From Arcanobacterium bovis (GTDB lineage: Bacteria > Actinomycetota > Actinomycetes > Actinomycetales > Actinomycetaceae): a DNA stretch of 64,000 nt. The stretch is from contig NZ_SJDT01000006.1 in the NCBI RefSeq assembly GCF_004331995.1, positions 1 to 64,000 on the forward strand. Reading direction: 5' to 3'. The notes beneath the pieces are model-generated. The model was not told the DNA's origin and did no database searches. It was given only the letters and a program-made list of their open reading frames with translations. Both the position numbers and the translations under genes were made by a program. Below, one piece after another: positions 1-64,000 of this stretch; the first letter of the stretch is position 1; each line of letters starts with the position of its first letter.

Positions 1-10
1 ATATAGGATG

Positions 11-53
11 TGTGGGGGCTAGAAAACACAACAGTGTTTTTCTAGCCCCCACA
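11..53. terminator. Long stem-loop, probable bidirectional terminator
   Basis: A near-perfect 19-20 bp inverted repeat lies at 11-29 and 34-53 around a four-base loop, with one unpaired T in the right arm. The arms begin TGTGGGGGCTAG and end CTAGCCCCCACA. It probably ends a gene that lies left of the window. Nothing recognisable follows between 54 and the operator at 277, and the short open frame there has no protein-like composition. Confidence 0.7.
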
Positions 54-276
54 ACCATATACACAGCAGCAGTAACCCAAATACAACACGCTGCATCGTC
101 TATGCCCAGATATGTTACTCTCGATAAAGGGAGAGCGGCTACTTGGACATCAAACACACCACCAGCAAAGAAGCTGCCTGGTAGACATATATTTACCGAA
201 AAACCCAACTCAGTTCTTCGCCGATTGATATCGAATCATAGTTAAACTAAACCGCATCCGTAGCCACCACTTGAAG

Positions 277-296
277 ATATACCCCCTAGGGTATAT
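277..296. promoter_or_regulatory. CsoR/CstR-family operator
   Basis: A perfect 8-bp inverted repeat, ATATACCC then CCTA then GGGTATAT, lies 20 bp before the start codon of the CsoR/CstR-family regulator. Its AT-rich flanks and GC-rich centre match the operator type known for the CsoR/CstR repressor family. It probably overlaps the promoter of the regulator and reductase genes and gives negative autoregulation. The palindrome is seen directly; binding is inferred. Confidence 0.75.
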
Positions 297-316
297 CGTG
301 TGTTTAGGAGGATACT

Positions 317-625
317 ATGAAACAAGAGCGTAATAAGCTAACACCAGTCATTGATGGCTCGGATGTCCAAATTCCTGTAGATGAAATTCTTAAAGTGCGC
401 AATCGTTTGGCGCGTGCAGTTGGCCAGTTAAATGGTGTGATCGGGATGATTGACGCAGGATCGCCATGCAAAGATACGGTTATTCAAATGACGGCAGCGT
501 CCAAAGCCGTGGATCGTGCGACGTACGCGTTACTATTAGCCGCATTTGAAGCATGCCAAGCCGCGCCAGACGCCGACTCTGAATCCCATGAGGCACTGAA
601 GAAAATCTTTATGTCATTGGCATGA
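317..625 (+). CDS. cstR: CsoR/RcnR/CstR-family repressor, persulfide-sensor (CstR-like) type
   Basis: This is a 102-residue DUF156-family all-helical repressor. Two cysteines, Cys51 and Cys80, are 29 residues apart, the same spacing as the sensing pair in Staphylococcus CstR (Cys31/Cys60) and the ligands of copper sensors of the CsoR type. The copper-binding histidine that sits four residues before the second Cys in CsoR is Ala76 here. That favours sensing of reactive sulfur over copper. A strong Shine-Dalgarno sequence, AGGAGG at 306-311, sets the start. The next gene is a CoA-disulfide reductase/rhodanese fusion, a classic target of such a sensor. The first ~20 residues are an extension of unknown role. 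The symbol is assigned by residue pattern and context; a CsoR-like metal sensor remains possible. Confidence 0.8.
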   Translation: MKQERNKLTPVIDGSDVQIPVDEILKVRNRLARAVGQLNGVIGMIDAGSPCKDTVIQMTAASKAVDRATYALLLAAFEACQAAPDADSESHEALKKIFMSLA

Positions 626-731
626 TTCAGCGCATCAAGCGGCTATTTATTTATGATGCCACCGTTTATATATCGTGTCGCATGTGCTAGGCACGGCGGT
701 AGCCGATTTGAATCTTTTAGGAAGTATTGAA

Positions 732-2414
732 ATGAATATAGTGGTGATTGGTGGGGTAGCGGGCGGAATGTCTGCGGCTGCGCGTATCCGGCGCAATGAC
801 GAGGACGCTAATATTATTGTGCTCGAAGCCGGTGAGTATGTGTCTTTTGCAAACTGTGGTTTGCCTTATCATGTGGGCGGGGATATATCTTCGCGCGATT
901 CGTTGTTGCTGCACACACCTGAGTCTTTACATACTCGCGCAAATCTTGATGTTCGTATCCGGCACGAAGTGGTTCATATTGATCGTGCCGAAAAGGTGCT
1001 TGACGTTGACACTCCTGAAGGTCGAATTCAGATCCAATACGACAAGCTACTTCTTGCTACCGGCGCGAAAGGCGTAGTCCCGCGCATTAAAGGTATCGAC
1101 CATCAAGCAGTAAACACCTTGAGAACGATTCCAGAGATGGACTCGCTCAAAGAAAAGATTTCTCAAGCTCGGAAGCGTGCGGAAGCAGAAAAACGTCATG
1201 CGCGCGCCGTCGTCATTGGCGGTGGATTTATCGGTCTCGAAGCCGTTGAAGCGCTGGTTCAACTTGGACTGGACGTGACTCTCGCGGATCTAGCACCACA
1301 CGTGCTTCCACCTATTGACGAGGATCTTGCTCCCTATTTGGCTGAAGAACTCGAAAAACGTGGTGTTAAGTTAAAGCTTGGTGTGGCTGCCGATGAGATT
1401 CGCGGCGAGGAAAACGGTCAAGCGACAGTCGTGTTCAATGATGGCACCGAGTCCAGAGCAGATGTAGTGCTTTTGTCGGTGGGAGTACTGCCACGCAGCG
1501 AGCTGGCCCGCGATGCAGGCCTGGATCTTGCCGATAACGGTGCGATTGTTGTTGACGAATTCCAGCTCACGTCGGATGCAAATATTTGGGCGGTAGGTGA
1601 TGCTGCAACCGTCACTTTGGGTACAGGAGGGCAGGCTTCAGCGATGCTGGCAGGACCAGCTAATCGTCAGGGACGAATTGCTGCCGACTCAATGTGTGGA
1701 GTGAAAACCATATCGCGCAAGCCTGTGTTACGCACAGCCGTCGTGCGAGTATTTGACCAGATTGCAGCCGTGACAGGTTGCAGGAGGCGCGAGCTGGACG
1801 AAGCAGACGTCAAGTACGTAACTGTGCGCCTTCATGCACCTCATCATGTTGGTTACTTCCCTGGGGCAGAAACTATTCACATGCTTGGATTCTTTTCGGA
1901 AGACGACGGAGCGTTGCTCGGCGCCCAAGCAGTAGGTAAAGCTGGGGTCGACAAGCGTATTGACGTCTTAGCTACAGCCATCCGTGCTGGTATGACGGCA
2001 GATGATCTTGCCGAAGTGGAATTGACTTATTCGCCACCGGTTGGTGCGGCGAAAGACCCTGTGAACATGCTGGGCTTTGTGGCACAAAACCACCTCAGCG
2101 GATACTCAAAGTTGATCCAGCCAGAGGATATACCGGATGCACGCAGCCAAGGCATCATTCTTGATGTTCGCAATCCTGCGGAAGTAGCGAATTGGGCGCT
2201 TGCAGATTCTCTCAAGATACCTCTGGGAGAGTTACGGGATCGCATTTCTCAGGTTCGGGATGCTAGTGCGGGCAAACCGATTTATGTGCACTGTGCTTCC
2301 GGAATTCGCTCGTATTTGGCGGTGCGCATTCTGCTTGGTAACGGACTTGAAGCCTACAATATCGCTGGTGGTGAGGCTTCTTTGCGCATCGCACAAAAGT
2401 TGGGAAAGCTCTAA
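732..2414 (+). CDS. CoA-disulfide reductase with C-terminal rhodanese domain (CoADR-Rhd / NADH persulfide reductase type)
   Basis: This 560-residue flavoprotein reduces CoA disulfide or CoA-persulfide using NAD(P)H. The N-terminal FAD motif is IGGVAGGMSAAARIRR, followed by the single redox Cys42 in SFANCGLPY, which is diagnostic of CoA-disulfide reductases. A second Rossmann motif (VVIGGGFIGLEA) binds NAD(P)H. The last ~100 residues form a rhodanese domain with active-site loop HCASGIRS (Cys521). The length fits the fused CoADR-Rhd family of about 550 residues. The open frame extends upstream to 675, but ATG 732 begins MNIVVIGG and has AGGAAG at about 719-724, so it is chosen. With the CstR-like gene 106 bp upstream it forms a probable sulfide/persulfide detoxification unit in the cytoplasm. 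Confidence 0.9.
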   Translation: MNIVVIGGVAGGMSAAARIRRNDEDANIIVLEAGEYVSFANCGLPYHVGGDISSRDSLLLHTPESLHTRANLDVRIRHEVVHIDRAEKVLDVDTPEGRIQIQYDKLLLATGAKGVVPRIKGIDHQAVNTLRTIPEMDSLKEKISQARKRAEAEKRHARAVVIGGGFIGLEAVEALVQLGLDVTLADLAPHVLPPIDEDLAPYLAEELEKRGVKLKLGVAADEIRGEENGQATVVFNDGTESRADVVLLSVGVLPRSELARDAGLDLADNGAIVVDEFQLTSDANIWAVGDAATVTLGTGGQASAMLAGPANRQGRIAADSMCGVKTISRKPVLRTAVVRVFDQIAAVTGCRRRELDEADVKYVTVRLHAPHHVGYFPGAETIHMLGFFSEDDGALLGAQAVGKAGVDKRIDVLATAIRAGMTADDLAEVELTYSPPVGAAKDPVNMLGFVAQNHLSGYSKLIQPEDIPDARSQGIILDVRNPAEVANWALADSLKIPLGELRDRISQVRDASAGKPIYVHCASGIRSYLAVRILLGNGLEAYNIAGGEASLRIAQKLGKL

Positions 2415-2416
2415 GA

Positions 2417-2463
2417 ATTAGTTGTGGGGTTGTGCCGGTATGCGGCACAACCCCACAACTAAT
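2417..2463. terminator. Bidirectional terminator between convergent genes
   Basis: A perfect 21-bp inverted repeat (2417-2437 and 2443-2463) with a five-base loop lies between the reductase stop and the nhaA stop. Its last base coincides with the end of nhaA. AT-rich outer ends could serve as the U-tract for both directions. Confidence 0.85.
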
Positions 2464-3827
2464 TAGCACACTGTTGGATCGTTGGGATCCTTGTCAAAGT
2501 TGTCGGGAATAGAGTCATGATCTGAGTCGCGTGTATCGCCCTCGGATGTCTTTTTGTAGCGCGCGTTGCGAGGAATCACGATGATAGAAGCGATAAGAGC
2601 TGCACAAATGGATGCGATGAGCACGCCTACTTTTGCAGCGTCGTTATATGACGAACCGAGCTCAAAGCTCAGCTCACCCACAAGCAAAGACACTGTGAAG
2701 CCTATTCCGGCAAGTGCTCCCACTCCCACAAGATCGATCCACCGGATTTCTGAATCGAGAGATGCCCGCGTCAGTTTTGTAACTACGTAAGTCGACAGCA
2801 CGATTCCGAGGGGCTTGCCAATGCATAAACCGGCGATGACTCCCAAGGTCAGTGGCGAGGTGAGTGCCTGTGTTAATCCAGACAAACCGCCAAAGCTCAC
2901 GCCTGCCGAGAAAAATGCAAAGATTGGCACTGCGAAACCGCTCGATAGCGGACGAAAACGGTGCTCGAGCGTCGTCGATAAACTTTCGGTTTCGGTACTG
3001 GTAGTTGGGGCGCCAGCACTGTTACGGTGACGCACCGGAACTGCTAGTCCGAGTACAACGCCGCTGATCGTGGCATGAATACCCGATTCGTGGAGCAATA
3101 CCCAGGCGAGTATCGCCAAGGGCAAGAGAATCAGCCAATTCGCCCACACGTGGCGTGCGAAGAATTGGGGGAATTTTTGCACGGCAAAAGCGAATGCGGC
3201 AACCGGCACGAGAAACAGGGCCAGTGCCGCAAAGTTAATGCTCTGAGTGAAAAATATGGCAATGATTGTGATGGCAATGAGGTCGTCCACTACCGCCAAG
3301 GTAAGAAGGAAAATACGCAGTGGCGACGGAAGGTGTGAGCCGATAATCGCGAGTACGGCCACCGCGAACGCAATGTCGGTGGCAGTAGGAATAGCCCAAC
3401 CGGCAATCGTTATGGGGTTACCTCGATTGACGAGCCAGAATACTCCCGCAGGTACTACAACTCCGCCAACGGCTGCTACAACGGGAACTACCGCCTTGCG
3501 GAAGCTACGCAGATCTCCTGCTATCAGCTCGTATTTTAATTCGAGCCCAACGAGGAAAAAGAAGATCGCGAGTAGGCCGTCGGCAGCCCACTGCCCAACG
3601 GAAAGATCGAGGTGGAACCACGACGTCGAGAAACCAAGTTTCGCGTCACGCAGCGAAAAATACGCATCTGAATATGGAGAATTTGCCCAAAAAATTGCAA
3701 TGATTGACGCGATGATGAGCGCAATTCCGCCAGTAGTCTCTTTGCGTAAAATTTCTCCGATTCGTTGAAATTCGGAATAAGATCCAGGGGAGAATACGCC
3801 GCGCACTCGTTTTGCCACTTGTGACAT
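2463..3827 (-). CDS. nhaA: Na+/H+ antiporter NhaA with acidic C-terminal tail
   Basis: This multi-pass membrane antiporter exchanges Na+ or Li+ for protons. Counted from the upstream ATG at 3839, the functional aspartates are Asp155 (TATDIAFAV) and the pair Asp185-Asp186 (AVVDDLIAI), matching Asp133 and Asp163-164 of E. coli NhaA. The frame opens at 3839, but the ATG four codons later (3827) is directly preceded by AAGGAAAAC, so it is preferred. The last ~22 residues are unusual: DSDHDSIPDNFDKDPND resembles a thrombospondin type-3 or calcium-loop repeat and should lie just after the last helix. The gene converges with the CoA-disulfide reductase. Confidence 0.93.
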   Translation of the reverse strand: MSQVAKRVRGVFSPGSYSEFQRIGEILRKETTGGIALIIASIIAIFWANSPYSDAYFSLRDAKLGFSTSWFHLDLSVGQWAADGLLAIFFFLVGLELKYELIAGDLRSFRKAVVPVVAAVGGVVVPAGVFWLVNRGNPITIAGWAIPTATDIAFAVAVLAIIGSHLPSPLRIFLLTLAVVDDLIAITIIAIFFTQSINFAALALFLVPVAAFAFAVQKFPQFFARHVWANWLILLPLAILAWVLLHESGIHATISGVVLGLAVPVRHRNSAGAPTTSTETESLSTTLEHRFRPLSSGFAVPIFAFFSAGVSFGGLSGLTQALTSPLTLGVIAGLCIGKPLGIVLSTYVVTKLTRASLDSEIRWIDLVGVGALAGIGFTVSLLVGELSFELGSSYNDAAKVGVLIASICAALIASIIVIPRNARYKKTSEGDTRDSDHDSIPDNFDKDPNDPTVC

Positions 3828-3977
3828 GTTTTCCTTCATAAGTTGGGATTAGTTGATGTCGACCAGACTTCCCGACGCGCCTTTTACAACCCTATCGAAG
3901 CACATTTTATTGAAGCAAATTATTGGGATAGAGTGCACTCTATAGCGCCAAATTGGATTTTGGCCGCCATTTATGGC

Positions 3978-4721
3978 ATGAATGATCATATGTTCAATCC
4001 CTACGCACACATGGACGGCCCAGCGCAAAGTTATGTGGATGTGCGCCCGTCCTATCCGCAACAGATCATTGAGCGGCTCGGTCTGAATCCGGGTGCTAAA
4101 GTGCTAGACATTGGAGCGGGAACGGGAAAATTGACGCAGATGTTGTGCGATACTGGCGCTGATGTTTGGGCTGTGGAACCTGCACACGAGATGCGAATCG
4201 CCTTTCAATGCGCCCTTGGAGATTTCCCCACTGAACAACTGCGTGAGGCGAGTGCCGAGGATACTGGTTTGCCGGCGTCGTCCTTCGACATGGTGACCTA
4301 CGGGCAATGTTGGCATTGGCTCAACGGTGAGCAGGCGCTACGAGAGGCGCTGCGGATCCTTCGCCCCGAGGGCAAGATCGCCATTATCAATAATCAACTA
4401 GATGTGTCGGTGCCTTGGGTGCATCGACTCACGCGAATTATGCGTTCCGGTGACGTGCATCGTTTCGACCGTCCACCAGAGCTGAGCTCTGACTTTACGC
4501 AACCAGAGTTCTTTTCCTGTACATGGGAAGATCATTTGACCATTGAGCAGATTTTCGAGCTTGGTACTACGCGCGCTTCGTGGATTCGTTCGACGCAGGA
4601 AAACCGCCGCAAGATGCGTTCAAATCTTGCGTGGTATTTGCGCGAGCATCTTGGGTACGACGACGGCGTGCCGATTGTGCTGCCATATCACACATATTTG
4701 TGGGTTGCTGAGCGTCGTTAG
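3978..4721 (+). CDS. Class I SAM-dependent methyltransferase
   Basis: The protein has a Rossmann methyltransferase core. Motif I is VLDIGAGTGKLTQML, followed by the acidic VWAVEPAHEM strand and a motif II/III region (DMVTYGQCWHWLN), typical of the Methyltransf_11 family. Its substrate cannot be read from sequence. The open frame extends to 3843, but residues before MNDHMFNPYAHMDGPAQSY look unlike the family and lie opposite the nhaA promoter, so ATG 3978 (or 3990) is preferred. Neither ATG has a clear Shine-Dalgarno sequence, so translation may be leaderless. The gene is divergent from nhaA and stands alone before ilvD. Confidence 0.75.
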   Translation: MNDHMFNPYAHMDGPAQSYVDVRPSYPQQIIERLGLNPGAKVLDIGAGTGKLTQMLCDTGADVWAVEPAHEMRIAFQCALGDFPTEQLREASAEDTGLPASSFDMVTYGQCWHWLNGEQALREALRILRPEGKIAIINNQLDVSVPWVHRLTRIMRSGDVHRFDRPPELSSDFTQPEFFSCTWEDHLTIEQIFELGTTRASWIRSTQENRRKMRSNLAWYLREHLGYDDGVPIVLPYHTYLWVAERR

Positions 4722-4828
4722 AGGCATTCTGGGTCTATGTAGCTGGAGTGTTCAAAGACTGAACGTCGTCAATACTTTTCTTCGCGCTTGCCTTAATATA
4801 GTGGAAACAGTTGAGCGAAGGAGACAAA

Positions 4829-6660
4829 ATGCCGCAATTGCGTTCTAAAACGTCCACGTCAGGACGAAATATGGCAGGTGCGCGTGCGCTGTGGCGTGCA
4901 ACTGGCATGCGCTCGGAGGATTTCGGCAAGCCGATTATCGCTGTAGCAAATTCCTTCACTCAATTTGTTCCTGGGCATGTGCACCTAAAAGACATGGGGC
5001 AGCTGGTTATCAAGGCTATCGAGGAGGCCGGCGGAATCGGCAAAGAGTTCAATACGATTGCGGTTGACGACGGTATCGCGATGGGGCATGGCGGAATGCT
5101 GTATTCGCTGCCCTCGCGTGAGCTTATTGCGGATTCTGTGGAGTATATGGTCAATGCCCACTGCGCCGACGCATTGGTGTGCATTTCAAACTGCGACAAA
5201 ATCACGCCGGGAATGCTCATGGCTGCGTTGCGGCTCAATATTCCGGTGATTTTTGTATCTGGTGGGCCGATGGAAGCTGGAAAATCGGTTGATGGGGTAG
5301 TGGATCACAAGCTTGACCTGGTGGATGCTATTGCGAAATCCGCCGATGACGACATTTCCGATAGCGATCTTGCCCAGATTGAGAATAATGCGTGTCCTAC
5401 CTGCGGTTCATGCTCGGGAATGTTTACCGCTAACTCCATGAACTGTTTGACCGAGGCCTTGGGCCTCTCCTTGCCTGGCAACGGATCGACTCTTGCTACT
5501 GCGAAGCAGCGAAAGAATCTATTCGTGGAAGCTGGTCGCCTCATTGTTGAACTGTGCCATCGCTATTATTCGGACGACGACGATTCCGTGCTCCCGCGCA
5601 ATATCGCAACACGGGAGGCGTTTATGAATGCGATGGCGATGGATATTGCTATGGTGGATCAACTAATACGATTCTGCACACCTTGGCAGCCGCTCATGAG
5701 GGAGAAATTGATTTTTCGCTCGCTGATATTGACGCGCTTTCGCGCGAGGTTCCGTGTCTCGCCAAGGTTGCGCCAAATTCGACTCAATACCACATGGAGG
5801 ACTTCCACAGAGCAGGTGGTATTCCTGCTTTGTTGGGAGAATTGCGGCGAGCTAATCTACTCAATCCACAGGTACATTCGGTGCACTCGCGGGATCTGGA
5901 TTCCTGGCTTGCAGATTGGGATATTCGCGCAGCAAACTCACGCGCCGAGGCTCGAGAACTGTTTTCGGCTGCTCCTGGGGGCGTGCGAACAACTGAGCCT
6001 TTTTCGCAGGATAAGCGCTGGGAATCGCTCGATGTGGACGCTGAAAATGGCTGTATTCGCGGTGTTGAGCATGCATATACAGCTGATGGTGGCCTGTGTG
6101 TGTTGTTTGGGAACCTTGCCGAGGACGGTGCCGTAGTGAAAACTGCCGGAATCGGTGAAGAATTGTTCAGCTTTGCTGGGCCTGCGCGGGTAGTGGACTC
6201 GCAGGAGCAAGCGATCGAATTGATTTTGAGTAAGCAAATTCAACCAGGTGACGTGGTTGTGATCCGATATGAAGGTCCGCGTGGCGGGCCAGGTATGCAG
6301 GAAATGCTTTATCCAACGTCCTTCTTGAAGGGTTTGGGATTAGGCAAGAGCTGCGCTCTTATTACTGACGGTCGTTTTTCTGGAGGAACGTCTGGTTTGA
6401 GTATTGGGCATATTTCACCCGAAGCTGCATCAGGTGGTGCCATTGCATTGGTGGAAGAAGGCGACACGATTGTGATCGATATTCCCCGCCGTCGTCTCGT
6501 TCTTGACGTTGATGACGACGAACTGGAACGTCGTCGTGAAGCACGTGGAGCACTGCCATGGAAAGGAAGGCGAGACCGCGTTGTGTCGAAAGCTTTGCAG
6601 GCTTATGCGTCAATGGCAACCAGTGCAGATAAAGGGGCAGTGCGAGAGGTGTCCGAGTAG
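4829..6660 (+). pseudogene. ilvD: Dihydroxy-acid dehydratase, interrupted by a single-base frameshift
   Basis: IlvD dehydrates dihydroxy acids in valine and isoleucine synthesis using an Fe-S cluster. Both halves are well conserved: NCDKITPGM and [17 protein letters not shown] in the first, and the [21 protein letters not shown] region in the second. Start ATG 4829 has GAAGGAGA at 4817-4824. The frame breaks at 5651-5657, where ATGGTGGATCA stands in place of the ATGGGTGGATCA that would encode the invariant MGGSTN motif. One G is missing from a GGG run, and translation then runs out of frame to a stop near 6136. Restoring the base gives about 610 residues, the normal family length, with no other damage. 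It may be a recent mutation, phase variation or a sequencing error. A TATAGT box at 4797-4802 may be the -10 element. Confidence 0.9.
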
Positions 6661-6812
6661 TATAGCGTTTGGTTGCTACTGGGTAATAGAACTGGTAAAA
6701 GGAGACATTTCGTATCTTTTGCCCTCAGGGACTGTTGCCCTAGAAAACCTAACCTTCTACATAGATAATTGAAGCGTCTACAAATATTGAGTCAAGTAGC
6801 GAAGGGGCACTT

Positions 6813-8441
6813 GTGACTATCTTTTTGCAGTACCTTGCCGATCATCACGTACTATTTACATTCCTCCTCGTCGGGGTGGGTATGTTTCTCGGCGAGATCA
6901 AAGTCAAAGGCGTCAGCTTAGGTGCTGCCGCAGTTCTATTTCTTGCTATTGCCATCTCGGCATGGGGCGTTGCCGAAGGAGTTGCCACGAAGTCCACTCC
7001 TGGACACGGTGGCATCATCATCGGAGCTGATGTTGGCGTTATCGGCCTTGCTCTCTTCGCGTTTGCGATTGGCAATAGTTCGGGAAAGAATTTCTTTGCG
7101 GCATTGAAGCGTGCCACTGGCCCGATTATAGCAATGGTGGCGGTGTTGTCATTTGCTGCGGCAACGGCCTATTTTGTAGGTCGATTCGTGTTTGAAATGA
7201 ATCCTGCTCTGATCGCTGGTACATTCGCCGGCGGTATTACGAACACGCCGGCGCTCGCAGCTGCGGGTGAAGCCTCTGGTAACGAAGCAATGGCAACAGT
7301 GGGCTATGCAGTGGCTTATTTGTTTGGTGTGCTTGGCATGATTTTGGCGGCAGGTCTGGCGTTGCGCGCTGGAAAGAATGACACTGATGCGCCTGCAAAA
7401 ATCACGCACATGAACGTGAGAGTGGAGCGCGAGGATCTGCCAACCGTCAAAACCATTACCGAGCATATGGGTGGAAAGATTGAAATCTCGCGTATGCGCC
7501 AAGGTGAGACGGGTAAAATCTGGATTCCAGCTGAAGACGATGTAATTCGCAAGGACGATCTCTTGACGATCGTTGGTGGCCTAGACGTGGTTAATGAAGC
7601 AGTGAAATATCTTGGGCACGAATCGAGCCACTCCTTGCGTTCGGATCGACGCATGCTTGATTTCCGCCGGATTATCGTTTCGAATCACTCTTTGGCCGGG
7701 CGTTCAGTTGCCGAACTTGATGAAATGCTGGAAGAAAAATGGGGTGCGAAGATTTCGCGCGTACGCCGAGGCGATACCGACTTTCTTGCGATTCCTAATA
7801 TGCAGGTTGAGCTGGGTGACCGCATCCGTGTAGTGGGTCCTACCTACAAGCTGAAAGAAATTTCGAAGTGGTTTGGCGATTCGACCCGTGGCTTGTCGGA
7901 TATCAACCCAGTGGCGCTCGGTCTTGGCCTTGCACTGGGATACTTCATCGGTGAGATTGAAATTCCACTCCCAGGAGGCGCTCATTTTGCTATTGGTTAT
8001 GCTGCAGGTATTCTGATCGTCGCGCTTTTGATGGGCTATTTTGGGCGAGTTGGGCGTTTGGTTACTGCGCTACCGTTCTCAACGAATCAAGTTATTGCCG
8101 AAATCGGTTTGCTTATGTTTTTGGCACGTGCGGGAACGAATGCTGGACCGCAGATCGGCCAAGCCTTCTCTGGTGGCGACTGGTGGAAGATCCTCATTCT
8201 CGGAATGATTATTACGACGACGGTAGGCTTCGGCTTGCATTTGGTTCAACGCGGCATCTTCAAGATGGGTGGAACCCAGCTTGCAGGTTTCATTGGCGGA
8301 ACACAGACGCAGCCAGCTGTGCTCGGTTTTGCCAATGCGCGCACCGGCGCTGATCCTCGTGTGGCCGTGGGTTATGCACTGGCATATCCAGGTGCAATGA
8401 TCATCAAGATTTTGCTCGCATATATTGTTGGATCGTTATAA
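6813..8441 (+). CDS. AspT/YidE/YbjL-family transporter with two TrkA-C domains
   Basis: This 542-residue membrane protein has a first block of membrane helices (residues ~1-190) and a central cytosolic region (~205-370) with two TrkA-C/RCK-C-like modules. A second membrane block follows (~375-542). That duplicated architecture is characteristic of the aspartate:alanine exchanger AspT and its YidE/YbjL relatives. The conserved GxxxG-rich segments GGITNTPALAAAGE and GGTQTQPAVLGFAN occur at equivalent places in the two halves. The start is GTG 6813 with GAAGGGG at 6801-6807. The substrate is unknown; dicarboxylate or amino-acid exchange is a family-level guess. The gene stands alone, ending at a strong terminator. 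Confidence 0.85.
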   Translation: MTIFLQYLADHHVLFTFLLVGVGMFLGEIKVKGVSLGAAAVLFLAIAISAWGVAEGVATKSTPGHGGIIIGADVGVIGLALFAFAIGNSSGKNFFAALKRATGPIIAMVAVLSFAAATAYFVGRFVFEMNPALIAGTFAGGITNTPALAAAGEASGNEAMATVGYAVAYLFGVLGMILAAGLALRAGKNDTDAPAKITHMNVRVEREDLPTVKTITEHMGGKIEISRMRQGETGKIWIPAEDDVIRKDDLLTIVGGLDVVNEAVKYLGHESSHSLRSDRRMLDFRRIIVSNHSLAGRSVAELDEMLEEKWGAKISRVRRGDTDFLAIPNMQVELGDRIRVVGPTYKLKEISKWFGDSTRGLSDINPVALGLGLALGYFIGEIEIPLPGGAHFAIGYAAGILIVALLMGYFGRVGRLVTALPFSTNQVIAEIGLLMFLARAGTNAGPQIGQAFSGGDWWKILILGMIITTTVGFGLHLVQRGIFKMGGTQLAGFIGGTQTQPAVLGFANARTGADPRVAVGYALAYPGAMIIKILLAYIVGSL

Positions 8442-8479
8442 ACCGAATTTGCCGCGCTCGTAAAACATGATCGCGGATG

Positions 8480-8523
8480 AAAGTTGGGGAGGTAGCAGCT
8501 GATGCCGCTACCTCCCCAACTTT
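8480..8523. terminator. Bidirectional terminator
   Basis: A perfect 17-bp stem (8480-8496 and 8507-8523) with a ten-base loop lies between the convergent AspT-like and ThrE-like genes. A-rich and T-rich outer ends suit termination in both directions. Confidence 0.88.
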
Positions 8524-8534
8524 GTTTACGCATT

Positions 8535-9884
8535 TTAAGCTAAGAAGTTATTGATATTTGCGCTATCAAGATGTCCGATTGTAGGGACTGTTGGTAGCTT
8601 TTCCACTCGCCAATTGCGATCAGTGAGGATACGCGCCGTCGCCAGACCGAATCCGATACTCGTGATGATGAACAACAGCGTGAGAATAGAATCGAGAGCA
8701 TTGGAGATATCTTGCCCATTGGTCATTGCCGACATCGCGCGATACAAAGGCACACCTGGGATCATCACAACGACTGCCGGAACTGAGAGTGTTACGCGCG
8801 AATAATGGGATTTGCGAGAGAGTACATGCGCGATAAGCCCGGCCACGAGCGCAGCAAGTCCCACAGCTGCAATTGGATTCATGCCAAAATCTTTAACCGT
8901 TAGCCGTGCAACATTGATAAATGCTCCGTTGAAAGCAGCCAGCAAACATGCCAATGGGGGAGCGTTGAAGAGCATTGCGAAGCCGTATGCTGCAACGAAA
9001 GTGGCAAGTGCTCTGCCAATCATCAAACCGACGAAAGATAGCGAATATCCAGCGTGAACATCCATAATTCCCCAGTCGGCGATTTCCGAAAAAGCCCACA
9101 CCGCCGTCGCCGTCGAAATCAACAGCATCACGACGTAAGCGCCGCGGGAAATGCCGGCGCTGAAATCCTGCCGGATCAGATCGAGAATTGACGTGACGAG
9201 CGGGAATCCAGGCACGAGGAACAATACCGCGCACACCATTCCTGCTTGGTGGGAAGCGTCAATGAGTCCGGCAGCGTGGAGTAAGACGACGATCCCGGTG
9301 TAAACGCCTGAGGCAACGAATCCGCATACCATCCACACAAAGAAGTGGTTGTAGTGCTTGGCAAGCAACTTCTTGCGTGAATATTGACCAATCATAGCCG
9401 CAAAGAATACGCTGAGGCATTCCACGATTCCGCCCAGATTTAAGAAGGTAAATCCTGCACAAGCGGCGCCAGAGGCGAGAGCTGATACAACATTCGAGTA
9501 GAGAAGTTTGCGGGTGTGAATCTTTTCGATATCTTCCTCAGCGTCTTCTACCATGAGACCTGACGGCGGCAAACCTTGGATGTAGGCATTAAAGCGGTCG
9601 ATCTTGTCGGCGTTTACGCCGTGATTTCTTTGCTCGACTACTTCGCTTCGGAAGGTGCCGTTCGCCCAAGCTGTGGCAGAAATTGAAGTGTAGTTTACCT
9701 GCACGTGGAGTTTTTCAATGCCGACTGCGCGGGCAAGTCTTTGCATTCCGTCTTGCACGCGGTAGGCCGAGGCTCCGGCGGTGAGCATGTACTGGCCGAG
9801 TCGCAGGACAACATGAGTCTGGTGGGCGAGTCGATTATGTGCTGCTACTGATGCCGTGTATTCGTTTTGATCGTCAATATTCAC
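8535..9884 (-). CDS. Threonine/serine exporter family protein (ThrE-like)
   Basis: This 449-residue protein belongs to the ThrE/DUF1212 family. A soluble N-terminal domain (residues ~15-130, with the conserved segment RLGQYMLTAGASAYRVQDGMQRLARAVG) precedes about ten membrane helices. The ThrE family of actinobacteria exports threonine and serine by proton motive force. The full-length fused form is present. ATG 9884 begins MNIDDQNEY. The gene is divergent from the ilvBNC leader across a 256-bp gap, so export and branched-chain synthesis share an intergenic region. The exact substrate is inferred from family only. Confidence 0.85.
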   Translation of the reverse strand: MNIDDQNEYTASVAAHNRLAHQTHVVLRLGQYMLTAGASAYRVQDGMQRLARAVGIEKLHVQVNYTSISATAWANGTFRSEVVEQRNHGVNADKIDRFNAYIQGLPPSGLMVEDAEEDIEKIHTRKLLYSNVVSALASGAACAGFTFLNLGGIVECLSVFFAAMIGQYSRKKLLAKHYNHFFVWMVCGFVASGVYTGIVVLLHAAGLIDASHQAGMVCAVLFLVPGFPLVTSILDLIRQDFSAGISRGAYVVMLLISTATAVWAFSEIADWGIMDVHAGYSLSFVGLMIGRALATFVAAYGFAMLFNAPPLACLLAAFNGAFINVARLTVKDFGMNPIAAVGLAALVAGLIAHVLSRKSHYSRVTLSVPAVVVMIPGVPLYRAMSAMTNGQDISNALDSILTLLFIITSIGFGLATARILTDRNWRVEKLPTVPTIGHLDSANINNFLA

Positions 9885-10105
9885 GGTTGGAACTCTAGTT
9901 GCAAACTACCCAGATCAAAAGGATTAACGGCCTAAAATAACCTAAAAATACTGTGGGCTTGAAAACATAGCAAAACTAGGGTCGAGATTAGTTAAAGTTT
10001 TTACCAATGTTCGATGCGGGAAGGGTCATGGAGTGAAGTGTGGGAACGTTCATGATGCGAAAAAATGAGATTATTTACCAGATAATGAGACAAGTGAGAA
10101 CTAGG

Positions 10106-10134
10106 TTGGCAGGAGTCGCCCAGTTGCCTAGGAT
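10106..10134 (+). promoter_or_regulatory. ilvBNC promoter, placing transcription start at the leader peptide ATG
   Basis: The -35 element TTGGCA (10106-10111) and -10 element TAGGAT (10129-10134) are separated by exactly 17 bp. The predicted transcription start, seven bases after the -10, falls on the A of the leader-peptide ATG at 10141. The leader would therefore be translated from a leaderless mRNA, as is common in actinobacterial amino-acid leaders. Confidence 0.72.
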
Positions 10135-10140
10135 GAAAAC

Positions 10141-10185
10141 ATGAACAAACAACAGTCGCTTATTATTCAGCGCACCAGCAGGTGA
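10141..10185 (+). CDS. ilvBNC leader peptide
   Basis: This 14-residue open frame, MNKQQSLIIQRTSR, carries consecutive Leu-Ile-Ile codons (10159-10167). It is followed 21 bp later by an intrinsic terminator and then by ilvB. Stalling of a ribosome at the Leu/Ile codons when charged tRNA is scarce would be expected to prevent terminator formation. The codons GCGCACCAGC at the leader end are complementary, with one mismatch, to GCTGGCGCGC just before the terminator, giving a possible alternative stem. The frame, codons and terminator are seen; the mechanism is inferred from known ilv leaders. Confidence 0.78.
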   Translation: MNKQQSLIIQRTSR

Positions 10186-10206
10186 GCTGATTGTGGCTGG
10201 CGCGCT

Positions 10207-10235
10207 CCCCTCGAAGAAATCGAGGGGTTTTTCTT
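10207..10235 (+). terminator. ilvBNC attenuator terminator
   Basis: Stem CCCCTCG (10207-10213) pairs with CGAGGGG (10221-10227) around a seven-base loop and is followed by TTTTTCTT. This is a textbook intrinsic terminator placed before the structural genes, hence an attenuator. Confidence 0.85.
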
Positions 10236-10310
10236 ACCCGCGCAGTCCATGCCCTCGCGACTGTAAACACTCATACAACGAAAATGTCTAGCAAAGGTTA
10301 GGGATGCGAA

Positions 10311-12143
10311 ATGACGCAGATACCCGATCAGCCGCACACGCTGATGGAATTTCCTGAGTCAATGCGCGATGCCATGGCACGAACGCCAATTCGCGAAGAG
10401 TCAACGGGAGCGCGATCAATCGTGCGCTCGCTGGAAGAATTAGGTGTGACAGACGTATTTGGTCTGCCCGGCGGTTCCATTTTGCCTACCTATGACCCGC
10501 TATTCGATTCACATGTACTGCGTCATATTTTGGTGCGGCACGAGCAAGGTGCGGGCCATGCTGCGGAAGGGTACGCCGTCGCCACAGGAAAAGTTGGAGT
10601 GTGTTTCGCGACGTCGGGGCCTGGTGCCACGAACGTCGTCACTGCTTTGCTAGACGCAAACTTGGATTCGGTTCCAATCGTTGTCATAACCGGCCAGGTC
10701 GGGGCACAAGCGATCGGCACTGACGCATTCCAAGAAGCGGATATTGTGGGTGCCTCACTTCCGATCACGAAGCATTCCTTCCTTATCACTGATGCTCAAG
10801 AAATTCCGCAGCGTATCGCAGAAGCATTCTACTTGGCACAGTCAGGGCGCCCGGGACCAGTGCTCGTGGACATTACGAAGTCCGCGCAAAACCAAATGTG
10901 TGACTTCGTGTGGCCACCACCAGTGAATTTGCCGGGATATAATCCTCCGAAAACTCCGAAGCAAAGTCTTGTCGACGCCGCCGCGGAGGCTATGTGTGCT
11001 ATACGTCGCCCTGTGTTCTACGTCGGTGGCGGAATGGTTCGCTCTGGTGCGGCGCCACTACTCAAAGAGCTAGTGGAAAAGACAGGTTTTCCAGTCGTTA
11101 CCACGCTCAACGCGCGTGGCGCGTTCCCGGATAGCGATCCGCATTGTCTGGGTATGCCGGGTATGCACGGAACCGTACCCGCCGTCGTCGCTATGCAGAA
11201 AGCAGACCTGCTTATCGTGCTTGGTGCGCGATTTGATGATCGCGTGACCGGGCACCTCGAATCCTTTGCTCCGCATGCGAAAGTGATTCATGCTGATATT
11301 GATCCGGCGGAAATCTCGAAGAATAAAACCGCTGACATCGCCCTTTTAGGTGATCTGAGCTGCACACTCGAGAAATTGAATGCGGCGGTGATGCGCGCTT
11401 GTGAGCAATTTGGTGAGCCAGATACTCGATCATGGTGGACCTTCCTCAATTCTTTGAAGGAGACCTATCCGGTGGGTTATCAGGAGACTTCTGATGGGCT
11501 GATGAGTCCGCAGTACGTAATTGAGCGGCTGGGTAAACTCGCGCCGCGCTCGATATTTACCACTGGCGTTGGGCAACATCAGATGTGGGCGCAGCAGTAC
11601 ATTGACTTTGAGTTTCCGCGGCAACTGGTCACTTCGTGTGGAGCGGGAACAATGGGATTTGGCGTGCCGGCAGCGATGGGTGCACAGGTGGGGAATCCGG
11701 ACGCTACTGTGTGGTGCATTGACGGTGACGGCTCTTTCCAAATGACGAATCAGGAGTTGGCTACCTGTCGGATCAACGATATTCCGATCAAAGTGGCGCT
11801 GATAAACAATTCCTCATTGGGAATGGTGCGGCAGTGGCAAAATTTGTTCTACCAGCAGAGATATTCCCACACCGAGTTGAACACTGGGCACGGCTCGCGC
11901 AGAATTCCTGATTTTAGCAAGCTCGCAGACGCTTATGACTGTGCGGCGATTCGGGTTGAGCGACCTGAAGATGTAGACGCGGCAATCGAGCAGGCTATGG
12001 CGATAAATGACCGGCCAGTGGTGGTTGAGTTTGTGGTGTCGCCGGACGCAATGATTTGGCCGATGGTGCCAGCAGGATTGTCGAATGACGAAATTCAATA
12101 CGCGCGTGATGTGCGTCCTGACTTTAGCGGACTGGATGAGTGA
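10311..12143 (+). CDS. ilvB: Acetolactate synthase large (catalytic) subunit
   Basis: IlvB condenses two pyruvates, or pyruvate with 2-oxobutyrate, in the first common step of branched-chain amino-acid synthesis, using thiamine diphosphate, FAD and Mg2+. The 610-residue protein shows the N-terminal TPP pyrimidine domain ([14 protein letters not shown], and the catalytic-Glu segment [14 protein letters not shown]). A central FAD domain and the C-terminal TPP-binding motif [29 protein letters not shown] follow. The start ATG 10311 follows GGTTAGGG and a nearby out-of-frame ATG. It is the first gene of ilvBNC, under the leader and attenuator upstream. Confidence 0.96.
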
Positions 12144-12152
12144 GGCAAGACA

Positions 12153-12686
12153 ATGAGTAACCATACGCTATCTGTATTAGTTGAGAATAAGCCAGGTGTG
12201 CTCGCGCGAGTGGCAGGACTATTTGCCCGTCGAGCATTCAACATTCATTCCCTCGCGGTGGGTCCGACTGAAGATCCGTCGCTATCGCGGATCACTTTGG
12301 TTGTGGTTGCAGATGAGCATCCATTGGAGCAAATTCAAAAGCAACTCAACAAGTTGGTGAACGTGATTCATATTGAGGAATTGCACGACGACACTGCGGT
12401 GGAGCGGCGTCTTATCTTGGTGAAAGTTGGTGCTAACGACGCTAACCGAACGAATGTTTTGCAAATTGTTGAGATGTTCCGAGGTCGTGTTGTAGACGTG
12501 GTGCCCGAAGCACTCACTGTTGAAGCTACCGGTTCTGAGGCCAAGGTGAACGCGCTCCTCACGGCGCTTCACCCCTATGGAGTAAAGGAAATTGTGCAAA
12601 CCGGAACTGTGGCAATCGGACGCGGCGCTCGTTCAATTTCCGAGCAGGTTATCAGCGAGATGCAGATTGCTCAATCGCGCGAATAA
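12153..12686 (+). CDS. ilvN: Acetolactate synthase small (regulatory) subunit
   Basis: This 177-residue regulatory subunit binds IlvB and confers valine feedback inhibition. The N-terminal ACT domain (residues ~3-77, beginning HTLSVLVENKPGVLARVAGLFARRAFNIHSLAVG) is followed by the C-terminal ALS_ss_C domain. It starts 9 bp after the ilvB stop, so the two are co-transcribed and probably co-translated. Its stop codon lies inside a perfect 16-bp tandem duplication. Confidence 0.96.
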   Translation: MSNHTLSVLVENKPGVLARVAGLFARRAFNIHSLAVGPTEDPSLSRITLVVVADEHPLEQIQKQLNKLVNVIHIEELHDDTAVERRLILVKVGANDANRTNVLQIVEMFRGRVVDVVPEALTVEATGSEAKVNALLTALHPYGVKEIVQTGTVAIGRGARSISEQVISEMQIAQSRE

Positions 12687-12709
12687 CACCCAACGCGAAT
12701 AACACCCAA
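12678..12709. repeat. Perfect 16-bp tandem repeat over the ilvN stop codon
   Basis: CGCGAATAACACCCAA is repeated twice without a gap (12678-12693, 12694-12709). The first copy encodes the last residues and stop of ilvN; the second duplicates them in the intergenic gap. This looks like a recent slippage duplication. Confidence 0.9.
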
Positions 12710-12811
12710 TCTGCGCTGGTGCGCGCTGCACAATACATGTCAAGATTTCATCAACAACACAACAATATTCACTTCGAAAACGTCAATAACAACCTGGTCA
12801 GAGACCAATAA

Positions 12812-13858
<1,047 letters not shown>

Positions 13859-13879
13859 TCGAGCTTCCTGAATTTCGTA

Positions 13880-13936
13880 AAGTGGGCGAAAACTGCTGGT
13901 GAAAGCAACCGGCCGTTTTCGCCCACTTCGTTTTTT
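13880..13936 (+). terminator. ilvBNC operon terminator
   Basis: A 14-bp stem (13880-13893 and 13915-13928, arms AGTGGGCGAAAAC and GTTTTCGCCCACT) is followed by a T-rich tract at 13930-13936. Confidence 0.88.
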
Positions 13937-14090
13937 GTTTATGTGTGGTGCTTATATTTTGGTTGATTCGGTGACTACATTTTGAACAGGTGTCAAAATT
14001 GGGGTAACTTAGGTCACAGGCGTGGTTTATGTATCACGTAGTTTTAGGTATCAAAGATGATTCCTGATTTTAGCTAATAGGAGTGAATCG

Positions 14091-16220
14091 ATGAAGAATC
14101 GACTGCTTGTACGGGTAGCTGGAATTGTGGGGGCGCTGTCGCTCATGGTGGTGCCGTCTGTTGCTGCTGCTCAACAGGATATGCCGTGGTTAGACAGCAG
14201 TAAAACGCCTGAACAAAGGGCTGAGTTGCTCGTTGATGTGATGAATGAAGATCAACTCATTCATATGTTGCACGGACAAGGAATGCTCACGGGCGGGCAA
14301 GCGCCGCAGGGAGGGCCGCGATTTATTGGCTATATTCCGCCGATTCCTGAACTGAAAGTACCTGCTTTCGTGATGTCGGATGGGCCATCTGGATTGCGAA
14401 ACGGTGAGCCAGCCACGCAGATGCCAGCTCCAATCGTGCAAGCCTCGACTTGGGATGTAAAAGCCGCCCATGATTATGGGCAGGCGATCGGTGCAGATGC
14501 AAAAGACCGTGGTCAAGATCTGTTGTTCGGACCAGGCTTCAATCTGGCGCGCAACCCGCTCGGCGGCCGCACATTTGAATACTTCGGCGAAGATCCATTG
14601 CTTTCTGGCCGGATGGCAAGCGCAAATGTGCAGGGTATGCAGGGTGTGGGGATTATGTCCACCCTCAAGCATTATGTGGCGAATAACCAAGATTTGAACC
14701 GCACGTTGGCGAGTATGGATATCGACGAGCGCACTTTGCATGAGATTTACGAGCGGCCATTCAGGATTGCTATTCACAATGCGCAACCAGCAGCAGTGAT
14801 GTGCTCATATAACAAGGTAAATGGCGACACTGCCTGTGGATCTGAGGACACTTTGAAGAAAGACCTGCGTGGTGTGCATGGTTTTGGCGGATTAGTTCTC
14901 ACTGATTATCCGGCTGCGTGGTCGCCAACGGATATTCGCGACGGCTTAAATATCGAGCTACCGTGGTCGTTCTGGACGAGTCCAAATCAAATCCGCACTG
15001 CGATCAGCAATGGTCAGATGAGTTGGGCCGACGTTCGATTGCGCGTCAAAGAAACTCTCACGCAGATGTTCCGCTTTGGTCTCTTTGACCACGAGTGGGA
15101 TTCTGCGCGCGGCGACCGCGCTCGCGATATGAAAGCTATTCCTGCAAGTCGTGGCGACGCCGTCGCCCTGAAAGTTGCGCAAGAAGGCTCGATTCTCATG
15201 AAGAACGACGGCGTGCTGCCGCTTGGAACCGATGTGAAGCGAGTGCTGGTGGTCGGCGATGCTGCAAAAGCGCAGATGAGTGGTGGAGGATCGTCGAACA
15301 CCGAGGCATTGCAATCGGTTTCGACTCTTGACGCGATCAAGAAGCGCCTGCCGAATAGCGAAGTTTCGTGGGTGTCTGAGTGGAATCCGCTCGGGATTGC
15401 TTTGCAGGCAAAGAACGCAGATGTGGTGATCGTTGTGCCGACGCAACAGTCTTCTGAGCTGCTTGATCGACTCAATCTTGATTTCATGCCGCATGAAAAC
15501 AATGCAGTGCAGATTGCCGCTGCCAATAATAAGAACACAATCGTGGTGATGCAGGTGGGCGGTCCGGTACTCATGCCGTGGATCAATGACGTGCGCGCAG
15601 TGCTCAATGTGTGGTACCCGGGACAGGCTGGTGGTGAGGCAACGGCAGGATTGCTATTTGGCGAGGTCAATCCTTCTGGTCGTTTGCCGTTGACGTTCCC
15701 AGCTGCCGGGCAGAAGGCACTGGAAACCTCGGATCAGTATCCAGGAGCAAATGCTGGATTTAATATGAAGTACACCGAAGGTGTATTCATGGGCTATCGC
15801 TGGTTTGACCAGCGTGAGCTCAAGCCAGCGTTTACTTTCGGTTCGGGGCTTTCGTACACCACTTTTGAATACAGTGATGCCGCAATTTCGAAGGTAGCGG
15901 GCTCGCAGGAGGATTCCTTTGAAGTGAGCGTGAAGGTTACTAACACTGGTTCGATGGCAGGTGCTGTGACTCCGCAGTTCTACGTTGGCAAACCGGGTAC
16001 TTCGAGCGTGCCCACTCCACCGAAGGAACTGGTTGGATTTGAGAAAGTAATGCTCAAACCAGGGGAGAGCAAGACTGTGACTGTCAAGGTTGGCGCGGAA
16101 GAACTGAGTGTCTGGGACGTGCAAACGCATGCCTATAGCGTGCTCAAGGGAGCTTACAAGGTATATGTTGCCGATTCTGTTGACGACGCGAAAGCGACAC
16201 TTGCCTATTCAGTTGAATAA
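14091..16220 (+). CDS. Secreted glycoside hydrolase family 3 protein (beta-glucosidase type)
   Basis: This 709-residue exported enzyme has a Sec signal peptide (residues 1-27, ending PSVAAA). A GH3 N-terminal TIM-barrel domain (~60-330), a GH3 C-terminal domain (~365-580) and a fibronectin III-like domain (~640-705) follow. The likely nucleophile aspartate is in GGLVLTDYPAAW, equivalent to the GH3 SDW motif. The substrate-binding segment GPGFNLARNPLGGRTFEYFGEDP is well conserved. ATG 14091 has AGGAG 8-12 bp upstream. The substrate is probably a beta-glucoside or related oligosaccharide, but specificity cannot be read. It is transcribed alone. Confidence 0.9.
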   Translation: MKNRLLVRVAGIVGALSLMVVPSVAAAQQDMPWLDSSKTPEQRAELLVDVMNEDQLIHMLHGQGMLTGGQAPQGGPRFIGYIPPIPELKVPAFVMSDGPSGLRNGEPATQMPAPIVQASTWDVKAAHDYGQAIGADAKDRGQDLLFGPGFNLARNPLGGRTFEYFGEDPLLSGRMASANVQGMQGVGIMSTLKHYVANNQDLNRTLASMDIDERTLHEIYERPFRIAIHNAQPAAVMCSYNKVNGDTACGSEDTLKKDLRGVHGFGGLVLTDYPAAWSPTDIRDGLNIELPWSFWTSPNQIRTAISNGQMSWADVRLRVKETLTQMFRFGLFDHEWDSARGDRARDMKAIPASRGDAVALKVAQEGSILMKNDGVLPLGTDVKRVLVVGDAAKAQMSGGGSSNTEALQSVSTLDAIKKRLPNSEVSWVSEWNPLGIALQAKNADVVIVVPTQQSSELLDRLNLDFMPHENNAVQIAAANNKNTIVVMQVGGPVLMPWINDVRAVLNVWYPGQAGGEATAGLLFGEVNPSGRLPLTFPAAGQKALETSDQYPGANAGFNMKYTEGVFMGYRWFDQRELKPAFTFGSGLSYTTFEYSDAAISKVAGSQEDSFEVSVKVTNTGSMAGAVTPQFYVGKPGTSSVPTPPKELVGFEKVMLKPGESKTVTVKVGAEELSVWDVQTHAYSVLKGAYKVYVADSVDDAKATLAYSVE

Positions 16221-16242
16221 TCCTACCTTCTGGTAAATGCTG

Positions 16243-16313
16243 CGGTTGGGCGCGCTGACGGACGAGGTTCTGTTGGACGAGGTTCTGACGGACGACGTTG
16301 GCGCACCCAACCG
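16243..16313 (+). terminator. Stem-loop after GH3 gene, enclosing a 15-bp tandem repeat
   Basis: CGGTTGGG (16243-16250) pairs with CCCAACCG (16306-16313), extended by CGC/GCG with a small bulge. The loop contains a 15-bp tandem repeat: GGACGAGGTTCTG at 16260-16272 and 16275-16287, with a third degenerate copy from 16290. No U-tract follows, so termination is uncertain. Confidence 0.5.
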
Positions 16314-16463
16314 TCTCATATCGTGGCTGATTCTGATTGTTAGAAAATGCAATATGTGAGCAATGTCTGGAATTTGGCGAACTGCTACTACCCGACCTAG
16401 AAAATCTGAACTAAACTGAAATCACTCGAAGGTACAGCAATTTCGAGTGACAAGGAGAGAACG

Positions 16464-17486
16464 ATGAAGTTTCATGCAAAAATTTGCGCCGCCGTTTCGG
16501 TTCTGGCACTGAGCTTTAGTGCCGGAGCTGTTGCTTATGCGGCTGAACCAACACCTGAGAATCCTGGAGGAGTAGAAGCGCTCACCAGTCCTGGTGGTGT
16601 GCCGGCAAATGGCTTCGGTCCTGATCGCCACACCTTTGTAGGGGCACAGATGCTGTCTCATAAGACGCCGGGTCTCAACCCACTCGGTGCTAATGATTTC
16701 ACCTGTAAGCCTGCTCCTGGCACGAATCCAGTGTTGTTGATTCCTGGCACTGGAAATGACGCATATACCGCATGGGCATTTTTCTCGCCACGGCTTAAGC
16801 AAGCTGGGTATTGCGTGTTTACGTTTAACTACAACCCATCTACCAACCCGCAAAACGATGTTGCCTCGTTTATGGGCGATATCAAGCAAAGTGCCGCTTT
16901 CATGGCAGGATTTATCGATCGGGTACTGACTGCTACGGGATCTGAGAAGATTGATATTATCGGTCATTCCCAAGGTGGCGGCGCACTTCCACGCGCCTAT
17001 ATCAAGTGGTATGGCGGAGACAAGAAGGTCGACAAGCTTGTTGGACTCGTGCCTTCCAATACTGGCACGACGATGATGGGCATGGATGCACTCATCTTGC
17101 AGCTCCTCGAATGGTTCCCGAATATCGAGACGAAGATGCTCAATGAGCATAACTCGCAGGCACTTCTGCAACAGCTCATTGGCTCTCAGTTCATGACTGA
17201 GCTCAATGCTGGTCAGATGACGTATCCAGATGTTAAATACACAGTAGTCTCAACTGTGTTTGACACGATGATCACGCCGCATACGAGGTCATATTTGCCG
17301 GCTGCACCGAACGTAACCAATATGAACGTTCAGGATGTGTGCCCGCTCGATACTCATGGACATCAAAACATGACGTACGACGAGGTTGCTTTCCAGTTGA
17401 GTCTCAATGCTCTCAATCCTGCTGCAGCTAAGCCGATTAACTGCACATGGATTCCTGAGTATCTCACGGCCGATGATCTCAAGTAA
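16464..17486 (+). CDS. Secreted lipase/esterase, alpha/beta-hydrolase (lipase class 2 type)
   Basis: This 340-residue secreted hydrolase has a signal peptide (residues 1-27, ending AYAA). The core contains the oxyanion-hole segment VLLIPGTGNDAYTAW and the nucleophile elbow GHSQGGG (Ser169). Histidine candidates lie in the C-terminal segment CPLDTHGHQNMTYDEVAF. The fold resembles bacterial class 2 lipases that hydrolyse acylglycerols. Two cysteine pairs (near residues 81/117 and 294/332) could form disulfides outside the cell. It lies between a GH3 enzyme and a DJ-1-like gene and appears monocistronic. Confidence 0.85.
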   Translation: MKFHAKICAAVSVLALSFSAGAVAYAAEPTPENPGGVEALTSPGGVPANGFGPDRHTFVGAQMLSHKTPGLNPLGANDFTCKPAPGTNPVLLIPGTGNDAYTAWAFFSPRLKQAGYCVFTFNYNPSTNPQNDVASFMGDIKQSAAFMAGFIDRVLTATGSEKIDIIGHSQGGGALPRAYIKWYGGDKKVDKLVGLVPSNTGTTMMGMDALILQLLEWFPNIETKMLNEHNSQALLQQLIGSQFMTELNAGQMTYPDVKYTVVSTVFDTMITPHTRSYLPAAPNVTNMNVQDVCPLDTHGHQNMTYDEVAFQLSLNALNPAAAKPINCTWIPEYLTADDLK

Positions 17487-17522
17487 TGCAGATTAGCTAA
17501 CTCTGGTCTGTATGGGACTGTT

Positions 17523-17560
17523 CTGGGGGCAGTGGCTTTTTATTTAGCCGCTACCCCCAG
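17523..17560 (+). terminator. Stem-loop after lipase gene
   Basis: CTGGGGGCAGTGGCT (17523-17537) pairs with AGCCGCTACCCCCAG (17546-17560), with one mismatch and one G-T pair. The loop is T-rich. Confidence 0.7.
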
Positions 17561-17890
17561 AGTCATTACTGGGAAGCTTTTGCGGCAATCGCAGGTTGGG
17601 ATAGTTGCGTTGTTTCGTAGCTAAATCTGGGCAGTTGGTATCAACGTGTTCGCTGGCAAGAAAAAGCGCGGCATTGCAACGCGAGGATCACTAGAGTGGC
17701 AGTAAGAATTGAATGGACGACGCCGGGGCTGCGAAGTCCGCGTGGGATTCGGCGTCGTGCGTTGGGCGTTTGCCCTGGTACATACGCGACGTCGGTAAGC
17801 ACGGGTGTTGCGTCCACGCGACGTCGGTAAGCGTGCGGCGTCGTCCACCAGAAGGCGTGCCTGACAACGAAACCTGAGGAGGGGGACAAG
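17561..17890. repeat. Non-coding gap with a 17-bp direct repeat
   Basis: This 330-bp gap holds ACGCGACGTCGGTAAGC twice, at 17784-17800 and 17816-17832, 32 bp apart. Overlapping short minus-strand frames through the repeat have low-complexity, protein-unlike composition. No promoter was identified with confidence. Confidence 0.6.
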
Positions 17891-18448
17891 ATGGCCGGAT
17901 TAGACGGTTACAAGATCGCATTCCTAGCCAAGCGAGGCTTTGAACAGGATGAGCTCACCGAACCCTGGAAAGCGGTGCTCGAAGCCGGAGGACAACCGGT
18001 GCTTGTCTCGGAGGAAAAGGGACTGATCACTGGCTTGGTAGGGGACTGGGATCGCGGCATTGATGTGCCGGTGGATCTGACTTTGGACGAAGCTGATCCA
18101 AGCGATTACTTGGGGCTTGTGCTACCTGGCGGAACCTTGAATTCCGATAAAATCCGCACGAATGAGAAGGCGCAGGCTTTTGTGAAAGCCTTTATGGATG
18201 CGGGCAAGCCAGTGGCGCCGATTTGCCACGGCGCGTGGATTCTGATCGAGACAGGTACTTTGGCTGGGCGAACGCTCACGTCTACTACGCGTATTCGTAC
18301 AGATCTGATTAATGCGGGCGCGTACTGGGTGGACACCGAGTTTCATCGCGATGGGAATTTATTGAGCTCGCGCAGTCCGCGCGATATTGATGCGTTCAAC
18401 CGTGGCATTATTGCTGTTTTCGAAGAAGTAGCAGTTCAGGAGAGGTGA
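17891..18448 (+). CDS. DJ-1/PfpI family protein (type 1 glutamine amidotransferase-like)
   Basis: This 185-residue protein has the DJ-1/PfpI fold: a conserved acidic residue near Glu21, and the nucleophile elbow PICHGAW with Cys112. It fits the PfpI/YhbO/GSP18 subgroup, associated with general stress or glyoxal-type damage repair; that role is family knowledge, not shown here. GAGGAGGGGGACAAG precedes ATG 17891. Its stop overlaps a GTG of the next gene, so the two are probably translationally coupled. Confidence 0.88.
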   Translation: MAGLDGYKIAFLAKRGFEQDELTEPWKAVLEAGGQPVLVSEEKGLITGLVGDWDRGIDVPVDLTLDEADPSDYLGLVLPGGTLNSDKIRTNEKAQAFVKAFMDAGKPVAPICHGAWILIETGTLAGRTLTSTTRIRTDLINAGAYWVDTEFHRDGNLLSSRSPRDIDAFNRGIIAVFEEVAVQER

Positions 18449-18453
18449 GTGAC

Positions 18454-18768
18454 GTGAAAGAAAAGGAATTTCCAAGAGAGCCCGACGGCGAAAAAGCAGC
18501 GTGGAGCTGGGAGGGCGAGCGTTTCACTCCCAACTATGAACGCCGTCTTGAGACTATTTTTGAGGCGGTGCGCGCTTGTGGCTGGGAGCCAGTGATCGGA
18601 CACCAAGGCACTGAAGACGGCGAAGCCGTGCTCGCGTATCAAGGCAGCAAAGAATCGGACTGGACGTATTTGTTCCAGATTGAGAATCCGGCTGTGCAAG
18701 ATGAAGTTGATGCAGCAATCGCCGATGGGTCGTTGGAGACGTACATTCGGTACTTGCTCAACGAGTGA
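18454..18768 (+). CDS. Small conserved-looking protein of unknown function
   Basis: No family is recognised. The product is about 104 residues, soluble, acidic and rich in Glu and Trp (WSWEGERF, CGWEPV, SDWTYLF). The frame opens at GTG 18445, which overlaps the DJ-1 stop as GTGA. GTG 18454 has better-spaced AGAGG (18441-18445) and is preferred, but either start is possible. Translational coupling suggests a shared function or regulation with the DJ-1/PfpI protein. The CRISPR array begins about 110 bp downstream. Confidence 0.7.
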   Translation: MKEKEFPREPDGEKAAWSWEGERFTPNYERRLETIFEAVRACGWEPVIGHQGTEDGEAVLAYQGSKESDWTYLFQIENPAVQDEVDAAIADGSLETYIRYLLNE

Positions 18769-18876
18769 ATGTAGTGGGGTAGGTATCGGGTGAATGTAGT
18801 GCTCGGTCTGTTTTGGTGGTGTCGAGTGGTTGGATGAGCCACTGCAGAGTATTGTGGTCTGCATAGGATGGGACAC

Positions 18877-21800
18877 GGTCCGAGTCAGTTGCATAATCCC
18901 TGATAGACTTGGCAGGATTGCGCACAATCAGATAATTAAGCTGGGAATCAGTTACCTAACTCCCTGATAGACTTGGTATGAGGAGTGGGAGACTGAGCGC
19001 ACGGCTGGGAATCAGTTACCTAACTCCCTGATAGACTTGCGGCTGGCGCTGCAGCCTTAATCTCTGAGCTGGGAATCAGTTACCTAACTCCCTGATAGAC
19101 TTGTTTTTTCTGGTAAGGGTAGAGCGATAGCGCTGGGAATCAGTTACCTAACTCCCTGATAGACTTGGATTTCAAGATCATAGGCGTAGTAACAGGCTGG
19201 GAATCAGTTACCTAACTCCCTGATAGACTTGTACTCGCCGAGTATCGCTGCGTAGTTCTGCTGGGAATCAGTTACCTAACTCCCTGATAGACTTGGCGCT
19301 GATCTCGCTGCCGGATTCGGTGGGCTGGGAATCAGTTACCTAACTCCCTGATAGACTTGAATCCGTCTACCGCGCGCTCCAAATTCTGCTGGGAATCAGT
19401 TACCTAACTCCCTGATAGACTTGCCAGCGCTGCACGGTAGGCTGTGTAACGGCTGGGAATCAGTTACCTAACTCCCTGATAGACTTGATCGCTAAATTTT
19501 TAGGAATGAATCAGAGCTGGGAATCAGTTACCTAACTCCCTGATAGACTTGGCTAGTTTACGCAACTCCTCTTCAATAGGCTGGGAATCAGTTACCTAAC
19601 TCCCTGATAGACTTGGATACGTCACAGTAAAGGTATTCTGTACCGCTGGGAATCAGTTACCTAACTCCCTGATAGACTTGTACTCTCGTTTATTTCCAGC
19701 AGCAGCCAGCTGGGAATCAGTTACCTAACTCCCTGATAGACTTGGTGTACAGTTATAAGCTATACGGCGTGTCGCTGGGAATCAGTTACCTAACTCCCTG
19801 ATAGACTTGCTGCGCGGCAGGTAGGTCAAGAAGCCGTTGCTGGGAATCAGTTACCTAACTCCCTGATAGACTTGCGGCACTTCGTCAGGTAAAACAGCTA
19901 AGGCTGGGAATCAGTTACCTAACTCCCTGATAGACTTGTCTAGCCTACTCTACCGCTGGTGGGGCAGCTGGGAATCAGTTACCTAACTCCCTGATAGACT
20001 TGCGAACGTGTTTTAATTTCATGGGCTCTGGCTGGGAATCAGTTACCTAACTCCCTGATAGACTTGGCTTTGACCTGCTCAAGAATCGAAGTAAGCTGGG
20101 AATCAGTTACCTAACTCCCTGATAGACTTGAATGTAAAAAATATGATTATTCAACCTAGCTGGGAATCAGTTACCTAACTCCCTGATAGACTTGGCGCGG
20201 GCATTCCTCCCTCGAGCGATTCGCTGGGAATCAGTTACCTAACTCCCTGATAGACTTGTCGTTGTCATTCTCCCGCGTCGCGGCACGCTGGGAATCAGTT
20301 ACCTAACTCCCTGATAGACTTGAGAACAGAAAAGGAACATTTGCAAGAAAGCTGGGAATCAGTTACCTAACTCCCTGATAGACTTGTACGTGATCGACCA
20401 CCCCAACCAGATCAAGCTGGGAATCAGTTACCTAACTCCCTGATAGACTTGACAATCGCCGAACGCATCACCGACAACGGCTGGGAATCAGTTACCTAAC
20501 TCCCTGATAGACTTGTCATCACCGCTCTTAAGATCGGGGACATGCTGGGAATCAGTTACCTAACTCCCTGATAGACTTGCGCTTGCGCCGAGTTTTGCAC
20601 GCCTTTAGCTGGGAATCAGTTACCTAACTCCCTGATAGACTTGCCGAGCTTTGATATGAACGATTTTCGAAGCTGGGAATCAGTTACCTAACTCCCTGAT
20701 AGACTTGCATCGGATCGAGCATGGTGAAGACTGTTGCTGGGAATCAGTTACCTAACTCCCTGATAGACTTGCGCATGACCGCGTTGTGATGCGCGGCTCG
20801 CTGGGAATCAGTTACCTAACTCCCTGATAGACTTGGCGACGCAGGCGTCAGCTGCAACGCATTGCTGGGAATCAGTTACCTAACTCCCTGATAGACTTGT
20901 TCATCACTAGTGCTGGCAGTCCTACGTGCTGGGAATCAGTTACCTAACTCCCTGATAGACTTGTTAATTAAAATGTGGATTGGTGTTAAAGGCTGGGAAT
21001 CAGTTACCTAACTCCCTGATAGACTTGAACGTTGATTACATTCGCACAGAAAACAGCTGGGAATCAGTTACCTAACTCCCTGATAGACTTGGTGCCGCGT
21101 AGAGTCGGATAGCGAAAACGCTGGGAATCAGTTACCTAACTCCCTGATAGACTTGACTCTAACATTAGCAATCGTAGAGGTAAGCTGGGAATCAGTTACC
21201 TAACTCCCTGATAGACTTGGTCTGGTTTTCCCGGACAGCTAGATGGGGCTGGGAATCAGTTACCTAACTCCCTGATAGACTTGCCGGAAAATCCGGTTTG
21301 CAAGCCTTCGAGCTGGGAATCAGTTACCTAACTCCCTGATAGACTTGCTGGAAATACTCACGCCCACCATTCGTGGCTGGGAATCAGTTACCTAACTCCC
21401 TGATAGACTTGTTTTTTGAAAGGAAACCATCATGAGCATGCTGGGAATCAGTTACCTAACTCCCTGATAGACTTGAAAGACAGACACACAGTATTACAGC
21501 TGGGCTGGGAATCAGTTACCTAACTCCCTGATAGACTTGGATACCTGCGGCGAAGTCACCGTGCCAAGCTGGGAATCAGTTACCTAACTCCCTGATAGAC
21601 TTGCCAACGACTCAGACAAGCACTCCAAGACGCTGGGAATCAGTTACCTAACTCCCTGATAGACTTGTCATCAGAGGTATTCCACAGGTCATAGGGCTGG
21701 GAATCAGTTACCTAACTCCCTGATAGACTTGCGTATGCGACGCCAATACCCGAAATAACGCTGGGAATCAGTTACCTAACTCCCTGATAGACTTGCTCAG

Positions 21801-22500
21801 GCTGGGTATGACTACACTGCTGTGCTGGGAATCAGTTACCTAACTCCCTGATAGACTTGGGACAAGACTGGTACGTCATATTTTAATGCTGGGAATCAGT
21901 TACCTAACTCCCTGATAGACTTGCCGTGGTCTGCGCGATGCCAATAAACAAGCTGGGAATCAGTTACCTAACTCCCTGATAGACTTGCTGGCAACTTGAC
22001 CAGTAGCGTAAACGAGCTGGGAATCAGTTACCTAACTCCCTGATAGACTTGCGGAACGAGACGCTCAAGCGCATCAGATGCTGGGAATCAGTTACCTAAC
22101 TCCCTGATAGACTTGTCGTGCTTATAGTGGTAATCCGAATGACCGCTGGGAATCAGTTACCTAACTCCCTGATAGACTTGTTGACGCGCTCGAATGGAAT
22201 GAGAAAGCGCTGGGAATCAGTTACCTAACTCCCTGATAGACTTGCCACGCTTGGCAGTGCGTAAATCGATTCGCTGGGAATCAGTTACCTAACTCCCTGA
22301 TAGACTTGTTGACGCGCTCGAATGGAATGAGAAAGCGCTGGGAATCAGTTACCTAACTCCCTGATAGACTTGAATCAGATTTAGGGGAGGAAGGATCATG
22401 GCTGGGAATCAGTTACCTAACTCCCTGATAGACTTGAAGAGTTTTGACACTCTTATGTCGTCTGGCTGGGAATCAGTTACCTAACTCCCTGATAGACTTG
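18877..22500 (+). CRISPR. Type II-C CRISPR array: 56 intact repeats, one degenerate repeat, 56 spacers
   Basis: The 36-nt repeat starts GCTGGGAATCAGTTACC and ends CCCTGATAGACTTG. Intact repeats run from 18940-18975 to 22465-22500 and appear identical. A degenerate repeat at 18877-18911 has lost its 5' half but keeps the last ~15 nt exactly. I count 51 spacers of 28 nt and five of 29 nt. Two spacers are identical (22181-22208 and 22309-22336). The repeat closely resembles the published Corynebacterium diphtheriae II-C repeat in the same orientation, so crRNAs read on the plus strand toward cas2. The repeat end contains an extended -10 (TGATAGACT), so each repeat may carry a promoter, as in Neisseria II-C arrays. 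crRNA would then start about five bases into each spacer. Confidence 0.97.
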
Positions 22501-22512
22501 AGGAGAGTTAGA

Positions 22513-22547
22513 AAATGGCGCCAGAAAGCCACTTTCTGGCGCCATTT
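22513..22547. terminator. Bidirectional terminator between CRISPR array and cas2
   Basis: A perfect 16-bp stem (22513-22528 and 22532-22547) has a three-base loop, with AAAT/ATTT ends suiting both directions. It lies 12 bp after the last repeat and 3 bp before the cas2 stop. This supports array transcription on the plus strand toward the cas genes. Confidence 0.88.
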
Positions 22548-22550
22548 CAA

Positions 22551-22871
22551 TCAAAAAATCATCAATTGTTCGGGTTCTGGATCGGGAAGTTCTTCATGAT
22601 GATTGGAAAAACGGATAGCTTTTGCCCACTGCTTATCCGTCAAATGGTAGATACGAACTTCGCCACCGACGGGTAGATTCGCTTTAATCGCTTTGACGAG
22701 TCGAGTGCCAATGAGTCCGGTAGGGGAATAGTGGGCATAAACGCTATATTGAACCCGGGAAAAACCTATATCTAGCAGGGAGTTTCTGAAACGTGAGTAC
22801 TCCCGTTTGTCTTGCGCTGTTTTGGTTGGAAGATCAAACATGACAACGCACCACATTGGTTCACTCGCCAT
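22551..22871 (-). CDS. cas2: CRISPR-associated endoribonuclease/adaptation protein Cas2
   Basis: This 106-residue protein has the Cas2 ferredoxin-like fold. The first strand, MWCVVMFDLP, carries the conserved aspartate, followed by KREYSRFRNSLLDIGFSRVQYSVYAHY and the later strand EVRIYHLTD. It forms the Cas1-Cas2 integrase that inserts new spacers. It overlaps cas1 by 11 bp, so cas9-cas1-cas2 form one tightly packed minus-strand operon. Confidence 0.96.
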   Translation of the reverse strand: MASEPMWCVVMFDLPTKTAQDKREYSRFRNSLLDIGFSRVQYSVYAHYSPTGLIGTRLVKAIKANLPVGGEVRIYHLTDKQWAKAIRFSNHHEELPDPEPEQLMIF

Positions 22872-23802
22872 CGTAGATCCCGAGCGTTAGTGTGGGTTTC
22901 CACACATTTATAGAGAGCTTATTGATATCGCCTTCTAGGTATTGACCGTAATGTTGTGCCAGATTTACTAGTTCCGCAGGAATTGAGTTTCCGCTTTCGC
23001 CGAAACTATCGCCGGCAACTTGGACTAACTCTTTTCGAGCTTCTTTGGAGTCGATCGATTCGTTGCACAACGTTGATGCTACGCATGCGTCAATGGCAGG
23101 ACGGAAAGGCTCTATGAGGTCGTCCGCAAGATTGAAGTTATTTGATCGCCCGCGATGAAACATCCCTAGTGCTGGAGTGAGCCCAGCAGAGAGCACTGCT
23201 CTCATTGCATGGCCGCGCAGCACGGTGTATCCATAATCGAGCAAAGCGTTTGATGTAAATACGTCATCTCGCACGCCGGGTTGACGACGAAACCCTTCGT
23301 CGCCCCACAAAGAACTCCAATAGATTCTAGCTGCTTGTCCCTCATTATTGGACGAATCGCCTGATTTTAATTCCTTAGCAAGTCTACGTAGCAATCCTGC
23401 GTTTGGTCTTCTACAGAAGTCTAGTACGTTCGCCTGTCCGAGGATTTTGGCCTTAACCACGCTTGCCCACGCAGATTTACGCCGTGGCAATGAGCTTTCC
23501 ATCTGTGCAATCTGCCTAGCACCAACCCTGCTGTGTTCACTCCAAGCATAAGCACCACCAATTGGTACGCCTTTCCAGTCACAGAAGATCACCGAAACAT
23601 CGTCTCCAAATAACCGGTGAAGCGCACCAGCCGAAAAACGTGTGTTTACACCGATAAAAACGATTCCAACGTCAGCAGTAGGAACCCTAACGGCATCGCC
23701 GCCGTCAGGCGTAATAAGGAGAGATCCTCGATCAGGCGAAACCTTCCCTTGAAAGCTTGAAAAATCGAGGATCCTCCATTGCTCCGCATTTAGGCGTGCC
23801 AT
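22861..23802 (-). CDS. cas1: CRISPR-associated endonuclease Cas1 (type II)
   Basis: Cas1 is the integrase that cuts and joins new spacers at the array. The 313-residue protein shows the conserved metal-binding residues Glu154 (SNNEGQAARIYW), His216 (LGMFHRGRSNNFNLADDL) and Glu231 (LIEPFRP). It overlaps the 3' end of cas9 by 13 bp and cas2 by 11 bp. No csn2 or cas4 is present, consistent with type II-C. Confidence 0.96.
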   Translation of the reverse strand: MARLNAEQWRILDFSSFQGKVSPDRGSLLITPDGGDAVRVPTADVGIVFIGVNTRFSAGALHRLFGDDVSVIFCDWKGVPIGGAYAWSEHSRVGARQIAQMESSLPRRKSAWASVVKAKILGQANVLDFCRRPNAGLLRRLAKELKSGDSSNNEGQAARIYWSSLWGDEGFRRQPGVRDDVFTSNALLDYGYTVLRGHAMRAVLSAGLTPALGMFHRGRSNNFNLADDLIEPFRPAIDACVASTLCNESIDSKEARKELVQVAGDSFGESGNSIPAELVNLAQHYGQYLEGDINKLSINVWKPTLTLGIYDGE

Positions 23803-26800
23803 GATTCTGGAAGGCCGTGTTTCGAGTGCGTTCGTGGAACACCAAGTGCGCTCCTCCTAATGACATGAGGACTTCCGTATTGACAGATAACGTTGATTGC
23901 AGGAAACCAACCACCGCCGTCAATAATTTTGTACGAACTTTCGCAATGTTGATCTTTTAATCCTTCTGCTGAGAGCATTGCAGGACGTAATCTGAGTCTT
24001 GCATTCGAATAGAACCCAGCCACCCTAAATCTATTCTGACCTGGGAAATCATCCAACATTTCCTTTATCTGTCCAGAAATTAGTTTCGGATTGCTAATAT
24101 CAATAACCATCTCATCACCAGCTACCAGCCAACCGAGGTATTCAGCTGTGCCGTCCGCCAGCGCCTTTCGAATCTTCGGTTCAGCAGCGCGTATTGAGAT
24201 GCTTTGTGGCTTGAGTTCCACGTTGAAGAGATCCTCACCGCGGTGCGAGATTAAATCGCACATGAATACGCGAACCATCGCAAAAACTGGCTTCTTTCCA
24301 TTGATACGGTAGACACGTGCGTGATGAATAGTATTGCCAATTTCTGCATAGCCTCCACGAACAGCAATAGCAGCTGCTCCTGTGCCGAAAATACCCACAG
24401 TATCTTTCGCTGTGAAGTACTCATTCTTTACCCGAATCTGGCGTGTGTCGTTTTCCGGTAAGCCAGTTTTCGCATCAAAATCTTCGCAGCGTGTGAGCGC
24501 ACACCACAGAGCTTCACTTGAGGCGCGGTCAATTTCAGTTGTTGTCCATGCCGAGCCGACTTCCTTATAAGTCAACTTTCGAATGCTATCGTCGTGAGCT
24601 CGTCCGTTCCCGAGCCCGAGCCGTAGATTCTCCATAACAGGAATGGAGTCCGTTGCTAGCGCGTCATTAAACAAGAAAGATAGCCGATCCATCTTATTTA
24701 TCCATTCGCCAAAGCTCTGCTTAGCTCCATCAAATCGTCCGCGGTATTCTTTCCATGTTTCAGCCTTGCGAAGCATCCGCTCGGTATCTCGGAGGTTGAT
24801 ACGCTCAGCAAGTGTTTTCGAGATACCAGGAGACATTAATGCAATAGTAGCCGCATCCATCGCATGATGACGCCGATCCAAGCGAGTCTTGCCGCCGCCG
24901 CCAATCATCTCAACGCGATCTTCAAAACCTGATGCTTTACGAGCTTGTGCAGTAATTTTTCCTTGATATACTCCTACCTTTGAGTTGGGGTTTTCCTGTT
25001 TGAGGAAATACTCAATGCGGTGGCGGAGCTCGTTAGCCATCCAGGCAACAGATTCCATTGACCGGTTATCGAGTTCAGGATCCTCACTTGTGCGTGACAG
25101 GCGGTCTATTACATCTTTCTTGAAATTGTTCCACTGCTTGGTGCTCAATCCTTCTTCATAGTGCCAATGCTTAACACGATCAACCGCCTTTGCAAGTGTG
25201 ATTTCTGGGTTAGGATTTTGTTGCGCCCAGACTCGGAACGGGATGTTGCCCTTCGAGCGGTTGCATGAGATACAGACTGCCGCCAAGTTATTACGCGTAT
25301 TGGTCGAACCCACGCCTTTGCGTGGAACAATATGATCCATTTCGCAGTCGTTCATTGAAATTTGGGCGCCACAATATGCGCACTGGCAGTTTTGGCGTTT
25401 TACTGCAAGGTATCGGGTTATATCGGACTTTCGCACGCGCCCTGAACCTTGATCAGCATGGATCTGCTCAACGATGTTACGGTTTCGCTCAGCTCTCTTG
25501 CCGTTTTCACGTTCATATTCGCGCGCCATTTTTTCCGACACGAAGCCGTCACGCATATGCTCAATATTGACGACGTTCGGGTAGCCAAATTCTTTTATAG
25601 CACTCGTCAGCCACCGGTTGACGATCTTCAATACTCGATCGACGCCCGGATTTCCAACTGGCAAGCCGATGGGATCAGCGGATGGTTTCCATGAATCGTC
25701 GACTCCAAACTCTGCTTTGCGTGCCTCATGAAGATCTATACCTTCGTTAAGCATGCGATTTGTCAAGCGCGTCAACGAGTCCACAGAGTACGCGGCACGG
25801 CCAGCCGGCAAGTCGACCCCACTGAGCTCTTCTAACTCTTTATCAGATAATCCTGCGAGGAAACTCTGCGCTGCTTCAGCTCCATCAGCATCGTCTTCGA
25901 GAATGTCCGCGTTGGACATCAACGCAATTAATGCTGCGCGCTCGTCTTCAGAAGCGTCTTGCCACCATAGTGACAGAGCCTTAGGTTTTGCTTTAACAAT
26001 CCGCTGGTTCGTCACGTTAACAGGAGGTTTTGCATAAGGACGTTCGCCATCAGGTCCTTCTTTTGCAGTTCCTTCCAAATTATCGCGGACGACGCCGAGC
26101 AGTTCTGCTACGTCCGTCCATGTTACGGCGTCGTCACTAGAAGCTTCCATAAGGAATTCCACCACTTTTAGACGCTCGTCTTTGGTGAGCGAACGTGTGG
26201 TTCCGGCGTCTTCACGAATACGCAGGTTCGCTACAACTGACACGATGCGATACTTTTGGAAAGCGGGGTGCGCTTTTTCTGCGCGGGGGAGATGATGTTG
26301 GCCTGGTAGTTCATCTTTTCCTGTGCGAGACGCTGCGCTACCCACTGGTGATTTTGCATCGAATACTACATCGATGATGTCATTGATGTCTTCTGTTGAT
26401 ATGCCCTGTTTTGCGGCAATCTTCCGTAGTTCATTTGCGTTGTCAGATTGACGGAGTTTGCCTCCGAGAATGCCGCCCTCGCCACGTACTTTCGTATAGT
26501 CCGCAATCATATCGGCGATGATTTCGGCTGGAGTGGCATCTTCGTCAGGCATAACGCCGTTGTATTCAGTAAGTCGTTCCTTTAATTTCTTGAACTCTTC
26601 AGAATCCGCAGCGGGCAAATGCAGTGACTTCACACTTGCGTACGGGCTGCGCCATCCGCGGTGCCTTGCCATATGGCGAAGTGTGATAGAAAGCGCTGAA
26701 GGGAATTCATCAGCAGGCAGCTCTTCACGAGCAAGTTTGGCGCGAATATGCCAAGGAGCGTGAGGGTCAGCGATTTCTTCGAGATTTATGATTGGGTATC

Positions 26801-27077
26801 CCTTTGCTGTAAGGAAATCGTCCAATGCGCGGAGTCTTTGCTTACGACGCCGATATAGGCGTCGTGTACGTCGTGCAACGCCGCTTGTGGCCAGTCGTGT
26901 AATTGCTTTCTTACGCTGCTCTGGATCTACGCCAGAATCATGCACATAAACAACAGAATTTAGGATTCGAGTCGGAAGGCCATTCTCGCCGATCTCGAGT
27001 GCACATAAACCAACAGAGTTCGTTCCAACGTCAACGCCGACGTTATAATTCATTGTCTTCATACAACTATTATTCAC
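23790..27077 (-). CDS. cas9: CRISPR-associated endonuclease Cas9, type II-C
   Basis: This 1095-residue RNA-guided DNA endonuclease has RuvC-I YNVGVDVGTNSVGL (Asp16), an arginine-rich bridge helix (residues ~69-84) and RuvC-II VNIEHMR (Glu506). The HNH domain carries DHIVP (Asp581, His582) and Asn606, with a zinc site Cys566/Cys569/Cys602/Cys605. RuvC-III is DRRHHAMDAATIAL. Length and catalytic spacing match Actinomyces naeslundii Cas9 (about 1101 residues, Asp17 and His582). All nuclease residues are intact. The frame opens at GTG 27077; ATG 27062 or 27053 are equally possible since none has a clear Shine-Dalgarno sequence. It is the first gene of the cas operon, with the tracrRNA gene just upstream on the same strand. 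Confidence 0.97.
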   Translation of the reverse strand: MNNSCMKTMNYNVGVDVGTNSVGLCALEIGENGLPTRILNSVVYVHDSGVDPEQRKKAITRLATSGVARRTRRLYRRRKQRLRALDDFLTAKGYPIINLEEIADPHAPWHIRAKLAREELPADEFPSALSITLRHMARHRGWRSPYASVKSLHLPAADSEEFKKLKERLTEYNGVMPDEDATPAEIIADMIADYTKVRGEGGILGGKLRQSDNANELRKIAAKQGISTEDINDIIDVVFDAKSPVGSAASRTGKDELPGQHHLPRAEKAHPAFQKYRIVSVVANLRIREDAGTTRSLTKDERLKVVEFLMEASSDDAVTWTDVAELLGVVRDNLEGTAKEGPDGERPYAKPPVNVTNQRIVKAKPKALSLWWQDASEDERAALIALMSNADILEDDADGAEAAQSFLAGLSDKELEELSGVDLPAGRAAYSVDSLTRLTNRMLNEGIDLHEARKAEFGVDDSWKPSADPIGLPVGNPGVDRVLKIVNRWLTSAIKEFGYPNVVNIEHMRDGFVSEKMAREYERENGKRAERNRNIVEQIHADQGSGRVRKSDITRYLAVKRQNCQCAYCGAQISMNDCEMDHIVPRKGVGSTNTRNNLAAVCISCNRSKGNIPFRVWAQQNPNPEITLAKAVDRVKHWHYEEGLSTKQWNNFKKDVIDRLSRTSEDPELDNRSMESVAWMANELRHRIEYFLKQENPNSKVGVYQGKITAQARKASGFEDRVEMIGGGGKTRLDRRHHAMDAATIALMSPGISKTLAERINLRDTERMLRKAETWKEYRGRFDGAKQSFGEWINKMDRLSFLFNDALATDSIPVMENLRLGLGNGRAHDDSIRKLTYKEVGSAWTTTEIDRASSEALWCALTRCEDFDAKTGLPENDTRQIRVKNEYFTAKDTVGIFGTGAAAIAVRGGYAEIGNTIHHARVYRINGKKPVFAMVRVFMCDLISHRGEDLFNVELKPQSISIRAAEPKIRKALADGTAEYLGWLVAGDEMVIDISNPKLISGQIKEMLDDFPGQNRFRVAGFYSNARLRLRPAMLSAEGLKDQHCESSYKIIDGGGWFPAINVICQYGSPHVIRRSALGVPRTHSKHGLPESWHA

Positions 27078-27133
27078 AATATCTTTTGCAAATGTGTGAC
27101 TTTTGTAAGGTAAGTTGTTGAATATCTGATCGG

Positions 27134-27229
27134 AAATGCAAATCGGGCGCCCATGGCGCCCGATTAAGCAATAAATGCTTTTAGCATTCGACTACGCAAA
27201 CGTGGCGTAGCTTACTGAGAATCAGTTAT
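27134..27229 (-). ncRNA. tracrRNA of the type II-C system
   Basis: Read on the minus strand, TAACTGATTCTCAG (27228-27215) is complementary to the repeat start CTGGGAATCAGTTA, giving a 14-15 bp duplex with one or two G-U pairs. It is followed by stem CTACGC/GCGTAG, stem AATGC/GCATT, and a terminator stem of 11 bp (27165-27155 with 27151-27141). The predicted start, near 27229, is set by the promoter immediately upstream. The predicted RNA is ~95 nt. The anti-repeat lies at its very 5' end, so no long precursor duplex is needed. The 3' end is approximate because the U-tract is weak. Confidence 0.88.
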
Positions 27230-27235
27230 GGATCA

Positions 27236-27265
27236 ATCATAAGTTCGAATACTTTGAATTGTCAA
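27236..27265 (-). promoter_or_regulatory. tracrRNA promoter
   Basis: On the minus strand, a consensus -35 TTGACA (27265-27260) and -10 TATGAT (27241-27236) are spaced by 18 bp. This is one of the strongest sigma-70-type promoters in the window. The predicted start is about seven bases on, at A27229, just at the anti-repeat. Confidence 0.85.
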
Positions 27266-27314
27266 CTGTTTTCTGTATTGATTTGTGAAATATTAAATCG
27301 CGAGGCCAGCATGG

Positions 27315-29591
27315 TTAAACCGCCAACGCCCGGCGTCTGGCAGCGCCTCCGATTACGGTCATAACCCCGCCACCAAAGACCAACATAAGACCAAGTACTG
27401 CCCATGCATTGATATCTGCGCCTCCAGTGCTTGCCAACTTCGAAGCTGGCGCGCTCGCACTGGAGTCACCATCGAGAACGGGTGTTGGCGGCGTCGGCTC
27501 AACAGTCACGGGCGGTGTAGGCACAGCTTCCACCACCGTACTCGGATTCAAGCAAGCTGAGCTGGACGAACTTGCTGTAGCTGTACCGTTCGTCGTCCAC
27601 ACCAGCGTTGCTGTGTTGAAAAGTCCTTGCCCGGCAGTCGGCGTCGTTCCACATTTGCTTGGCTGGTCGATAGATTCCGTGAGCTGGTACTGAACAGCGA
27701 CGGTGTAGTGATCCGTTCCGTTTGCCGCAATAGTCCGCGGTGTCGAGCCCAGCTTGAATGGAGCGGCAGAGCCTAGATCGCCACTCAGTTTGGTGCCATC
27801 GGCAGCCGTCAAAGTGTACGAGGCGCCTACTACCTTTACCCCTTGAGTAAAGTCAGGAGTGTCCACAATTGGGTCGTATGTGCGCGTCTCAGACGAGCTT
27901 GGATTCATTACATCAATGGAATACTGAGCAGTGTAAATTCCGCCTTTAGGATCCGCAACGCTCACACCGCTCTTCTTAATATCGCAAGAAACAATCTGGG
28001 TGTCGGAATTTCCTGCTTCATTCCACGCCGAAATGCGGTATTCGTATTGGTAAGGGTCGCCAAGTCCTGTGAGTGTTCGGGAGGTTTCAGTTGAAGCGGT
28101 TGTTTTTGCGACGACGGCGAAGTCCGTCGTTCCTTTCAGCCGCTTTTCTACCACATAGTCCAATATGTCTGTTTGTTGGTACGGGGTTGCGTTAGCCGAA
28201 TCGCTTGACCAGTTCAACGCGGCTGTTCCGCCGTTATCCGCTGAGCACTGAGCTTGGGAATTGACGATGGGTGACGGCGTCTTTCCAAGTATCATAACGC
28301 GCGTTCTGGAGGTTCCCTCGGCAACTGAAATGTACATACGTCCGTTCGCATCAAACACAAGATCGCGTACCGTGCTCAGACCAGGAAATTCTGCGGCTGT
28401 AAACTCGCGTACCCACACGCCGTCTTTCGTGAACTGCTGAATATTCCCGCTACCTGTCCATGCGTAGACGTCGCGAGTCTTGGGCTCAACGACGACGTTG
28501 AACACTACATCGTTTGCACCGAGGTGTCCTTGCCCGAAGGTGGAGAGGAGTTTCCCGTCTTTATCGCGCTTTTCAATGAAGATTGGCTTGTCTTTCCAGC
28601 GTGCTGAGTCAAGTTTGAATTCAGCCAGCGCGATATACATGCTCGAATCTACTGGGTCTACAGCGACTCCGTAGGGATCTCGAAAACCAGAATCGCTTGC
28701 GTCGTACGTGCCTGGAGGTAAATTGAGTTTAATGGTGCGTTTAAATGTACCGTCAGCGTTAAATTCTTGTATGTAGTTACTAACTTCTGTGTTTGCCAAT
28801 ACCGTATTTTGCGGTGTGGTTGTTATTCCCACGGAGTATTGCAGCATACCGGGTTTGTCTTTATTTGCCCACGAGTCCGTGCCCGTTGCCTGGCGATAGC
28901 CTGCTCCTCCCAGACTGCTTGAAAGGTCTTGGCCGAATCGTTTGATTGCTCCGGGTAAACCCGATAGTGGCGCTACAGCCTCGGAGTCAACGATCCAAGC
29001 TGTGCCATCGGCGGTGAAAGTTGCACCACGCGGGCCGTGTACAAGCTGTTCGTTGGCGGGAAATGTGACGGTATTACGATTGGCGAGATCAACGTATCGC
29101 TTGCCCAGACCGGCATTCGCCCCATTTGCTGTCCCTGGAGCCAAGCTCGAGTATGTGCCATCGACCAAGTAATCAGAGAAGGATTTCTCGCTGGTGGCAC
29201 TTTGAGCTGCGGACGTGAGTGGGTAATCAAAGATTTGTGGGGTGCCTACCTGACATGGCGAAGACTTACCGACGATGAAACATCCGAACCTACTGGAAAG
29301 TACTTTTCCAGAGTCAGTTACAACCAGCGATTGATCGGTGGGGTCGAAAGCCAGACCGTACGTAAACACTGTTCCGGTGCCATTTTGGGTATCGATTTCG
29401 CCGATATAGCCCCACTGATCGCTGCCGTTACTCTTGCCGCTGTTCGCAACTACTGGTACCGACGTCGTTCCTGCCGGAGTTTGTGTTGCATGTGCAATAT
29501 CGCCGCAAAATGCGAACGGAGACGCAATCAGGGCAGCTGTGCATGCAGCAAGAACTGCGTGGAACTTTGTCTTTTTAGATATGTGACTCAT
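27315..29591 (-). CDS. Cell-wall-anchored surface protein with beta-propeller and LASTG sorting signal
   Basis: This ~758-residue surface protein has a signal peptide ending about AHA. A repetitive NHL/six-bladed propeller-like region (residues ~50-450) contains segments such as VAVDPVDSSMYIALAE and VFDANGRMYISVAE. A fibronectin III-like domain (~455-545), a DUF11-like Ig domain and a proline/valine-rich stalk follow. The C-terminus is a sortase signal: LASTGG, a hydrophobic helix and RRR. LASTG rather than LPxTG suggests a class E (LAxTG) or related sortase. The frame opens at 29612, but ATG 29591 gives a cleaner signal peptide. The ligand is unknown. It sits alone beside the CRISPR locus and is divergent from leuB. 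Confidence 0.85.
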   Translation of the reverse strand: MSHISKKTKFHAVLAACTAALIASPFAFCGDIAHATQTPAGTTSVPVVANSGKSNGSDQWGYIGEIDTQNGTGTVFTYGLAFDPTDQSLVVTDSGKVLSSRFGCFIVGKSSPCQVGTPQIFDYPLTSAAQSATSEKSFSDYLVDGTYSSLAPGTANGANAGLGKRYVDLANRNTVTFPANEQLVHGPRGATFTADGTAWIVDSEAVAPLSGLPGAIKRFGQDLSSSLGGAGYRQATGTDSWANKDKPGMLQYSVGITTTPQNTVLANTEVSNYIQEFNADGTFKRTIKLNLPPGTYDASDSGFRDPYGVAVDPVDSSMYIALAEFKLDSARWKDKPIFIEKRDKDGKLLSTFGQGHLGANDVVFNVVVEPKTRDVYAWTGSGNIQQFTKDGVWVREFTAAEFPGLSTVRDLVFDANGRMYISVAEGTSRTRVMILGKTPSPIVNSQAQCSADNGGTAALNWSSDSANATPYQQTDILDYVVEKRLKGTTDFAVVAKTTASTETSRTLTGLGDPYQYEYRISAWNEAGNSDTQIVSCDIKKSGVSVADPKGGIYTAQYSIDVMNPSSSETRTYDPIVDTPDFTQGVKVVGASYTLTAADGTKLSGDLGSAAPFKLGSTPRTIAANGTDHYTVAVQYQLTESIDQPSKCGTTPTAGQGLFNTATLVWTTNGTATASSSSSACLNPSTVVEAVPTPPVTVEPTPPTPVLDGDSSASAPASKLASTGGADINAWAVLGLMLVFGGGVMTVIGGAARRRALAV

Positions 29592-29732
29592 TTTAGTGCC
29601 TATTATTCTCATATTCGTTTTATTAACATAATGAAATCACGAATTACAGAAAAGTCAAAAAATGGTTAAAAATCGCTTCTCATATTTTGAAATTAATATT
29701 CCGTAGTGTGGTCGCTAGTCTAGGCTTTCGAT

Positions 29733-30788
29733 ATGGCGCAAAGTATTGATTTAGCAGTGATTCCTGGTGACGGAATTGGCCCGGAAGTTGTAGCCGAAGG
29801 CTTGCGAGTTCTTCGCGCGGTAACGGATCGTGCAGGCATTGTACTTAACGAAACATGCTATGATCTCGGAGCTTCTCGATGGCATCGCACCGGGGATGTT
29901 CTTTCCGACGATGATCTGGCGAGCATCAAACGCAAAGATGTGATTTTGCTGGGTGCGGTGGGTGATCCGTCCACGCCTTCTGGACTCCTCGAGCGTGGCT
30001 TGCTACTCAAACTCCGATTCGAACTGGATCACTACGTAAATCTCCGTCCTTCACGTTATTACGACGGCGTCGTCAGCCCGCTCGCAAATCCGCGCGGTGT
30101 GGACTTTGTGGTGGTGCGTGAAGGAACTGAGGGATTGTACTGCGGAAATGGTGGCGCAATTCGCGTCGGAACTCCGCAAGAAATGGCCACCGAAGTCTCG
30201 GTTAATACTGCTTTCGGTGTTGAACGAGTTGTTCGTTTTGCATTCGAACAGGCTGTGAACAGGCGCAATAAACTGACTTTGGTTCACAAACACAACGTCT
30301 TGGTTCATGCAGGGCATCTGTGGCGCCGCACGGTGGAGCGGGTGGGACGTGAGTACCCGAGCGTCGTTACTGATTACATTCACGTGGACGCCGCCACAAT
30401 TTATTTAGTCACCGATCCACAACGTTTCGACGTGATCGTGACCGACAATCTGTTTGGGGATATTCTCACCGACGAGGCAGGAGCCATTACTGGAGGTATT
30501 GGCCTTGCTGCCTCGGGAAATATCAACCCGGAGCGCGAGTTTCCGTCGATGTTTGAACCAGTTCATGGTTCGGCGCCTGATATTGCTGGAACTGGGAAAG
30601 CTGATCCGACGGCGACGATTCTTTCTGTTGCGATGATGCTCGATTTCTTGGGGCATCCGCAATTGGCACAGAGCGTCAACGCTGCAGTTGAAGCTGACAT
30701 GGCGCAGCGCGCGAAACCAGCTGCTGAAGGAAAGAAGTTACAGCGCAGTACGACGCAAATTGGGCGCGATATTTTGAATCTGCTCTGA
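29733..30788 (+). CDS. leuB: 3-isopropylmalate dehydrogenase
   Basis: LeuB oxidatively decarboxylates 3-isopropylmalate in leucine synthesis, and also beta-methylmalate in the citramalate route to isoleucine. The 351-residue protein shows [45 protein letters not shown] and the NAD-binding segment [23 protein letters not shown] 29733 has no Shine-Dalgarno sequence. A possible -10 TAGGCT at 29721-29726 would place the transcript start on the ATG, so leaderless translation is likely. It heads leuB-ilvE-cimA, all in the same direction. Confidence 0.95.
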
Positions 30789-30888
30789 TCGTATGGTCAC
30801 GATTTTTGGCGGTAGCGTCGCAGTAGAATGAAAACGTACCGAGACGAGTTCATAGTTGCGAATGCGCATCAATGGAGAGGTGAATGAA

Positions 30889-32028
30889 ATGGCACATCAA
30901 GAAACGGATCTTGAAAAGATTGCTGGACGTGAGCTACCGGCAGCATCCGAGCTGGCCGGTCGATTTGTGTTGCAACATCATGACCACCGCAAAACTGATG
31001 CGCAGTATGGAAAGATTATGGGCAACCTCGGGTTTGGCGTGGATTTTTCAGATTACATGGCACGTGCCACCTGGACTGCCGATGCTGGTTGGCATAACAA
31101 AGTAATCGAACCTTATGGTTCGATCGCGCTAGATCCGGGTGCGTCGGTACTACATTATGGCCAGGAAATTTTTGAAGGCCTCAAAGCGTATAGGCACGAC
31201 GACGGAACGGTCTGGACTTTCCGTCCAAGTTATAACGGTGCACGGCTCAATTATTCTGGTGCACGCTTGGCTATTCCGGAGCTGCCAATTGAGGATTTTA
31301 TTGCATCGATAGTTGATTTAGTACGCGCTGATCAACGATGGGTACCAACCGGTCAAGGCGCTTCGCTCTACCTGCGTCCATTTATCTTTGCATCTGAATC
31401 TTTCTTGGGAGTGCGAGCAGCAACTCGTTACGAATATGTGGTTATTGCTTCGCCATCTGGTCCTTATTTCACCAATGGATTTAAGCCGATTGAGGTGTGG
31501 GTTGATCAGAAGTATCACCGAGCGGGTCCTGGAGGAATGGGAGACGCTAAGACGGGCGGTAACTATGCGTCGTCTTTGCTGCCTAAAATTGATGCTCACT
31601 ATCGCGGATTTGATGAGGTACTGTTCCTGGATGCAGCAACGAACTCGAATCTTGACGAACTGGGGGGAATGAACGTTTTTTTGGTGCTCAAAGATGGAAG
31701 CGTCAAAACTCCACAATTGACGGGCAATATTTTGCCTGGCGCTACGCGTTCATCGATTATTCGTTTCTTAGAGGCTCAGGGAACGGCGGTGGATGAATGT
31801 ACGATCAGTCTTGCCGCGCTTCGCGAGGGGATCGAAGCAGGCGAAATCCAAGAAATGTTTGCCTGTGGCACGGCTGCCGTTGTTACGTCGATTGGGCGGA
31901 TTGCCGGTGAGAATTTTGACCTCTCTCTTCCGAACAATACGGTTACGCGTCATATATATGATGAATTGACATCAATCCAACTGGGCAATAAAGAGGACTC
32001 ATTTGGGTGGCTCTATCAACTCGCTTGA
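30889..32028 (+). CDS. ilvE: Branched-chain amino-acid aminotransferase
   Basis: This PLP enzyme performs the last transamination to valine, leucine and isoleucine. The ~379-residue protein has the class IV aminotransferase fold: the HYGQEIFEGLKAYR loop, the PLP lysine in GDAKTGGNYASSLLPK, and the glutamate/cofactor segment ELGGMNVFLVLKDG with GTAAVVTSIG near the end. The frame opens at 30856, but ATG 30889 is preceded by GGAGAGG (30874-30880) with good spacing. It lies 100 bp after leuB. Confidence 0.95.
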   Translation: MAHQETDLEKIAGRELPAASELAGRFVLQHHDHRKTDAQYGKIMGNLGFGVDFSDYMARATWTADAGWHNKVIEPYGSIALDPGASVLHYGQEIFEGLKAYRHDDGTVWTFRPSYNGARLNYSGARLAIPELPIEDFIASIVDLVRADQRWVPTGQGASLYLRPFIFASESFLGVRAATRYEYVVIASPSGPYFTNGFKPIEVWVDQKYHRAGPGGMGDAKTGGNYASSLLPKIDAHYRGFDEVLFLDAATNSNLDELGGMNVFLVLKDGSVKTPQLTGNILPGATRSSIIRFLEAQGTAVDECTISLAALREGIEAGEIQEMFACGTAAVVTSIGRIAGENFDLSLPNNTVTRHIYDELTSIQLGNKEDSFGWLYQLA

Positions 32029-32065
32029 TAGATTTCGCGCTGTGAAGTGGTAATTTTTCAACTAA

Positions 32066-32101
32066 CCTTGGAGTGGGTTCCAAGGCTAGTGGATTCCAAG
32101 G
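32066..32101 (+). promoter_or_regulatory. Alternative-pairing element upstream of cimA
   Basis: CCTTGGA (32066-32072) can pair with either of two identical TCCAAGG copies (32079-32085 or 32095-32101) in the cimA upstream region. The two hairpins are mutually exclusive. No leader peptide or T-box motif was found, so a regulatory role is only suggested. Confidence 0.35.
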
Positions 32102-32179
32102 CAGATTTCGCGTAGAAAACCGTTCTTGCGGAAACATTCGTGCAGATGTTATTCGTGCAGTTACTAATTGAGGTAAAAC

Positions 32180-33796
32180 ATGACAGAAAAGGTGTTCGTC
32201 TACGATACGACCTTGCGTGACGGGGCGCAGCAGGAAGGGATGAATCTGTCTGTTGCCGATAAATTGGCGTTGCTGCCGATTATTGAAGCCATGGGAGCAG
32301 ATTATATTGAAGGCGGCTGGCCAGGTGCTATTCCTCGCGATACCGAATTCTTTGCCCGCGTAAGAGCAGCGAATCCACTGCAAACTGCACAATTGGTAGC
32401 TTTTGGTGCAACGTGCAAAGTGGGAGTAGCTCCGCACGACGATCCACAAATCCAAGCCTTGATCGCATCCGAGGCGCCGATCCTGTGCTTAGTGGCGAAG
32501 TCTGATATTCGACATGTTGAACAGGCATTACGTACCACTGGTGACGAAAATTTACGCATGATCACTGAATCAGTGAAGTATTTGCGAAGCCTGAACCGGG
32601 AAGTGATGATCGATCTTGAACATTTCTTCGACGGTTTTGCCTTTGATCCTGAGTATGCAACGTCGGCGGCGGTTGCAGCGCTTAGTTCCGGCGCCAGCTG
32701 GGTAATTTTATGCGACACTAATGGTGGTACGTTGCCGTCTCGTATTGCTGCGACGATTGGTGATCTTCGAAATCGTTTGCGCGACAGTGGTATTGACGCG
32801 CCTAACTTGGGAATTCATGCTCATGACGACGGCGGATGTGCAGTTGCCAATACGATCACGGCGGTGGATGCGGGATGCCGGCAAATCCAAGGCACAGTAA
32901 ACGGCTACGGTGAGCGCACTGGAAACGCCAACCTCATCACGTGCGTAGCTGATCTGCAAATCAAGACGCCGTATCAGTTGGTTACCGAGGTTCAACTGAG
33001 TAATTTGTCGAAAGTTGCCTATGCGGTTTCGGAAATTACCAATATTTCTCCTGCTCGGCGTCAGCCCTATATTGGCGTTTCTGCATTCGCTCACAAGGCG
33101 GGTCTCCATGCTTCCGCGATTCGGATAAACCCCGATCTCTACCAGCATATTGATCCGATGGTGGTGGGAAATGATATGCGAATGCTTGTTTCTGATATGG
33201 CAGGTAGAGCATCGATTGAGCTCAAGGCACGTGAATTTGGTATTGACTTGAGCAGCAATAAATTTGCATTGGCTCAGATCACGGATCGAGTGAAAGCGGC
33301 CGAAGCACAAGGATATACCTATGATGCCGCCGATGCGTCTTTCGAGCTGCTTATCCGAGAGATAGTATTTGGTGAGCGCCCATGCTATTTCGAGATTGAA
33401 TCGTGGTCTACACATGTGGCAACACAAGCTCACAATGTCTCGCAAACGTACTCTGAAGCTAATGTGAAAATCCATGCTGGCGGGCGGAGAATTATGCGCA
33501 TTGGTGAGGGAGTGGGACCTGTAGACGCTCTTGATTCCGCGCTGAGAACTGCGCTAAAGAACGTCTATCCTTTGCTCAATTCTTTCGAACTCGTCGATTT
33601 CAAAGTTCGTATTCTTGACTCTACTCGTGGTACGGCTGCTATTACGCGCGTCTTGATTACTTTGAAAGACGACGCCGGTGAATGGACCACCGTTGGCGTA
33701 GGAGTGGACGTTATCGAAGCGTCATGGGAAGCCTTGATTGACGGTTATATCTGTGGATTGATGCGCAATGGAATCGCGCCCGATTGCGGCAAATGA
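32180..33796 (+). CDS. cimA: Citramalate synthase
   Basis: This 538-residue member of the isopropylmalate/citramalate synthase family condenses pyruvate with acetyl-CoA to (R)-citramalate, starting threonine-independent isoleucine synthesis. Catalytic TIM-barrel motifs are VYDTTLRDGAQQEGMNLS, the metal-binding HAHDDGGCAVANT, and GTVNGYGERTGNANL. A C-terminal allosteric LeuA-type domain follows (residues ~410-530). GMNLS and GERTGNAN are typical of the CimA subgroup rather than LeuA. It follows leuB and ilvE. A LeuA-like role cannot be excluded without assay. Confidence 0.88.
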   Translation: MTEKVFVYDTTLRDGAQQEGMNLSVADKLALLPIIEAMGADYIEGGWPGAIPRDTEFFARVRAANPLQTAQLVAFGATCKVGVAPHDDPQIQALIASEAPILCLVAKSDIRHVEQALRTTGDENLRMITESVKYLRSLNREVMIDLEHFFDGFAFDPEYATSAAVAALSSGASWVILCDTNGGTLPSRIAATIGDLRNRLRDSGIDAPNLGIHAHDDGGCAVANTITAVDAGCRQIQGTVNGYGERTGNANLITCVADLQIKTPYQLVTEVQLSNLSKVAYAVSEITNISPARRQPYIGVSAFAHKAGLHASAIRINPDLYQHIDPMVVGNDMRMLVSDMAGRASIELKAREFGIDLSSNKFALAQITDRVKAAEAQGYTYDAADASFELLIREIVFGERPCYFEIESWSTHVATQAHNVSQTYSEANVKIHAGGRRIMRIGEGVGPVDALDSALRTALKNVYPLLNSFELVDFKVRILDSTRGTAAITRVLITLKDDAGEWTTVGVGVDVIEASWEALIDGYICGLMRNGIAPDCGK

Positions 33797-34187
33797 AATT
33801 CCGGTAGATCGCGTGAGGCTCACAATCCGATAGATTGCTGATTACGGGGTCGCGGGGCTTAACAATCTCGACAGTGCCCACATGTTTAGCTTGAAATTGT
33901 TAAGTTTCCGTATTGATCCAGATCACAAAAAGTCCTAGCTACCAACCTATGCTCGGTGATTGTTGAAAATTGCTGATGTTATGGGGAAATATCGCAGTGT
34001 TTGTGATGAGCGTCAAGCGCCCGAAGGGTCATTAGTCCCGTTAGAACAAATGTAAAATTTCACCCTGTCCGAAATGTCCCAAATGTGGCAATATGAGAAT
34101 GTGATTTGCGTCTGAGCTTTAGTAACTTCGCCAGCCGCTTCCTAGTATGGAAGTACAGATAAAACTTTATCTAAGGAGAGAAGCGCT
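33797..34187 (+). promoter_or_regulatory. pfl operon control region with an FNR/CRP-like site
   Basis: This 391-bp gap precedes pflB. TTGAT-CCAG-ATCAC at 33913-33926 fits the FNR-type pattern TTGAT-N4-ATCAA with one mismatch, and also half of a CRP/GlxR site (TCACA). A 9-bp inverted repeat, CTTAACAAT (33858-33866) and ATTGTTAAG (33896-33904), lies upstream. TGTGA occurs again at 34002-34006. AAGGAG before GTG 34188 is the ribosome binding site. I could not choose a -35/-10 pair with confidence. Anaerobic control is inferred from the site and the gene downstream. Confidence 0.45.
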
Positions 34188-36290
34188 GTGAGCGTGAACG
34201 CAGGTCAAACATCGGTAAATGAAATGCAATTTGCTGGTTGGGAAGGTTTCGCTGGAGAAACTTGGAAATCAGAAATTAATGTCCGTGACTTTATCCAGGA
34301 GAATTACACCCCGTACGAGGGTGACGATTCCTTCTTGGCTGGTCCCACCGAAAAAACCCTCAATCTGTGGAAGACGCTTGATGAGAAGTATCTTTCGGTT
34401 GAGCGTGAAAAGCGTGTGTACGACGTCGACGTCGATATCCCAGCAGATGTTGATGCCTTCGGTCCAGGCTACATTTCGGAAGACGACGATGTCGTCGTTG
34501 GTTTGCAAACGGATGTGCCTCTCAAGCGTGCCATGATGCCTAATGGTGGATGGCGCATGGTTGAGGCAGCAATTAACGAAGCTGGTAAGGAGATTAACCC
34601 GCGCGTTAAGGAAATCTTCACCAAGTATCGCAAGACCCACAACGAAGGTGTTTTCGATATTTACACGCCGCGTATTCGTGCTGCTCGCTCGTCGCATATT
34701 ATTACCGGCCTGCCAGATGCCTATGGGCGTGGCCGCATCATTGGCGACTACCGCCGCGTCGCTCTCTACGGCGTCGATTACCTCATCAACGAGAAGATCG
34801 AAGCGCGCGATTCAGTTGCCGATCAGCCATTCTCTGAGCACTGGGCACGTTACCGCGAAGAGCATTCAGAGCAGATCAAGGCTCTCAAGAAGCTCAAGCG
34901 TATGGCGGAAAGTTACGGTTTCGATATCTCACAGCCAGCTACCACCGCTAAAGAAGCAGTGCAGTGGACCTATTTCGGTTACTTGGCTTCGGTGAAGTCC
35001 CAAGACGGCGCAGCAATGAGCTTCGGTCGTCTCTCTGGATTCTTCGATGTCTACTTCGAGCGTGACTTCCAGCGCGGAATTCTCACTGAATCCGAGGCTC
35101 AGGAAATCATCGACGCCCTAGTTATCAAGTTGCGCATCGTTCGTTTCTTGCGCACCGAGGCTTACGATCAGATCTTCTCAGGCGATCCGTATTGGGCAAC
35201 ATGGTCCGACGGTGGCTTCTCGGAAGACGGCCGCACTCTTGTTACCAAGACTTCGTTCCGCCTCCTCCAGACTCTCATGAATCTTGGCCCAGCACCGGAG
35301 CCAAACATCACGATCTTCTGGTCGGATCAGCTTCCAGTTGGTTACAAGAACTTCTGTGCTCGCGTTTCGATTGAAACGTCGTCAATCCAGTACGAGGCAG
35401 ATGAGCAGATTCGTTGCCATTGGGGCGACGACGCTGCTATCGCATGCTGTGTTTCGCCAATGCGCGTGGGTAAGCAGATGCAGTTCTTCGGCGCTCGCGT
35501 CAATGCTGCAAAGGCTCTTTTGTACGCCATGAATGGTGGACGCGATGAGATGTCCGGCAAGCAGATCGTCGAGGGCTATTCGCCAATCGAAAGCGATGGC
35601 GAACTCGATTTCGACGAGGTGTGGGCAAAGTATGAGGACATGCTTGACTGGGTAGTCGGTACCTATGTTGAAGCCCTCAACATCATCCACTACAGCCACG
35701 ATAAGTACGCTTACGAAGCTATGGAAATGGCTTTGCACGACTCCGATATCGTTCGCACGATGGGTTGTGGAATCGCAGGTCTTTCGATCGTTGCAGATTC
35801 GCTCTCGGCTATTAAGTATGCCAAGGTCACGCCGATCCGCGACGAAACCGGTCTGATTGTTGATTATAAGACGGAAGGCGATTTCCCACGTTACGGAAAT
35901 GACGACGATCGTGCAGATGATATTGCTGCTACCATCGTTCACACCGTGATGAGCAAGATCAAGGCCATCCCGATGTACCGTGATGCTATTCCAACGCAGT
36001 CGGTTCTTACGATTACCTCAAACGTGGTCTATGGCAAGGCAACTGGAAACTTCCCATCGGGTCACCGCGCAGGAACGCCATTCGCTCCAGGTGCAAACCC
36101 TGAAAATGGTGCGGACACCCACGGCATGCTCGCCTCGATGCTTTCGGTAGGAAAGCTCGATTACGACGACGCTCTGGACGGTATTTCCTTGACCAACACT
36201 ATTGTTCCTTCCTCGTTGGGACGCACCCAACAGGAGCAGATCGAAAATCTGGTCGGCATCATGGATGCTGGCTTCATTAAGCAAGACTGA
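34188..36290 (+). CDS. pflB: Pyruvate formate-lyase catalytic subunit lacking the glycyl-radical domain
   Basis: This 700-residue formate C-acetyltransferase converts pyruvate and CoA to acetyl-CoA and formate under anaerobic conditions. The catalytic pair is Cys420-Cys421 in AIACCVSPMRVGKQMQFFGARVN, equivalent to Cys418-419 of E. coli PFL. The fold is complete up to DDALDGISLTNTIVP, but the protein stops at VGIMDAGFIKQD. The final ~60 residues of ordinary PFL, including the RVSGYAV glycyl-radical loop, are missing. That region is encoded separately 98 bp downstream. No nucleotide change would join the two: the stop is followed by a hairpin and a fresh ribosome binding site. The enzyme must therefore work as a two-polypeptide catalytic unit if it works at all. 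The start is GTG with AAGGAG. Confidence 0.95.
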   Translation: MSVNAGQTSVNEMQFAGWEGFAGETWKSEINVRDFIQENYTPYEGDDSFLAGPTEKTLNLWKTLDEKYLSVEREKRVYDVDVDIPADVDAFGPGYISEDDDVVVGLQTDVPLKRAMMPNGGWRMVEAAINEAGKEINPRVKEIFTKYRKTHNEGVFDIYTPRIRAARSSHIITGLPDAYGRGRIIGDYRRVALYGVDYLINEKIEARDSVADQPFSEHWARYREEHSEQIKALKKLKRMAESYGFDISQPATTAKEAVQWTYFGYLASVKSQDGAAMSFGRLSGFFDVYFERDFQRGILTESEAQEIIDALVIKLRIVRFLRTEAYDQIFSGDPYWATWSDGGFSEDGRTLVTKTSFRLLQTLMNLGPAPEPNITIFWSDQLPVGYKNFCARVSIETSSIQYEADEQIRCHWGDDAAIACCVSPMRVGKQMQFFGARVNAAKALLYAMNGGRDEMSGKQIVEGYSPIESDGELDFDEVWAKYEDMLDWVVGTYVEALNIIHYSHDKYAYEAMEMALHDSDIVRTMGCGIAGLSIVADSLSAIKYAKVTPIRDETGLIVDYKTEGDFPRYGNDDDRADDIAATIVHTVMSKIKAIPMYRDAIPTQSVLTITSNVVYGKATGNFPSGHRAGTPFAPGANPENGADTHGMLASMLSVGKLDYDDALDGISLTNTIVPSSLGRTQQEQIENLVGIMDAGFIKQD

Positions 36291-36302
36291 GTCCGAAAAC
36301 AC

Positions 36303-36336
36303 GTTGCTTGGCAGTAGAAATATGTTGCCAAGCAAC
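36303..36336 (+). promoter_or_regulatory. Intra-operon stem-loop between pflB and the glycyl-radical gene
   Basis: A perfect 11-bp stem, GTTGCTTGGCA (36303-36313) with TGCCAAGCAAC (36326-36336), has a 12-base loop. No U-tract follows, so it is more likely an mRNA processing or stability element, or a partial terminator, than a full stop. It could set the ratio of catalytic to radical subunit. Confidence 0.7.
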
Positions 36337-36388
36337 TAAAATCGGTATTGGGAAAAACATATTTAATAAAACCGTTTAGGAGAATCTC

Positions 36389-36640
36389 ATGGCAACAAAA
36401 ACATACGCAGAGCGTGAAGCCTCAATGAAGGCAAGCCGTGAAGCCAAGGGTGGCATTCAGGGGCTTTACCATGCAAATATCAACGTGCTCAACCGTGATA
36501 CTCTCGAGGACGCCATGGAGCATCCTGAGAAGTACCCACAGCTCACTGTGCGTGTTTCTGGTTACGCAGTGAACTTCGTGCGTCTTACTCGCGAGCAGCA
36601 GATGGACGTAATCTCGCGCACCTTCCACGAAGGAATGTGA
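36389..36640 (+). CDS. grcA: Stand-alone glycyl-radical domain protein (GrcA/YfiD-like), predicted obligate PFL subunit
   Basis: This 83-residue protein has a C-terminal two-thirds that is the missing end of pyruvate formate-lyase: [20 protein letters not shown], then [12 protein letters not shown] with radical Gly58, then [18 protein letters not shown]. In E. coli the related YfiD/GrcA replaces the damaged end of an intact PFL. Here PflB has no such domain, so this protein is predicted to be essential. The first ~20 residues ([20 protein letters not shown]) are charged, probably helical, and may dock on PflB. It has its own strong ribosome binding site, TTTAGGAGA (36376-36384). pflA follows within ~60 bp. 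Confidence 0.93.
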
Positions 36641-36702
36641 CGCATCGCCGCTGCATTTAAGTGTGGCGGCAAACAAAAAGCAACTTTAAGGATCGGGGCG
36701 GT

Positions 36703-37590
36703 ATGACTTTGTTAAAAACTCGGGCAACTGAGGGATCAACAGGGGAGTACCGCCCCGAACCGCTTGAAATCGAAGTTCCGCGCCTTGGTGGCGCTGGACT
36801 TTCCGGCGTTACCTTTGCTGGGCACATGAGCCACACGGAGCAAATGATGGCGGTTCGTGCTGGCGAAGTAGGATCAGTGCACTCGTGGGAGCTGGTCACT
36901 GCGGTTGATGGTCCAGGTACGCGCATGACTACCTTTTTCGCAGGTTGCCCACTGCGATGCTTATATTGTCATAACCCCGACACGATGAAGATGCGGGACG
37001 GCACAGCAGTTCGTACAGAGGATCTACTGGCACGCATTTCGCGTTATCGTTCAGTTTTTCGGGCGACGGGCGGTGGAGTCACCTTCTCTGGTGGGGAGCC
37101 GTTATTCCAACCTGCTTTTTTGGCGAAATTATTGCGCGGATGCAAAGAAATGGGAATCCATACCGCCATTGACACTTCCGGCTTCCTCGGTACTGCCCTC
37201 ACAGATACAATGATGGACGATCTCGACTTAGTACTTCTCGACGTCAAGAGTGGTATCCCTGAGGTTTATAAGAAGACGACGGGTCGCGAATTGGAGCCTA
37301 CGCTTCGTTTCGGACAGCGACTTTCAGATGCTGGTAAGCCGATTTGGATTCGCTTTGTTCTTGTGCCTACCTTGACCGATTCACCAGAGAATGTGAACGC
37401 AGTTGCGGATATTGTGAGCGCTTGGAAGTCTGTAGAACGCGTTGAAGTTCTTCCTTTTCACCAGATGGGCCGCGACAAGTGGGAGACGCTGGGGATGGAA
37501 TACGAACTTGACGACGTCGTCCCGCCGTCAAACGAAGATACCGAAGCTGTGCGGGAAATTTTCCGCGCGCGTGGTCTAACTGTTCACTGA
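36703..37590 (+). CDS. pflA: Pyruvate formate-lyase activating enzyme (radical SAM)
   Basis: PflA uses a [4Fe-4S] cluster and S-adenosylmethionine to abstract hydrogen from the PFL glycine. The CxxxCxxC motif is CPLRCLYC (Cys82, Cys86, Cys89), preceded by the conserved SWELVTAVDGPGTRMTTFFAG. The rest follows E. coli PflA, including GGGVTFSGGEPLFQ. At ~295 residues it carries an N-terminal extension of about 50 residues compared with the 246-residue E. coli enzyme. The frame opens at 36661, but ATG 36703 has AAGGA at 36688-36692. The extension might help it act on a radical domain carried by a separate protein; this is speculation. Confidence 0.93.
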   Translation: MTLLKTRATEGSTGEYRPEPLEIEVPRLGGAGLSGVTFAGHMSHTEQMMAVRAGEVGSVHSWELVTAVDGPGTRMTTFFAGCPLRCLYCHNPDTMKMRDGTAVRTEDLLARISRYRSVFRATGGGVTFSGGEPLFQPAFLAKLLRGCKEMGIHTAIDTSGFLGTALTDTMMDDLDLVLLDVKSGIPEVYKKTTGRELEPTLRFGQRLSDAGKPIWIRFVLVPTLTDSPENVNAVADIVSAWKSVERVEVLPFHQMGRDKWETLGMEYELDDVVPPSNEDTEAVREIFRARGLTVH

Positions 37591-37861
37591 CGAGCCGTTA
37601 TCTTAGTGTTCCTGGCTTTCAGGAGAACATTTTGAAGTATATATTCCCGTCTAATGTGCGGTTAAAATAATTGAGCATTGAAATATGTTGAATTGAAAAT
37701 CGCACCATTTCTCAAAGCCGGTAATTAATTTGTGATCCAGGTTAAGTGTCGTTACTCTAGCAGTAGAGACATAACCCGGACAACGGAGTCCGGGCCCTCT
37801 TAAAGAAATATCCTTTTCACGCGGTTCAAAGATTTCGCTTAAATTCAGTCAAGCAGTTTTC
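37591..37861 (+). ncRNA. Gap with a possible short transcript after pflA
   Basis: This 271-bp gap lies between convergent pflA and the yggS-family gene. A promoter-like pair, TTGTGA (37730-37735) and TACTCT (37753-37758), has 17-bp spacing. It predicts a start near 37765, just before a 7-bp hairpin CCCGGAC/GTCCGGG (37775-37781, 37788-37794). TTTGTGATCC overlapping the -35 resembles the FNR/CRP-like site before pflB. It could be a small RNA or merely the operon terminator. Both calls are weak. Confidence 0.25.
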
Positions 37862-38587
37862 CTAAACATTTCTTGCACCAAAAATTGCGGTTCCGACGCG
37901 AACAAGTGTTGAACCGTGCGCAACTGCTAGTTCAAGATCGCTGGTCATTCCCATGGAAAGTTCCCCTGCGTTTTCAAGTCCGTCAATTTGATTCATCTCA
38001 GATAAAAGCTTGCGGGTAGTAGCGAAACTTGTGGCAACGGCGTCGGGATCTGGGGAATTGGCACCAATAGTCATCAAGCCCTGCACTGTAACGTAGGGGA
38101 GAGATACCACGCTTTGTGCGAGCTCAAGTAGCTTATCTGGTTCACATCCAAACTGGGTGGTAGCTCCGGAAGAATTAACTTGAAGCAATATGGGATATGG
38201 CGCGTCGGCCTCGCCTGTAGCGCAGCGTGCTTCTTGCCGCCGGTTGATACGCTGGGCATATTTGAGGCTGTCCACGGTGTCGATCCGCTGCGCGTAGGTC
38301 ATTGCCGTGCTCAGCTTATTTGATTGAACGTGCCCGATGACGGTAGTCGTGTGGGGCGGAGCGTTGAGCGCGAGTAGATCGCGCTCGGATTCTTCGAGCT
38401 GATGCACTAAATTGTGCCCTAATAAAGTTTCTCCGCAGGCGAGTGCGCGCATGATATGTGCGGCGGGTTGGTATTTAGCGGCAAGCATGAGTTTGATTTC
38501 TTTAGGATCACGGCCTGCGGTGAGGGCAGCAGCTCGGATGCGGTTACGAACTGCGCAAATATTTCCTTCGATATCGATGCTGTCCAT
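37862..38587 (-). CDS. YggS family PLP-binding protein (PLP homeostasis)
   Basis: This ~241-residue protein has the alanine-racemase-like TIM barrel. The PLP lysine is in MLAAKYQP (Lys38), and later segments are IGHVQSNKL, VNSSGATTQFGCEPDKL, GLMTIGA and SMGMTSDLELAVAHGSTLVRVGTAIFG. Family members buffer pyridoxal phosphate and affect amino-acid metabolism; they are not active racemases. The frame opens at TTG 38605, but ATG 38587 follows GAGAG at suitable spacing and is chosen. Confidence 0.92.
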   Translation of the reverse strand: MDSIDIEGNICAVRNRIRAAALTAGRDPKEIKLMLAAKYQPAAHIMRALACGETLLGHNLVHQLEESERDLLALNAPPHTTTVIGHVQSNKLSTAMTYAQRIDTVDSLKYAQRINRRQEARCATGEADAPYPILLQVNSSGATTQFGCEPDKLLELAQSVVSLPYVTVQGLMTIGANSPDPDAVATSFATTRKLLSEMNQIDGLENAGELSMGMTSDLELAVAHGSTLVRVGTAIFGARNV

Positions 38588-38642
38588 TATTTCGCTCTCT
38601 TTCAATACTTCTGCTTAAATGTTTCTGCGCGGTGGTCCGTGC

Positions 38643-41369
38643 CTAGCGTGGGCCAACGTTAATGATGCGTAGTTCGAGGGCATCACGTTCGTCGCACTTA
38701 TCGAGATCGATGATTGCCCAGATTGCCCAAGCGAGATCGTCATTGCCGTCGTCGATTATTTGGATCGCAAGCCACAAGCGACCCGGTAGGTGAGCTTCGA
38801 GAACCTCGCTAGCAAATTCCTCGTCGGCGCCAGCTTGGATCAAGTCGGCTAGGGAAGGATCCTCGAGAATCTGGAAGAACTGTTCAGAACGTGCTTTCGT
38901 GTCTGTGCCCACGTAGTTATATTCGTCAAAATAGGCATCAGCGGCGTCAGCCCAACGCTCGTAACCCCAGTGTGTGCCAGCATCTAACTCGGCGAGGAAA
39001 TCGAAGTCTTCACGGTCAAAGGCACTCACTGCACTGAAAAGTGTATTTCGAATTGCCGTGCGAAGTGCGTGTTTATTGCGGGTGAATAGTACGTGACCAT
39101 TTTCGTCTGCGCCGAACGCTCCCTCTTCGCCGTCGCTCGAATCGTTAGCCTCAAGCATCGCCAACTCTTGGGTAGTGATGCGGCCATCGGCGAGGGCTTC
39201 CCACTCGTCGAGCAAAGAAGAATCGATGGAACGCACCAAACGCCCGAGCCAGGAGATGATTTCTGCAAGCTCATCGGTGCGAGCGTCGAGAGGGATGATC
39301 TGGCGCATAGCGCGGTAGGTATCGGTGAGATACCGGAGTAATACCCCCTCTGATCTGGATAAATCATAGCGGGAGACGAATTCTGAGAACGTCATCGCGT
39401 CCTCAATCATCGCTCGCACAATAGACTTCGGACTCAGATCATGACTCTTTACCCAAGGATTGGTCTGTGCGTAAATCTCCAGCGCCGGTTGTAGTAAATC
39501 CGCTAACGGCATCGGCCACGTGACTTCATCGGTGAGCTGCATACGCTCGTTATACTCCACTCCTTGTGCTTTGAGCTTGCCAATCAATTCGCCTTTCAAT
39601 ACCTTTTTCTGGGCAATGAGCACGGCTGTAGGTTCTTCTTGGACGGCCTCAATCACCGAGACGACGTCGAGTGCGTAAGTTGGCGAAAGAGGGTCAAGGA
39701 GCTCTAAGGCACTCAGCGCAAAAGGAGATAAAGGTGCATTGAGTGCGAAATCGGAAGGAACTTCTTTCGCAAAGCGCAGTGCTGGTTCGCCTGGATGAGC
39801 GGCCCGCCACTGCCGATTTTCGTGCACGATTACGCCTGCTAGTCGTAACGAGCTGTAAATCTCTATTGCCTGACGAATGAGCTGGTTATGCGCGGTTTTC
39901 GGCTCGTGATTGGCGGTGAGCAGGTGAGTTGCTGCGGCCACTGGATCAGGGCGTTGCATGAGGTTGAGGATTGTTGCATGGTTGATGCGTAGTTGTGAAC
40001 GCAGTGTTTCAGGTTTTTTCTCACGCAACTGTTCGAATGTTTTCTCTGACCACTGGAGCTTTCCCTCCTCCGGCTTCACTTTCTGCACACGCTTTTGCTT
40101 GAGCGGATCATCGCCTGCCTTGCGGATGCGACGGGCGTTCTCAATCTCATGTTCGGGCGCCTGCACCACCACGTAACCGACGGTGTCGAAACCTGCGCGG
40201 CCAGCGCGACCAGCAATTTGATGGAATTCGCGGGCAGTGAGGTGTCGCATTTTATTGCCGTCAAATTTTGCCAGCGAGGTGATGAGTACCGTGCGAATAG
40301 GCACGTTGATACCGACGCCGAGAGTATCAGTTCCACACACTACGCTCAGTAGACCTTGCTGCGTGAGTTTTTCAACAAGGCGGCGGTATCGTGGCAAAAG
40401 CCCTGCATGGTGAACTCCTATGCCGGAGCGGAGAAGTTTAGAAAGTACCTGGCCAAAGCCTGCACCAAATTTGAAGTTTCCCAAAGCTTGAGCAATTTTG
40501 GCATTTTGTTCTTTCGAAATTAGCGACATCGGAAGCAATGATTGCGCTTGGGCAACAGCTTCTCGCTGCGAAAAATGGACCACGTACACCGGCGCCATAT
40601 GCGTTGCCACCAGATCTTGAATAACTTCGTGTATCGGATCCACAGACCACGTAAAATGCAATGGAACTGGGCGCACGGCGTCGTCCACCACGCTTACGCT
40701 GCGATTGGTGCGTTTTTCGAGATCTTCGACGAAAAAGCTCGTGTCGCCGAGGGTCGCAGAGAGCAAGATGTGCTGCGCTTGTGGTAGCTCTAAGAGCGGA
40801 ACCTGCCATGCCCACCCGCGCTGTGGATCGGCGTAGAAGTGGAATTCGTCCATGACGACGACGCCTACATCTGCGCTTTCTCCCTCACGGAGCGCGATAT
40901 TTGCCAAGATTTCGGCTGTTGCGCAGATGATCGGTGCGTCGGCGTTGATAGAAGAGTCACCAGTGACCATTCCGACGTTTTGAGCGTCGAAAAGATCAAT
41001 GAGATCGAAGAACTTTTCCGAAACGAGAGCTTTGAGCGGCGCAGTGTAATAGGCTGTGCGGCCGGTGGCGAGCGCAGCGAAGAGCGCTTGCATCGCTATC
41101 AAGGATTTTCCCGATCCGGTGGGCGTGGCAACGATGACGTGTTCGCCGCTGACGATAGCTAAAAGAGCTTCCTCTTGATGAGGATACATCGTCTTTCCAG
41201 TGGAATTTACCCAGGTGGTGAAAGCCTCAAGAATGGCATCGGGTTGTGGAATTATTCCGTGGCTATCCTCGAGTGCGTCGAGAATGACGTTGAGTGCTGC
41301 AGACGTAGGTGCAGGCTTCGACGAGGGCGAAGAGGTGCAGAAATTTGGATTTTCGGAGTAACTAGCCAC
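38643..41369 (-). CDS. DEAD/DEAH-box RNA helicase with C-terminal DUF3516-type region
   Basis: This 908-residue Ski2-like superfamily 2 helicase has Walker A ATPTGSGKSLIAMQ, motif II VVMDEFHFYAD, motif III LLSATLGD, and motif VI HQIAGRAGRAGFD. The large C-terminal part (~430-908) is helical and acidic and matches the region annotated as DUF3516 in actinobacteria. Its RNA substrate is unknown; roles in RNA turnover or ribosome assembly are plausible by family. The start is GTG 41369. It lies 55 bp upstream of the yggS-family gene on the same strand. Confidence 0.88.
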   Translation of the reverse strand: MASYSENPNFCTSSPSSKPAPTSAALNVILDALEDSHGIIPQPDAILEAFTTWVNSTGKTMYPHQEEALLAIVSGEHVIVATPTGSGKSLIAMQALFAALATGRTAYYTAPLKALVSEKFFDLIDLFDAQNVGMVTGDSSINADAPIICATAEILANIALREGESADVGVVVMDEFHFYADPQRGWAWQVPLLELPQAQHILLSATLGDTSFFVEDLEKRTNRSVSVVDDAVRPVPLHFTWSVDPIHEVIQDLVATHMAPVYVVHFSQREAVAQAQSLLPMSLISKEQNAKIAQALGNFKFGAGFGQVLSKLLRSGIGVHHAGLLPRYRRLVEKLTQQGLLSVVCGTDTLGVGINVPIRTVLITSLAKFDGNKMRHLTAREFHQIAGRAGRAGFDTVGYVVVQAPEHEIENARRIRKAGDDPLKQKRVQKVKPEEGKLQWSEKTFEQLREKKPETLRSQLRINHATILNLMQRPDPVAAATHLLTANHEPKTAHNQLIRQAIEIYSSLRLAGVIVHENRQWRAAHPGEPALRFAKEVPSDFALNAPLSPFALSALELLDPLSPTYALDVVSVIEAVQEEPTAVLIAQKKVLKGELIGKLKAQGVEYNERMQLTDEVTWPMPLADLLQPALEIYAQTNPWVKSHDLSPKSIVRAMIEDAMTFSEFVSRYDLSRSEGVLLRYLTDTYRAMRQIIPLDARTDELAEIISWLGRLVRSIDSSLLDEWEALADGRITTQELAMLEANDSSDGEEGAFGADENGHVLFTRNKHALRTAIRNTLFSAVSAFDREDFDFLAELDAGTHWGYERWADAADAYFDEYNYVGTDTKARSEQFFQILEDPSLADLIQAGADEEFASEVLEAHLPGRLWLAIQIIDDGNDDLAWAIWAIIDLDKCDERDALELRIINVGPR

Positions 41370-41465
41370 AGATCAAGTTTACCTGTTTAGGCGGTTTCAT
41401 TGTTGATGGCTTGGATTTGAGGGGCGATTTTCGCAACTACTGTACATGAGTTCCTCGGGCAAGAA

Positions 41466-41501
41466 ATGAAAAACACCAGCTCCACGGGGACGCTGATGTT
41501 T
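41466..41501 (-). terminator. Terminator of the tRNA-His transcript
   Basis: On the minus strand, AAACATCAGC (41501-41492) pairs with GCTGGTGTTT (41480-41471), with one G-T pair, and is followed by TTTC. It lies just downstream of the tRNA. Confidence 0.75.
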
Positions 41502-41504
41502 TAT

Positions 41505-41580
41505 TGGGGTGGCTAACGGGGATTGAACCCGCGACCCCCTGGACCACAACCAGGTGCTCTACCGCTGAGCTATAGCCACC
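41505..41580 (-). tRNA. tRNA-His (GTG)
   Basis: A complete cloverleaf on the minus strand has anticodon GTG in CTGGTT-GTG-GTCCAG and D-loop TAGCTCAGCGGTAGAGC. The T-arm is GGGTTCAATCCCC. The gene encodes the extra 5' G (position -1, base 41580) opposite C73, diagnostic of tRNA-His, and carries an encoded CCA at 41507-41505. Confidence 0.97.
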
Positions 41581-41790
41581 ATGTGTGCTTTCGCAACGAA
41601 TAAAAACTATATCAAGTATTTGTGTCGAGGGAATAATTTCCGCTCCGTGATCAGTGTCACCACTGGTAGTTGCTGAGAACTGAAGTTGTGAACTTATGCG
41701 GTAGTCGCGCACGTATTTGGCTTCTATGGCCACGTTTGAAATCGTGCGCGACTACAGCAATCAACGTATTTGCTCAGCTGATTATCTGTT

Positions 41791-42735
41791 TTACCAAGAA
41801 ATGCGTGTTTGGATTGCGTCTGCGAAACGACCGACAAGATCGTCGTCGGAACCTAGATAAAGTGAGCCGTCAATCAGTGAAACTTCCATCACGTAGAACT
41901 CTGAATCTGATTGTTCGTCGCCACGCACAATGTCAACGCGATTGAAAAGCAAAAGCTCATCACGGCCGGTTACGTCTTTGATGTATCCATGCAAGGCCTT
42001 GCGGATTTGTTCGCCCCAACGCCAGGTTTCTTCAGAGGCGTCGGCAAGATGTGCGACTTCGTCGACTACGTGTGAGTCCTTGGCGGAGCGGAAACGTGGG
42101 TGGAGCATTGGCTCCTTTTCTACCTGGTATGAAGCCAATCCGTTGAGGTAGATAAGCGAAGTCTCGCCTTGACGGTCGATGACGTCCAAGTATCGCTGCA
42201 CCATAACTGAGCGTCCCTCGGAAAGTTCATACATGGCGTGGTCTATCGCCTCAGAGCGGGATGCAGCGTCTGTAGAGGTGTAACGGCCGGTGCCACGACC
42301 GCCCGATGACACGGTCGGTTTGACAACAAAATCGCCAGAAGCTGGGAAACGCGAATGTATCTGTTGCTTACTGAGGTTTTGTTCCGGTTCAAGCCAGATT
42401 GTTGGAATGGTTGGAAGGCCGCGCTTGGCAAGGCTTTGGAGATAGTGCTTGTCAGTGTTCCAAGCCATCGTTTCAGCTGAATTGAGGATGCGTGGTACCG
42501 ATCGCGCCCAATCGATGAATTTCTGCCGGTTCAGGGCGTAATCGCGCACTGAGCGCACGACGACGACGCCGGCGTCGTCCCAATTGACGCTTGGGTCGTC
42601 CCAAACGGCAATGCGTGGTTCAATTCCGCGCTCGCGTAGAGCGTCGGGCAAACCTTGTTCGTCTGGATCAAGATTGGGGAACTGTGAGCTCGTTGCGAGC
42701 GTAACGATAGGTGTAGACACGCTTTTCCTCTTCAA
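41791..42735 (-). CDS. ATP-grasp domain protein
   Basis: This 314-residue protein has an ATP-grasp fold. Nucleotide-binding segments include FVVKPTVSSGGRGTGRY and RSVMVQRYLDVIDRQGETSLIYLNG. The metal-binding end is LLFNRVDIVRG...FYVMEVSLIDGSLYLG. The arrangement resembles glutathione synthetase-like and cycloserine-ligase DcsG-like enzymes that join a carboxylate to an amine or thiol. The substrate cannot be assigned. It stands alone between tRNA genes. The frame opens at ATG 42735; starts a few codons in are possible. Confidence 0.75.
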   Translation of the reverse strand: MKRKSVSTPIVTLATSSQFPNLDPDEQGLPDALRERGIEPRIAVWDDPSVNWDDAGVVVVRSVRDYALNRQKFIDWARSVPRILNSAETMAWNTDKHYLQSLAKRGLPTIPTIWLEPEQNLSKQQIHSRFPASGDFVVKPTVSSGGRGTGRYTSTDAASRSEAIDHAMYELSEGRSVMVQRYLDVIDRQGETSLIYLNGLASYQVEKEPMLHPRFRSAKDSHVVDEVAHLADASEETWRWGEQIRKALHGYIKDVTGRDELLLFNRVDIVRGDEQSDSEFYVMEVSLIDGSLYLGSDDDLVGRFADAIQTRISW

Positions 42736-42922
42736 GATAGCTTTTGAATATGGAATTCGACTTTAGTTTATCGGTCTGAGATATAAAATGCGATGTGACG
42801 CTGACTTTTGGGAAAATGGTAATTCTTCATGCACGAGAGTCGTTGTGCCTGAGGTCACAGGCTTGATTGATGGAGTTAGCTTGCAAATTTTCTGCTTGGT
42901 TCGCTAAGCTATAACACGTTGC

Positions 42923-42995
42923 GCACCGCTAGCTCAACTGGCAGAGCATCTGACTCTTAATCAGAGGGTTCTGGGTTCGAGTCCCAGGCGGTGTA
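42923..42995 (+). tRNA. tRNA-Lys (CTT)
   Basis: A complete cloverleaf has acceptor GCACCGC with GCGGTGT, D-arm TAGCTCAACTGGCAGAGCA, anticodon CTT in CTGACT-CTT-AATCAG, and T-arm CTGGGTTCGAGTCCCAG. The discriminator is A42995. CCA is not encoded, unlike the tRNA-His nearby. Confidence 0.97.
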
Positions 42996-43002
42996 CGAAA
43001 CC

Positions 43003-43030
43003 AAAAGGCTCGTCGAAAGACGAGCCTTTT
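43003..43030 (+). terminator. Terminator of tRNA-Lys
   Basis: AAAAGGCTCGTC (43003-43014) pairs with GACGAGCCTTTT (43019-43030) around a stable GAAA tetraloop, ending in a T-run. Confidence 0.92.
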
Positions 43031-43263
43031 GCGTTGTCTTGAGCTTGCAGAACGCTCGGCCGAGCTTGGGTGCTGCGTTCGTCCGTTCGCCCTAATCGGC
43101 CGTTTTACGACGACGCGCATGCAAGCTGCGTCTGTAAACTAGGCGCATCAACAAGCGATTTGGTGGGCAGCCACGCCCATACAAGCGCGGTAGCCCACCA
43201 AAAAATCACCCAGCTAGCGCTTGCATAAGCTCCTAAGTACACGGCCTAAGTTTCAAACTTGCA

Positions 43264-43923
43264 TCAGTTCTTAAGTTTTTCGTGTGCGCGTTGTGCACGA
43301 TCGGCAGTTAAATCTTTAGTGATTTCTGCTGCTAGTGCGCGCGCTTCCTCGGAAGTCGGCCCTTCACCGTGGGGTAAGAGCACTGAACGGTAGTAACGCA
43401 TCTCATCGATAGAATCGTAAATATCTCCCAATGCGCGGTGATTTCCAGTCTTTTCTGGGGAGGCAAAGTATGTGCGTGGGAACCAACGTTTTGCGAGTTC
43501 CTTGATGGATGACACATCGACTACTCGGTAGTGAAGATGATCCACGAGCTCAGGCATGTCGCGGGCCAAGAAGGTGCGGTCCGTGCCAACGGAATTGCCT
43601 CCCAGCGGGGCTTTTCCGGCATCCGGAACAAAACGCTTTATATAGGCAAGAGTCTGTGCCTGGGCTTCTTCCATGCTCAAGCCCTCGTCCCACTCGTCAA
43701 TTAGACCAGTAGTGGTATGCATGTTACGAACAAAAGGATTCATATGTTCAACGGCTGCTTGGGACGGGCGAATGACGAGGTCAAGGCCAGTGTCGAGCGG
43801 ATTGAGTTCCGCATCGGTAACCACGACGGCGATTTCAACGAGAGCATCGACGTCGAGGTCGAGACCGGTCATTTCACAGTCGATCCAAACAATAGGCGTA
43901 TTTTGCGCAGAAAAATTACTCAC
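43264..43923 (-). CDS. orn: Oligoribonuclease
   Basis: Orn is a 3'-5' exoribonuclease that degrades 2-5 nt RNA fragments, including pGpG. The DEDDh motifs are visible: IVWIDCEMTGLDLD (Asp, Glu), the second aspartate in GNSVGTDRTFLARDMPEL, and H...D in GNHRALGDIYDSIDEMRYYR. The length, 219 residues, is close to the family norm. It lies just after tRNA-Arg on the same strand. Confidence 0.95.
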   Translation of the reverse strand: MSNFSAQNTPIVWIDCEMTGLDLDVDALVEIAVVVTDAELNPLDTGLDLVIRPSQAAVEHMNPFVRNMHTTTGLIDEWDEGLSMEEAQAQTLAYIKRFVPDAGKAPLGGNSVGTDRTFLARDMPELVDHLHYRVVDVSSIKELAKRWFPRTYFASPEKTGNHRALGDIYDSIDEMRYYRSVLLPHGEGPTSEEARALAAEITKDLTADRAQRAHEKLKN

Positions 43924-43989
43924 CGAACTAGCCTATCAAATCGGCAAATAAGAATCTCCCACCGAAAAGCTATTTCGGTGGGAGATAAG

Positions 43990-44062
43990 CGCCCCCAGCG
44001 GGACTCGAACCCACAACCTACAGATTAGAAGTCTGGTGCTCTATCCATTGAGCTATGGAGGC
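43990..44062 (-). tRNA. tRNA-Arg (TCT)
   Basis: A complete cloverleaf on the minus strand has acceptor GCCTCCA with TGGGGGC, D-arm TAGCTCAATGGATAGAGCA, and anticodon TCT in CAGACT-TCT-AATCTG. The T-arm is GTGGGTTCGAGTCCCGC, with G73. CCA is not encoded. Confidence 0.96.
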
Positions 44063-44328
44063 AAGGACGAAATCCATCACTAATTTACCGTTTTTGCCGG
44101 CAAACCGCTAACTAGGTGTGTTGTGCGTGTGGTTATCTGGCTAATGCCGAATCTTTCTCCCAAAAACCCAAGGTCGTAAGAAACCGCGCTTACGCAACAG
44201 GCTGCGCGTACGACGTCGTCATACTGAGCCTAATCCGAAACAAACGCGACGATGCGTTGGGCGTACGAAACACCTAGCGGAACATATCAGAAAAATCGCA
44301 ACATACTAGGTAAATTCGCGCCGTAAAG

Positions 44329-45933
44329 ATGGCCGATGAGAAACATAATCCACGAAAATGGGGTACAAATAGAAGAGTGAGTAATGTTCCTATTGATCGC
44401 GCTGAATTGGCCCATCTCGTGCGTCGCACTTTGCAGGTTTTGCGGGCAACTAATTTGCCGCTCGATTTGCCTGGCACATACGAGATCGAAGCTGCACGTC
44501 AAAAATTAATCACGCAGCTGGAAGCTCGGATTTTACCGCATCTTGAATCGTCAAATCTGCCTGCAATTATTGTGTTGGGTGGCTCTTCGGGCGCTGGAAA
44601 ATCGACGATCGTCAATTCGTTGGTTGGGGCAGAGGTGACGGAGGCGTCGGTGCTGCGGCCAACGACGCGAGTTCCGGTTGCGCTCATTCATCCGAGCGAT
44701 GCTTCGGTTATGGACACTCACATTCTTAAGAGTTTTAGCACCTATAAGGTAAGCGAACACGCGTTGCCAGGAATCGTGGTTATAGATGCGCCCGATTTGG
44801 ACTCAGTAGAGGACGCCAATCGCGAGCTTTCAAACCGTTTGCTAGATTCTGCTGATTTGTGGTTATTTGTGACGACGGCGGCACGTTACGGCGATGCACT
44901 CGCGTGGGCGATTCTCGATATGGCGCATAAACGCGGCTTGACATGCGGTGTTGTGCTCAACCGAGTTTCCGAACGCGCTATGAAGCCTGTGCGTGGTGAC
45001 CTCGCGCAACGTATGGTCGCCTTGGGTCTTGAAGACAGCCCTCTCTTTATTATTCCTGATCAAGGGCCAATGGTGGGAATGCTGCCACCAGCGACGGTGT
45101 CGGAACTGCGAGCATGGCTTGTTGCAATTGCCAAATCTCGGATGGGAAACACGCTAGTTGATCGCACAACCGCCGCAACGTTGCCGATCTTACGTGCAGA
45201 TTTGCTCAATCTTGCTGACGTGGTGGAGATGCAGGAAAATGCTATCGTCGATTTGAAAGATAAAGCGGTTGAAGGGGCGCAGGCGCCAATCGAGAAATTA
45301 GCAACTAATATTTCGGCGGGGCGATTTGGTCAGGGCGCACCAACAACGGCATGGTTGTCGCTTGCGTCAACTGGCGGTCCGCTATCCTCGCTCATCTCTG
45401 GCAAAAAGCCGAGCATATTTCAAAAGCGCACCGAAGCGCGCGATAATGCCGCAACGACTCTTTTTGACTCAGTGCTCACCTCGGCACAGGTCGCATTGAC
45501 GCAAGGCTTAGTAGCCTCGGAAAACGCTATCAACGACGCGTGGCGCAACGACGTCGTCGATACCCGCGATTTTCTTGCTGCCGCACAGGAAAAACTCAAT
45601 CGTGAAGCAATCGTGCAAGACGCCCTCGCTCAGTGGAAGACGCAACTTGCTGCACTCGGTAAAACGGCACCGCAAAATGCGTGGTTTGGGCCGGCAGGAA
45701 ATGCGGCGATAATCGGATCTGCCGCTGGAGGCATTGCGGGCGCGATGAAGGTGGCAGTATCGCTCGGTATGGAAAAGAGTGCGTGGGAAGCGCGTGCGAT
45801 ACTTGCAAAAGTCGTGCGAGAAGCATTGGATTCACTGGTAGCTGTATATACTTCGCCACTTGACGAACTCAATTTTGGCGATAGTACAGTATTGCGCTTG
45901 CGTGCCGGCGAGTTATTGAATTATGTGAAGTGA
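44329..45933 (+). CDS. Dynamin-like GTPase, first of a pair
   Basis: This ~534-residue protein has P-loop VLGGSSGAGKSTIVNSLVG (G1), a G3-like IDAPDLDSVED and a G4-like VLNRVSE, followed by a long helical region. It resembles the first member of tandem dynamin-like protein pairs in actinobacteria (DynA/DynB in Streptomyces), which bind membrane and aid septation. Its frame overlaps the next GTPase by 4 bp. The frame starts at ATG 44329 without a ribosome binding site. GTG 44377 lies eight bases after TACAAA and could be a leaderless start. The gene is divergent from tRNA-Arg across a 266-bp gap in which I see nothing else. Confidence 0.8.
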   Translation: MADEKHNPRKWGTNRRVSNVPIDRAELAHLVRRTLQVLRATNLPLDLPGTYEIEAARQKLITQLEARILPHLESSNLPAIIVLGGSSGAGKSTIVNSLVGAEVTEASVLRPTTRVPVALIHPSDASVMDTHILKSFSTYKVSEHALPGIVVIDAPDLDSVEDANRELSNRLLDSADLWLFVTTAARYGDALAWAILDMAHKRGLTCGVVLNRVSERAMKPVRGDLAQRMVALGLEDSPLFIIPDQGPMVGMLPPATVSELRAWLVAIAKSRMGNTLVDRTTAATLPILRADLLNLADVVEMQENAIVDLKDKAVEGAQAPIEKLATNISAGRFGQGAPTTAWLSLASTGGPLSSLISGKKPSIFQKRTEARDNAATTLFDSVLTSAQVALTQGLVASENAINDAWRNDVVDTRDFLAAAQEKLNREAIVQDALAQWKTQLAALGKTAPQNAWFGPAGNAAIIGSAAGGIAGAMKVAVSLGMEKSAWEARAILAKVVREALDSLVAVYTSPLDELNFGDSTVLRLRAGELLNYVK

Positions 45934-47447
45934 GGGATCTCGTGAAAGAAAATATTGCGCGCGGTGAGCATTCGGCGTCGGCCGCTGGCGGAGACGACGA
46001 CGTGAGAGTCACCGCCGGAGACGACGATGCGAGAGTCAAACATCGGTTAGCCGCGCTCACTGAAGCGCTTGACGCTTGTGAAAACTACGTAAATCTCGCC
46101 GTAATCCAGCGTGCACGACAAGATCTTGCTCAGGTGCGTGAACGGACCGAATTTGGTGCGGGTATAACGGTTGCGGCGCTGGTGGGAGGTACTGGATCGG
46201 GGAAGTCTACGCTGTTCAATGCGATAACTGGCTTCGATTTTGCTGATGCCGGCGAACTGCGTCCCACCACTGAACGTGCTACGGCGTGTACATGGGGGAT
46301 CGATACTACAACTTTGCTGGACTACCTTGGTGTGGAGCCAAGCAGGCGCATTAGTCATAATTCCGTGCTCGTTGACGACTCAGAGTTGAACGGGCTAGTG
46401 CTCCTCGATTTGCCGGATCACGATTCAATCCGCGTGGCACATTCGATGCTGGTAGGAAAGCTAATCCCTATGATTGACGTGCTGGTGTGGGTGCTTGATC
46501 CGCAGAAATATGCCGACCAAATTTTGCACCAGCAGTATCTCGAAAATCTGCGTCAGCGAAGCGATTCGATGATCGTGGTGCTCAACCATATTGATACCGT
46601 GCCGAGTGAGCGCGTTGCTGATTTGCTCCAAGATTTGCGTGCATTATTGCGCAAGGATGGCTTAGGAGATGTGCCGGTATATCCGGTTTCAGCTTTGCAT
46701 AGGATCGGGCTAGAACCCGTCCATCAGGAGTTTGAGAAAGCGGTGCAGGCGAGCTCACTGGCAGCGCAAACAGCATTGAGCGAGATCGATGCTATTTCAC
46801 AGCGTGTTGCTCGTTACTTGGCGCCGAAGGAGCCCGAGCTGGAAGGGCAGGCTTTCGAGGAGATCGTCGACCGGGTTGTCCGGGCTTCGGGTGTGCCCGC
46901 CGTCGTCGCCTCAATCGCCGACGCCGGTGGGAAAGTGACGAACACGGCGCTCGTTGCGCCCGACCAGCCTTCACATACGATGATCGTGGCGATCAGAGAT
47001 GCATGGACGAATTATGTAAGCGAAGCATTGCCACCGGAATGGCGCGAAGCGGTAGTAGCGAATGTGTCTGGGGCCGAACGACTACGGCGTTCTGTGGGCC
47101 ATGCGTTGAAGGAAGTCGCGTTGCCCAAGATTTCAAGAACTTCGCTGTGGCTTGCGATGTTTTTCGCGTTTATGCTGGTGACGGCGGGCTGTATCGGCGT
47201 TGCAGTGGGCTTTCCTTCCGCTGAGGTTCCGGTACGTGTGGGCATGGGTGCCGGGGGAGTCGCTATTGCTTTAGCAGTGTGGTGGCTCGCACGCAATTGG
47301 CATAAGCGCTCCGTAGTGCGAGCATCGCAGCAGTATGCACAAGCTGTACATCGTGGAATTGAACAGATACTGCGCGAACAATTGGTTTCTGGACCGTATG
47401 AAGTAGTTTCTCAGCACCGGCGTGCACGGGAAATGTTGGAAGCGTAA
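45930..47447 (+). CDS. Dynamin-like GTPase with C-terminal membrane hairpin, second of a pair
   Basis: This ~505-residue protein has P-loop ALVGGTGSGKSTLFNAITG, a G3 LDLPDHDSI and a G4 VVLNHIDTV. Two membrane helices follow near residues 410-460 (LAMFFAFMLVTAGCIGVAVGF and GAGGVAIALAVWWL). This is the membrane-anchored partner expected in a DynA/DynB-type pair. The start overlaps the upstream stop (GTGA at 45930). GTG 45942, after GAGGGA, is an alternative. Near the N-terminus a 27-bp imperfect DNA duplication (45990 and 46017) encodes a repeated GDDDxRV motif. Confidence 0.8.
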   Translation: MRDLVKENIARGEHSASAAGGDDDVRVTAGDDDARVKHRLAALTEALDACENYVNLAVIQRARQDLAQVRERTEFGAGITVAALVGGTGSGKSTLFNAITGFDFADAGELRPTTERATACTWGIDTTTLLDYLGVEPSRRISHNSVLVDDSELNGLVLLDLPDHDSIRVAHSMLVGKLIPMIDVLVWVLDPQKYADQILHQQYLENLRQRSDSMIVVLNHIDTVPSERVADLLQDLRALLRKDGLGDVPVYPVSALHRIGLEPVHQEFEKAVQASSLAAQTALSEIDAISQRVARYLAPKEPELEGQAFEEIVDRVVRASGVPAVVASIADAGGKVTNTALVAPDQPSHTMIVAIRDAWTNYVSEALPPEWREAVVANVSGAERLRRSVGHALKEVALPKISRTSLWLAMFFAFMLVTAGCIGVAVGFPSAEVPVRVGMGAGGVAIALAVWWLARNWHKRSVVRASQQYAQAVHRGIEQILREQLVSGPYEVVSQHRRAREMLEA

Positions 47448-47493
47448 CTGGCTGCGGTTCGTAGTTGGTTGTAGATCGTGGCGTAGTTGGCTT

Positions 47494-47527
47494 GGCTGCA
47501 TTTCGTAACTGGCTGCATTTCGTAACT
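47494..47527. repeat. Perfect 17-bp tandem repeat before ssb
   Basis: GGCTGCATTTCGTAACT is repeated directly at 47494-47510 and 47511-47527. More diverged copies (CGTAACTGGCTGCGGTTCGTAG) lie just upstream, from the end of the dynamin gene. The pattern fits stepwise slippage duplication. Confidence 0.85.
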
Positions 47528-47674
47528 GTCGCGGTTGTGCGAAGGACTTGATAAAGGTGGTTGTCCACAATCGCGCGAAGTGCGTTGGCTTTCCACAGAT
47601 ATTTTTGGCTTGCTGAATCAGGAAAAAGTTTGGTTGAGACTTGACGTGTCAGTTCCAATTTTTAAGGAGAAGAT

Positions 47675-48262
47675 ATGTCGAACGAAACTACAATCTCAGT
47701 GCGCGGATGGGCGGGAAATGATCCGATCATCTACTCAAATTCGGATTCGCCCGATGGAAATCAAACCAAGATCTCAACGGTAGTAGTAAACGTGGGGGTT
47801 ACGGCGCGTATTTTCAGTCGTAAATCTGGACAGTTCGAGGACGGTAACACCACGTGGTATTCGGTCCGCTGCTATGGATCACTTGCCCGAAATGTGTCAA
47901 TGTGCGTGCATAAAGGAACTCCATTGCTGGTGAGGGGTCGGCTTGTGACTCGATCTTATGTGGATAAAGAAGGCTCTACACGCACGTCGAATATCATCAT
48001 GGCAGATTCAATCGGCATTGATCTCAACAATGGGATAGCTTCATTTGTGAAGGCATCGCATGCGGCACTGCCTGAGGTGGACGGCGAAGCGAATAAGTGG
48101 GAAGTTGGGCGCGTGCACAATAGCGACGAATACATTTCCATGAGCGAAATCTCTGTTGACGACGCCGAAACGGATGAGCTGCATGAACAGAGGTCCGAGC
48201 AGGAGCATGAGTGCATCGGCGATAACGTCGATCCGGCAGGTGTTCTCGTCGGGGTGAGCTAA
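47675..48262 (+). CDS. ssb: Single-stranded DNA-binding protein (paralog-like)
   Basis: This 195-residue OB-fold protein has its OB domain in residues ~5-115, with the conserved TWYSVRCYGSLARNVSMCVHKGTPLLVRGRL. The acidic C-terminal tail does not end in the usual DDDIPF-type tip; it ends AGVLVGVS. This suggests a secondary SSB without the standard protein-interaction tip rather than the replicative one. AAGGAGAAG precedes ATG 47675. It stands alone. Confidence 0.85.
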   Translation: MSNETTISVRGWAGNDPIIYSNSDSPDGNQTKISTVVVNVGVTARIFSRKSGQFEDGNTTWYSVRCYGSLARNVSMCVHKGTPLLVRGRLVTRSYVDKEGSTRTSNIIMADSIGIDLNNGIASFVKASHAALPEVDGEANKWEVGRVHNSDEYISMSEISVDDAETDELHEQRSEQEHECIGDNVDPAGVLVGVS

Positions 48263-48283
48263 GCAGCTGTTCGTTTACTGATG

Positions 48284-48341
48284 AATTGAAGCTCATAGAG
48301 ATGCAAGGCAGTATTGGCTTAGTGATCTATGAGCTTTAATT
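48284..48341 (+). terminator. Stem-loop after ssb
   Basis: AATTGAAGCTCATAG (48284-48298) pairs with CTATGAGCTTTAATT (48327-48341), with one G-T pair and a 28-base loop. Confidence 0.6.
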
Positions 48342-48417
48342 CAAGACTCGTTTTCGCTAGGCTTGACTATGGAAAATTCTGCAATTTGCATGACACGTCA
48401 AGAGATGATGAGGAAAC

Positions 48418-50100
48418 GTGGCTGAATATATTTACTCCATGGTTCGGGCTCGTAAGACCATTGGTGACAAGGTAATCCTGAACGATGTAACGATGGCCTT
48501 CTTACCTGGTGCCAAGATTGGTATGGTGGGTCCGAATGGCGCTGGAAAATCGACAATTTTGAAGATTATGGCGGGCTTGGATGAGCCTTCGAATGGTGAG
48601 GCAAGGCTGTCGCCAGGCTATTCGGTGGGAATCTTGTTGCAAGAGCCACCACTCAATGAGTCCAAAACGGTACTTGAAAACGTTCAAGAAGCTGCCGGCG
48701 AGATGTTTGCCAAGGTTGAGCGATTCAATCAGATCGGCCTTGAAATGGCTGAGCCAGATGCCGATTTTGATGCATTGATGGAAGAGATGGGCAAGCTCCA
48801 AACAGAGATCGATGCGGCAAATGCGTGGGATCTTGATGCACAGTTGGCGCAGGCGATGGACGCACTACGCTGCCCACCGCCGGACGCGCCAGTGAATGTG
48901 CTTTCGGGTGGCGAACGACGTCGTGTTGCCTTGTGTAAGCTGCTGCTCGAGGCACCGGATTTGCTGCTGCTCGACGAACCGACCAACCACCTTGACGCCG
49001 AGTCGGTGGAATGGCTTGAGCAGCATCTGGCCAAATATCCTGGTGCCGTAATCGCCGTGACACACGATCGCTATTTCTTGGATCACGTTGCTGAATGGAT
49101 TGCAGAAGTTGATCGTGGTCAGCTCTATCCTTATGAGGGGAACTACTCCACTTACTTGGAGAAGAAGCAAGATCGCTTGCAAATCCAAGGCAAGAAGGAT
49201 GCCAAGTTGCAAAAGCGCTTGAAGGAAGAACTCGAATGGGTACGTTCCTCCGCTAAGGGGCGCCAAGCCAAGTCGAAAGCACGTTTGGCGCGCTATGAAG
49301 AAATGGCTGCCGAGGCTGAGCGCACACGCAAGCTTGACTTCGAAGAAATCCAGATTCCACCAGGTCCACGCCTTGGAAATGTGGTGATTGAAGCCAGAGA
49401 TTTGCTTAAGGGTTTTGGAGAGCGCACGCTCATCAAAGATCTTTCGTTCTCCCTCCCACGCAATGGCATTGTGGGTATCATCGGTCCAAATGGTGTGGGT
49501 AAAACTACGTTGTTCAAGACGATTGTTGGCCTCGAACCGCTTGATGGTGGCGATCTGAAAATCGGTGAGACGGTAAAGATTTCCTACGTGGATCAGAACC
49601 GTGCAGGCATCGACCCCAATAAGAACCTGTGGGAAGTTGTATCCGACGGCCTGGACTTCATCAAAGTCGGCAATGTCGAAATGCCTTCGCGTGCCTATGT
49701 TTCTGCCTTTGGCTTCAAAGGTGCAGATCAACAGAAGCTAGCTGGGGTGCTATCGGGAGGCGAGCGTAACCGTCTCAACTTGGCGCTTACGTTGAAACAG
49801 GGTGGAAACCTAATTCTGCTCGATGAACCAACCAACGATCTCGACGTCGAAACACTCGGATCACTGGAAAATGCCTTGCTTGAATTCCCTGGTTGTGCGG
49901 TTGTCATTACCCACGATCGCTGGTTCCTCGATCGCGTGGCAACCCATATTCTTGCATGGGAAGGCACAGAAGAAGAGCCATACAACTGGTACTGGTTCGA
50001 AGGTAACTTCGAATCTTATGAGAAGAACAAGGTTGAGCGGCTTGGTCCAGACGCTGCTCGCCCAAGTTCAATGGCATACCGGAAGCTAACTCGCGACTGA
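48418..50100 (+). CDS. ettA: Energy-dependent translational throttle protein EttA (ABC-F)
   Basis: This 560-residue ABC-F ATPase has two nucleotide-binding domains: Walker A GPNGAGKST with signature LSGGERRRVALCKLL, and Walker A GPNGVGKTT with signature LSGGERNRLNLAL. They are joined by a charged helical linker (~240-305, rich in Lys/Arg/Glu). It has no membrane domain. EttA binds the ribosomal E site and gates the first elongation step according to ATP/ADP. The start is GTG 48418. A small membrane-protein gene follows after 53 bp. Confidence 0.95.
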   Translation: MAEYIYSMVRARKTIGDKVILNDVTMAFLPGAKIGMVGPNGAGKSTILKIMAGLDEPSNGEARLSPGYSVGILLQEPPLNESKTVLENVQEAAGEMFAKVERFNQIGLEMAEPDADFDALMEEMGKLQTEIDAANAWDLDAQLAQAMDALRCPPPDAPVNVLSGGERRRVALCKLLLEAPDLLLLDEPTNHLDAESVEWLEQHLAKYPGAVIAVTHDRYFLDHVAEWIAEVDRGQLYPYEGNYSTYLEKKQDRLQIQGKKDAKLQKRLKEELEWVRSSAKGRQAKSKARLARYEEMAAEAERTRKLDFEEIQIPPGPRLGNVVIEARDLLKGFGERTLIKDLSFSLPRNGIVGIIGPNGVGKTTLFKTIVGLEPLDGGDLKIGETVKISYVDQNRAGIDPNKNLWEVVSDGLDFIKVGNVEMPSRAYVSAFGFKGADQQKLAGVLSGGERNRLNLALTLKQGGNLILLDEPTNDLDVETLGSLENALLEFPGCAVVITHDRWFLDRVATHILAWEGTEEEPYNWYWFEGNFESYEKNKVERLGPDAARPSSMAYRKLTRD

Positions 50101-50153
50101 ACGGTAGCGACTGAGCATTGTTGGCAAAATATTCTTAGTGTGGAGCGTGATTT

Positions 50154-50357
50154 GTGGTGCTTGTGTATAACATTGCCTCGTTTATCTTTATTGCTGGTGG
50201 AGCGGTATTTGCCCTGGCAATGATTGTGGCGATTGTGTATATGGTCAAACACTGGAACTCAGATCAAGTCCAAGATCTCGACGCGCCGGTTCGCACGTAC
50301 CTCAAGGAATCGCCCGAAGATTTAGCCGAACGCTTTGTGCAGGGAAGTCAGCAATAG
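50154..50357 (+). CDS. Small single-pass membrane protein of unknown function
   Basis: This 67-residue protein has one hydrophobic helix (residues ~5-31) followed by a charged cytoplasmic tail (WNSDQVQDLDAPVRTYLKESPEDLAERF). No family is recognised. The GTG start follows GGAGCG. The position after ettA and before a clear terminator supports a real gene, perhaps co-transcribed with ettA. Confidence 0.65.
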   Translation: MVLVYNIASFIFIAGGAVFALAMIVAIVYMVKHWNSDQVQDLDAPVRTYLKESPEDLAERFVQGSQQ

Positions 50358-50390
50358 CGCCATATTGCACTAATCAGTGCGATAGGTAGT

Positions 50391-50420
50391 GGGGACAGTT
50401 CATCGATCTGAACTGTCCCC
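50391..50420. terminator. Bidirectional terminator
   Basis: A perfect 12-bp stem, GGGGACAGTTCA (50391-50402) with TGAACTGTCCCC (50409-50420), has a six-base loop. It lies between the convergent small membrane gene and tesB. Confidence 0.85.
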
Positions 50421-50449
50421 ATACTTTCTACTACGGCAAGTTGGAATTG

Positions 50450-51361
50450 TTACTGCGGCAAATTGGGCAGGTTTCTGGTTCGCACCATGCCTTCTTGTGC
50501 CATAGTGGCGATGTGCTCACCGGCTTGGAAGAATTTGGCGATAGAGAGTCCGCGCCCGCCCTGAGCCGACGGGGAACTTAGTTCAGCGAGCACCCAATCA
50601 GACATGTCGACGTCGCGATGCCACCAGATTGCGTGGTCAAGAGTTGCTAGCGAGAGGTCTGGGTGCAACCAAGACATTCCGTGCATACGCAAAATTGGTT
50701 CGAGCATGAACTGGTCTGTGGCATAGGCAAGGATCGCGCGATGGAGTAATTGATCAGATTCGCGTGGCATCGGATTTCGGAGTTTGAACCACAAGAGCGT
50801 GGAATCGGTAGGGTGCTTTTGAGCGCGCGTCCAGATTGCACCATCGACATGGCGCATATCAATGGCATTAGTTGAGCTCATGAACCGTGCGATGGGCAGA
50901 TCAAGGGACGCGAAGAAATCCACCGAAGATTCTAATTCCTCTGGCGGCGGCGCAACCGGCATTGCTGATTGATGTTCGACGCCGGGCTGTTGCGCCTGGA
51001 ATGAGGCGCGCGCACTAAAAATCGTTTGCCCGAACTGAGAAGCATAAATGCGTCGCGTTGAAAACGATCGACCATCAAGTACATCTTCGACATCAAAAGT
51101 GATTGGCTCATCTATCTGGCCAGGTCTTAAAAATGCAGCAGTGATTGAATGGATATTTCGCTCCGGCATTCCAGCGTCGATCAGACTCGATGCTGCAGCG
51201 ACTACCGCTTGGGCAAAGACTTGACCTCCATAAACGCGACCAGAAAATTGCGGCAAGTTGTTTCCTTCGAAGGAATTACTCTCTTTTACCTTCATTCGAA
51301 GGGTGTTAAGAACAGCTGCCAAAGGCTCATCATTGGACGTTGGAATGGAAATCCTCATCAT
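50450..51361 (-). CDS. tesB: Acyl-CoA thioesterase II
   Basis: This ~303-residue double-hotdog thioesterase hydrolyses acyl-CoA to fatty acid and CoA. Conserved segments are FSGRVYGGQVFAQAVVAA, HSITAAFLRPGQIDEPITFDVE and, in the second half, HPDLSLATLDHAIWWHRDVD with the catalytic-type aspartate. The frame opens at 51379, but those first codons spell out the Shine-Dalgarno sequence (AGGAGGAGGAG). ATG 51361, seven codons on, is therefore chosen. Confidence 0.92.
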   Translation of the reverse strand: MMRISIPTSNDEPLAAVLNTLRMKVKESNSFEGNNLPQFSGRVYGGQVFAQAVVAAASSLIDAGMPERNIHSITAAFLRPGQIDEPITFDVEDVLDGRSFSTRRIYASQFGQTIFSARASFQAQQPGVEHQSAMPVAPPPEELESSVDFFASLDLPIARFMSSTNAIDMRHVDGAIWTRAQKHPTDSTLLWFKLRNPMPRESDQLLHRAILAYATDQFMLEPILRMHGMSWLHPDLSLATLDHAIWWHRDVDMSDWVLAELSSPSAQGGRGLSIAKFFQAGEHIATMAQEGMVRTRNLPNLPQ

Positions 51362-51546
51362 CTTCTCCTCCTCCTGCATGTATACCTCTACTCTATCCGC
51401 TTATGTGCACAGCGGAAAATGTGTTTCCAACTAGGTTTCAACACGCGGATTGAGTAAAATTATCAAGAGTTATTGTTGCGCCTTGCGGCCTGACTTCAAC
51501 ATATTTCCGACCCCGAGAATTTCGCCAGTGCAGCGAGGGAGCTTTG

Positions 51547-53712
51547 ATGGTTTCGTATATTCATAACCGTGAGTTATTGGTTCAGCTGGCGCACGCCTAC
51601 GGTGTTGCTACCGAGTTTTGGGGATACGACGGAAACTTGCGCCAGGTTGAGGATCATACCCTCATCGCAGTGCTCGAATCTATGGGGGTAACTGACCTAA
51701 CTGATGCCACGCTCGAAGGCGAGCTAGAGCGGCGTCGAAACCGTGAATGGTACAGCGTTTTGCCTGCTTGCAGTGTGGTACGAAACGATCGTAGCACTCC
51801 TATCCACGTGCATATTCCGCACGGTTCCGAAGTGCGTGTTGAGCTGATATTGGAAGACGGCGGGCGGTTGGCTCTCAACCAGTGTGAGGATTTCACCGAG
51901 CCGCGTCATATCAACGGAGTTCTAACTGGTCAGGCAACTTTTAGTGTGCCCGAGGGAACTCAGCTCGGCTACCACACATTGCGTGCATTTGTTAATTCCG
52001 CTGTTATTTCCGCGCACGAACCTGGTGCAGGAAGTGCTGAATGCACTGAGTATGAAGCGAGTCTGATCGTTACGCCAAATCGCCTTCCCGAGGGTAAACG
52101 AGCATGGGGGCGGTCGTGGGGAATGATGGCTCAGCTCTATTCGGTGCGCTCGCAGCGTTCTTGGGGAATTGGTGACCTCGACGATCTGGCGGAAATGAGC
52201 TCAGCTTTCGGTGATTTAGGCGCGGATTTCTTGCTCATCAATCCATTGCATGCCGCTGAGGTTGTTGGCGACATGTCGCCGTCGCCCTATTTGCCTGCAA
52301 CGCGACGGTTCTTCAACCCGATTTATATCAGGCCGGAAAATATTCTTGAAGTCGCTTATATGAGCGCACCGCAACGCTCTCTTGTGACCTGGGCTGGAGA
52401 GGAGATAAAGAAGACCTCTCTGGAAAATCAGCTCATTGATCGCAACAAGGTGTGGGAAGCCAAGCGCGAAGCACTTGAAGTAATTTTCCATGTGGAACGT
52501 TCGGAAGCTCGTCAGCGAGCCTTTGAGCGTTTTCGGCAAATTGAGGGCGAAGGGCTCGAGAATTTCGCCCTGTGGTGCGCGATAAATGAGGCACATGATG
52601 GTGTGATTCCCGAACGTTTGCGTGACATATCCTCGCCTTTTGTCGCTCAAGAACGCCTTCGTTTGGCAGAGCGTATCGATTTTTGGGCATGGCTTCAGTG
52701 GATTATGGACGAGCAACTTCGCACAGCACAATCGGTGGCGAAGTCGGCCGGTATGGAATATGGAATTTGCCATGACTTGGCGGTTGGCGTCCATCCGATG
52801 GGTGCAGATACGTGGACTATCCCGCACGCATTTGCCAAGAACGTGGGCGTAGGCGCACCCCCAGATATGTACAATCAGCAGGGGCAGAACTGGCATCAGC
52901 CACCGTGGCAGCCCACCGAATTGGAAGCAATGGAATACGCTCCATTGCGCGATATGGTTCGCACTGTATTGCGCCATGCGGGCGCATTGCGAATTGACCA
53001 TGTAATGGGCTTGTTCCGGCTTTGGTGGATTCCGGCTGGTAATTCTCCTGTGGACGGCACCTATGTGCAATTTAACCATGAAGCTATGGTGGGTATTTTG
53101 CTGCTGGAAGCATACCGCAGTGGTGCCATTATCATTGGTGAAGATTTGGGCACTGTGGAGCCGTGGGTACGCGAGTATCTGACTGAGCGCGGTATTTTGG
53201 GTACCTCTGTGTTCTGGTTTGAAAAGGAAGACGACGGCGCCCCCAAGCAGGCGAGCGCTTACCGACGCGATGTACTTGTTACCGTAAATACTCATGATTT
53301 GCCACCGGCAGCTGGCTATCTAGCCGAGGAACATGTGGATCTACGCGCACGTCTGGGATTGTTGGAAGAGTCTGAAGAGCAGACGCGCCTCGAGGCGCGC
53401 CGCGAGCGCGGGCAAGTGCTAGATCGGCTTCGCGAATACGAATTATTGGGTGCGGATGCCTCTGAGCGAGAGATCGTTGAAGCATTGCACGGATATATCG
53501 CTCAAACTCCGGCTGCACTATTGGGTATTTCATTGACCGACGCCGTTGGCGAACGTCGCGCTCAAAACCAACCTGGTACTGATCGCGAGTATCCGAACTG
53601 GCGCATTCCTTTGGCAGATGGCACAGAGAAAGTTGTGCTTGTTGAGGAGCTGTCTACAAATCCACGCTTGCTTTCCTTGGTGCGGAGCTTTAAGAATAAT
53701 CTTGGGCACTAA
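51547..53712 (+). CDS. malQ: 4-alpha-glucanotransferase (amylomaltase)
   Basis: This ~721-residue GH77 enzyme disproportionates maltodextrins. Visible motifs include PSPYLPATRRFFNPIYI, the nucleophile region LRIDHVMGLFRLWWIP, and IIGEDLGTVEPWVREYL with the acid/base Glu. TVNTHDLPPAAGYL completes the active site. The long N-terminal extension (~165 residues) before WGRSWGMMAQLYSVRSQRSWGIGD is typical of actinobacterial and E. coli-type MalQ. GAGGGA (51535-51540) supports ATG 51547 over the TTG one codon earlier. Confidence 0.95.
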   Translation: MVSYIHNRELLVQLAHAYGVATEFWGYDGNLRQVEDHTLIAVLESMGVTDLTDATLEGELERRRNREWYSVLPACSVVRNDRSTPIHVHIPHGSEVRVELILEDGGRLALNQCEDFTEPRHINGVLTGQATFSVPEGTQLGYHTLRAFVNSAVISAHEPGAGSAECTEYEASLIVTPNRLPEGKRAWGRSWGMMAQLYSVRSQRSWGIGDLDDLAEMSSAFGDLGADFLLINPLHAAEVVGDMSPSPYLPATRRFFNPIYIRPENILEVAYMSAPQRSLVTWAGEEIKKTSLENQLIDRNKVWEAKREALEVIFHVERSEARQRAFERFRQIEGEGLENFALWCAINEAHDGVIPERLRDISSPFVAQERLRLAERIDFWAWLQWIMDEQLRTAQSVAKSAGMEYGICHDLAVGVHPMGADTWTIPHAFAKNVGVGAPPDMYNQQGQNWHQPPWQPTELEAMEYAPLRDMVRTVLRHAGALRIDHVMGLFRLWWIPAGNSPVDGTYVQFNHEAMVGILLLEAYRSGAIIIGEDLGTVEPWVREYLTERGILGTSVFWFEKEDDGAPKQASAYRRDVLVTVNTHDLPPAAGYLAEEHVDLRARLGLLEESEEQTRLEARRERGQVLDRLREYELLGADASEREIVEALHGYIAQTPAALLGISLTDAVGERRAQNQPGTDREYPNWRIPLADGTEKVVLVEELSTNPRLLSLVRSFKNNLGH

Positions 53713-53742
53713 ATTAGGTAATGCATAAATTAGGTGGCTTTG

Positions 53743-54006
53743 ATGGCGCAAGCACATGAGGAACTAACCGCTAGCAGTATTATCACTGCATGTGGTGGGC
53801 TGGACAACCTTGCGAAGGTTGACGGTGCGATAAGCCGTATCGAAATTTCAGTTCATAACATTGCAGCTCTTGATATTGTGCGCCTCAGAGCGATGGCGTT
53901 GAGCCTTGTTATTCAACACAATAAGATCCAACTCATTCTTGGAGCTCAAGCGCAGCCGTTATTGCAAGAATTAGCGCTGATCGTCAATACTGAACCAGAC
54001 GATTAA
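53743..54006 (+). CDS. PTS EIIB-like domain protein lacking the phospho-cysteine
   Basis: This ~87-residue single-domain protein resembles the glucose-type PTS EIIB fold: IITACGGLDNLAKVDGAISRIEISVHN, then LVIQHNKIQLILGAQAQPLLQELAL. In active EIIB the motif is DACxTRLR, with Cys accepting phosphate. Here the aligned residues are DGAISRIE, so the Cys is Ala and the Arg after it is Glu. It cannot relay phosphate in the usual way and may be a regulatory or scaffold remnant. The GTG at 53734 is possible, but ATG 53743 follows AGGTGG. It sits directly downstream of malQ. Similarity is judged by eye only. Confidence 0.6.
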   Translation: MAQAHEELTASSIITACGGLDNLAKVDGAISRIEISVHNIAALDIVRLRAMALSLVIQHNKIQLILGAQAQPLLQELALIVNTEPDD

Positions 54007-54114
54007 TCTCTTGTTGGCTTAGCACAACTTGTTAAATTGACGTTCTCTCGAGCTTTGCCTGTTGGGAACGCTAATGTGTGCAAGCACAGAGAATTTTTGA
54101 TAACGCACATAAGA

Positions 54115-54148
54115 CTGGTGGGGTCGATTCGCGAATCGACCCCACCAG
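54115..54148. terminator. Perfect 34-bp palindromic terminator
   Basis: The two 17-nt halves (54115-54131 and 54132-54148) are exact reverse complements, with no loop bases. It lies between the convergent EIIB-like and pepN genes. Confidence 0.8.
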
Positions 54149-54185
54149 CTCTCAAAAGTTGCCTACTCCTTTAAGCCCGAGAGTT

Positions 54186-56735
54186 TTAACGCTGTGCGTC
54201 ACATTCTTGGGCGGTGATGGCACGTCGAGCGCCATCAAGCGCTTCTGAGACGAGTCGAAGCATTGCAGGAGCTGCATCGGGATGCTCTGCAAGCCACGCC
54301 TGGCCATATTCGACGATGTCTACACCAAGATCGGTGCGACCAGCGAGTTTCGTGGGGAAGGAGTATGAAATCATATTTGAAGCGATTTCTTTTGTGCGCT
54401 CTGCCCACTGCTGTTCCACGCTAGCGAAATACTTCTCCACGAATGGTACGAGAAGCGCTGCATCGCCACCGGAGAAACCTAAAGCTAATCCGCGCTGTAA
54501 AGAGTTTGGAACTTCGCCGCCTGTGAGATCGTCCCAAGCGCGTTGTTTGGCTGCCGGATCAGCAATAGCTGCCCGTGCCCGCGCAGCAGCAACGGCGCCC
54601 GACGCCGTATTGTCGCGTTCGGAACGCTCGCGCTCGACGTCGTCCTCCGATACCTGACCAGCAGCTGCTAAGCGCTGCAACACGGACCAGCGCATAGCGT
54701 TGTCCATCACGAGACCTTGGGGCACATCGACTCCTTCAAGCCACCCTGCGATGGTTTTGAGCTGGTCGTCGGTATGAGCCAAGGCTACAGCCGAGGTTGT
54801 GATCTGCAGCTGGCGATCCGATCCAGGTTCGGTATTAGCAGCAATCTCCGCGAGGCGTGTTGCCACGTCGAGTTGCAGCTCAGAACGCGTAGCTGGTGCT
54901 GAGTAAAGATTTGTGGCAGTGGCTAACTGATTGAGGATCGTGCGTAGCACAGTGCCGTGATCTTCTGTCTCCAAAGCAGTGAGAATGAGGTGTGCGAAGT
55001 CCGTAGCTGGCATTTCGCCGTCGCGGCACATATCCCACGCTGAGAAAAGCACGAGCGTGCGGGTGAGGCGGTCGGTGAACAAATTGATGTTCTGCACAGC
55101 ATTTCGTAGCGATACTTCATCAAGCCGGACCTTGGCATACGCGAAATCGCCGTCGTTGATAAGGATTAGTTCAGGGCGCTCAATGCCTGCAAATTCCTTA
55201 ACCTCAGTGAGTTCACCAGCGATGTCCAGTTCAGCGTGCGCAACCTTCTGGTAACGTCCGTCAACAATGTTGTATCCTCCCACGCAAATTCGGTGGGGAC
55301 GCAACGAGGACCTACCATCGGATTCTTGTCGGATTGAGAACGAAACGAGCTTACCGCCGTCGTCCACAATTTCTGGTTTGAGAATATTGATACCTGATTC
55401 TTCGAGCCAGAGTCGGGACCATTCGTGCAGGTCGCGGCCAGATGCGGCCTCAAGTTCAACCAGCAAATCGTTGAGCGTGGCATTTCCCCACGCTTTCTTG
55501 GCGAGATATTTCTGAACGCCAGTGATAAAACCATCCCAGCCAACGTATGCTACGAGCTGCTGGAATACGGATGCGCCCTTGCCGTAAGTGATTCCGTCAA
55601 AGTTGACCATCACATCTTCAAGATCGCGGATATCAGCAGCGATCGGGTGAGTTGACGGAAGCTGATCTTGGGCCTGCGCCCAAGACTTTTCGGAAGAATT
55701 GAACGTAACCCAAGCGTCCGTCCAGCGGGTGGTTTGCGCCGTCGCCACATGGCTCATGTATTCAGCGAAAGACTCATTAAGCCACAAGTCATCCCACCAT
55801 TTCATGGTGACGAGATCGCCAAACCACATATGCGCTAGCTCGTGTAATACGGTGACGGCACGTCGTTCCACGATAGCTTCAGATGGGCGGGAGCGGAATA
55901 CGTAATCATCGAGGATCGTCACGCAGCCTGGATGCTCCATCGCGCCTGCGTTATATTCGGGCACGAAGATCTGATCGTATTTGCGGAACGGATATGGCTG
56001 AGCGAATGCCTCTTCGAAGAAAGGCATTCCCGCTTTGGTAATCTCGATGATTTCTTCGCCATCAAGGTATTCGTACAAAGATTCGCGCACATAAACACCC
56101 ATAGGAATTGTGCGTCCATCAACTGAGGTGTATTCGCCTTCCACGCCCTTATATGGACCAGCAACGATGCAGGTCAGGTAGGATGAAATCGTTTCAGTAG
56201 GTGTGAATTCCCACGTTGCAGTGCCATCGCCATGCGACGTTGGTTCTGGGGTGGGCGAGACAGAAAAGACGTTCCAGTGTTCAGGTGCAGTGACCACAAA
56301 AGTGAAGTTTGCTTTCAGATCCGGCTGTTCGAATACCGCAAACATGCGGCGCGAATCTGGTACTTCGAACTGGGAGTATAGATAAGCTTGATCGTCAGCG
56401 GGGTCGATCGCGCGGTGAAGGCCCTCGCCAGTATGAGAATACTTGCAGGTAGCCTCAACAATAAGCTCGTTAGTCTCTGCAAGATTCGCAAGCGGAATGC
56501 GGGAATCGGCATAGCTAGAAACTGGCAGTTCAACGCCATTCAAAGAAATGTGTTCAATTGATTCGGCAATGAGATCAACGAAGGATGAACACCCCGCTTT
56601 GGCACCAAAATTGATCGTGGATCGGGAGGTAAAAGTATCACTTCCCGTGAGATTGAGTTCCACTAGGTATGAGTGAGTCTGGATAAGTTCGGCGCGCTCG
56701 GCTGCCTCAACCCGAGTAAGGTTTTCTCCTGGCAC
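54186..56735 (-). CDS. pepN: Aminopeptidase N (M1 family zinc metallopeptidase)
   Basis: This 849-residue cytosolic peptidase removes N-terminal residues from peptides. The exopeptidase motif GAMEH is at residues 264-268. The zinc site is HELAH (His298, Glu299, His302) with the third ligand Glu321 in LWLNESFAEY. The N-terminal saddle and C-terminal helical ERAP1_C-like domain are present, giving the usual actinobacterial PepN length. It has no signal peptide. Confidence 0.96.
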   Translation of the reverse strand: MPGENLTRVEAAERAELIQTHSYLVELNLTGSDTFTSRSTINFGAKAGCSSFVDLIAESIEHISLNGVELPVSSYADSRIPLANLAETNELIVEATCKYSHTGEGLHRAIDPADDQAYLYSQFEVPDSRRMFAVFEQPDLKANFTFVVTAPEHWNVFSVSPTPEPTSHGDGTATWEFTPTETISSYLTCIVAGPYKGVEGEYTSVDGRTIPMGVYVRESLYEYLDGEEIIEITKAGMPFFEEAFAQPYPFRKYDQIFVPEYNAGAMEHPGCVTILDDYVFRSRPSEAIVERRAVTVLHELAHMWFGDLVTMKWWDDLWLNESFAEYMSHVATAQTTRWTDAWVTFNSSEKSWAQAQDQLPSTHPIAADIRDLEDVMVNFDGITYGKGASVFQQLVAYVGWDGFITGVQKYLAKKAWGNATLNDLLVELEAASGRDLHEWSRLWLEESGINILKPEIVDDGGKLVSFSIRQESDGRSSLRPHRICVGGYNIVDGRYQKVAHAELDIAGELTEVKEFAGIERPELILINDGDFAYAKVRLDEVSLRNAVQNINLFTDRLTRTLVLFSAWDMCRDGEMPATDFAHLILTALETEDHGTVLRTILNQLATATNLYSAPATRSELQLDVATRLAEIAANTEPGSDRQLQITTSAVALAHTDDQLKTIAGWLEGVDVPQGLVMDNAMRWSVLQRLAAAGQVSEDDVERERSERDNTASGAVAAARARAAIADPAAKQRAWDDLTGGEVPNSLQRGLALGFSGGDAALLVPFVEKYFASVEQQWAERTKEIASNMISYSFPTKLAGRTDLGVDIVEYGQAWLAEHPDAAPAMLRLVSEALDGARRAITAQECDAQR

Positions 56736-56917
56736 GTTTTTCCTCTCGTTGCATGGGCATTTTCCACTCTTAAGCCTAGCTCAATCGTGAATTTGTGCGA
56801 AGTTGGTGAGGCGATTGGAAAATCGATTGTGCCATACTGAATGTGTGATCAGGTATTAGTTGTCATACATGCTGATTCGCATGTTTTGAGAATTGAGAAG
56901 TGAAGAATTGAGGAAAG

Positions 56918-57517
56918 ATGGCCGAGCGCGTTGAATTTTGGTTCGATCCAGCCTGCCCGTGGACGTGGATTACCTCTCGTTGGCTCGTTGAAGTTTCGCA
57001 ATTGCGAAATCTGGAGATTGAGTGGAATCCATTCCGGTTGTGGCATCTCAATGAAGGAAAAGACATCCCGGCTGACTATCGTGAACATCTCGCGCAAGTT
57101 AAACTCGGCGCGCAGGTAACTGCGGGGGTGCATCACTTAATTCCTAACCAACTCGGTGATTTCTACACGGCTCTGGGAAAACGCTTTTTCAACGAAGGTG
57201 CTGAGAAAGGCGAAGCCACTATCGCTGCCGCGCTCGCTGAATGCAATCTGGATCAAGGCATTCTTGAGCGCGCGAAGGAGGGCGAATTTGATCGGCATGG
57301 AGATGAATCGACTGATCGGGCGCTCGCGCTGGTAGGTCAAGACGTCGGAGTGCCTATTATCGCAGTTGATGGCGTTGCATTCTTCGGTCCAGTTTTGTCT
57401 CCCGCTCCTCATGGCGACGACGCCGTCAAGCTCTGGGATGGAACACTCGCCTTGGCGCGGGTGCCTGGTTTCTTTGAATTAAAGCGGACGCGTACTACTG
57501 GTCCAGTGTTTGACTGA
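56918..57517 (+). CDS. DsbA-like thioredoxin-fold protein of the Rv2466c (mycothiol-dependent nitroreductase) family
   Basis: This 199-residue protein has the thioredoxin/DsbA fold with an inserted helical domain. The opening FWFDPACPWTWITSRWL matches Rv2466c of Mycobacterium tuberculosis, whose active site is Cys-Pro-Trp-Cys. Here the second Cys is Thr (CPWT), leaving one active-site cysteine, as in monothiol mycoredoxin-type chemistry. The cis-Pro segment VGVPIIAVDGVAFFGPV is present. The family implies that the organism makes mycothiol. It is divergent from pepN. Confidence 0.88.
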   Translation: MAERVEFWFDPACPWTWITSRWLVEVSQLRNLEIEWNPFRLWHLNEGKDIPADYREHLAQVKLGAQVTAGVHHLIPNQLGDFYTALGKRFFNEGAEKGEATIAAALAECNLDQGILERAKEGEFDRHGDESTDRALALVGQDVGVPIIAVDGVAFFGPVLSPAPHGDDAVKLWDGTLALARVPGFFELKRTRTTGPVFD

Positions 57518-57612
57518 GTAACAAGCGCACAATCTGCGCGGTATTGAAGCGCGGTATTGAGCTGTATTTAAACCGAGTAGTATCCGCCTGACCGGCCGAG
57601 TATTTGTCTAGA

Positions 57613-57665
57613 GATGGGGTGTGGGTGGCGCTGTACAATCGTGACAGCGCCACCCACACCCCATC
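57613..57665. terminator. Long perfect bidirectional terminator
   Basis: A perfect 22-bp stem (57613-57634 and 57644-57665) with a nine-base loop lies between the convergent Rv2466c-like gene and the M13 peptidase gene. Confidence 0.88.
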
Positions 57666-57695
57666 AGCACAGCTCAGCCATGCATGAATGAGTCG

Positions 57696-59699
57696 TTACC
57701 AGATTCGAACTCGATCTTCGGGAGCCAAGTACAAAGCATCACCTTCACGAACATCAAATTCTTCGGCAAAGGCATCCACATTCTTGATTACTCCATTGCA
57801 GCGGAATTCAGCAGGGGAGTGTGGATCGGTGGCCACGCTTTGAACCATAGCCTCGTTGCGTCGCTTTTCTTGCCAAATCCGGGCAAATGCCAGCAGAACT
57901 CGTTGAATACCGTTGTAGCCCTCGATTTCCGGCACAGCGGCAGCAGAGTCGAAGCCAGCACGTTTCATCGCAATATTGTATGCCTTGAGAGCGATAGTTA
58001 AGCCGCCGAGATCACCAATATTCTCACCAAGCGTGAGTTCTCCTTGCACATGGAAAGGCGAATCTGGTGCAAACTGAGCAGGCACATAAGCTTCATACTG
58101 ATCAACTAGAGCCTTAGTGCGCTTCTCAAACTCTTCGCGGTCTTGCTCCGTCCACCAATTGTTCAGCTTGCCTTCGCCGTCGTACTTCGAACCTTGGTCG
58201 TCGAAACCGTGACCGATTTCGTGACCGATCACAGCGCCAATTCCACCGTAATTCCACGCCGCGTCAGCGTTCGGATCAAAGAAAGGTGGTTGCAGAATTG
58301 CAGCTGGGAACACAATTTCGTTCGCCACTGGGTTGTAATAGGCATTCACAGTTTGCGGGTACATATGCCATTCGCCGCGATCTACATCTTTGCCCAGTTT
58401 TTCGATGTGGTGCCAATGCTCAAATTCCGCTGCGTGGCGCATATTGCCAACGAGATCATCGGCGGTGATCACGAGCTCAGAGTAATCACGCCATTTGTCC
58501 GGGTAGCCGATCTTGGTTACGAAAGTGGCAAGCTTGGCGAGCGCCTTCGCTTTCGTTTCCTCAGTCATCCAGTCCAAATCGGTGATGGATTCCTTGTATG
58601 CTGCGAGCAGATCATCCACAAGTTGTTCCATTTGAGCTTTGTACTCTGGCGGGAAGTGGCGAGCTACGAACTCTTTGCCAACAGCCTCGCCAAGCACTGC
58701 ATCTACCAGTTGAACTCCACGCTTCCAGCGCTCGCGAATCTCTTCCTGACCACTGAGAACTTGTCCGTAGAAACTGAAATTTGCCTGTACGATTGCGCTA
58801 GACAAGTAAGGAGCACGGGCGCGAATCACGAGCCAGCGTAGATAATCGCGCAGAGCTTCCAGATCGGCATCGTTCCACGTTTGCGCGAAACCGGTAAGTG
58901 CCCGCGGAGTGTAGATCAACAGCTCAGGGGCTTTCTCTGCCGTTAAGCCGAGCACTTCGAATGCCGCATTCCACTCAAAGCCAGGCGCTGAGGCGATAAA
59001 TTCATCAATGCTCATCACATTGTTGGTCTTTTCGGCATCACGTGCTTCTACTGCGGTGAAATGCGACGACGCAATTTTAGTTTCGATATCAATGATGCGC
59101 TGAGCAGCTAATTGCGCCTGCTCGTCGTCATGCTCAAGAGCGAGCGAATAGAGAGTAGGAACAAACTCTTTATATGCTTCGAGCAATTCAGCGTATTCGG
59201 GGGAGCGGTAGAACGATTCGTCCGGCAGACCGATTCCGGACTGGAAAATCCACGTGATGTACTCTGAGGGATTATTTCGATCAGCCTCAATGGTAATTCC
59301 GAATGGCATATCGACGCCGGTAACGCCTAGGCGCGCGACTGCCACGGCTAGCTCCGCTTTGTCTTGTGCGCTAGCGATCAGTTCGAGATCGTGAAGTAAC
59401 GGACCCGCGCCGAGCCCTTCAATTCTGGCTTCGTCCATAAACGACGAGAAAAGATCAGCGATCTTTTGTGCGTCGTCGCTCTTCGCTTCGCCGTCAGTAA
59501 GCTCATCAATAATAGCTTTGACGCGCGCTTCAGAGGCGTTTCGTAGATCAATAAAAGTGCCGGTAGAAGCCTGGTCGGCTGGGATTTCAGCAACTTCAAG
59601 CCAAGCGCCGTTCACGTGGCGATAAAGATCGTCTTGAGGGCGAATATCTTGGTTGAGCTTTGCGACAACTTCGCTGGTTACGGTATCAGTTTGAATCAT
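57696..59699 (-). CDS. pepO: M13 family zinc metallopeptidase (PepO/neprilysin type)
   Basis: This 667-residue peptidase has the substrate-binding NAYYNPVANEIVFPAAILQPPFF. The zinc motif is VIGHEIGHGFDDQGSKYDGEG (HEIGH), with the third ligand Glu in GENIGDLGGL. The terminal CxxW-like end of eukaryotic members is replaced by EDRVRIW. No signal peptide or membrane helix is visible, so it is probably cytosolic, unlike mammalian neprilysin. It cleaves medium-size peptides. Confidence 0.94.
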   Translation of the reverse strand: MIQTDTVTSEVVAKLNQDIRPQDDLYRHVNGAWLEVAEIPADQASTGTFIDLRNASEARVKAIIDELTDGEAKSDDAQKIADLFSSFMDEARIEGLGAGPLLHDLELIASAQDKAELAVAVARLGVTGVDMPFGITIEADRNNPSEYITWIFQSGIGLPDESFYRSPEYAELLEAYKEFVPTLYSLALEHDDEQAQLAAQRIIDIETKIASSHFTAVEARDAEKTNNVMSIDEFIASAPGFEWNAAFEVLGLTAEKAPELLIYTPRALTGFAQTWNDADLEALRDYLRWLVIRARAPYLSSAIVQANFSFYGQVLSGQEEIRERWKRGVQLVDAVLGEAVGKEFVARHFPPEYKAQMEQLVDDLLAAYKESITDLDWMTEETKAKALAKLATFVTKIGYPDKWRDYSELVITADDLVGNMRHAAEFEHWHHIEKLGKDVDRGEWHMYPQTVNAYYNPVANEIVFPAAILQPPFFDPNADAAWNYGGIGAVIGHEIGHGFDDQGSKYDGEGKLNNWWTEQDREEFEKRTKALVDQYEAYVPAQFAPDSPFHVQGELTLGENIGDLGGLTIALKAYNIAMKRAGFDSAAAVPEIEGYNGIQRVLLAFARIWQEKRRNEAMVQSVATDPHSPAEFRCNGVIKNVDAFAEEFDVREGDALYLAPEDRVRIW

Positions 59700-59761
59700 A
59701 AATAAATTGTAGCTGGTGAATTCGCTCGAATCTTCCCCCGCTTGTTAGTTATGCTGAGAGC

Positions 59762-60211
59762 ATGCGAGTACATATAGCAACTGACCATGCAGGTTTTGAA
59801 TTGAAAAATCATCTCGTGGAGCACCTTTCGGCGCAAGGCCATGAGGTAATTGACCACGGTTATCACGAATACGACAAACTTGATGCATACCCTCCGGTAT
59901 GTTTCGAGTGCGCTCAAGCTGTTGTGTCCGACGCTGGTTCCCTCGGTATCGTTATCGGCGGTTCTGGTAACGGCGAACAAATTGCTGCCAATAAGGTTGT
60001 GGGAGTTCGGGCTGCACTGGCATGGAATGAGTCCACTGCTGAGCTAGCACGTGAGCACAATAACGCCAACGTTATTTCGATTGGAGCACGTCAGCATACG
60101 ATTGAGGAAGCTACTCGGCTCGTCGAGATCTTCCTCAACACGGGTTACGATGTTGAATCTCGCCATCAGTCGCGTATCGACATGATTGCAGATTTTGAAA
60201 AGCAGCGCTAA
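59762..60211 (+). CDS. rpiB: Ribose-5-phosphate isomerase B
   Basis: RpiB interconverts ribose-5-phosphate and ribulose-5-phosphate. The 149-residue protein shows HIATDHAGFELK and GGSGNGEQIAANKVVGVRAALAW. The Glu in GNGEQ replaces the catalytic Cys of E. coli RpiB, the pattern known for Mycobacterium-type RpiB. ATG 59762 is divergent from pepO across 62 bp. Confidence 0.95.
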   Translation: MRVHIATDHAGFELKNHLVEHLSAQGHEVIDHGYHEYDKLDAYPPVCFECAQAVVSDAGSLGIVIGGSGNGEQIAANKVVGVRAALAWNESTAELAREHNNANVISIGARQHTIEEATRLVEIFLNTGYDVESRHQSRIDMIADFEKQR

Positions 60212-60337
60212 GTAGCAGATAGTCAGCGCTAATCCTCAATCGACGTAAACGGTAGGTCGTTACCGAGGTAGGTCGCAAGGTCTCGAACAAAGCATACCCA
60301 AGAACAACCTCCGCGGTAGCAAACCAAGAATTACCAA

Positions 60338-60391
60338 GAATAGGTATGTGGCTGAGCCAGTCAATGTACTGGCTCAGCCACATACCTATTC
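60338..60391. terminator. Very long perfect bidirectional terminator
   Basis: A perfect 24-bp stem (60338-60361 and 60368-60391) with a six-base loop lies 12 bp beyond the cysE stop, between convergent rpiB and cysE. Confidence 0.88.
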
Positions 60392-60403
60392 AATACCCGA
60401 TTA

Positions 60404-60973
60404 TCAGATGTATATTGCCGGATCGATATTAATCTCGTGGCGATTGGTAGCTCGATTTTGTGCCGGCACACCCACGGCTACCATGCCTGCTGGCACATCT
60501 TTAACGACGACGGCATTCGCGCCGATCTGAACGTCGTCGCCCACCGTAATTGGACCGAGAACTTTAGCTCCTGAACCAATCGTCACGCGATTGCCAATCG
60601 TTGGATGACGTTTGCCCTTCTTCATCGACGTGCCACCCAAAGTGGTGCCGTGAAAAATGGTCACGTCTTCACCGACTTCGGCAGTTTCGCCGATCACAAC
60701 ACCCATTCCGTGGTCAATGAAAAGTCGTCTGCCAAGTTTAGCCGCAGGATGAATTTCAATACCTGTTACTGCCCGGGCGATCTGGGAGAGAACTCGGGCA
60801 GGCAGGCGCAGTAGCAGGCTTTTTACCCACATTCGGTGTGCGAGCCGATGCACCCAAAGCGCATGCACGCCAGGGTAGACGAGGGCGACTTCAAGGGCGC
60901 TACGTGCGGCTGGATCGTGATTTACCGCAGCTTGTAGATCCTCAATGAGTTGTTCTTTGAACGTAATATGCAT
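60404..60973 (-). CDS. cysE: Serine O-acetyltransferase
   Basis: CysE makes O-acetylserine from serine and acetyl-CoA. The 189-residue protein has an N-terminal helical part and a left-handed beta-helix of hexapeptide repeats, with the catalytic-type segment [31 protein letters not shown]. The shorter length is typical of actinobacterial CysE. It starts 29 bp after cysK on the same strand, so the two form one operon. The terminal Ile of the peptide (PAIYI) fits the CysE tail that docks into CysK. Confidence 0.95.
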
Positions 60974-61002
60974 GCTTAGAGCCTATATCCGTTTAGCTTC
61001 GC

Positions 61003-61935
61003 TTATTCCGTGAGACCTTCGAAAAGTGCTGTGGAAACGTACCGTTCTCCGAAATCAGGAATGACTGTCACGATAGTTTTATTCGCATTTTCTGGGCGTT
61101 CAGCGAGCTGGATGGCTGCCCATAACGCGGCGCCGCCTGAGAATCCTGCTAAGATTCCCTCTTCGTGTGCGGCACGACGGGCTGTTTCGAGTGCGTCGTC
61201 GAACGTTACGGTCACGACGTCGTCATACACGTTGCGATCAAGTACCTCCGGAACGAAATTCGCACCGATACCTTGGATCTTGTGTGGTCCTGCTTTACCC
61301 TGCGAGAGCAGTGGTGAATCGCTCGGTTCAACAGCCACGATCTTGATATTCGGATTCTTTTCGCGCAGGTAGTGACCCGTTCCGGTAAGTGTGCCTCCCG
61401 TGCCAACTCCAGCTACGAAGATGTCTACCTGACCATCGGTATCGTTCCATATTTCCGGGCCAGTGGTGCGCTCGTGAATGAGCGGGTTAGCAGTGTTAGC
61501 AAATTGCGAAGCTAAGATGGCTTGCGGATTTTCTGCCACGATCTCTTTGGCGCGATCCACCGCACCTTGCATACCTTTGGCGGGCTCGGTGAGTACGAGC
61601 TCAGCTCCGAAGCCGCGCAGGAGGGCACGGCGCTCTTGCGACATCGACGCCGGCATTGTGAGAACCACTTTATAGCCGCGCGCTGCGCCAACCCACGCGA
61701 GGGCGATGCCGGTATTTCCTGAGGTTGCTTCCACGATCATGCCGCCAGGTTGGAGCTGACCTGAGGCTTCGGCAGCATCTACAATAGCTACGCCAATTCG
61801 GTCTTTTACTGAGTTGGCAGGATTGTAAAATTCGAGCTTAGCGAGGATATTTGCCTTGGTATGTGAGCTGAGACGGTTGATACGAACGAGTGGAGTGTTA
61901 CCGGTAAGTTCGGTCATTGAATTAAAAATAGTCAT
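61003..61935 (-). CDS. cysK: O-acetylserine sulfhydrylase (cysteine synthase A)
   Basis: CysK is a PLP enzyme that joins sulfide with O-acetylserine to make cysteine. The PLP lysine is in ANSVKDRIG. The substrate loop is TSGNTGIALAW and the phosphate-binding loop GVGTGGTLTGTGHYL. The 310-residue length is normal. It is the first gene of cysK-cysE and is preceded by a 116-bp gap holding a leader peptide with repeated RNA segments. Confidence 0.96.
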   Translation of the reverse strand: MTIFNSMTELTGNTPLVRINRLSSHTKANILAKLEFYNPANSVKDRIGVAIVDAAEASGQLQPGGMIVEATSGNTGIALAWVGAARGYKVVLTMPASMSQERRALLRGFGAELVLTEPAKGMQGAVDRAKEIVAENPQAILASQFANTANPLIHERTTGPEIWNDTDGQVDIFVAGVGTGGTLTGTGHYLREKNPNIKIVAVEPSDSPLLSQGKAGPHKIQGIGANFVPEVLDRNVYDDVVTVTFDDALETARRAAHEEGILAGFSGGAALWAAIQLAERPENANKTIVTVIPDFGERYVSTALFEGLTE

Positions 61936-62007
61936 TGAAAATAGCTTTCTACTGTTACTGATATTCCGATGGGGAGCTTAGACACAAGGGGCCCAGCATA
62001 AGCAGTG

Positions 62008-62062
62008 AGCGACAGGCATGCAGATATGGCGCACAACTAAAGCCTGACGCTCTAGCGACAGG
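62008..62062 (-). promoter_or_regulatory. Competing RNA segments in the cysK leader
   Basis: On the minus strand, CCTGTCGCT occurs twice. Copy A (62062-62054) overlaps the last leader codons. Copy C (62016-62008) lies downstream. Between them, B (GCGTCAGG, 62050-62043) can pair with either, each with one mismatch. A:B and B:C are mutually exclusive, the layout expected for attenuation. No clear U-tract follows C, so control might be translational or use Rho. Confidence 0.55.
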
Positions 62063-62114
62063 TACACAAGCAGAAAAAGCATGGCAAGGAGCGGGTGTAC
62101 GAGGTATTTTGCAT
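62052..62114 (-). CDS. Cysteine-rich leader peptide of cysK-cysE
   Basis: This short open frame encodes MQNTSYTRSLPCFFCLCTCR and stop. Four cysteines lie in the last nine residues, an extreme bias for a 20-residue peptide directly upstream of cysteine synthase. GAAAGGGG lies about 6 bp before its ATG. Poly-Cys leader peptides are known to sense cysteine supply in mycobacteria. By analogy, ribosome stalling here would control cysK-cysE. The frame and codons are seen; function is inferred. Confidence 0.72.
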   Translation of the reverse strand: MQNTSYTRSLPCFFCLCTCR

Positions 62115-62299
62115 CGCTCGCCCCTTTCACCTTGCTCGATAATCAGCCTAGTAGTCACGTTGCGATGAAGCGCGTGACCGAATATTCCATTGAAATGTTG
62201 CCGTTCGGAAAAACCCGTTCACTATTGAAATCTCGACAACTTCTTGCTCAATATACTGGCAAAGATCCTAGCGGCACGCAACAGTGTCTGCCGAGGGCT

Positions 62300-62317
62300 A
62301 AATATTATTGAATATTT
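62300..62317. promoter_or_regulatory. Short AT-rich palindrome upstream of the cys leader
   Basis: AAATATT (62300-62306) and AATATTT (62311-62317) form a 7-bp inverted repeat with a four-base spacer. It may be an operator or part of the cys promoter. It lies ~185 bp before the leader ATG, so the link is weak. Confidence 0.3.
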
Positions 62318-62355
62318 AATGACCCCTGGGAGGGTGTGGTCGCTTTTGAATGGAT

Positions 62356-63000
62356 CTATAGCGGTTGTGAAGGGTGCTCGCGGATCACGGTTCCAGCCTT
62401 GTGTGCGCTAGCCTCGCCGGAGCTGATTTCGGCAAGATCTCGCATAAAGCTATCGATATTCGAGGTTGCTAAGCGTAGCGTTACATGCGTGTTGTGGTAG
62501 TCAATTCCGACGACGTCGTAGCCGCGAGCCCGCAGTTCAGCTTCCGTTTTTCCAGCACTTGCATGGGAAAGAGTGACGTCGAAACACTGTAATTGTGCTT
62601 GGGTAACAGTGTGAGCTCCGATGAGGCATTCGCGAACTGAATCGGAATATGCGCGAACTAATCCGCCAGTGCCGAGGAGTGTTCCGCCAAAATATCGAAC
62701 CACCACCACAACCGTATCGGTGAGCTGAAAACCGGTGAGAATATCAAGCATGGGGCGTCCAGCGGTTCCGGAAGGTTCGCCGTCATCGGAGGAATGTAAA
62801 ACGTCATTCGCTCCTGGAATCGAAACTACGAATGCACTGCAGTGGTGACGAGCGTCTGGAAAAGTTTCTTTGATCTGCGAAATATATTCGCGGGCATCAT
62901 CCACACAGTTAACTCTTTTGGCGAAAGTGAGGAAACGAGATTTCTTGATTTCAATCTCGTGGGAGAGTGGTTCGTATGAAGCGAGACGCAGTGCGGACAT
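62356..63000 (-). CDS. YigZ/IMPACT family protein
   Basis: This 214-residue protein has the UPF0029/IMPACT N-terminal domain: KKSRFLTFAKRV, ARHHCSAFVV, SSDDGEPSGTAGRPMLDIL and VVVVRYFGGTLLGTGGLVRAYSDSV. A smaller ferredoxin-like DUF1949-type domain follows. Its cellular role is poorly defined; related eukaryotic IMPACT regulates translation stress. It stands alone, 242 bp upstream of the cys leader on the same strand. Confidence 0.9.
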   Translation of the reverse strand: MSALRLASYEPLSHEIEIKKSRFLTFAKRVNCVDDAREYISQIKETFPDARHHCSAFVVSIPGANDVLHSSDDGEPSGTAGRPMLDILTGFQLTDTVVVVVRYFGGTLLGTGGLVRAYSDSVRECLIGAHTVTQAQLQCFDVTLSHASAGKTEAELRARGYDVVGIDYHNTHVTLRLATSNIDSFMRDLAEISSGEASAHKAGTVIREHPSQPL

Positions 63001-63230
63001 GACACTATTATGTCAGGTGTGGCGGGTGAGGGCCGAGTTGCGGTTTGTGTGCGCAAGAAAATGTGTGGTGTTCCTCAGCACAAAGTGTGGCAGTGAACTA
63101 GATTATTATGTGCGAACTGGGCTAAAGTAGACGTTTGTCTGCTCAAGTTAAATTTATTGATTAGATTTATTGAGCCTCAAGTCTGTTTTGGGTTTGAAAA
63201 AGCCCACTTATATAGGAAGGAGCGGTTGGA

Positions 63231-63392
63231 ATGGCAGTTCCAAAGCGCAAGATGTCTCGCAGCAACACCCGCTCTCGCCGCTCCCAGTGGAAGGCTGAGC
63301 TTACCGAGCTCCAGACCGTTCGCTTCGGTGGTCGCGAGGTGCGAATCCCACGCCGTTTGGCAAAGGCTGCACAGAAGGGTCTGCTCGACTGA
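63231..63392 (+). CDS. rpmF: 50S ribosomal protein L32, zinc-free form
   Basis: Translation from ATG 63231 gives a 53-residue protein beginning [21 protein letters not shown] and ending KAAQKGLLD, which is ribosomal L32. It has no cysteine, so it is the zinc-independent form that many actinobacteria carry, sometimes alongside a zinc-binding one. AGGAAGG lies upstream. No Zur-type palindrome was seen in the 230-bp upstream gap, so zinc control is not supported here. Confidence 0.95.
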
Positions 63393-63413
63393 GCAAACTT
63401 TTCCGCAAATTTT

Positions 63414-63445
63414 TCTGGCTCCGCATAATGCGGGGCCAGATTTTT
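63414..63445 (+). terminator. rpmF terminator
   Basis: TCTGGCTCCGCA (63414-63425) pairs with TGCGGGGCCAGA (63429-63440), with one G-T pair and a three-base loop, followed by TTTTT. Confidence 0.92.
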
Positions 63446-63639
63446 ATCTATCACATAAGAGAATTCTCGTTTTTGGCTACTCTAAGCCAATAAATAGGTG
63501 TTCAGTATATAAGCTGATGCGCATTAGAAATATCTCAATATGGAGATATTTTGAAGAATTGGTTGTGACTAAGGGCCTATGCGTACTATTCTTCCGAGAA
63601 AGGGCACGATTGAGTGCCACACTCGGAGAGGAGTTTGCT

Positions 63640-64000
63640 TTGGATCAAGTAACTGGTCAAGCAATAGCAATGATTATCTACTTCGTTGCGATGATTATCA
63701 TTGGAATTTGGGCATATACCCGCACAAAGAACTTCGATGATTACATGCTCGGTGGGCGAGATCTGAATCCAACCGTCGCGGCTCTATCGGCTGGCGCATC
63801 TGATATGTCTGGCTGGCTTTTGATGGGTTTGCCAGGCGCTCTTTATGTGAGCGGTCTTGTGGAAGCTTGGATTGCCGTGGGTCTGACGATTGGTGCATGG
63901 GTAAACTGGAAAGCTGTTGCTCCGCGGTTGCGTTCATATACGCAAATCGCAGGTAATTCTATTACGGTGCCTTCGTTCTTAGGAAATCGCTTGCGTGATT
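63640..64000 (+). CDS. putP: Sodium/proline symporter PutP, 5' part (runs off the window)
   Basis: The first 120 codons of a sodium:solute symporter are present. They include the N-terminal helix AMIIYFVAMIIIGIWAYTRTKNFDDYMLGGRDLNP and the PutP signature AALSAGASDMSGWLLMGLPGALYVSG. TTG 63640 follows GGAGAGGAG (63625-63633) and is the likely start. GAGTGCCACACTC at about 63613-63625 can form a small hairpin just before the ribosome binding site. Proline specificity is inferred from the signature. Confidence 0.9.
   Translation, partial: MDQVTGQAIAMIIYFVAMIIIGIWAYTRTKNFDDYMLGGRDLNPTVAALSAGASDMSGWLLMGLPGALYVSGLVEAWIAVGLTIGAWVNWKAVAPRLRSYTQIAGNSITVPSFLGNRLRD

Follow-up and report, generated by a model that had tools for sequence, protein, structure and literature searches.

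Analysis of the window, a 64,000-nucleotide stretch of Arcanobacterium bovis DNA, revealed a cluster for pyruvate formate-lyase (PFL). PFL is a key anaerobic enzyme that normally consists of one chain, and its radical is sensitive to oxygen. The list of open reading frames places three genes in the order pflB-grcA2-pflA, all on the same strand (Table 1). The grcA2 gene starts 98 nt downstream of pflB and lies in frame +2 relative to it. The pflA gene follows directly, and its product scores well above the TIGR02493 cut-off of 231.75 bits.

Table 1. Features of the pflB-grcA2-pflA cluster of A. bovis (positions in the window).
Feature	Position	Strand	Description
pflB, PFL catalytic core	34188..36290	+	GTG start, 700 aa; catalytic pair C420/C421; C-terminus ...NLVGIMDAGFIKQD, before the glycyl-radical loop
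Spacer, 98 nt	36291..36388	+	14-bp RNA hairpin (arms 36303-36316 / 36323-36336); Shine-Dalgarno-like AGGAG precedes grcA2
grcA2, glycyl-radical subunit	36389..36640	+	ATG start, 83 aa; Gly58; TTTAGGAGAATCTC upstream of start
pflA, PFL-activating radical-SAM enzyme	36703..37590	+	TIGR02493, 314.9 bits; likely start ATG 36703, alternative GTG 36661

RNA folding gave the spacer hairpin a z score of -3.66. In a 98%-identical relative (L056) the z score is -5.97, and the stem shows paired changes compared to A. bovis. The hairpin may tune the ratio of the PflB and GrcA2 products. Such strong hairpins are not general, as folding energies below -25 kcal/mol, taken without shuffled controls, were found in 9 of 52 spacers. 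The mean Shine-Dalgarno duplex energy over 52 loci is -7.3 kcal/mol for grcA2 and -7.8 kcal/mol for pflB, the latter excluding six loci with no assigned pflB start. A few grcA2 sites are weak.

Sequence comparison indicated that the two proteins are complementary. PflB scores 1005 bits against TIGR01255 (cut-off 994.2) and spans positions 2-679 of the 744 in the model, and GrcA2 covers positions 682-744, the glycyl-radical loop that the PflB chain lacks. PflB aligns with residues 3-693 of E. coli PFL (1h16), with C420/C421 equivalent to C418/C419, and its C-terminus corresponds to about residue 697. GrcA2 residues 21-83 align without gaps to residues 697-759 of the E. coli enzyme, and Gly58 is equivalent to Gly734. 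Judged by these alignments, PflB and GrcA2 together make up a nearly complete PFL. The break point is located inside the Pfam Gly_radical domain (PF01228), with model positions 1-65 on PflB and 62-106 on GrcA2. A Pfam scan found no further domain in either protein. The preliminary description had proposed a PflB with the Cys-Cys pair that ends before the glycyl-radical domain, and an 83-residue product of the next gene that supplies the missing region; both proposals are borne out. Its small gene with a ribosome binding site and a new N-terminus of its own is likewise found, as a Shine-Dalgarno-like site and a conserved extension.

GrcA2 matches the NCBIfam GrcA2 model NF008341 over positions 1-79, its N-terminal part included, with 159.5 bits (cut-off 145). 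It stays below the cut-offs of the GrcA/YfiD model (TIGR04365, 94.2 versus 170 bits) and the GrcA3 model (NF038360, 108.1 versus 158 bits). Ahead of the radical domain is a conserved N-terminal extension of about 24 residues that contains T5, R9, M13 and R17. Of 53 distinct GrcA2 sequences, all have R9, 52 have M13 and 51 have R17. The i, i+4, i+8 spacing of these residues suggests a selected helix face.

The A. bovis genome (2.02 Mb, 31 contigs, 100% complete) contains a single match to the PFL-like domain (PF02901), which is the PflB of this cluster. A second full-length PFL is thus excluded. Three Gly_radical matches are found in the genome. Two are the halves on PflB and GrcA2, and the third, on contig 27, is the anaerobic ribonucleotide reductase NrdD (TIGR02487, 592.7 versus 326.35 bits). 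GrcA2 had been put forward as the only radical carrier of a PFL with no intact copy beside it, and the genome-wide search, which gave no full-length pflB elsewhere, agrees with that proposal.

The split is widespread in the family. We surveyed 151 family genomes with the PFL and GrcA2 models and found 96 with a split PFL, 32 with a one-chain PFL, 6 with only another GRE (frames of 776-910 aa) and 17 without a match. PFL is missing from 23 of the 151 and is therefore not universal in the family. In all 96 split genomes the core ends at about position 680 of the PFL model and is accompanied by GrcA2. The GrcA2 cut-off is passed in 95; in the remaining one (G036) grcA2 is interrupted by a contig end. 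None of the 96 also contains a one-chain PFL. The grcA2 gene shares contig and strand with the core in every case and lies directly downstream of it, at a distance between model matches of -15 to 257 nt (median 82). The relative frames 0, 1 and 2 occur in 26, 42 and 28 pairs, respectively.

The same arrangement extends to the order, where 42 of 297 genomes from six families exceed the GrcA2 cut-off, each with a single model match at E <= 1e-10. From the order's five other families 14 loci were retrieved, and each has a truncated core and a separate GrcA2. Among 21 compared loci, grcA2 has its own ATG in every one and encodes 81-86 residues in 19. The check proposed at the outset, for relatives with the same PflB end and an adjacent GrcA-like gene, thus came out positive in the family and beyond it.

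Among the named-genome matches listed (the best 80 of 588 loci), the split is found in Trueperella, Actinomyces, Dermabacter, Brachybacterium and at least seven Corynebacterium records, in one of which (L065) the core is only partly on the contig. Most other loci in this list have a one-chain PFL, and two (L126, L127) represent a second type of split. When the genomes of nine named split records (L064, L066-L073; completeness unstated) were searched in full, each yielded a single core, a single radical part and no one-chain PFL. For Corynebacterium pollutisoli both parts were detected as one match with an internal stop. The cores of L064 and L154 are identical, which places Actinomyces gaoshouyii in the A. 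bovis family.

Both halves appear to be maintained. The Cys-Cys pair and an RVSGYAV-type glycine are present in all 162 loci with an assessable core, a count that includes near-duplicates and consists of 56 loci with the A. bovis type of split (type A), 14 with the second type (type B) and 92 with one chain. In four pairs, the Nei-Gojobori dN/dS values of pflB and grcA2 are 0.01-0.07, with dS saturated in several, and indicate that the core and grcA2 are both under purifying selection. For pflA the ratio was computable in only one of the four pairs.

We considered whether the two genes represent a single gene interrupted by a sequencing or assembly error, or by a recent nonsense mutation in A. 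bovis. One genome alone would permit an error, and the core of a Trueperella metagenome-assembled genome (MAG, L063) contains an additional interruption. However, the same break recurs in all 96 family genomes with GrcA2 and in loci of five more families, with a start codon of its own for every grcA2 compared and spacers in all three frames, and we regard this explanation as practically negligible. The concern that resequencing would join the frames is answered by the same observations. Alternatively, the halves could be rejoined into a normal one-chain PFL by stop read-through, frameshifting or protein splicing. A single stop separates in-frame genes in four Corynebacterium loci and one Dermabacter locus, as this explanation would predict. 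Yet core and grcA2 share a frame in just 26 of the 96 family pairs, and spacers can exceed 200 nt. The small gene also has its own start and a Shine-Dalgarno site on average comparable to that of pflB, and neither protein contains an additional Pfam domain. Rejoining is very unlikely. With 96 pairs distributed over all three frames, neither sequencing error nor read-through or frameshifting can be the general answer.

Instead, GrcA2 might serve an intact PFL or other GREs as a spare part, with the truncated PflB a dead remnant. The NCBIfam name of GrcA2, an autonomous cofactor, is in line with such a role, and possible clients exist: NrdD in A. bovis, and another PFL-like GRE in at least 7 of the 96 GrcA2 genomes (six with frames of 847-926 aa, and G031). 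But none of these 96 genomes has the intact PFL to be supplied and 90 have no second match in the GrcA2-model search, and the supposed remnant is under purifying selection with its Cys-Cys pair in 56 of 56 type-A loci. We consider the spare-part explanation improbable. The genomic evidence strongly supports function as a two-polypeptide enzyme. Very probably, PFL in A. bovis is an obligate complex of the core PflB and the radical carrier GrcA2 with PflA as its activase.

A second natural split was found outside the class in a phylum search of 396 genomes. In two families (f35 and f56, perhaps Coriobacteriia), 22 genomes gave any match. A small radical ORF is present and a one-chain PFL-type match absent in 21 of them; in the other, G530, another GRE is the sole match. 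We analyzed 14 type-B loci, 12 fetched from these families and two from the Bacillota MAGs L126 and L127. The type-B core ends after ...ALGK, about 15 residues before the A. bovis-type break, and has a new acidic tail. Of the 12 loci from f35 and f56, 11 have cysteines in this tail; neither Bacillota MAG does. The small protein begins with a Q(V/A)DNLVxM(L/I)D(G/A)Y helix. All five small proteins scanned exceed the GrcA3 (NF038360) cut-off, with 160.9-168.3 bits against 158. The L127 genome encodes two small radical proteins and one type-B core.

Two PFL chains in the PDB, 38lb and 38la, have no matching radical domain. Identity between chain 38lb and the five f35 type-B cores is 76.7-83.4%, and the chain has the Cys-containing tail in common with them, suggesting that it is probably a natural type-B core. 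Chain 38la was dropped as another type-B core. It ends in ...PNSLGKED, and its closest relatives are one-chain Bacillota PFLs (L102, 76%; against 74% for the type-B core of L127). It may be an artificially truncated construct.

We placed the splits on a FastTree phylogeny of 150 cores from which the break region was removed. The 14 type-B rows form one group (support 88) within the Bacillota-type PFLs, far from the A. bovis clade. Type A, which includes L155 and L162, also forms one group (support 89), next to Bifidobacteriaceae. The one-chain PFL of Cellulomonas citrea (L111), which has a split-like core, is nested in the type-A clade. A quick IQ-TREE analysis of 57 rows placed one-chain Bifidobacteriaceae inside the split clade with weak support; the likelihood rose when the split rows were constrained to one clade, and this topology was not rejected (p-AU 0.664). 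Since both the break points and the tree positions differ, the two types point to separate origins, and the change of PFL to two polypeptides probably happened on at least two occasions. In Bifidobacteriaceae and C. citrea, the one-chain form may be either pre-split or re-fused.

The likely mechanism can be modeled on an engineered E. coli pair, truncated PFL (tPFL) with truncated YfiD. GrcA2 would dock into PflB and complete the barrel. PflA would install the radical on Gly58, and the radical would cross the protein-protein interface to a core cysteine as a thiyl. Oxygen would then cleave only the 83-residue GrcA2 and spare the 700-residue core, and fresh GrcA2 could restore activity. On this view the radical subunit could be exchanged after oxygen damage. 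It would be a cheap consumable: oxygen would destroy an 83-residue protein rather than a 760-residue enzyme, and the core would survive and be reloaded. With a split that probably arose at least twice, at two break points, the enzyme would be repairable by design and not by a rescue factor. We regard this proposal as a whole as evenly balanced.

The two-polypeptide PFL could also be real with its radical subunit bound for life and the split neutral. This alternative denies only the exchange and fits the data presented here. Separate genes alone do not prove exchange, and one-chain relatives exist, beside the split clade in Bifidobacteriaceae and with a split-like core in C. citrea. Two independent splits that persist widely argue against neutrality, as do the two radical subunits per core in the Bacillota MAG L127. 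Lifelong binding is a serious but less favored possibility, to which we give roughly one chance in three.

E. coli YfiD has 127 residues, with a disordered N-terminus of 60 residues, and is optional beside an intact PFL (PMC8683613). E. coli tPFL (residues 1-695) with truncated YfiD reached a kcat of 204 s-1, compared to 105 s-1 for PFL (Andorfer et al., 2021; PMC8683613). The same source reports that tPFL-YfiD binding was too weak for ITC and that activation was 32-fold below that of cPFL:YfiD (PMC8683613). Because this cut, at nearly the same point as the natural one, binds and activates poorly, the natural pair would have had to solve assembly, and the conserved GrcA2 extension perhaps helps it do so with PflB. 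The poor performance in E. coli of a break near this point counts against our explanation, unless the A. bovis interface compensates. An N-terminal extension of about 55 residues in PflA was ruled out as a split-specific compensation; in a sample of loci, many Actinomycetota and Bifidobacteriaceae with a one-chain PFL have it as well.

If our interpretation is correct, PFL, a central fermentation enzyme, natively receives its radical cofactor from a separate protein in most of the family members that have the enzyme. The same delivery would operate in Dermabacter, in Brachybacterium and in part of Corynebacterium, and other lineages would use a second form. The annotation of GrcA2 should then read essential subunit rather than spare, and a PFL with a separate radical subunit would be ready-made for engineering. 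The natural parts open to study a glycyl radical crossing a protein interface, and the assembly of a core that ends at the poorly binding E. coli cut.

The preliminary description was aware of no biochemical characterization of the arrangement, and the novelty that this implies has to be qualified. No description of a natural split PFL was found in the titles and abstracts searched, none under 'GrcA2' as a whole word and nothing relevant under 38la or 38lb. However, GrcA2 and GrcA3 are already named by NCBIfam and PDB 38lb looks like a type-B core, so others are at work on split PFLs.

Several known systems resemble the A. bovis pair. E. coli GrcA/YfiD with oxygen-cleaved PFL likewise combines a small PFL glycyl-radical protein, a PflA activase and radical transfer between chains, although for GrcA2 this transfer is predicted from the E. 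coli system. GrcA2 differs in being shorter and in adjoining a core that lacks the radical domain, in genomes with no one-chain PFL. The engineered tPFL (1-695) and truncated YfiD (61-127) are broken within a few residues of the natural site and are competent once activated. That pair is artificial and poor in binding and activation, whereas the natural split is conserved and its small protein carries a conserved extension. The A. bovis small protein is a member of NCBIfam NF008341 (GrcA2), whose name reads cofactor and is silent on a partner PFL without a radical domain. The type-B split (GrcA3, PDB 38lb) shares a core without the radical domain and an adjacent small radical protein. Unlike the A. 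bovis type, it has an earlier break, the NLVxMLDGY helix on the small protein and an acidic tail on the core, and it groups with Bacillota-type PFLs.

The type-B form of pyruvate formate-lyase (PFL), in which the small radical protein is GrcA3, breaks earlier than the window's type-A core does, and its core has gained an acidic tail at the C-terminus. Both features are found in two Bacillota MAG loci (L126 and L127), in 12 loci from two other families of the phylum (L173-L184) and in PDB 38lb, a PFL chain. The tail contains CxCC-like cysteines in 11 of those 12 loci. Judged from these sequences, type B is a second natural split of PFL. The L127 genome encodes a single PFL core and two small radical proteins, one of them on a different contig from the core.

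A one-chain PFL from a Lachnospiraceae MAG (L103) carries about 30 additional residues at the type-B break point. It adjoins the type-B group in a FastTree tree of 150 cores with the break region cut away, and is perhaps an intermediate. Over its core, the one-chain PFL of Cellulomonas citrea (L111) shares 81% identity with the split core of the window, compared to 52-69% for other one-chain PFLs among the compared loci of named genomes. This enzyme either arose by re-fusion or predates the split. A whole-genome search also found a partial second PFL match in C. citrea.

In a Trueperella MAG (L063), the core frame is broken by a single in-frame stop; downstream, grcA2 and pflA are both open.

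No U-run follows the pflB-grcA2 spacer hairpin on the + strand of the window, so its role is perhaps in mRNA processing or stability.

Coordinates of the features discussed
Feature	Source	Position	Strand	Remark
14-bp hairpin between pflB and grcA2	window	36303-36336	+	paired changes in close relative
Interrupted core	L063	73-2241		
One-chain PFL	L111	2844-5180		
One-chain PFL	L103	2883-5234		
Small radical protein	L127 genome	G810:C42:56849		
Small radical protein	L127 genome	C44:22849		

According to PMC9239101, PFL transcripts are among the most abundant in Candidatus Mycoplasma girerdii, as are those of a separate 'autonomous glycyl radical cofactor'; the pair could be another split PFL.
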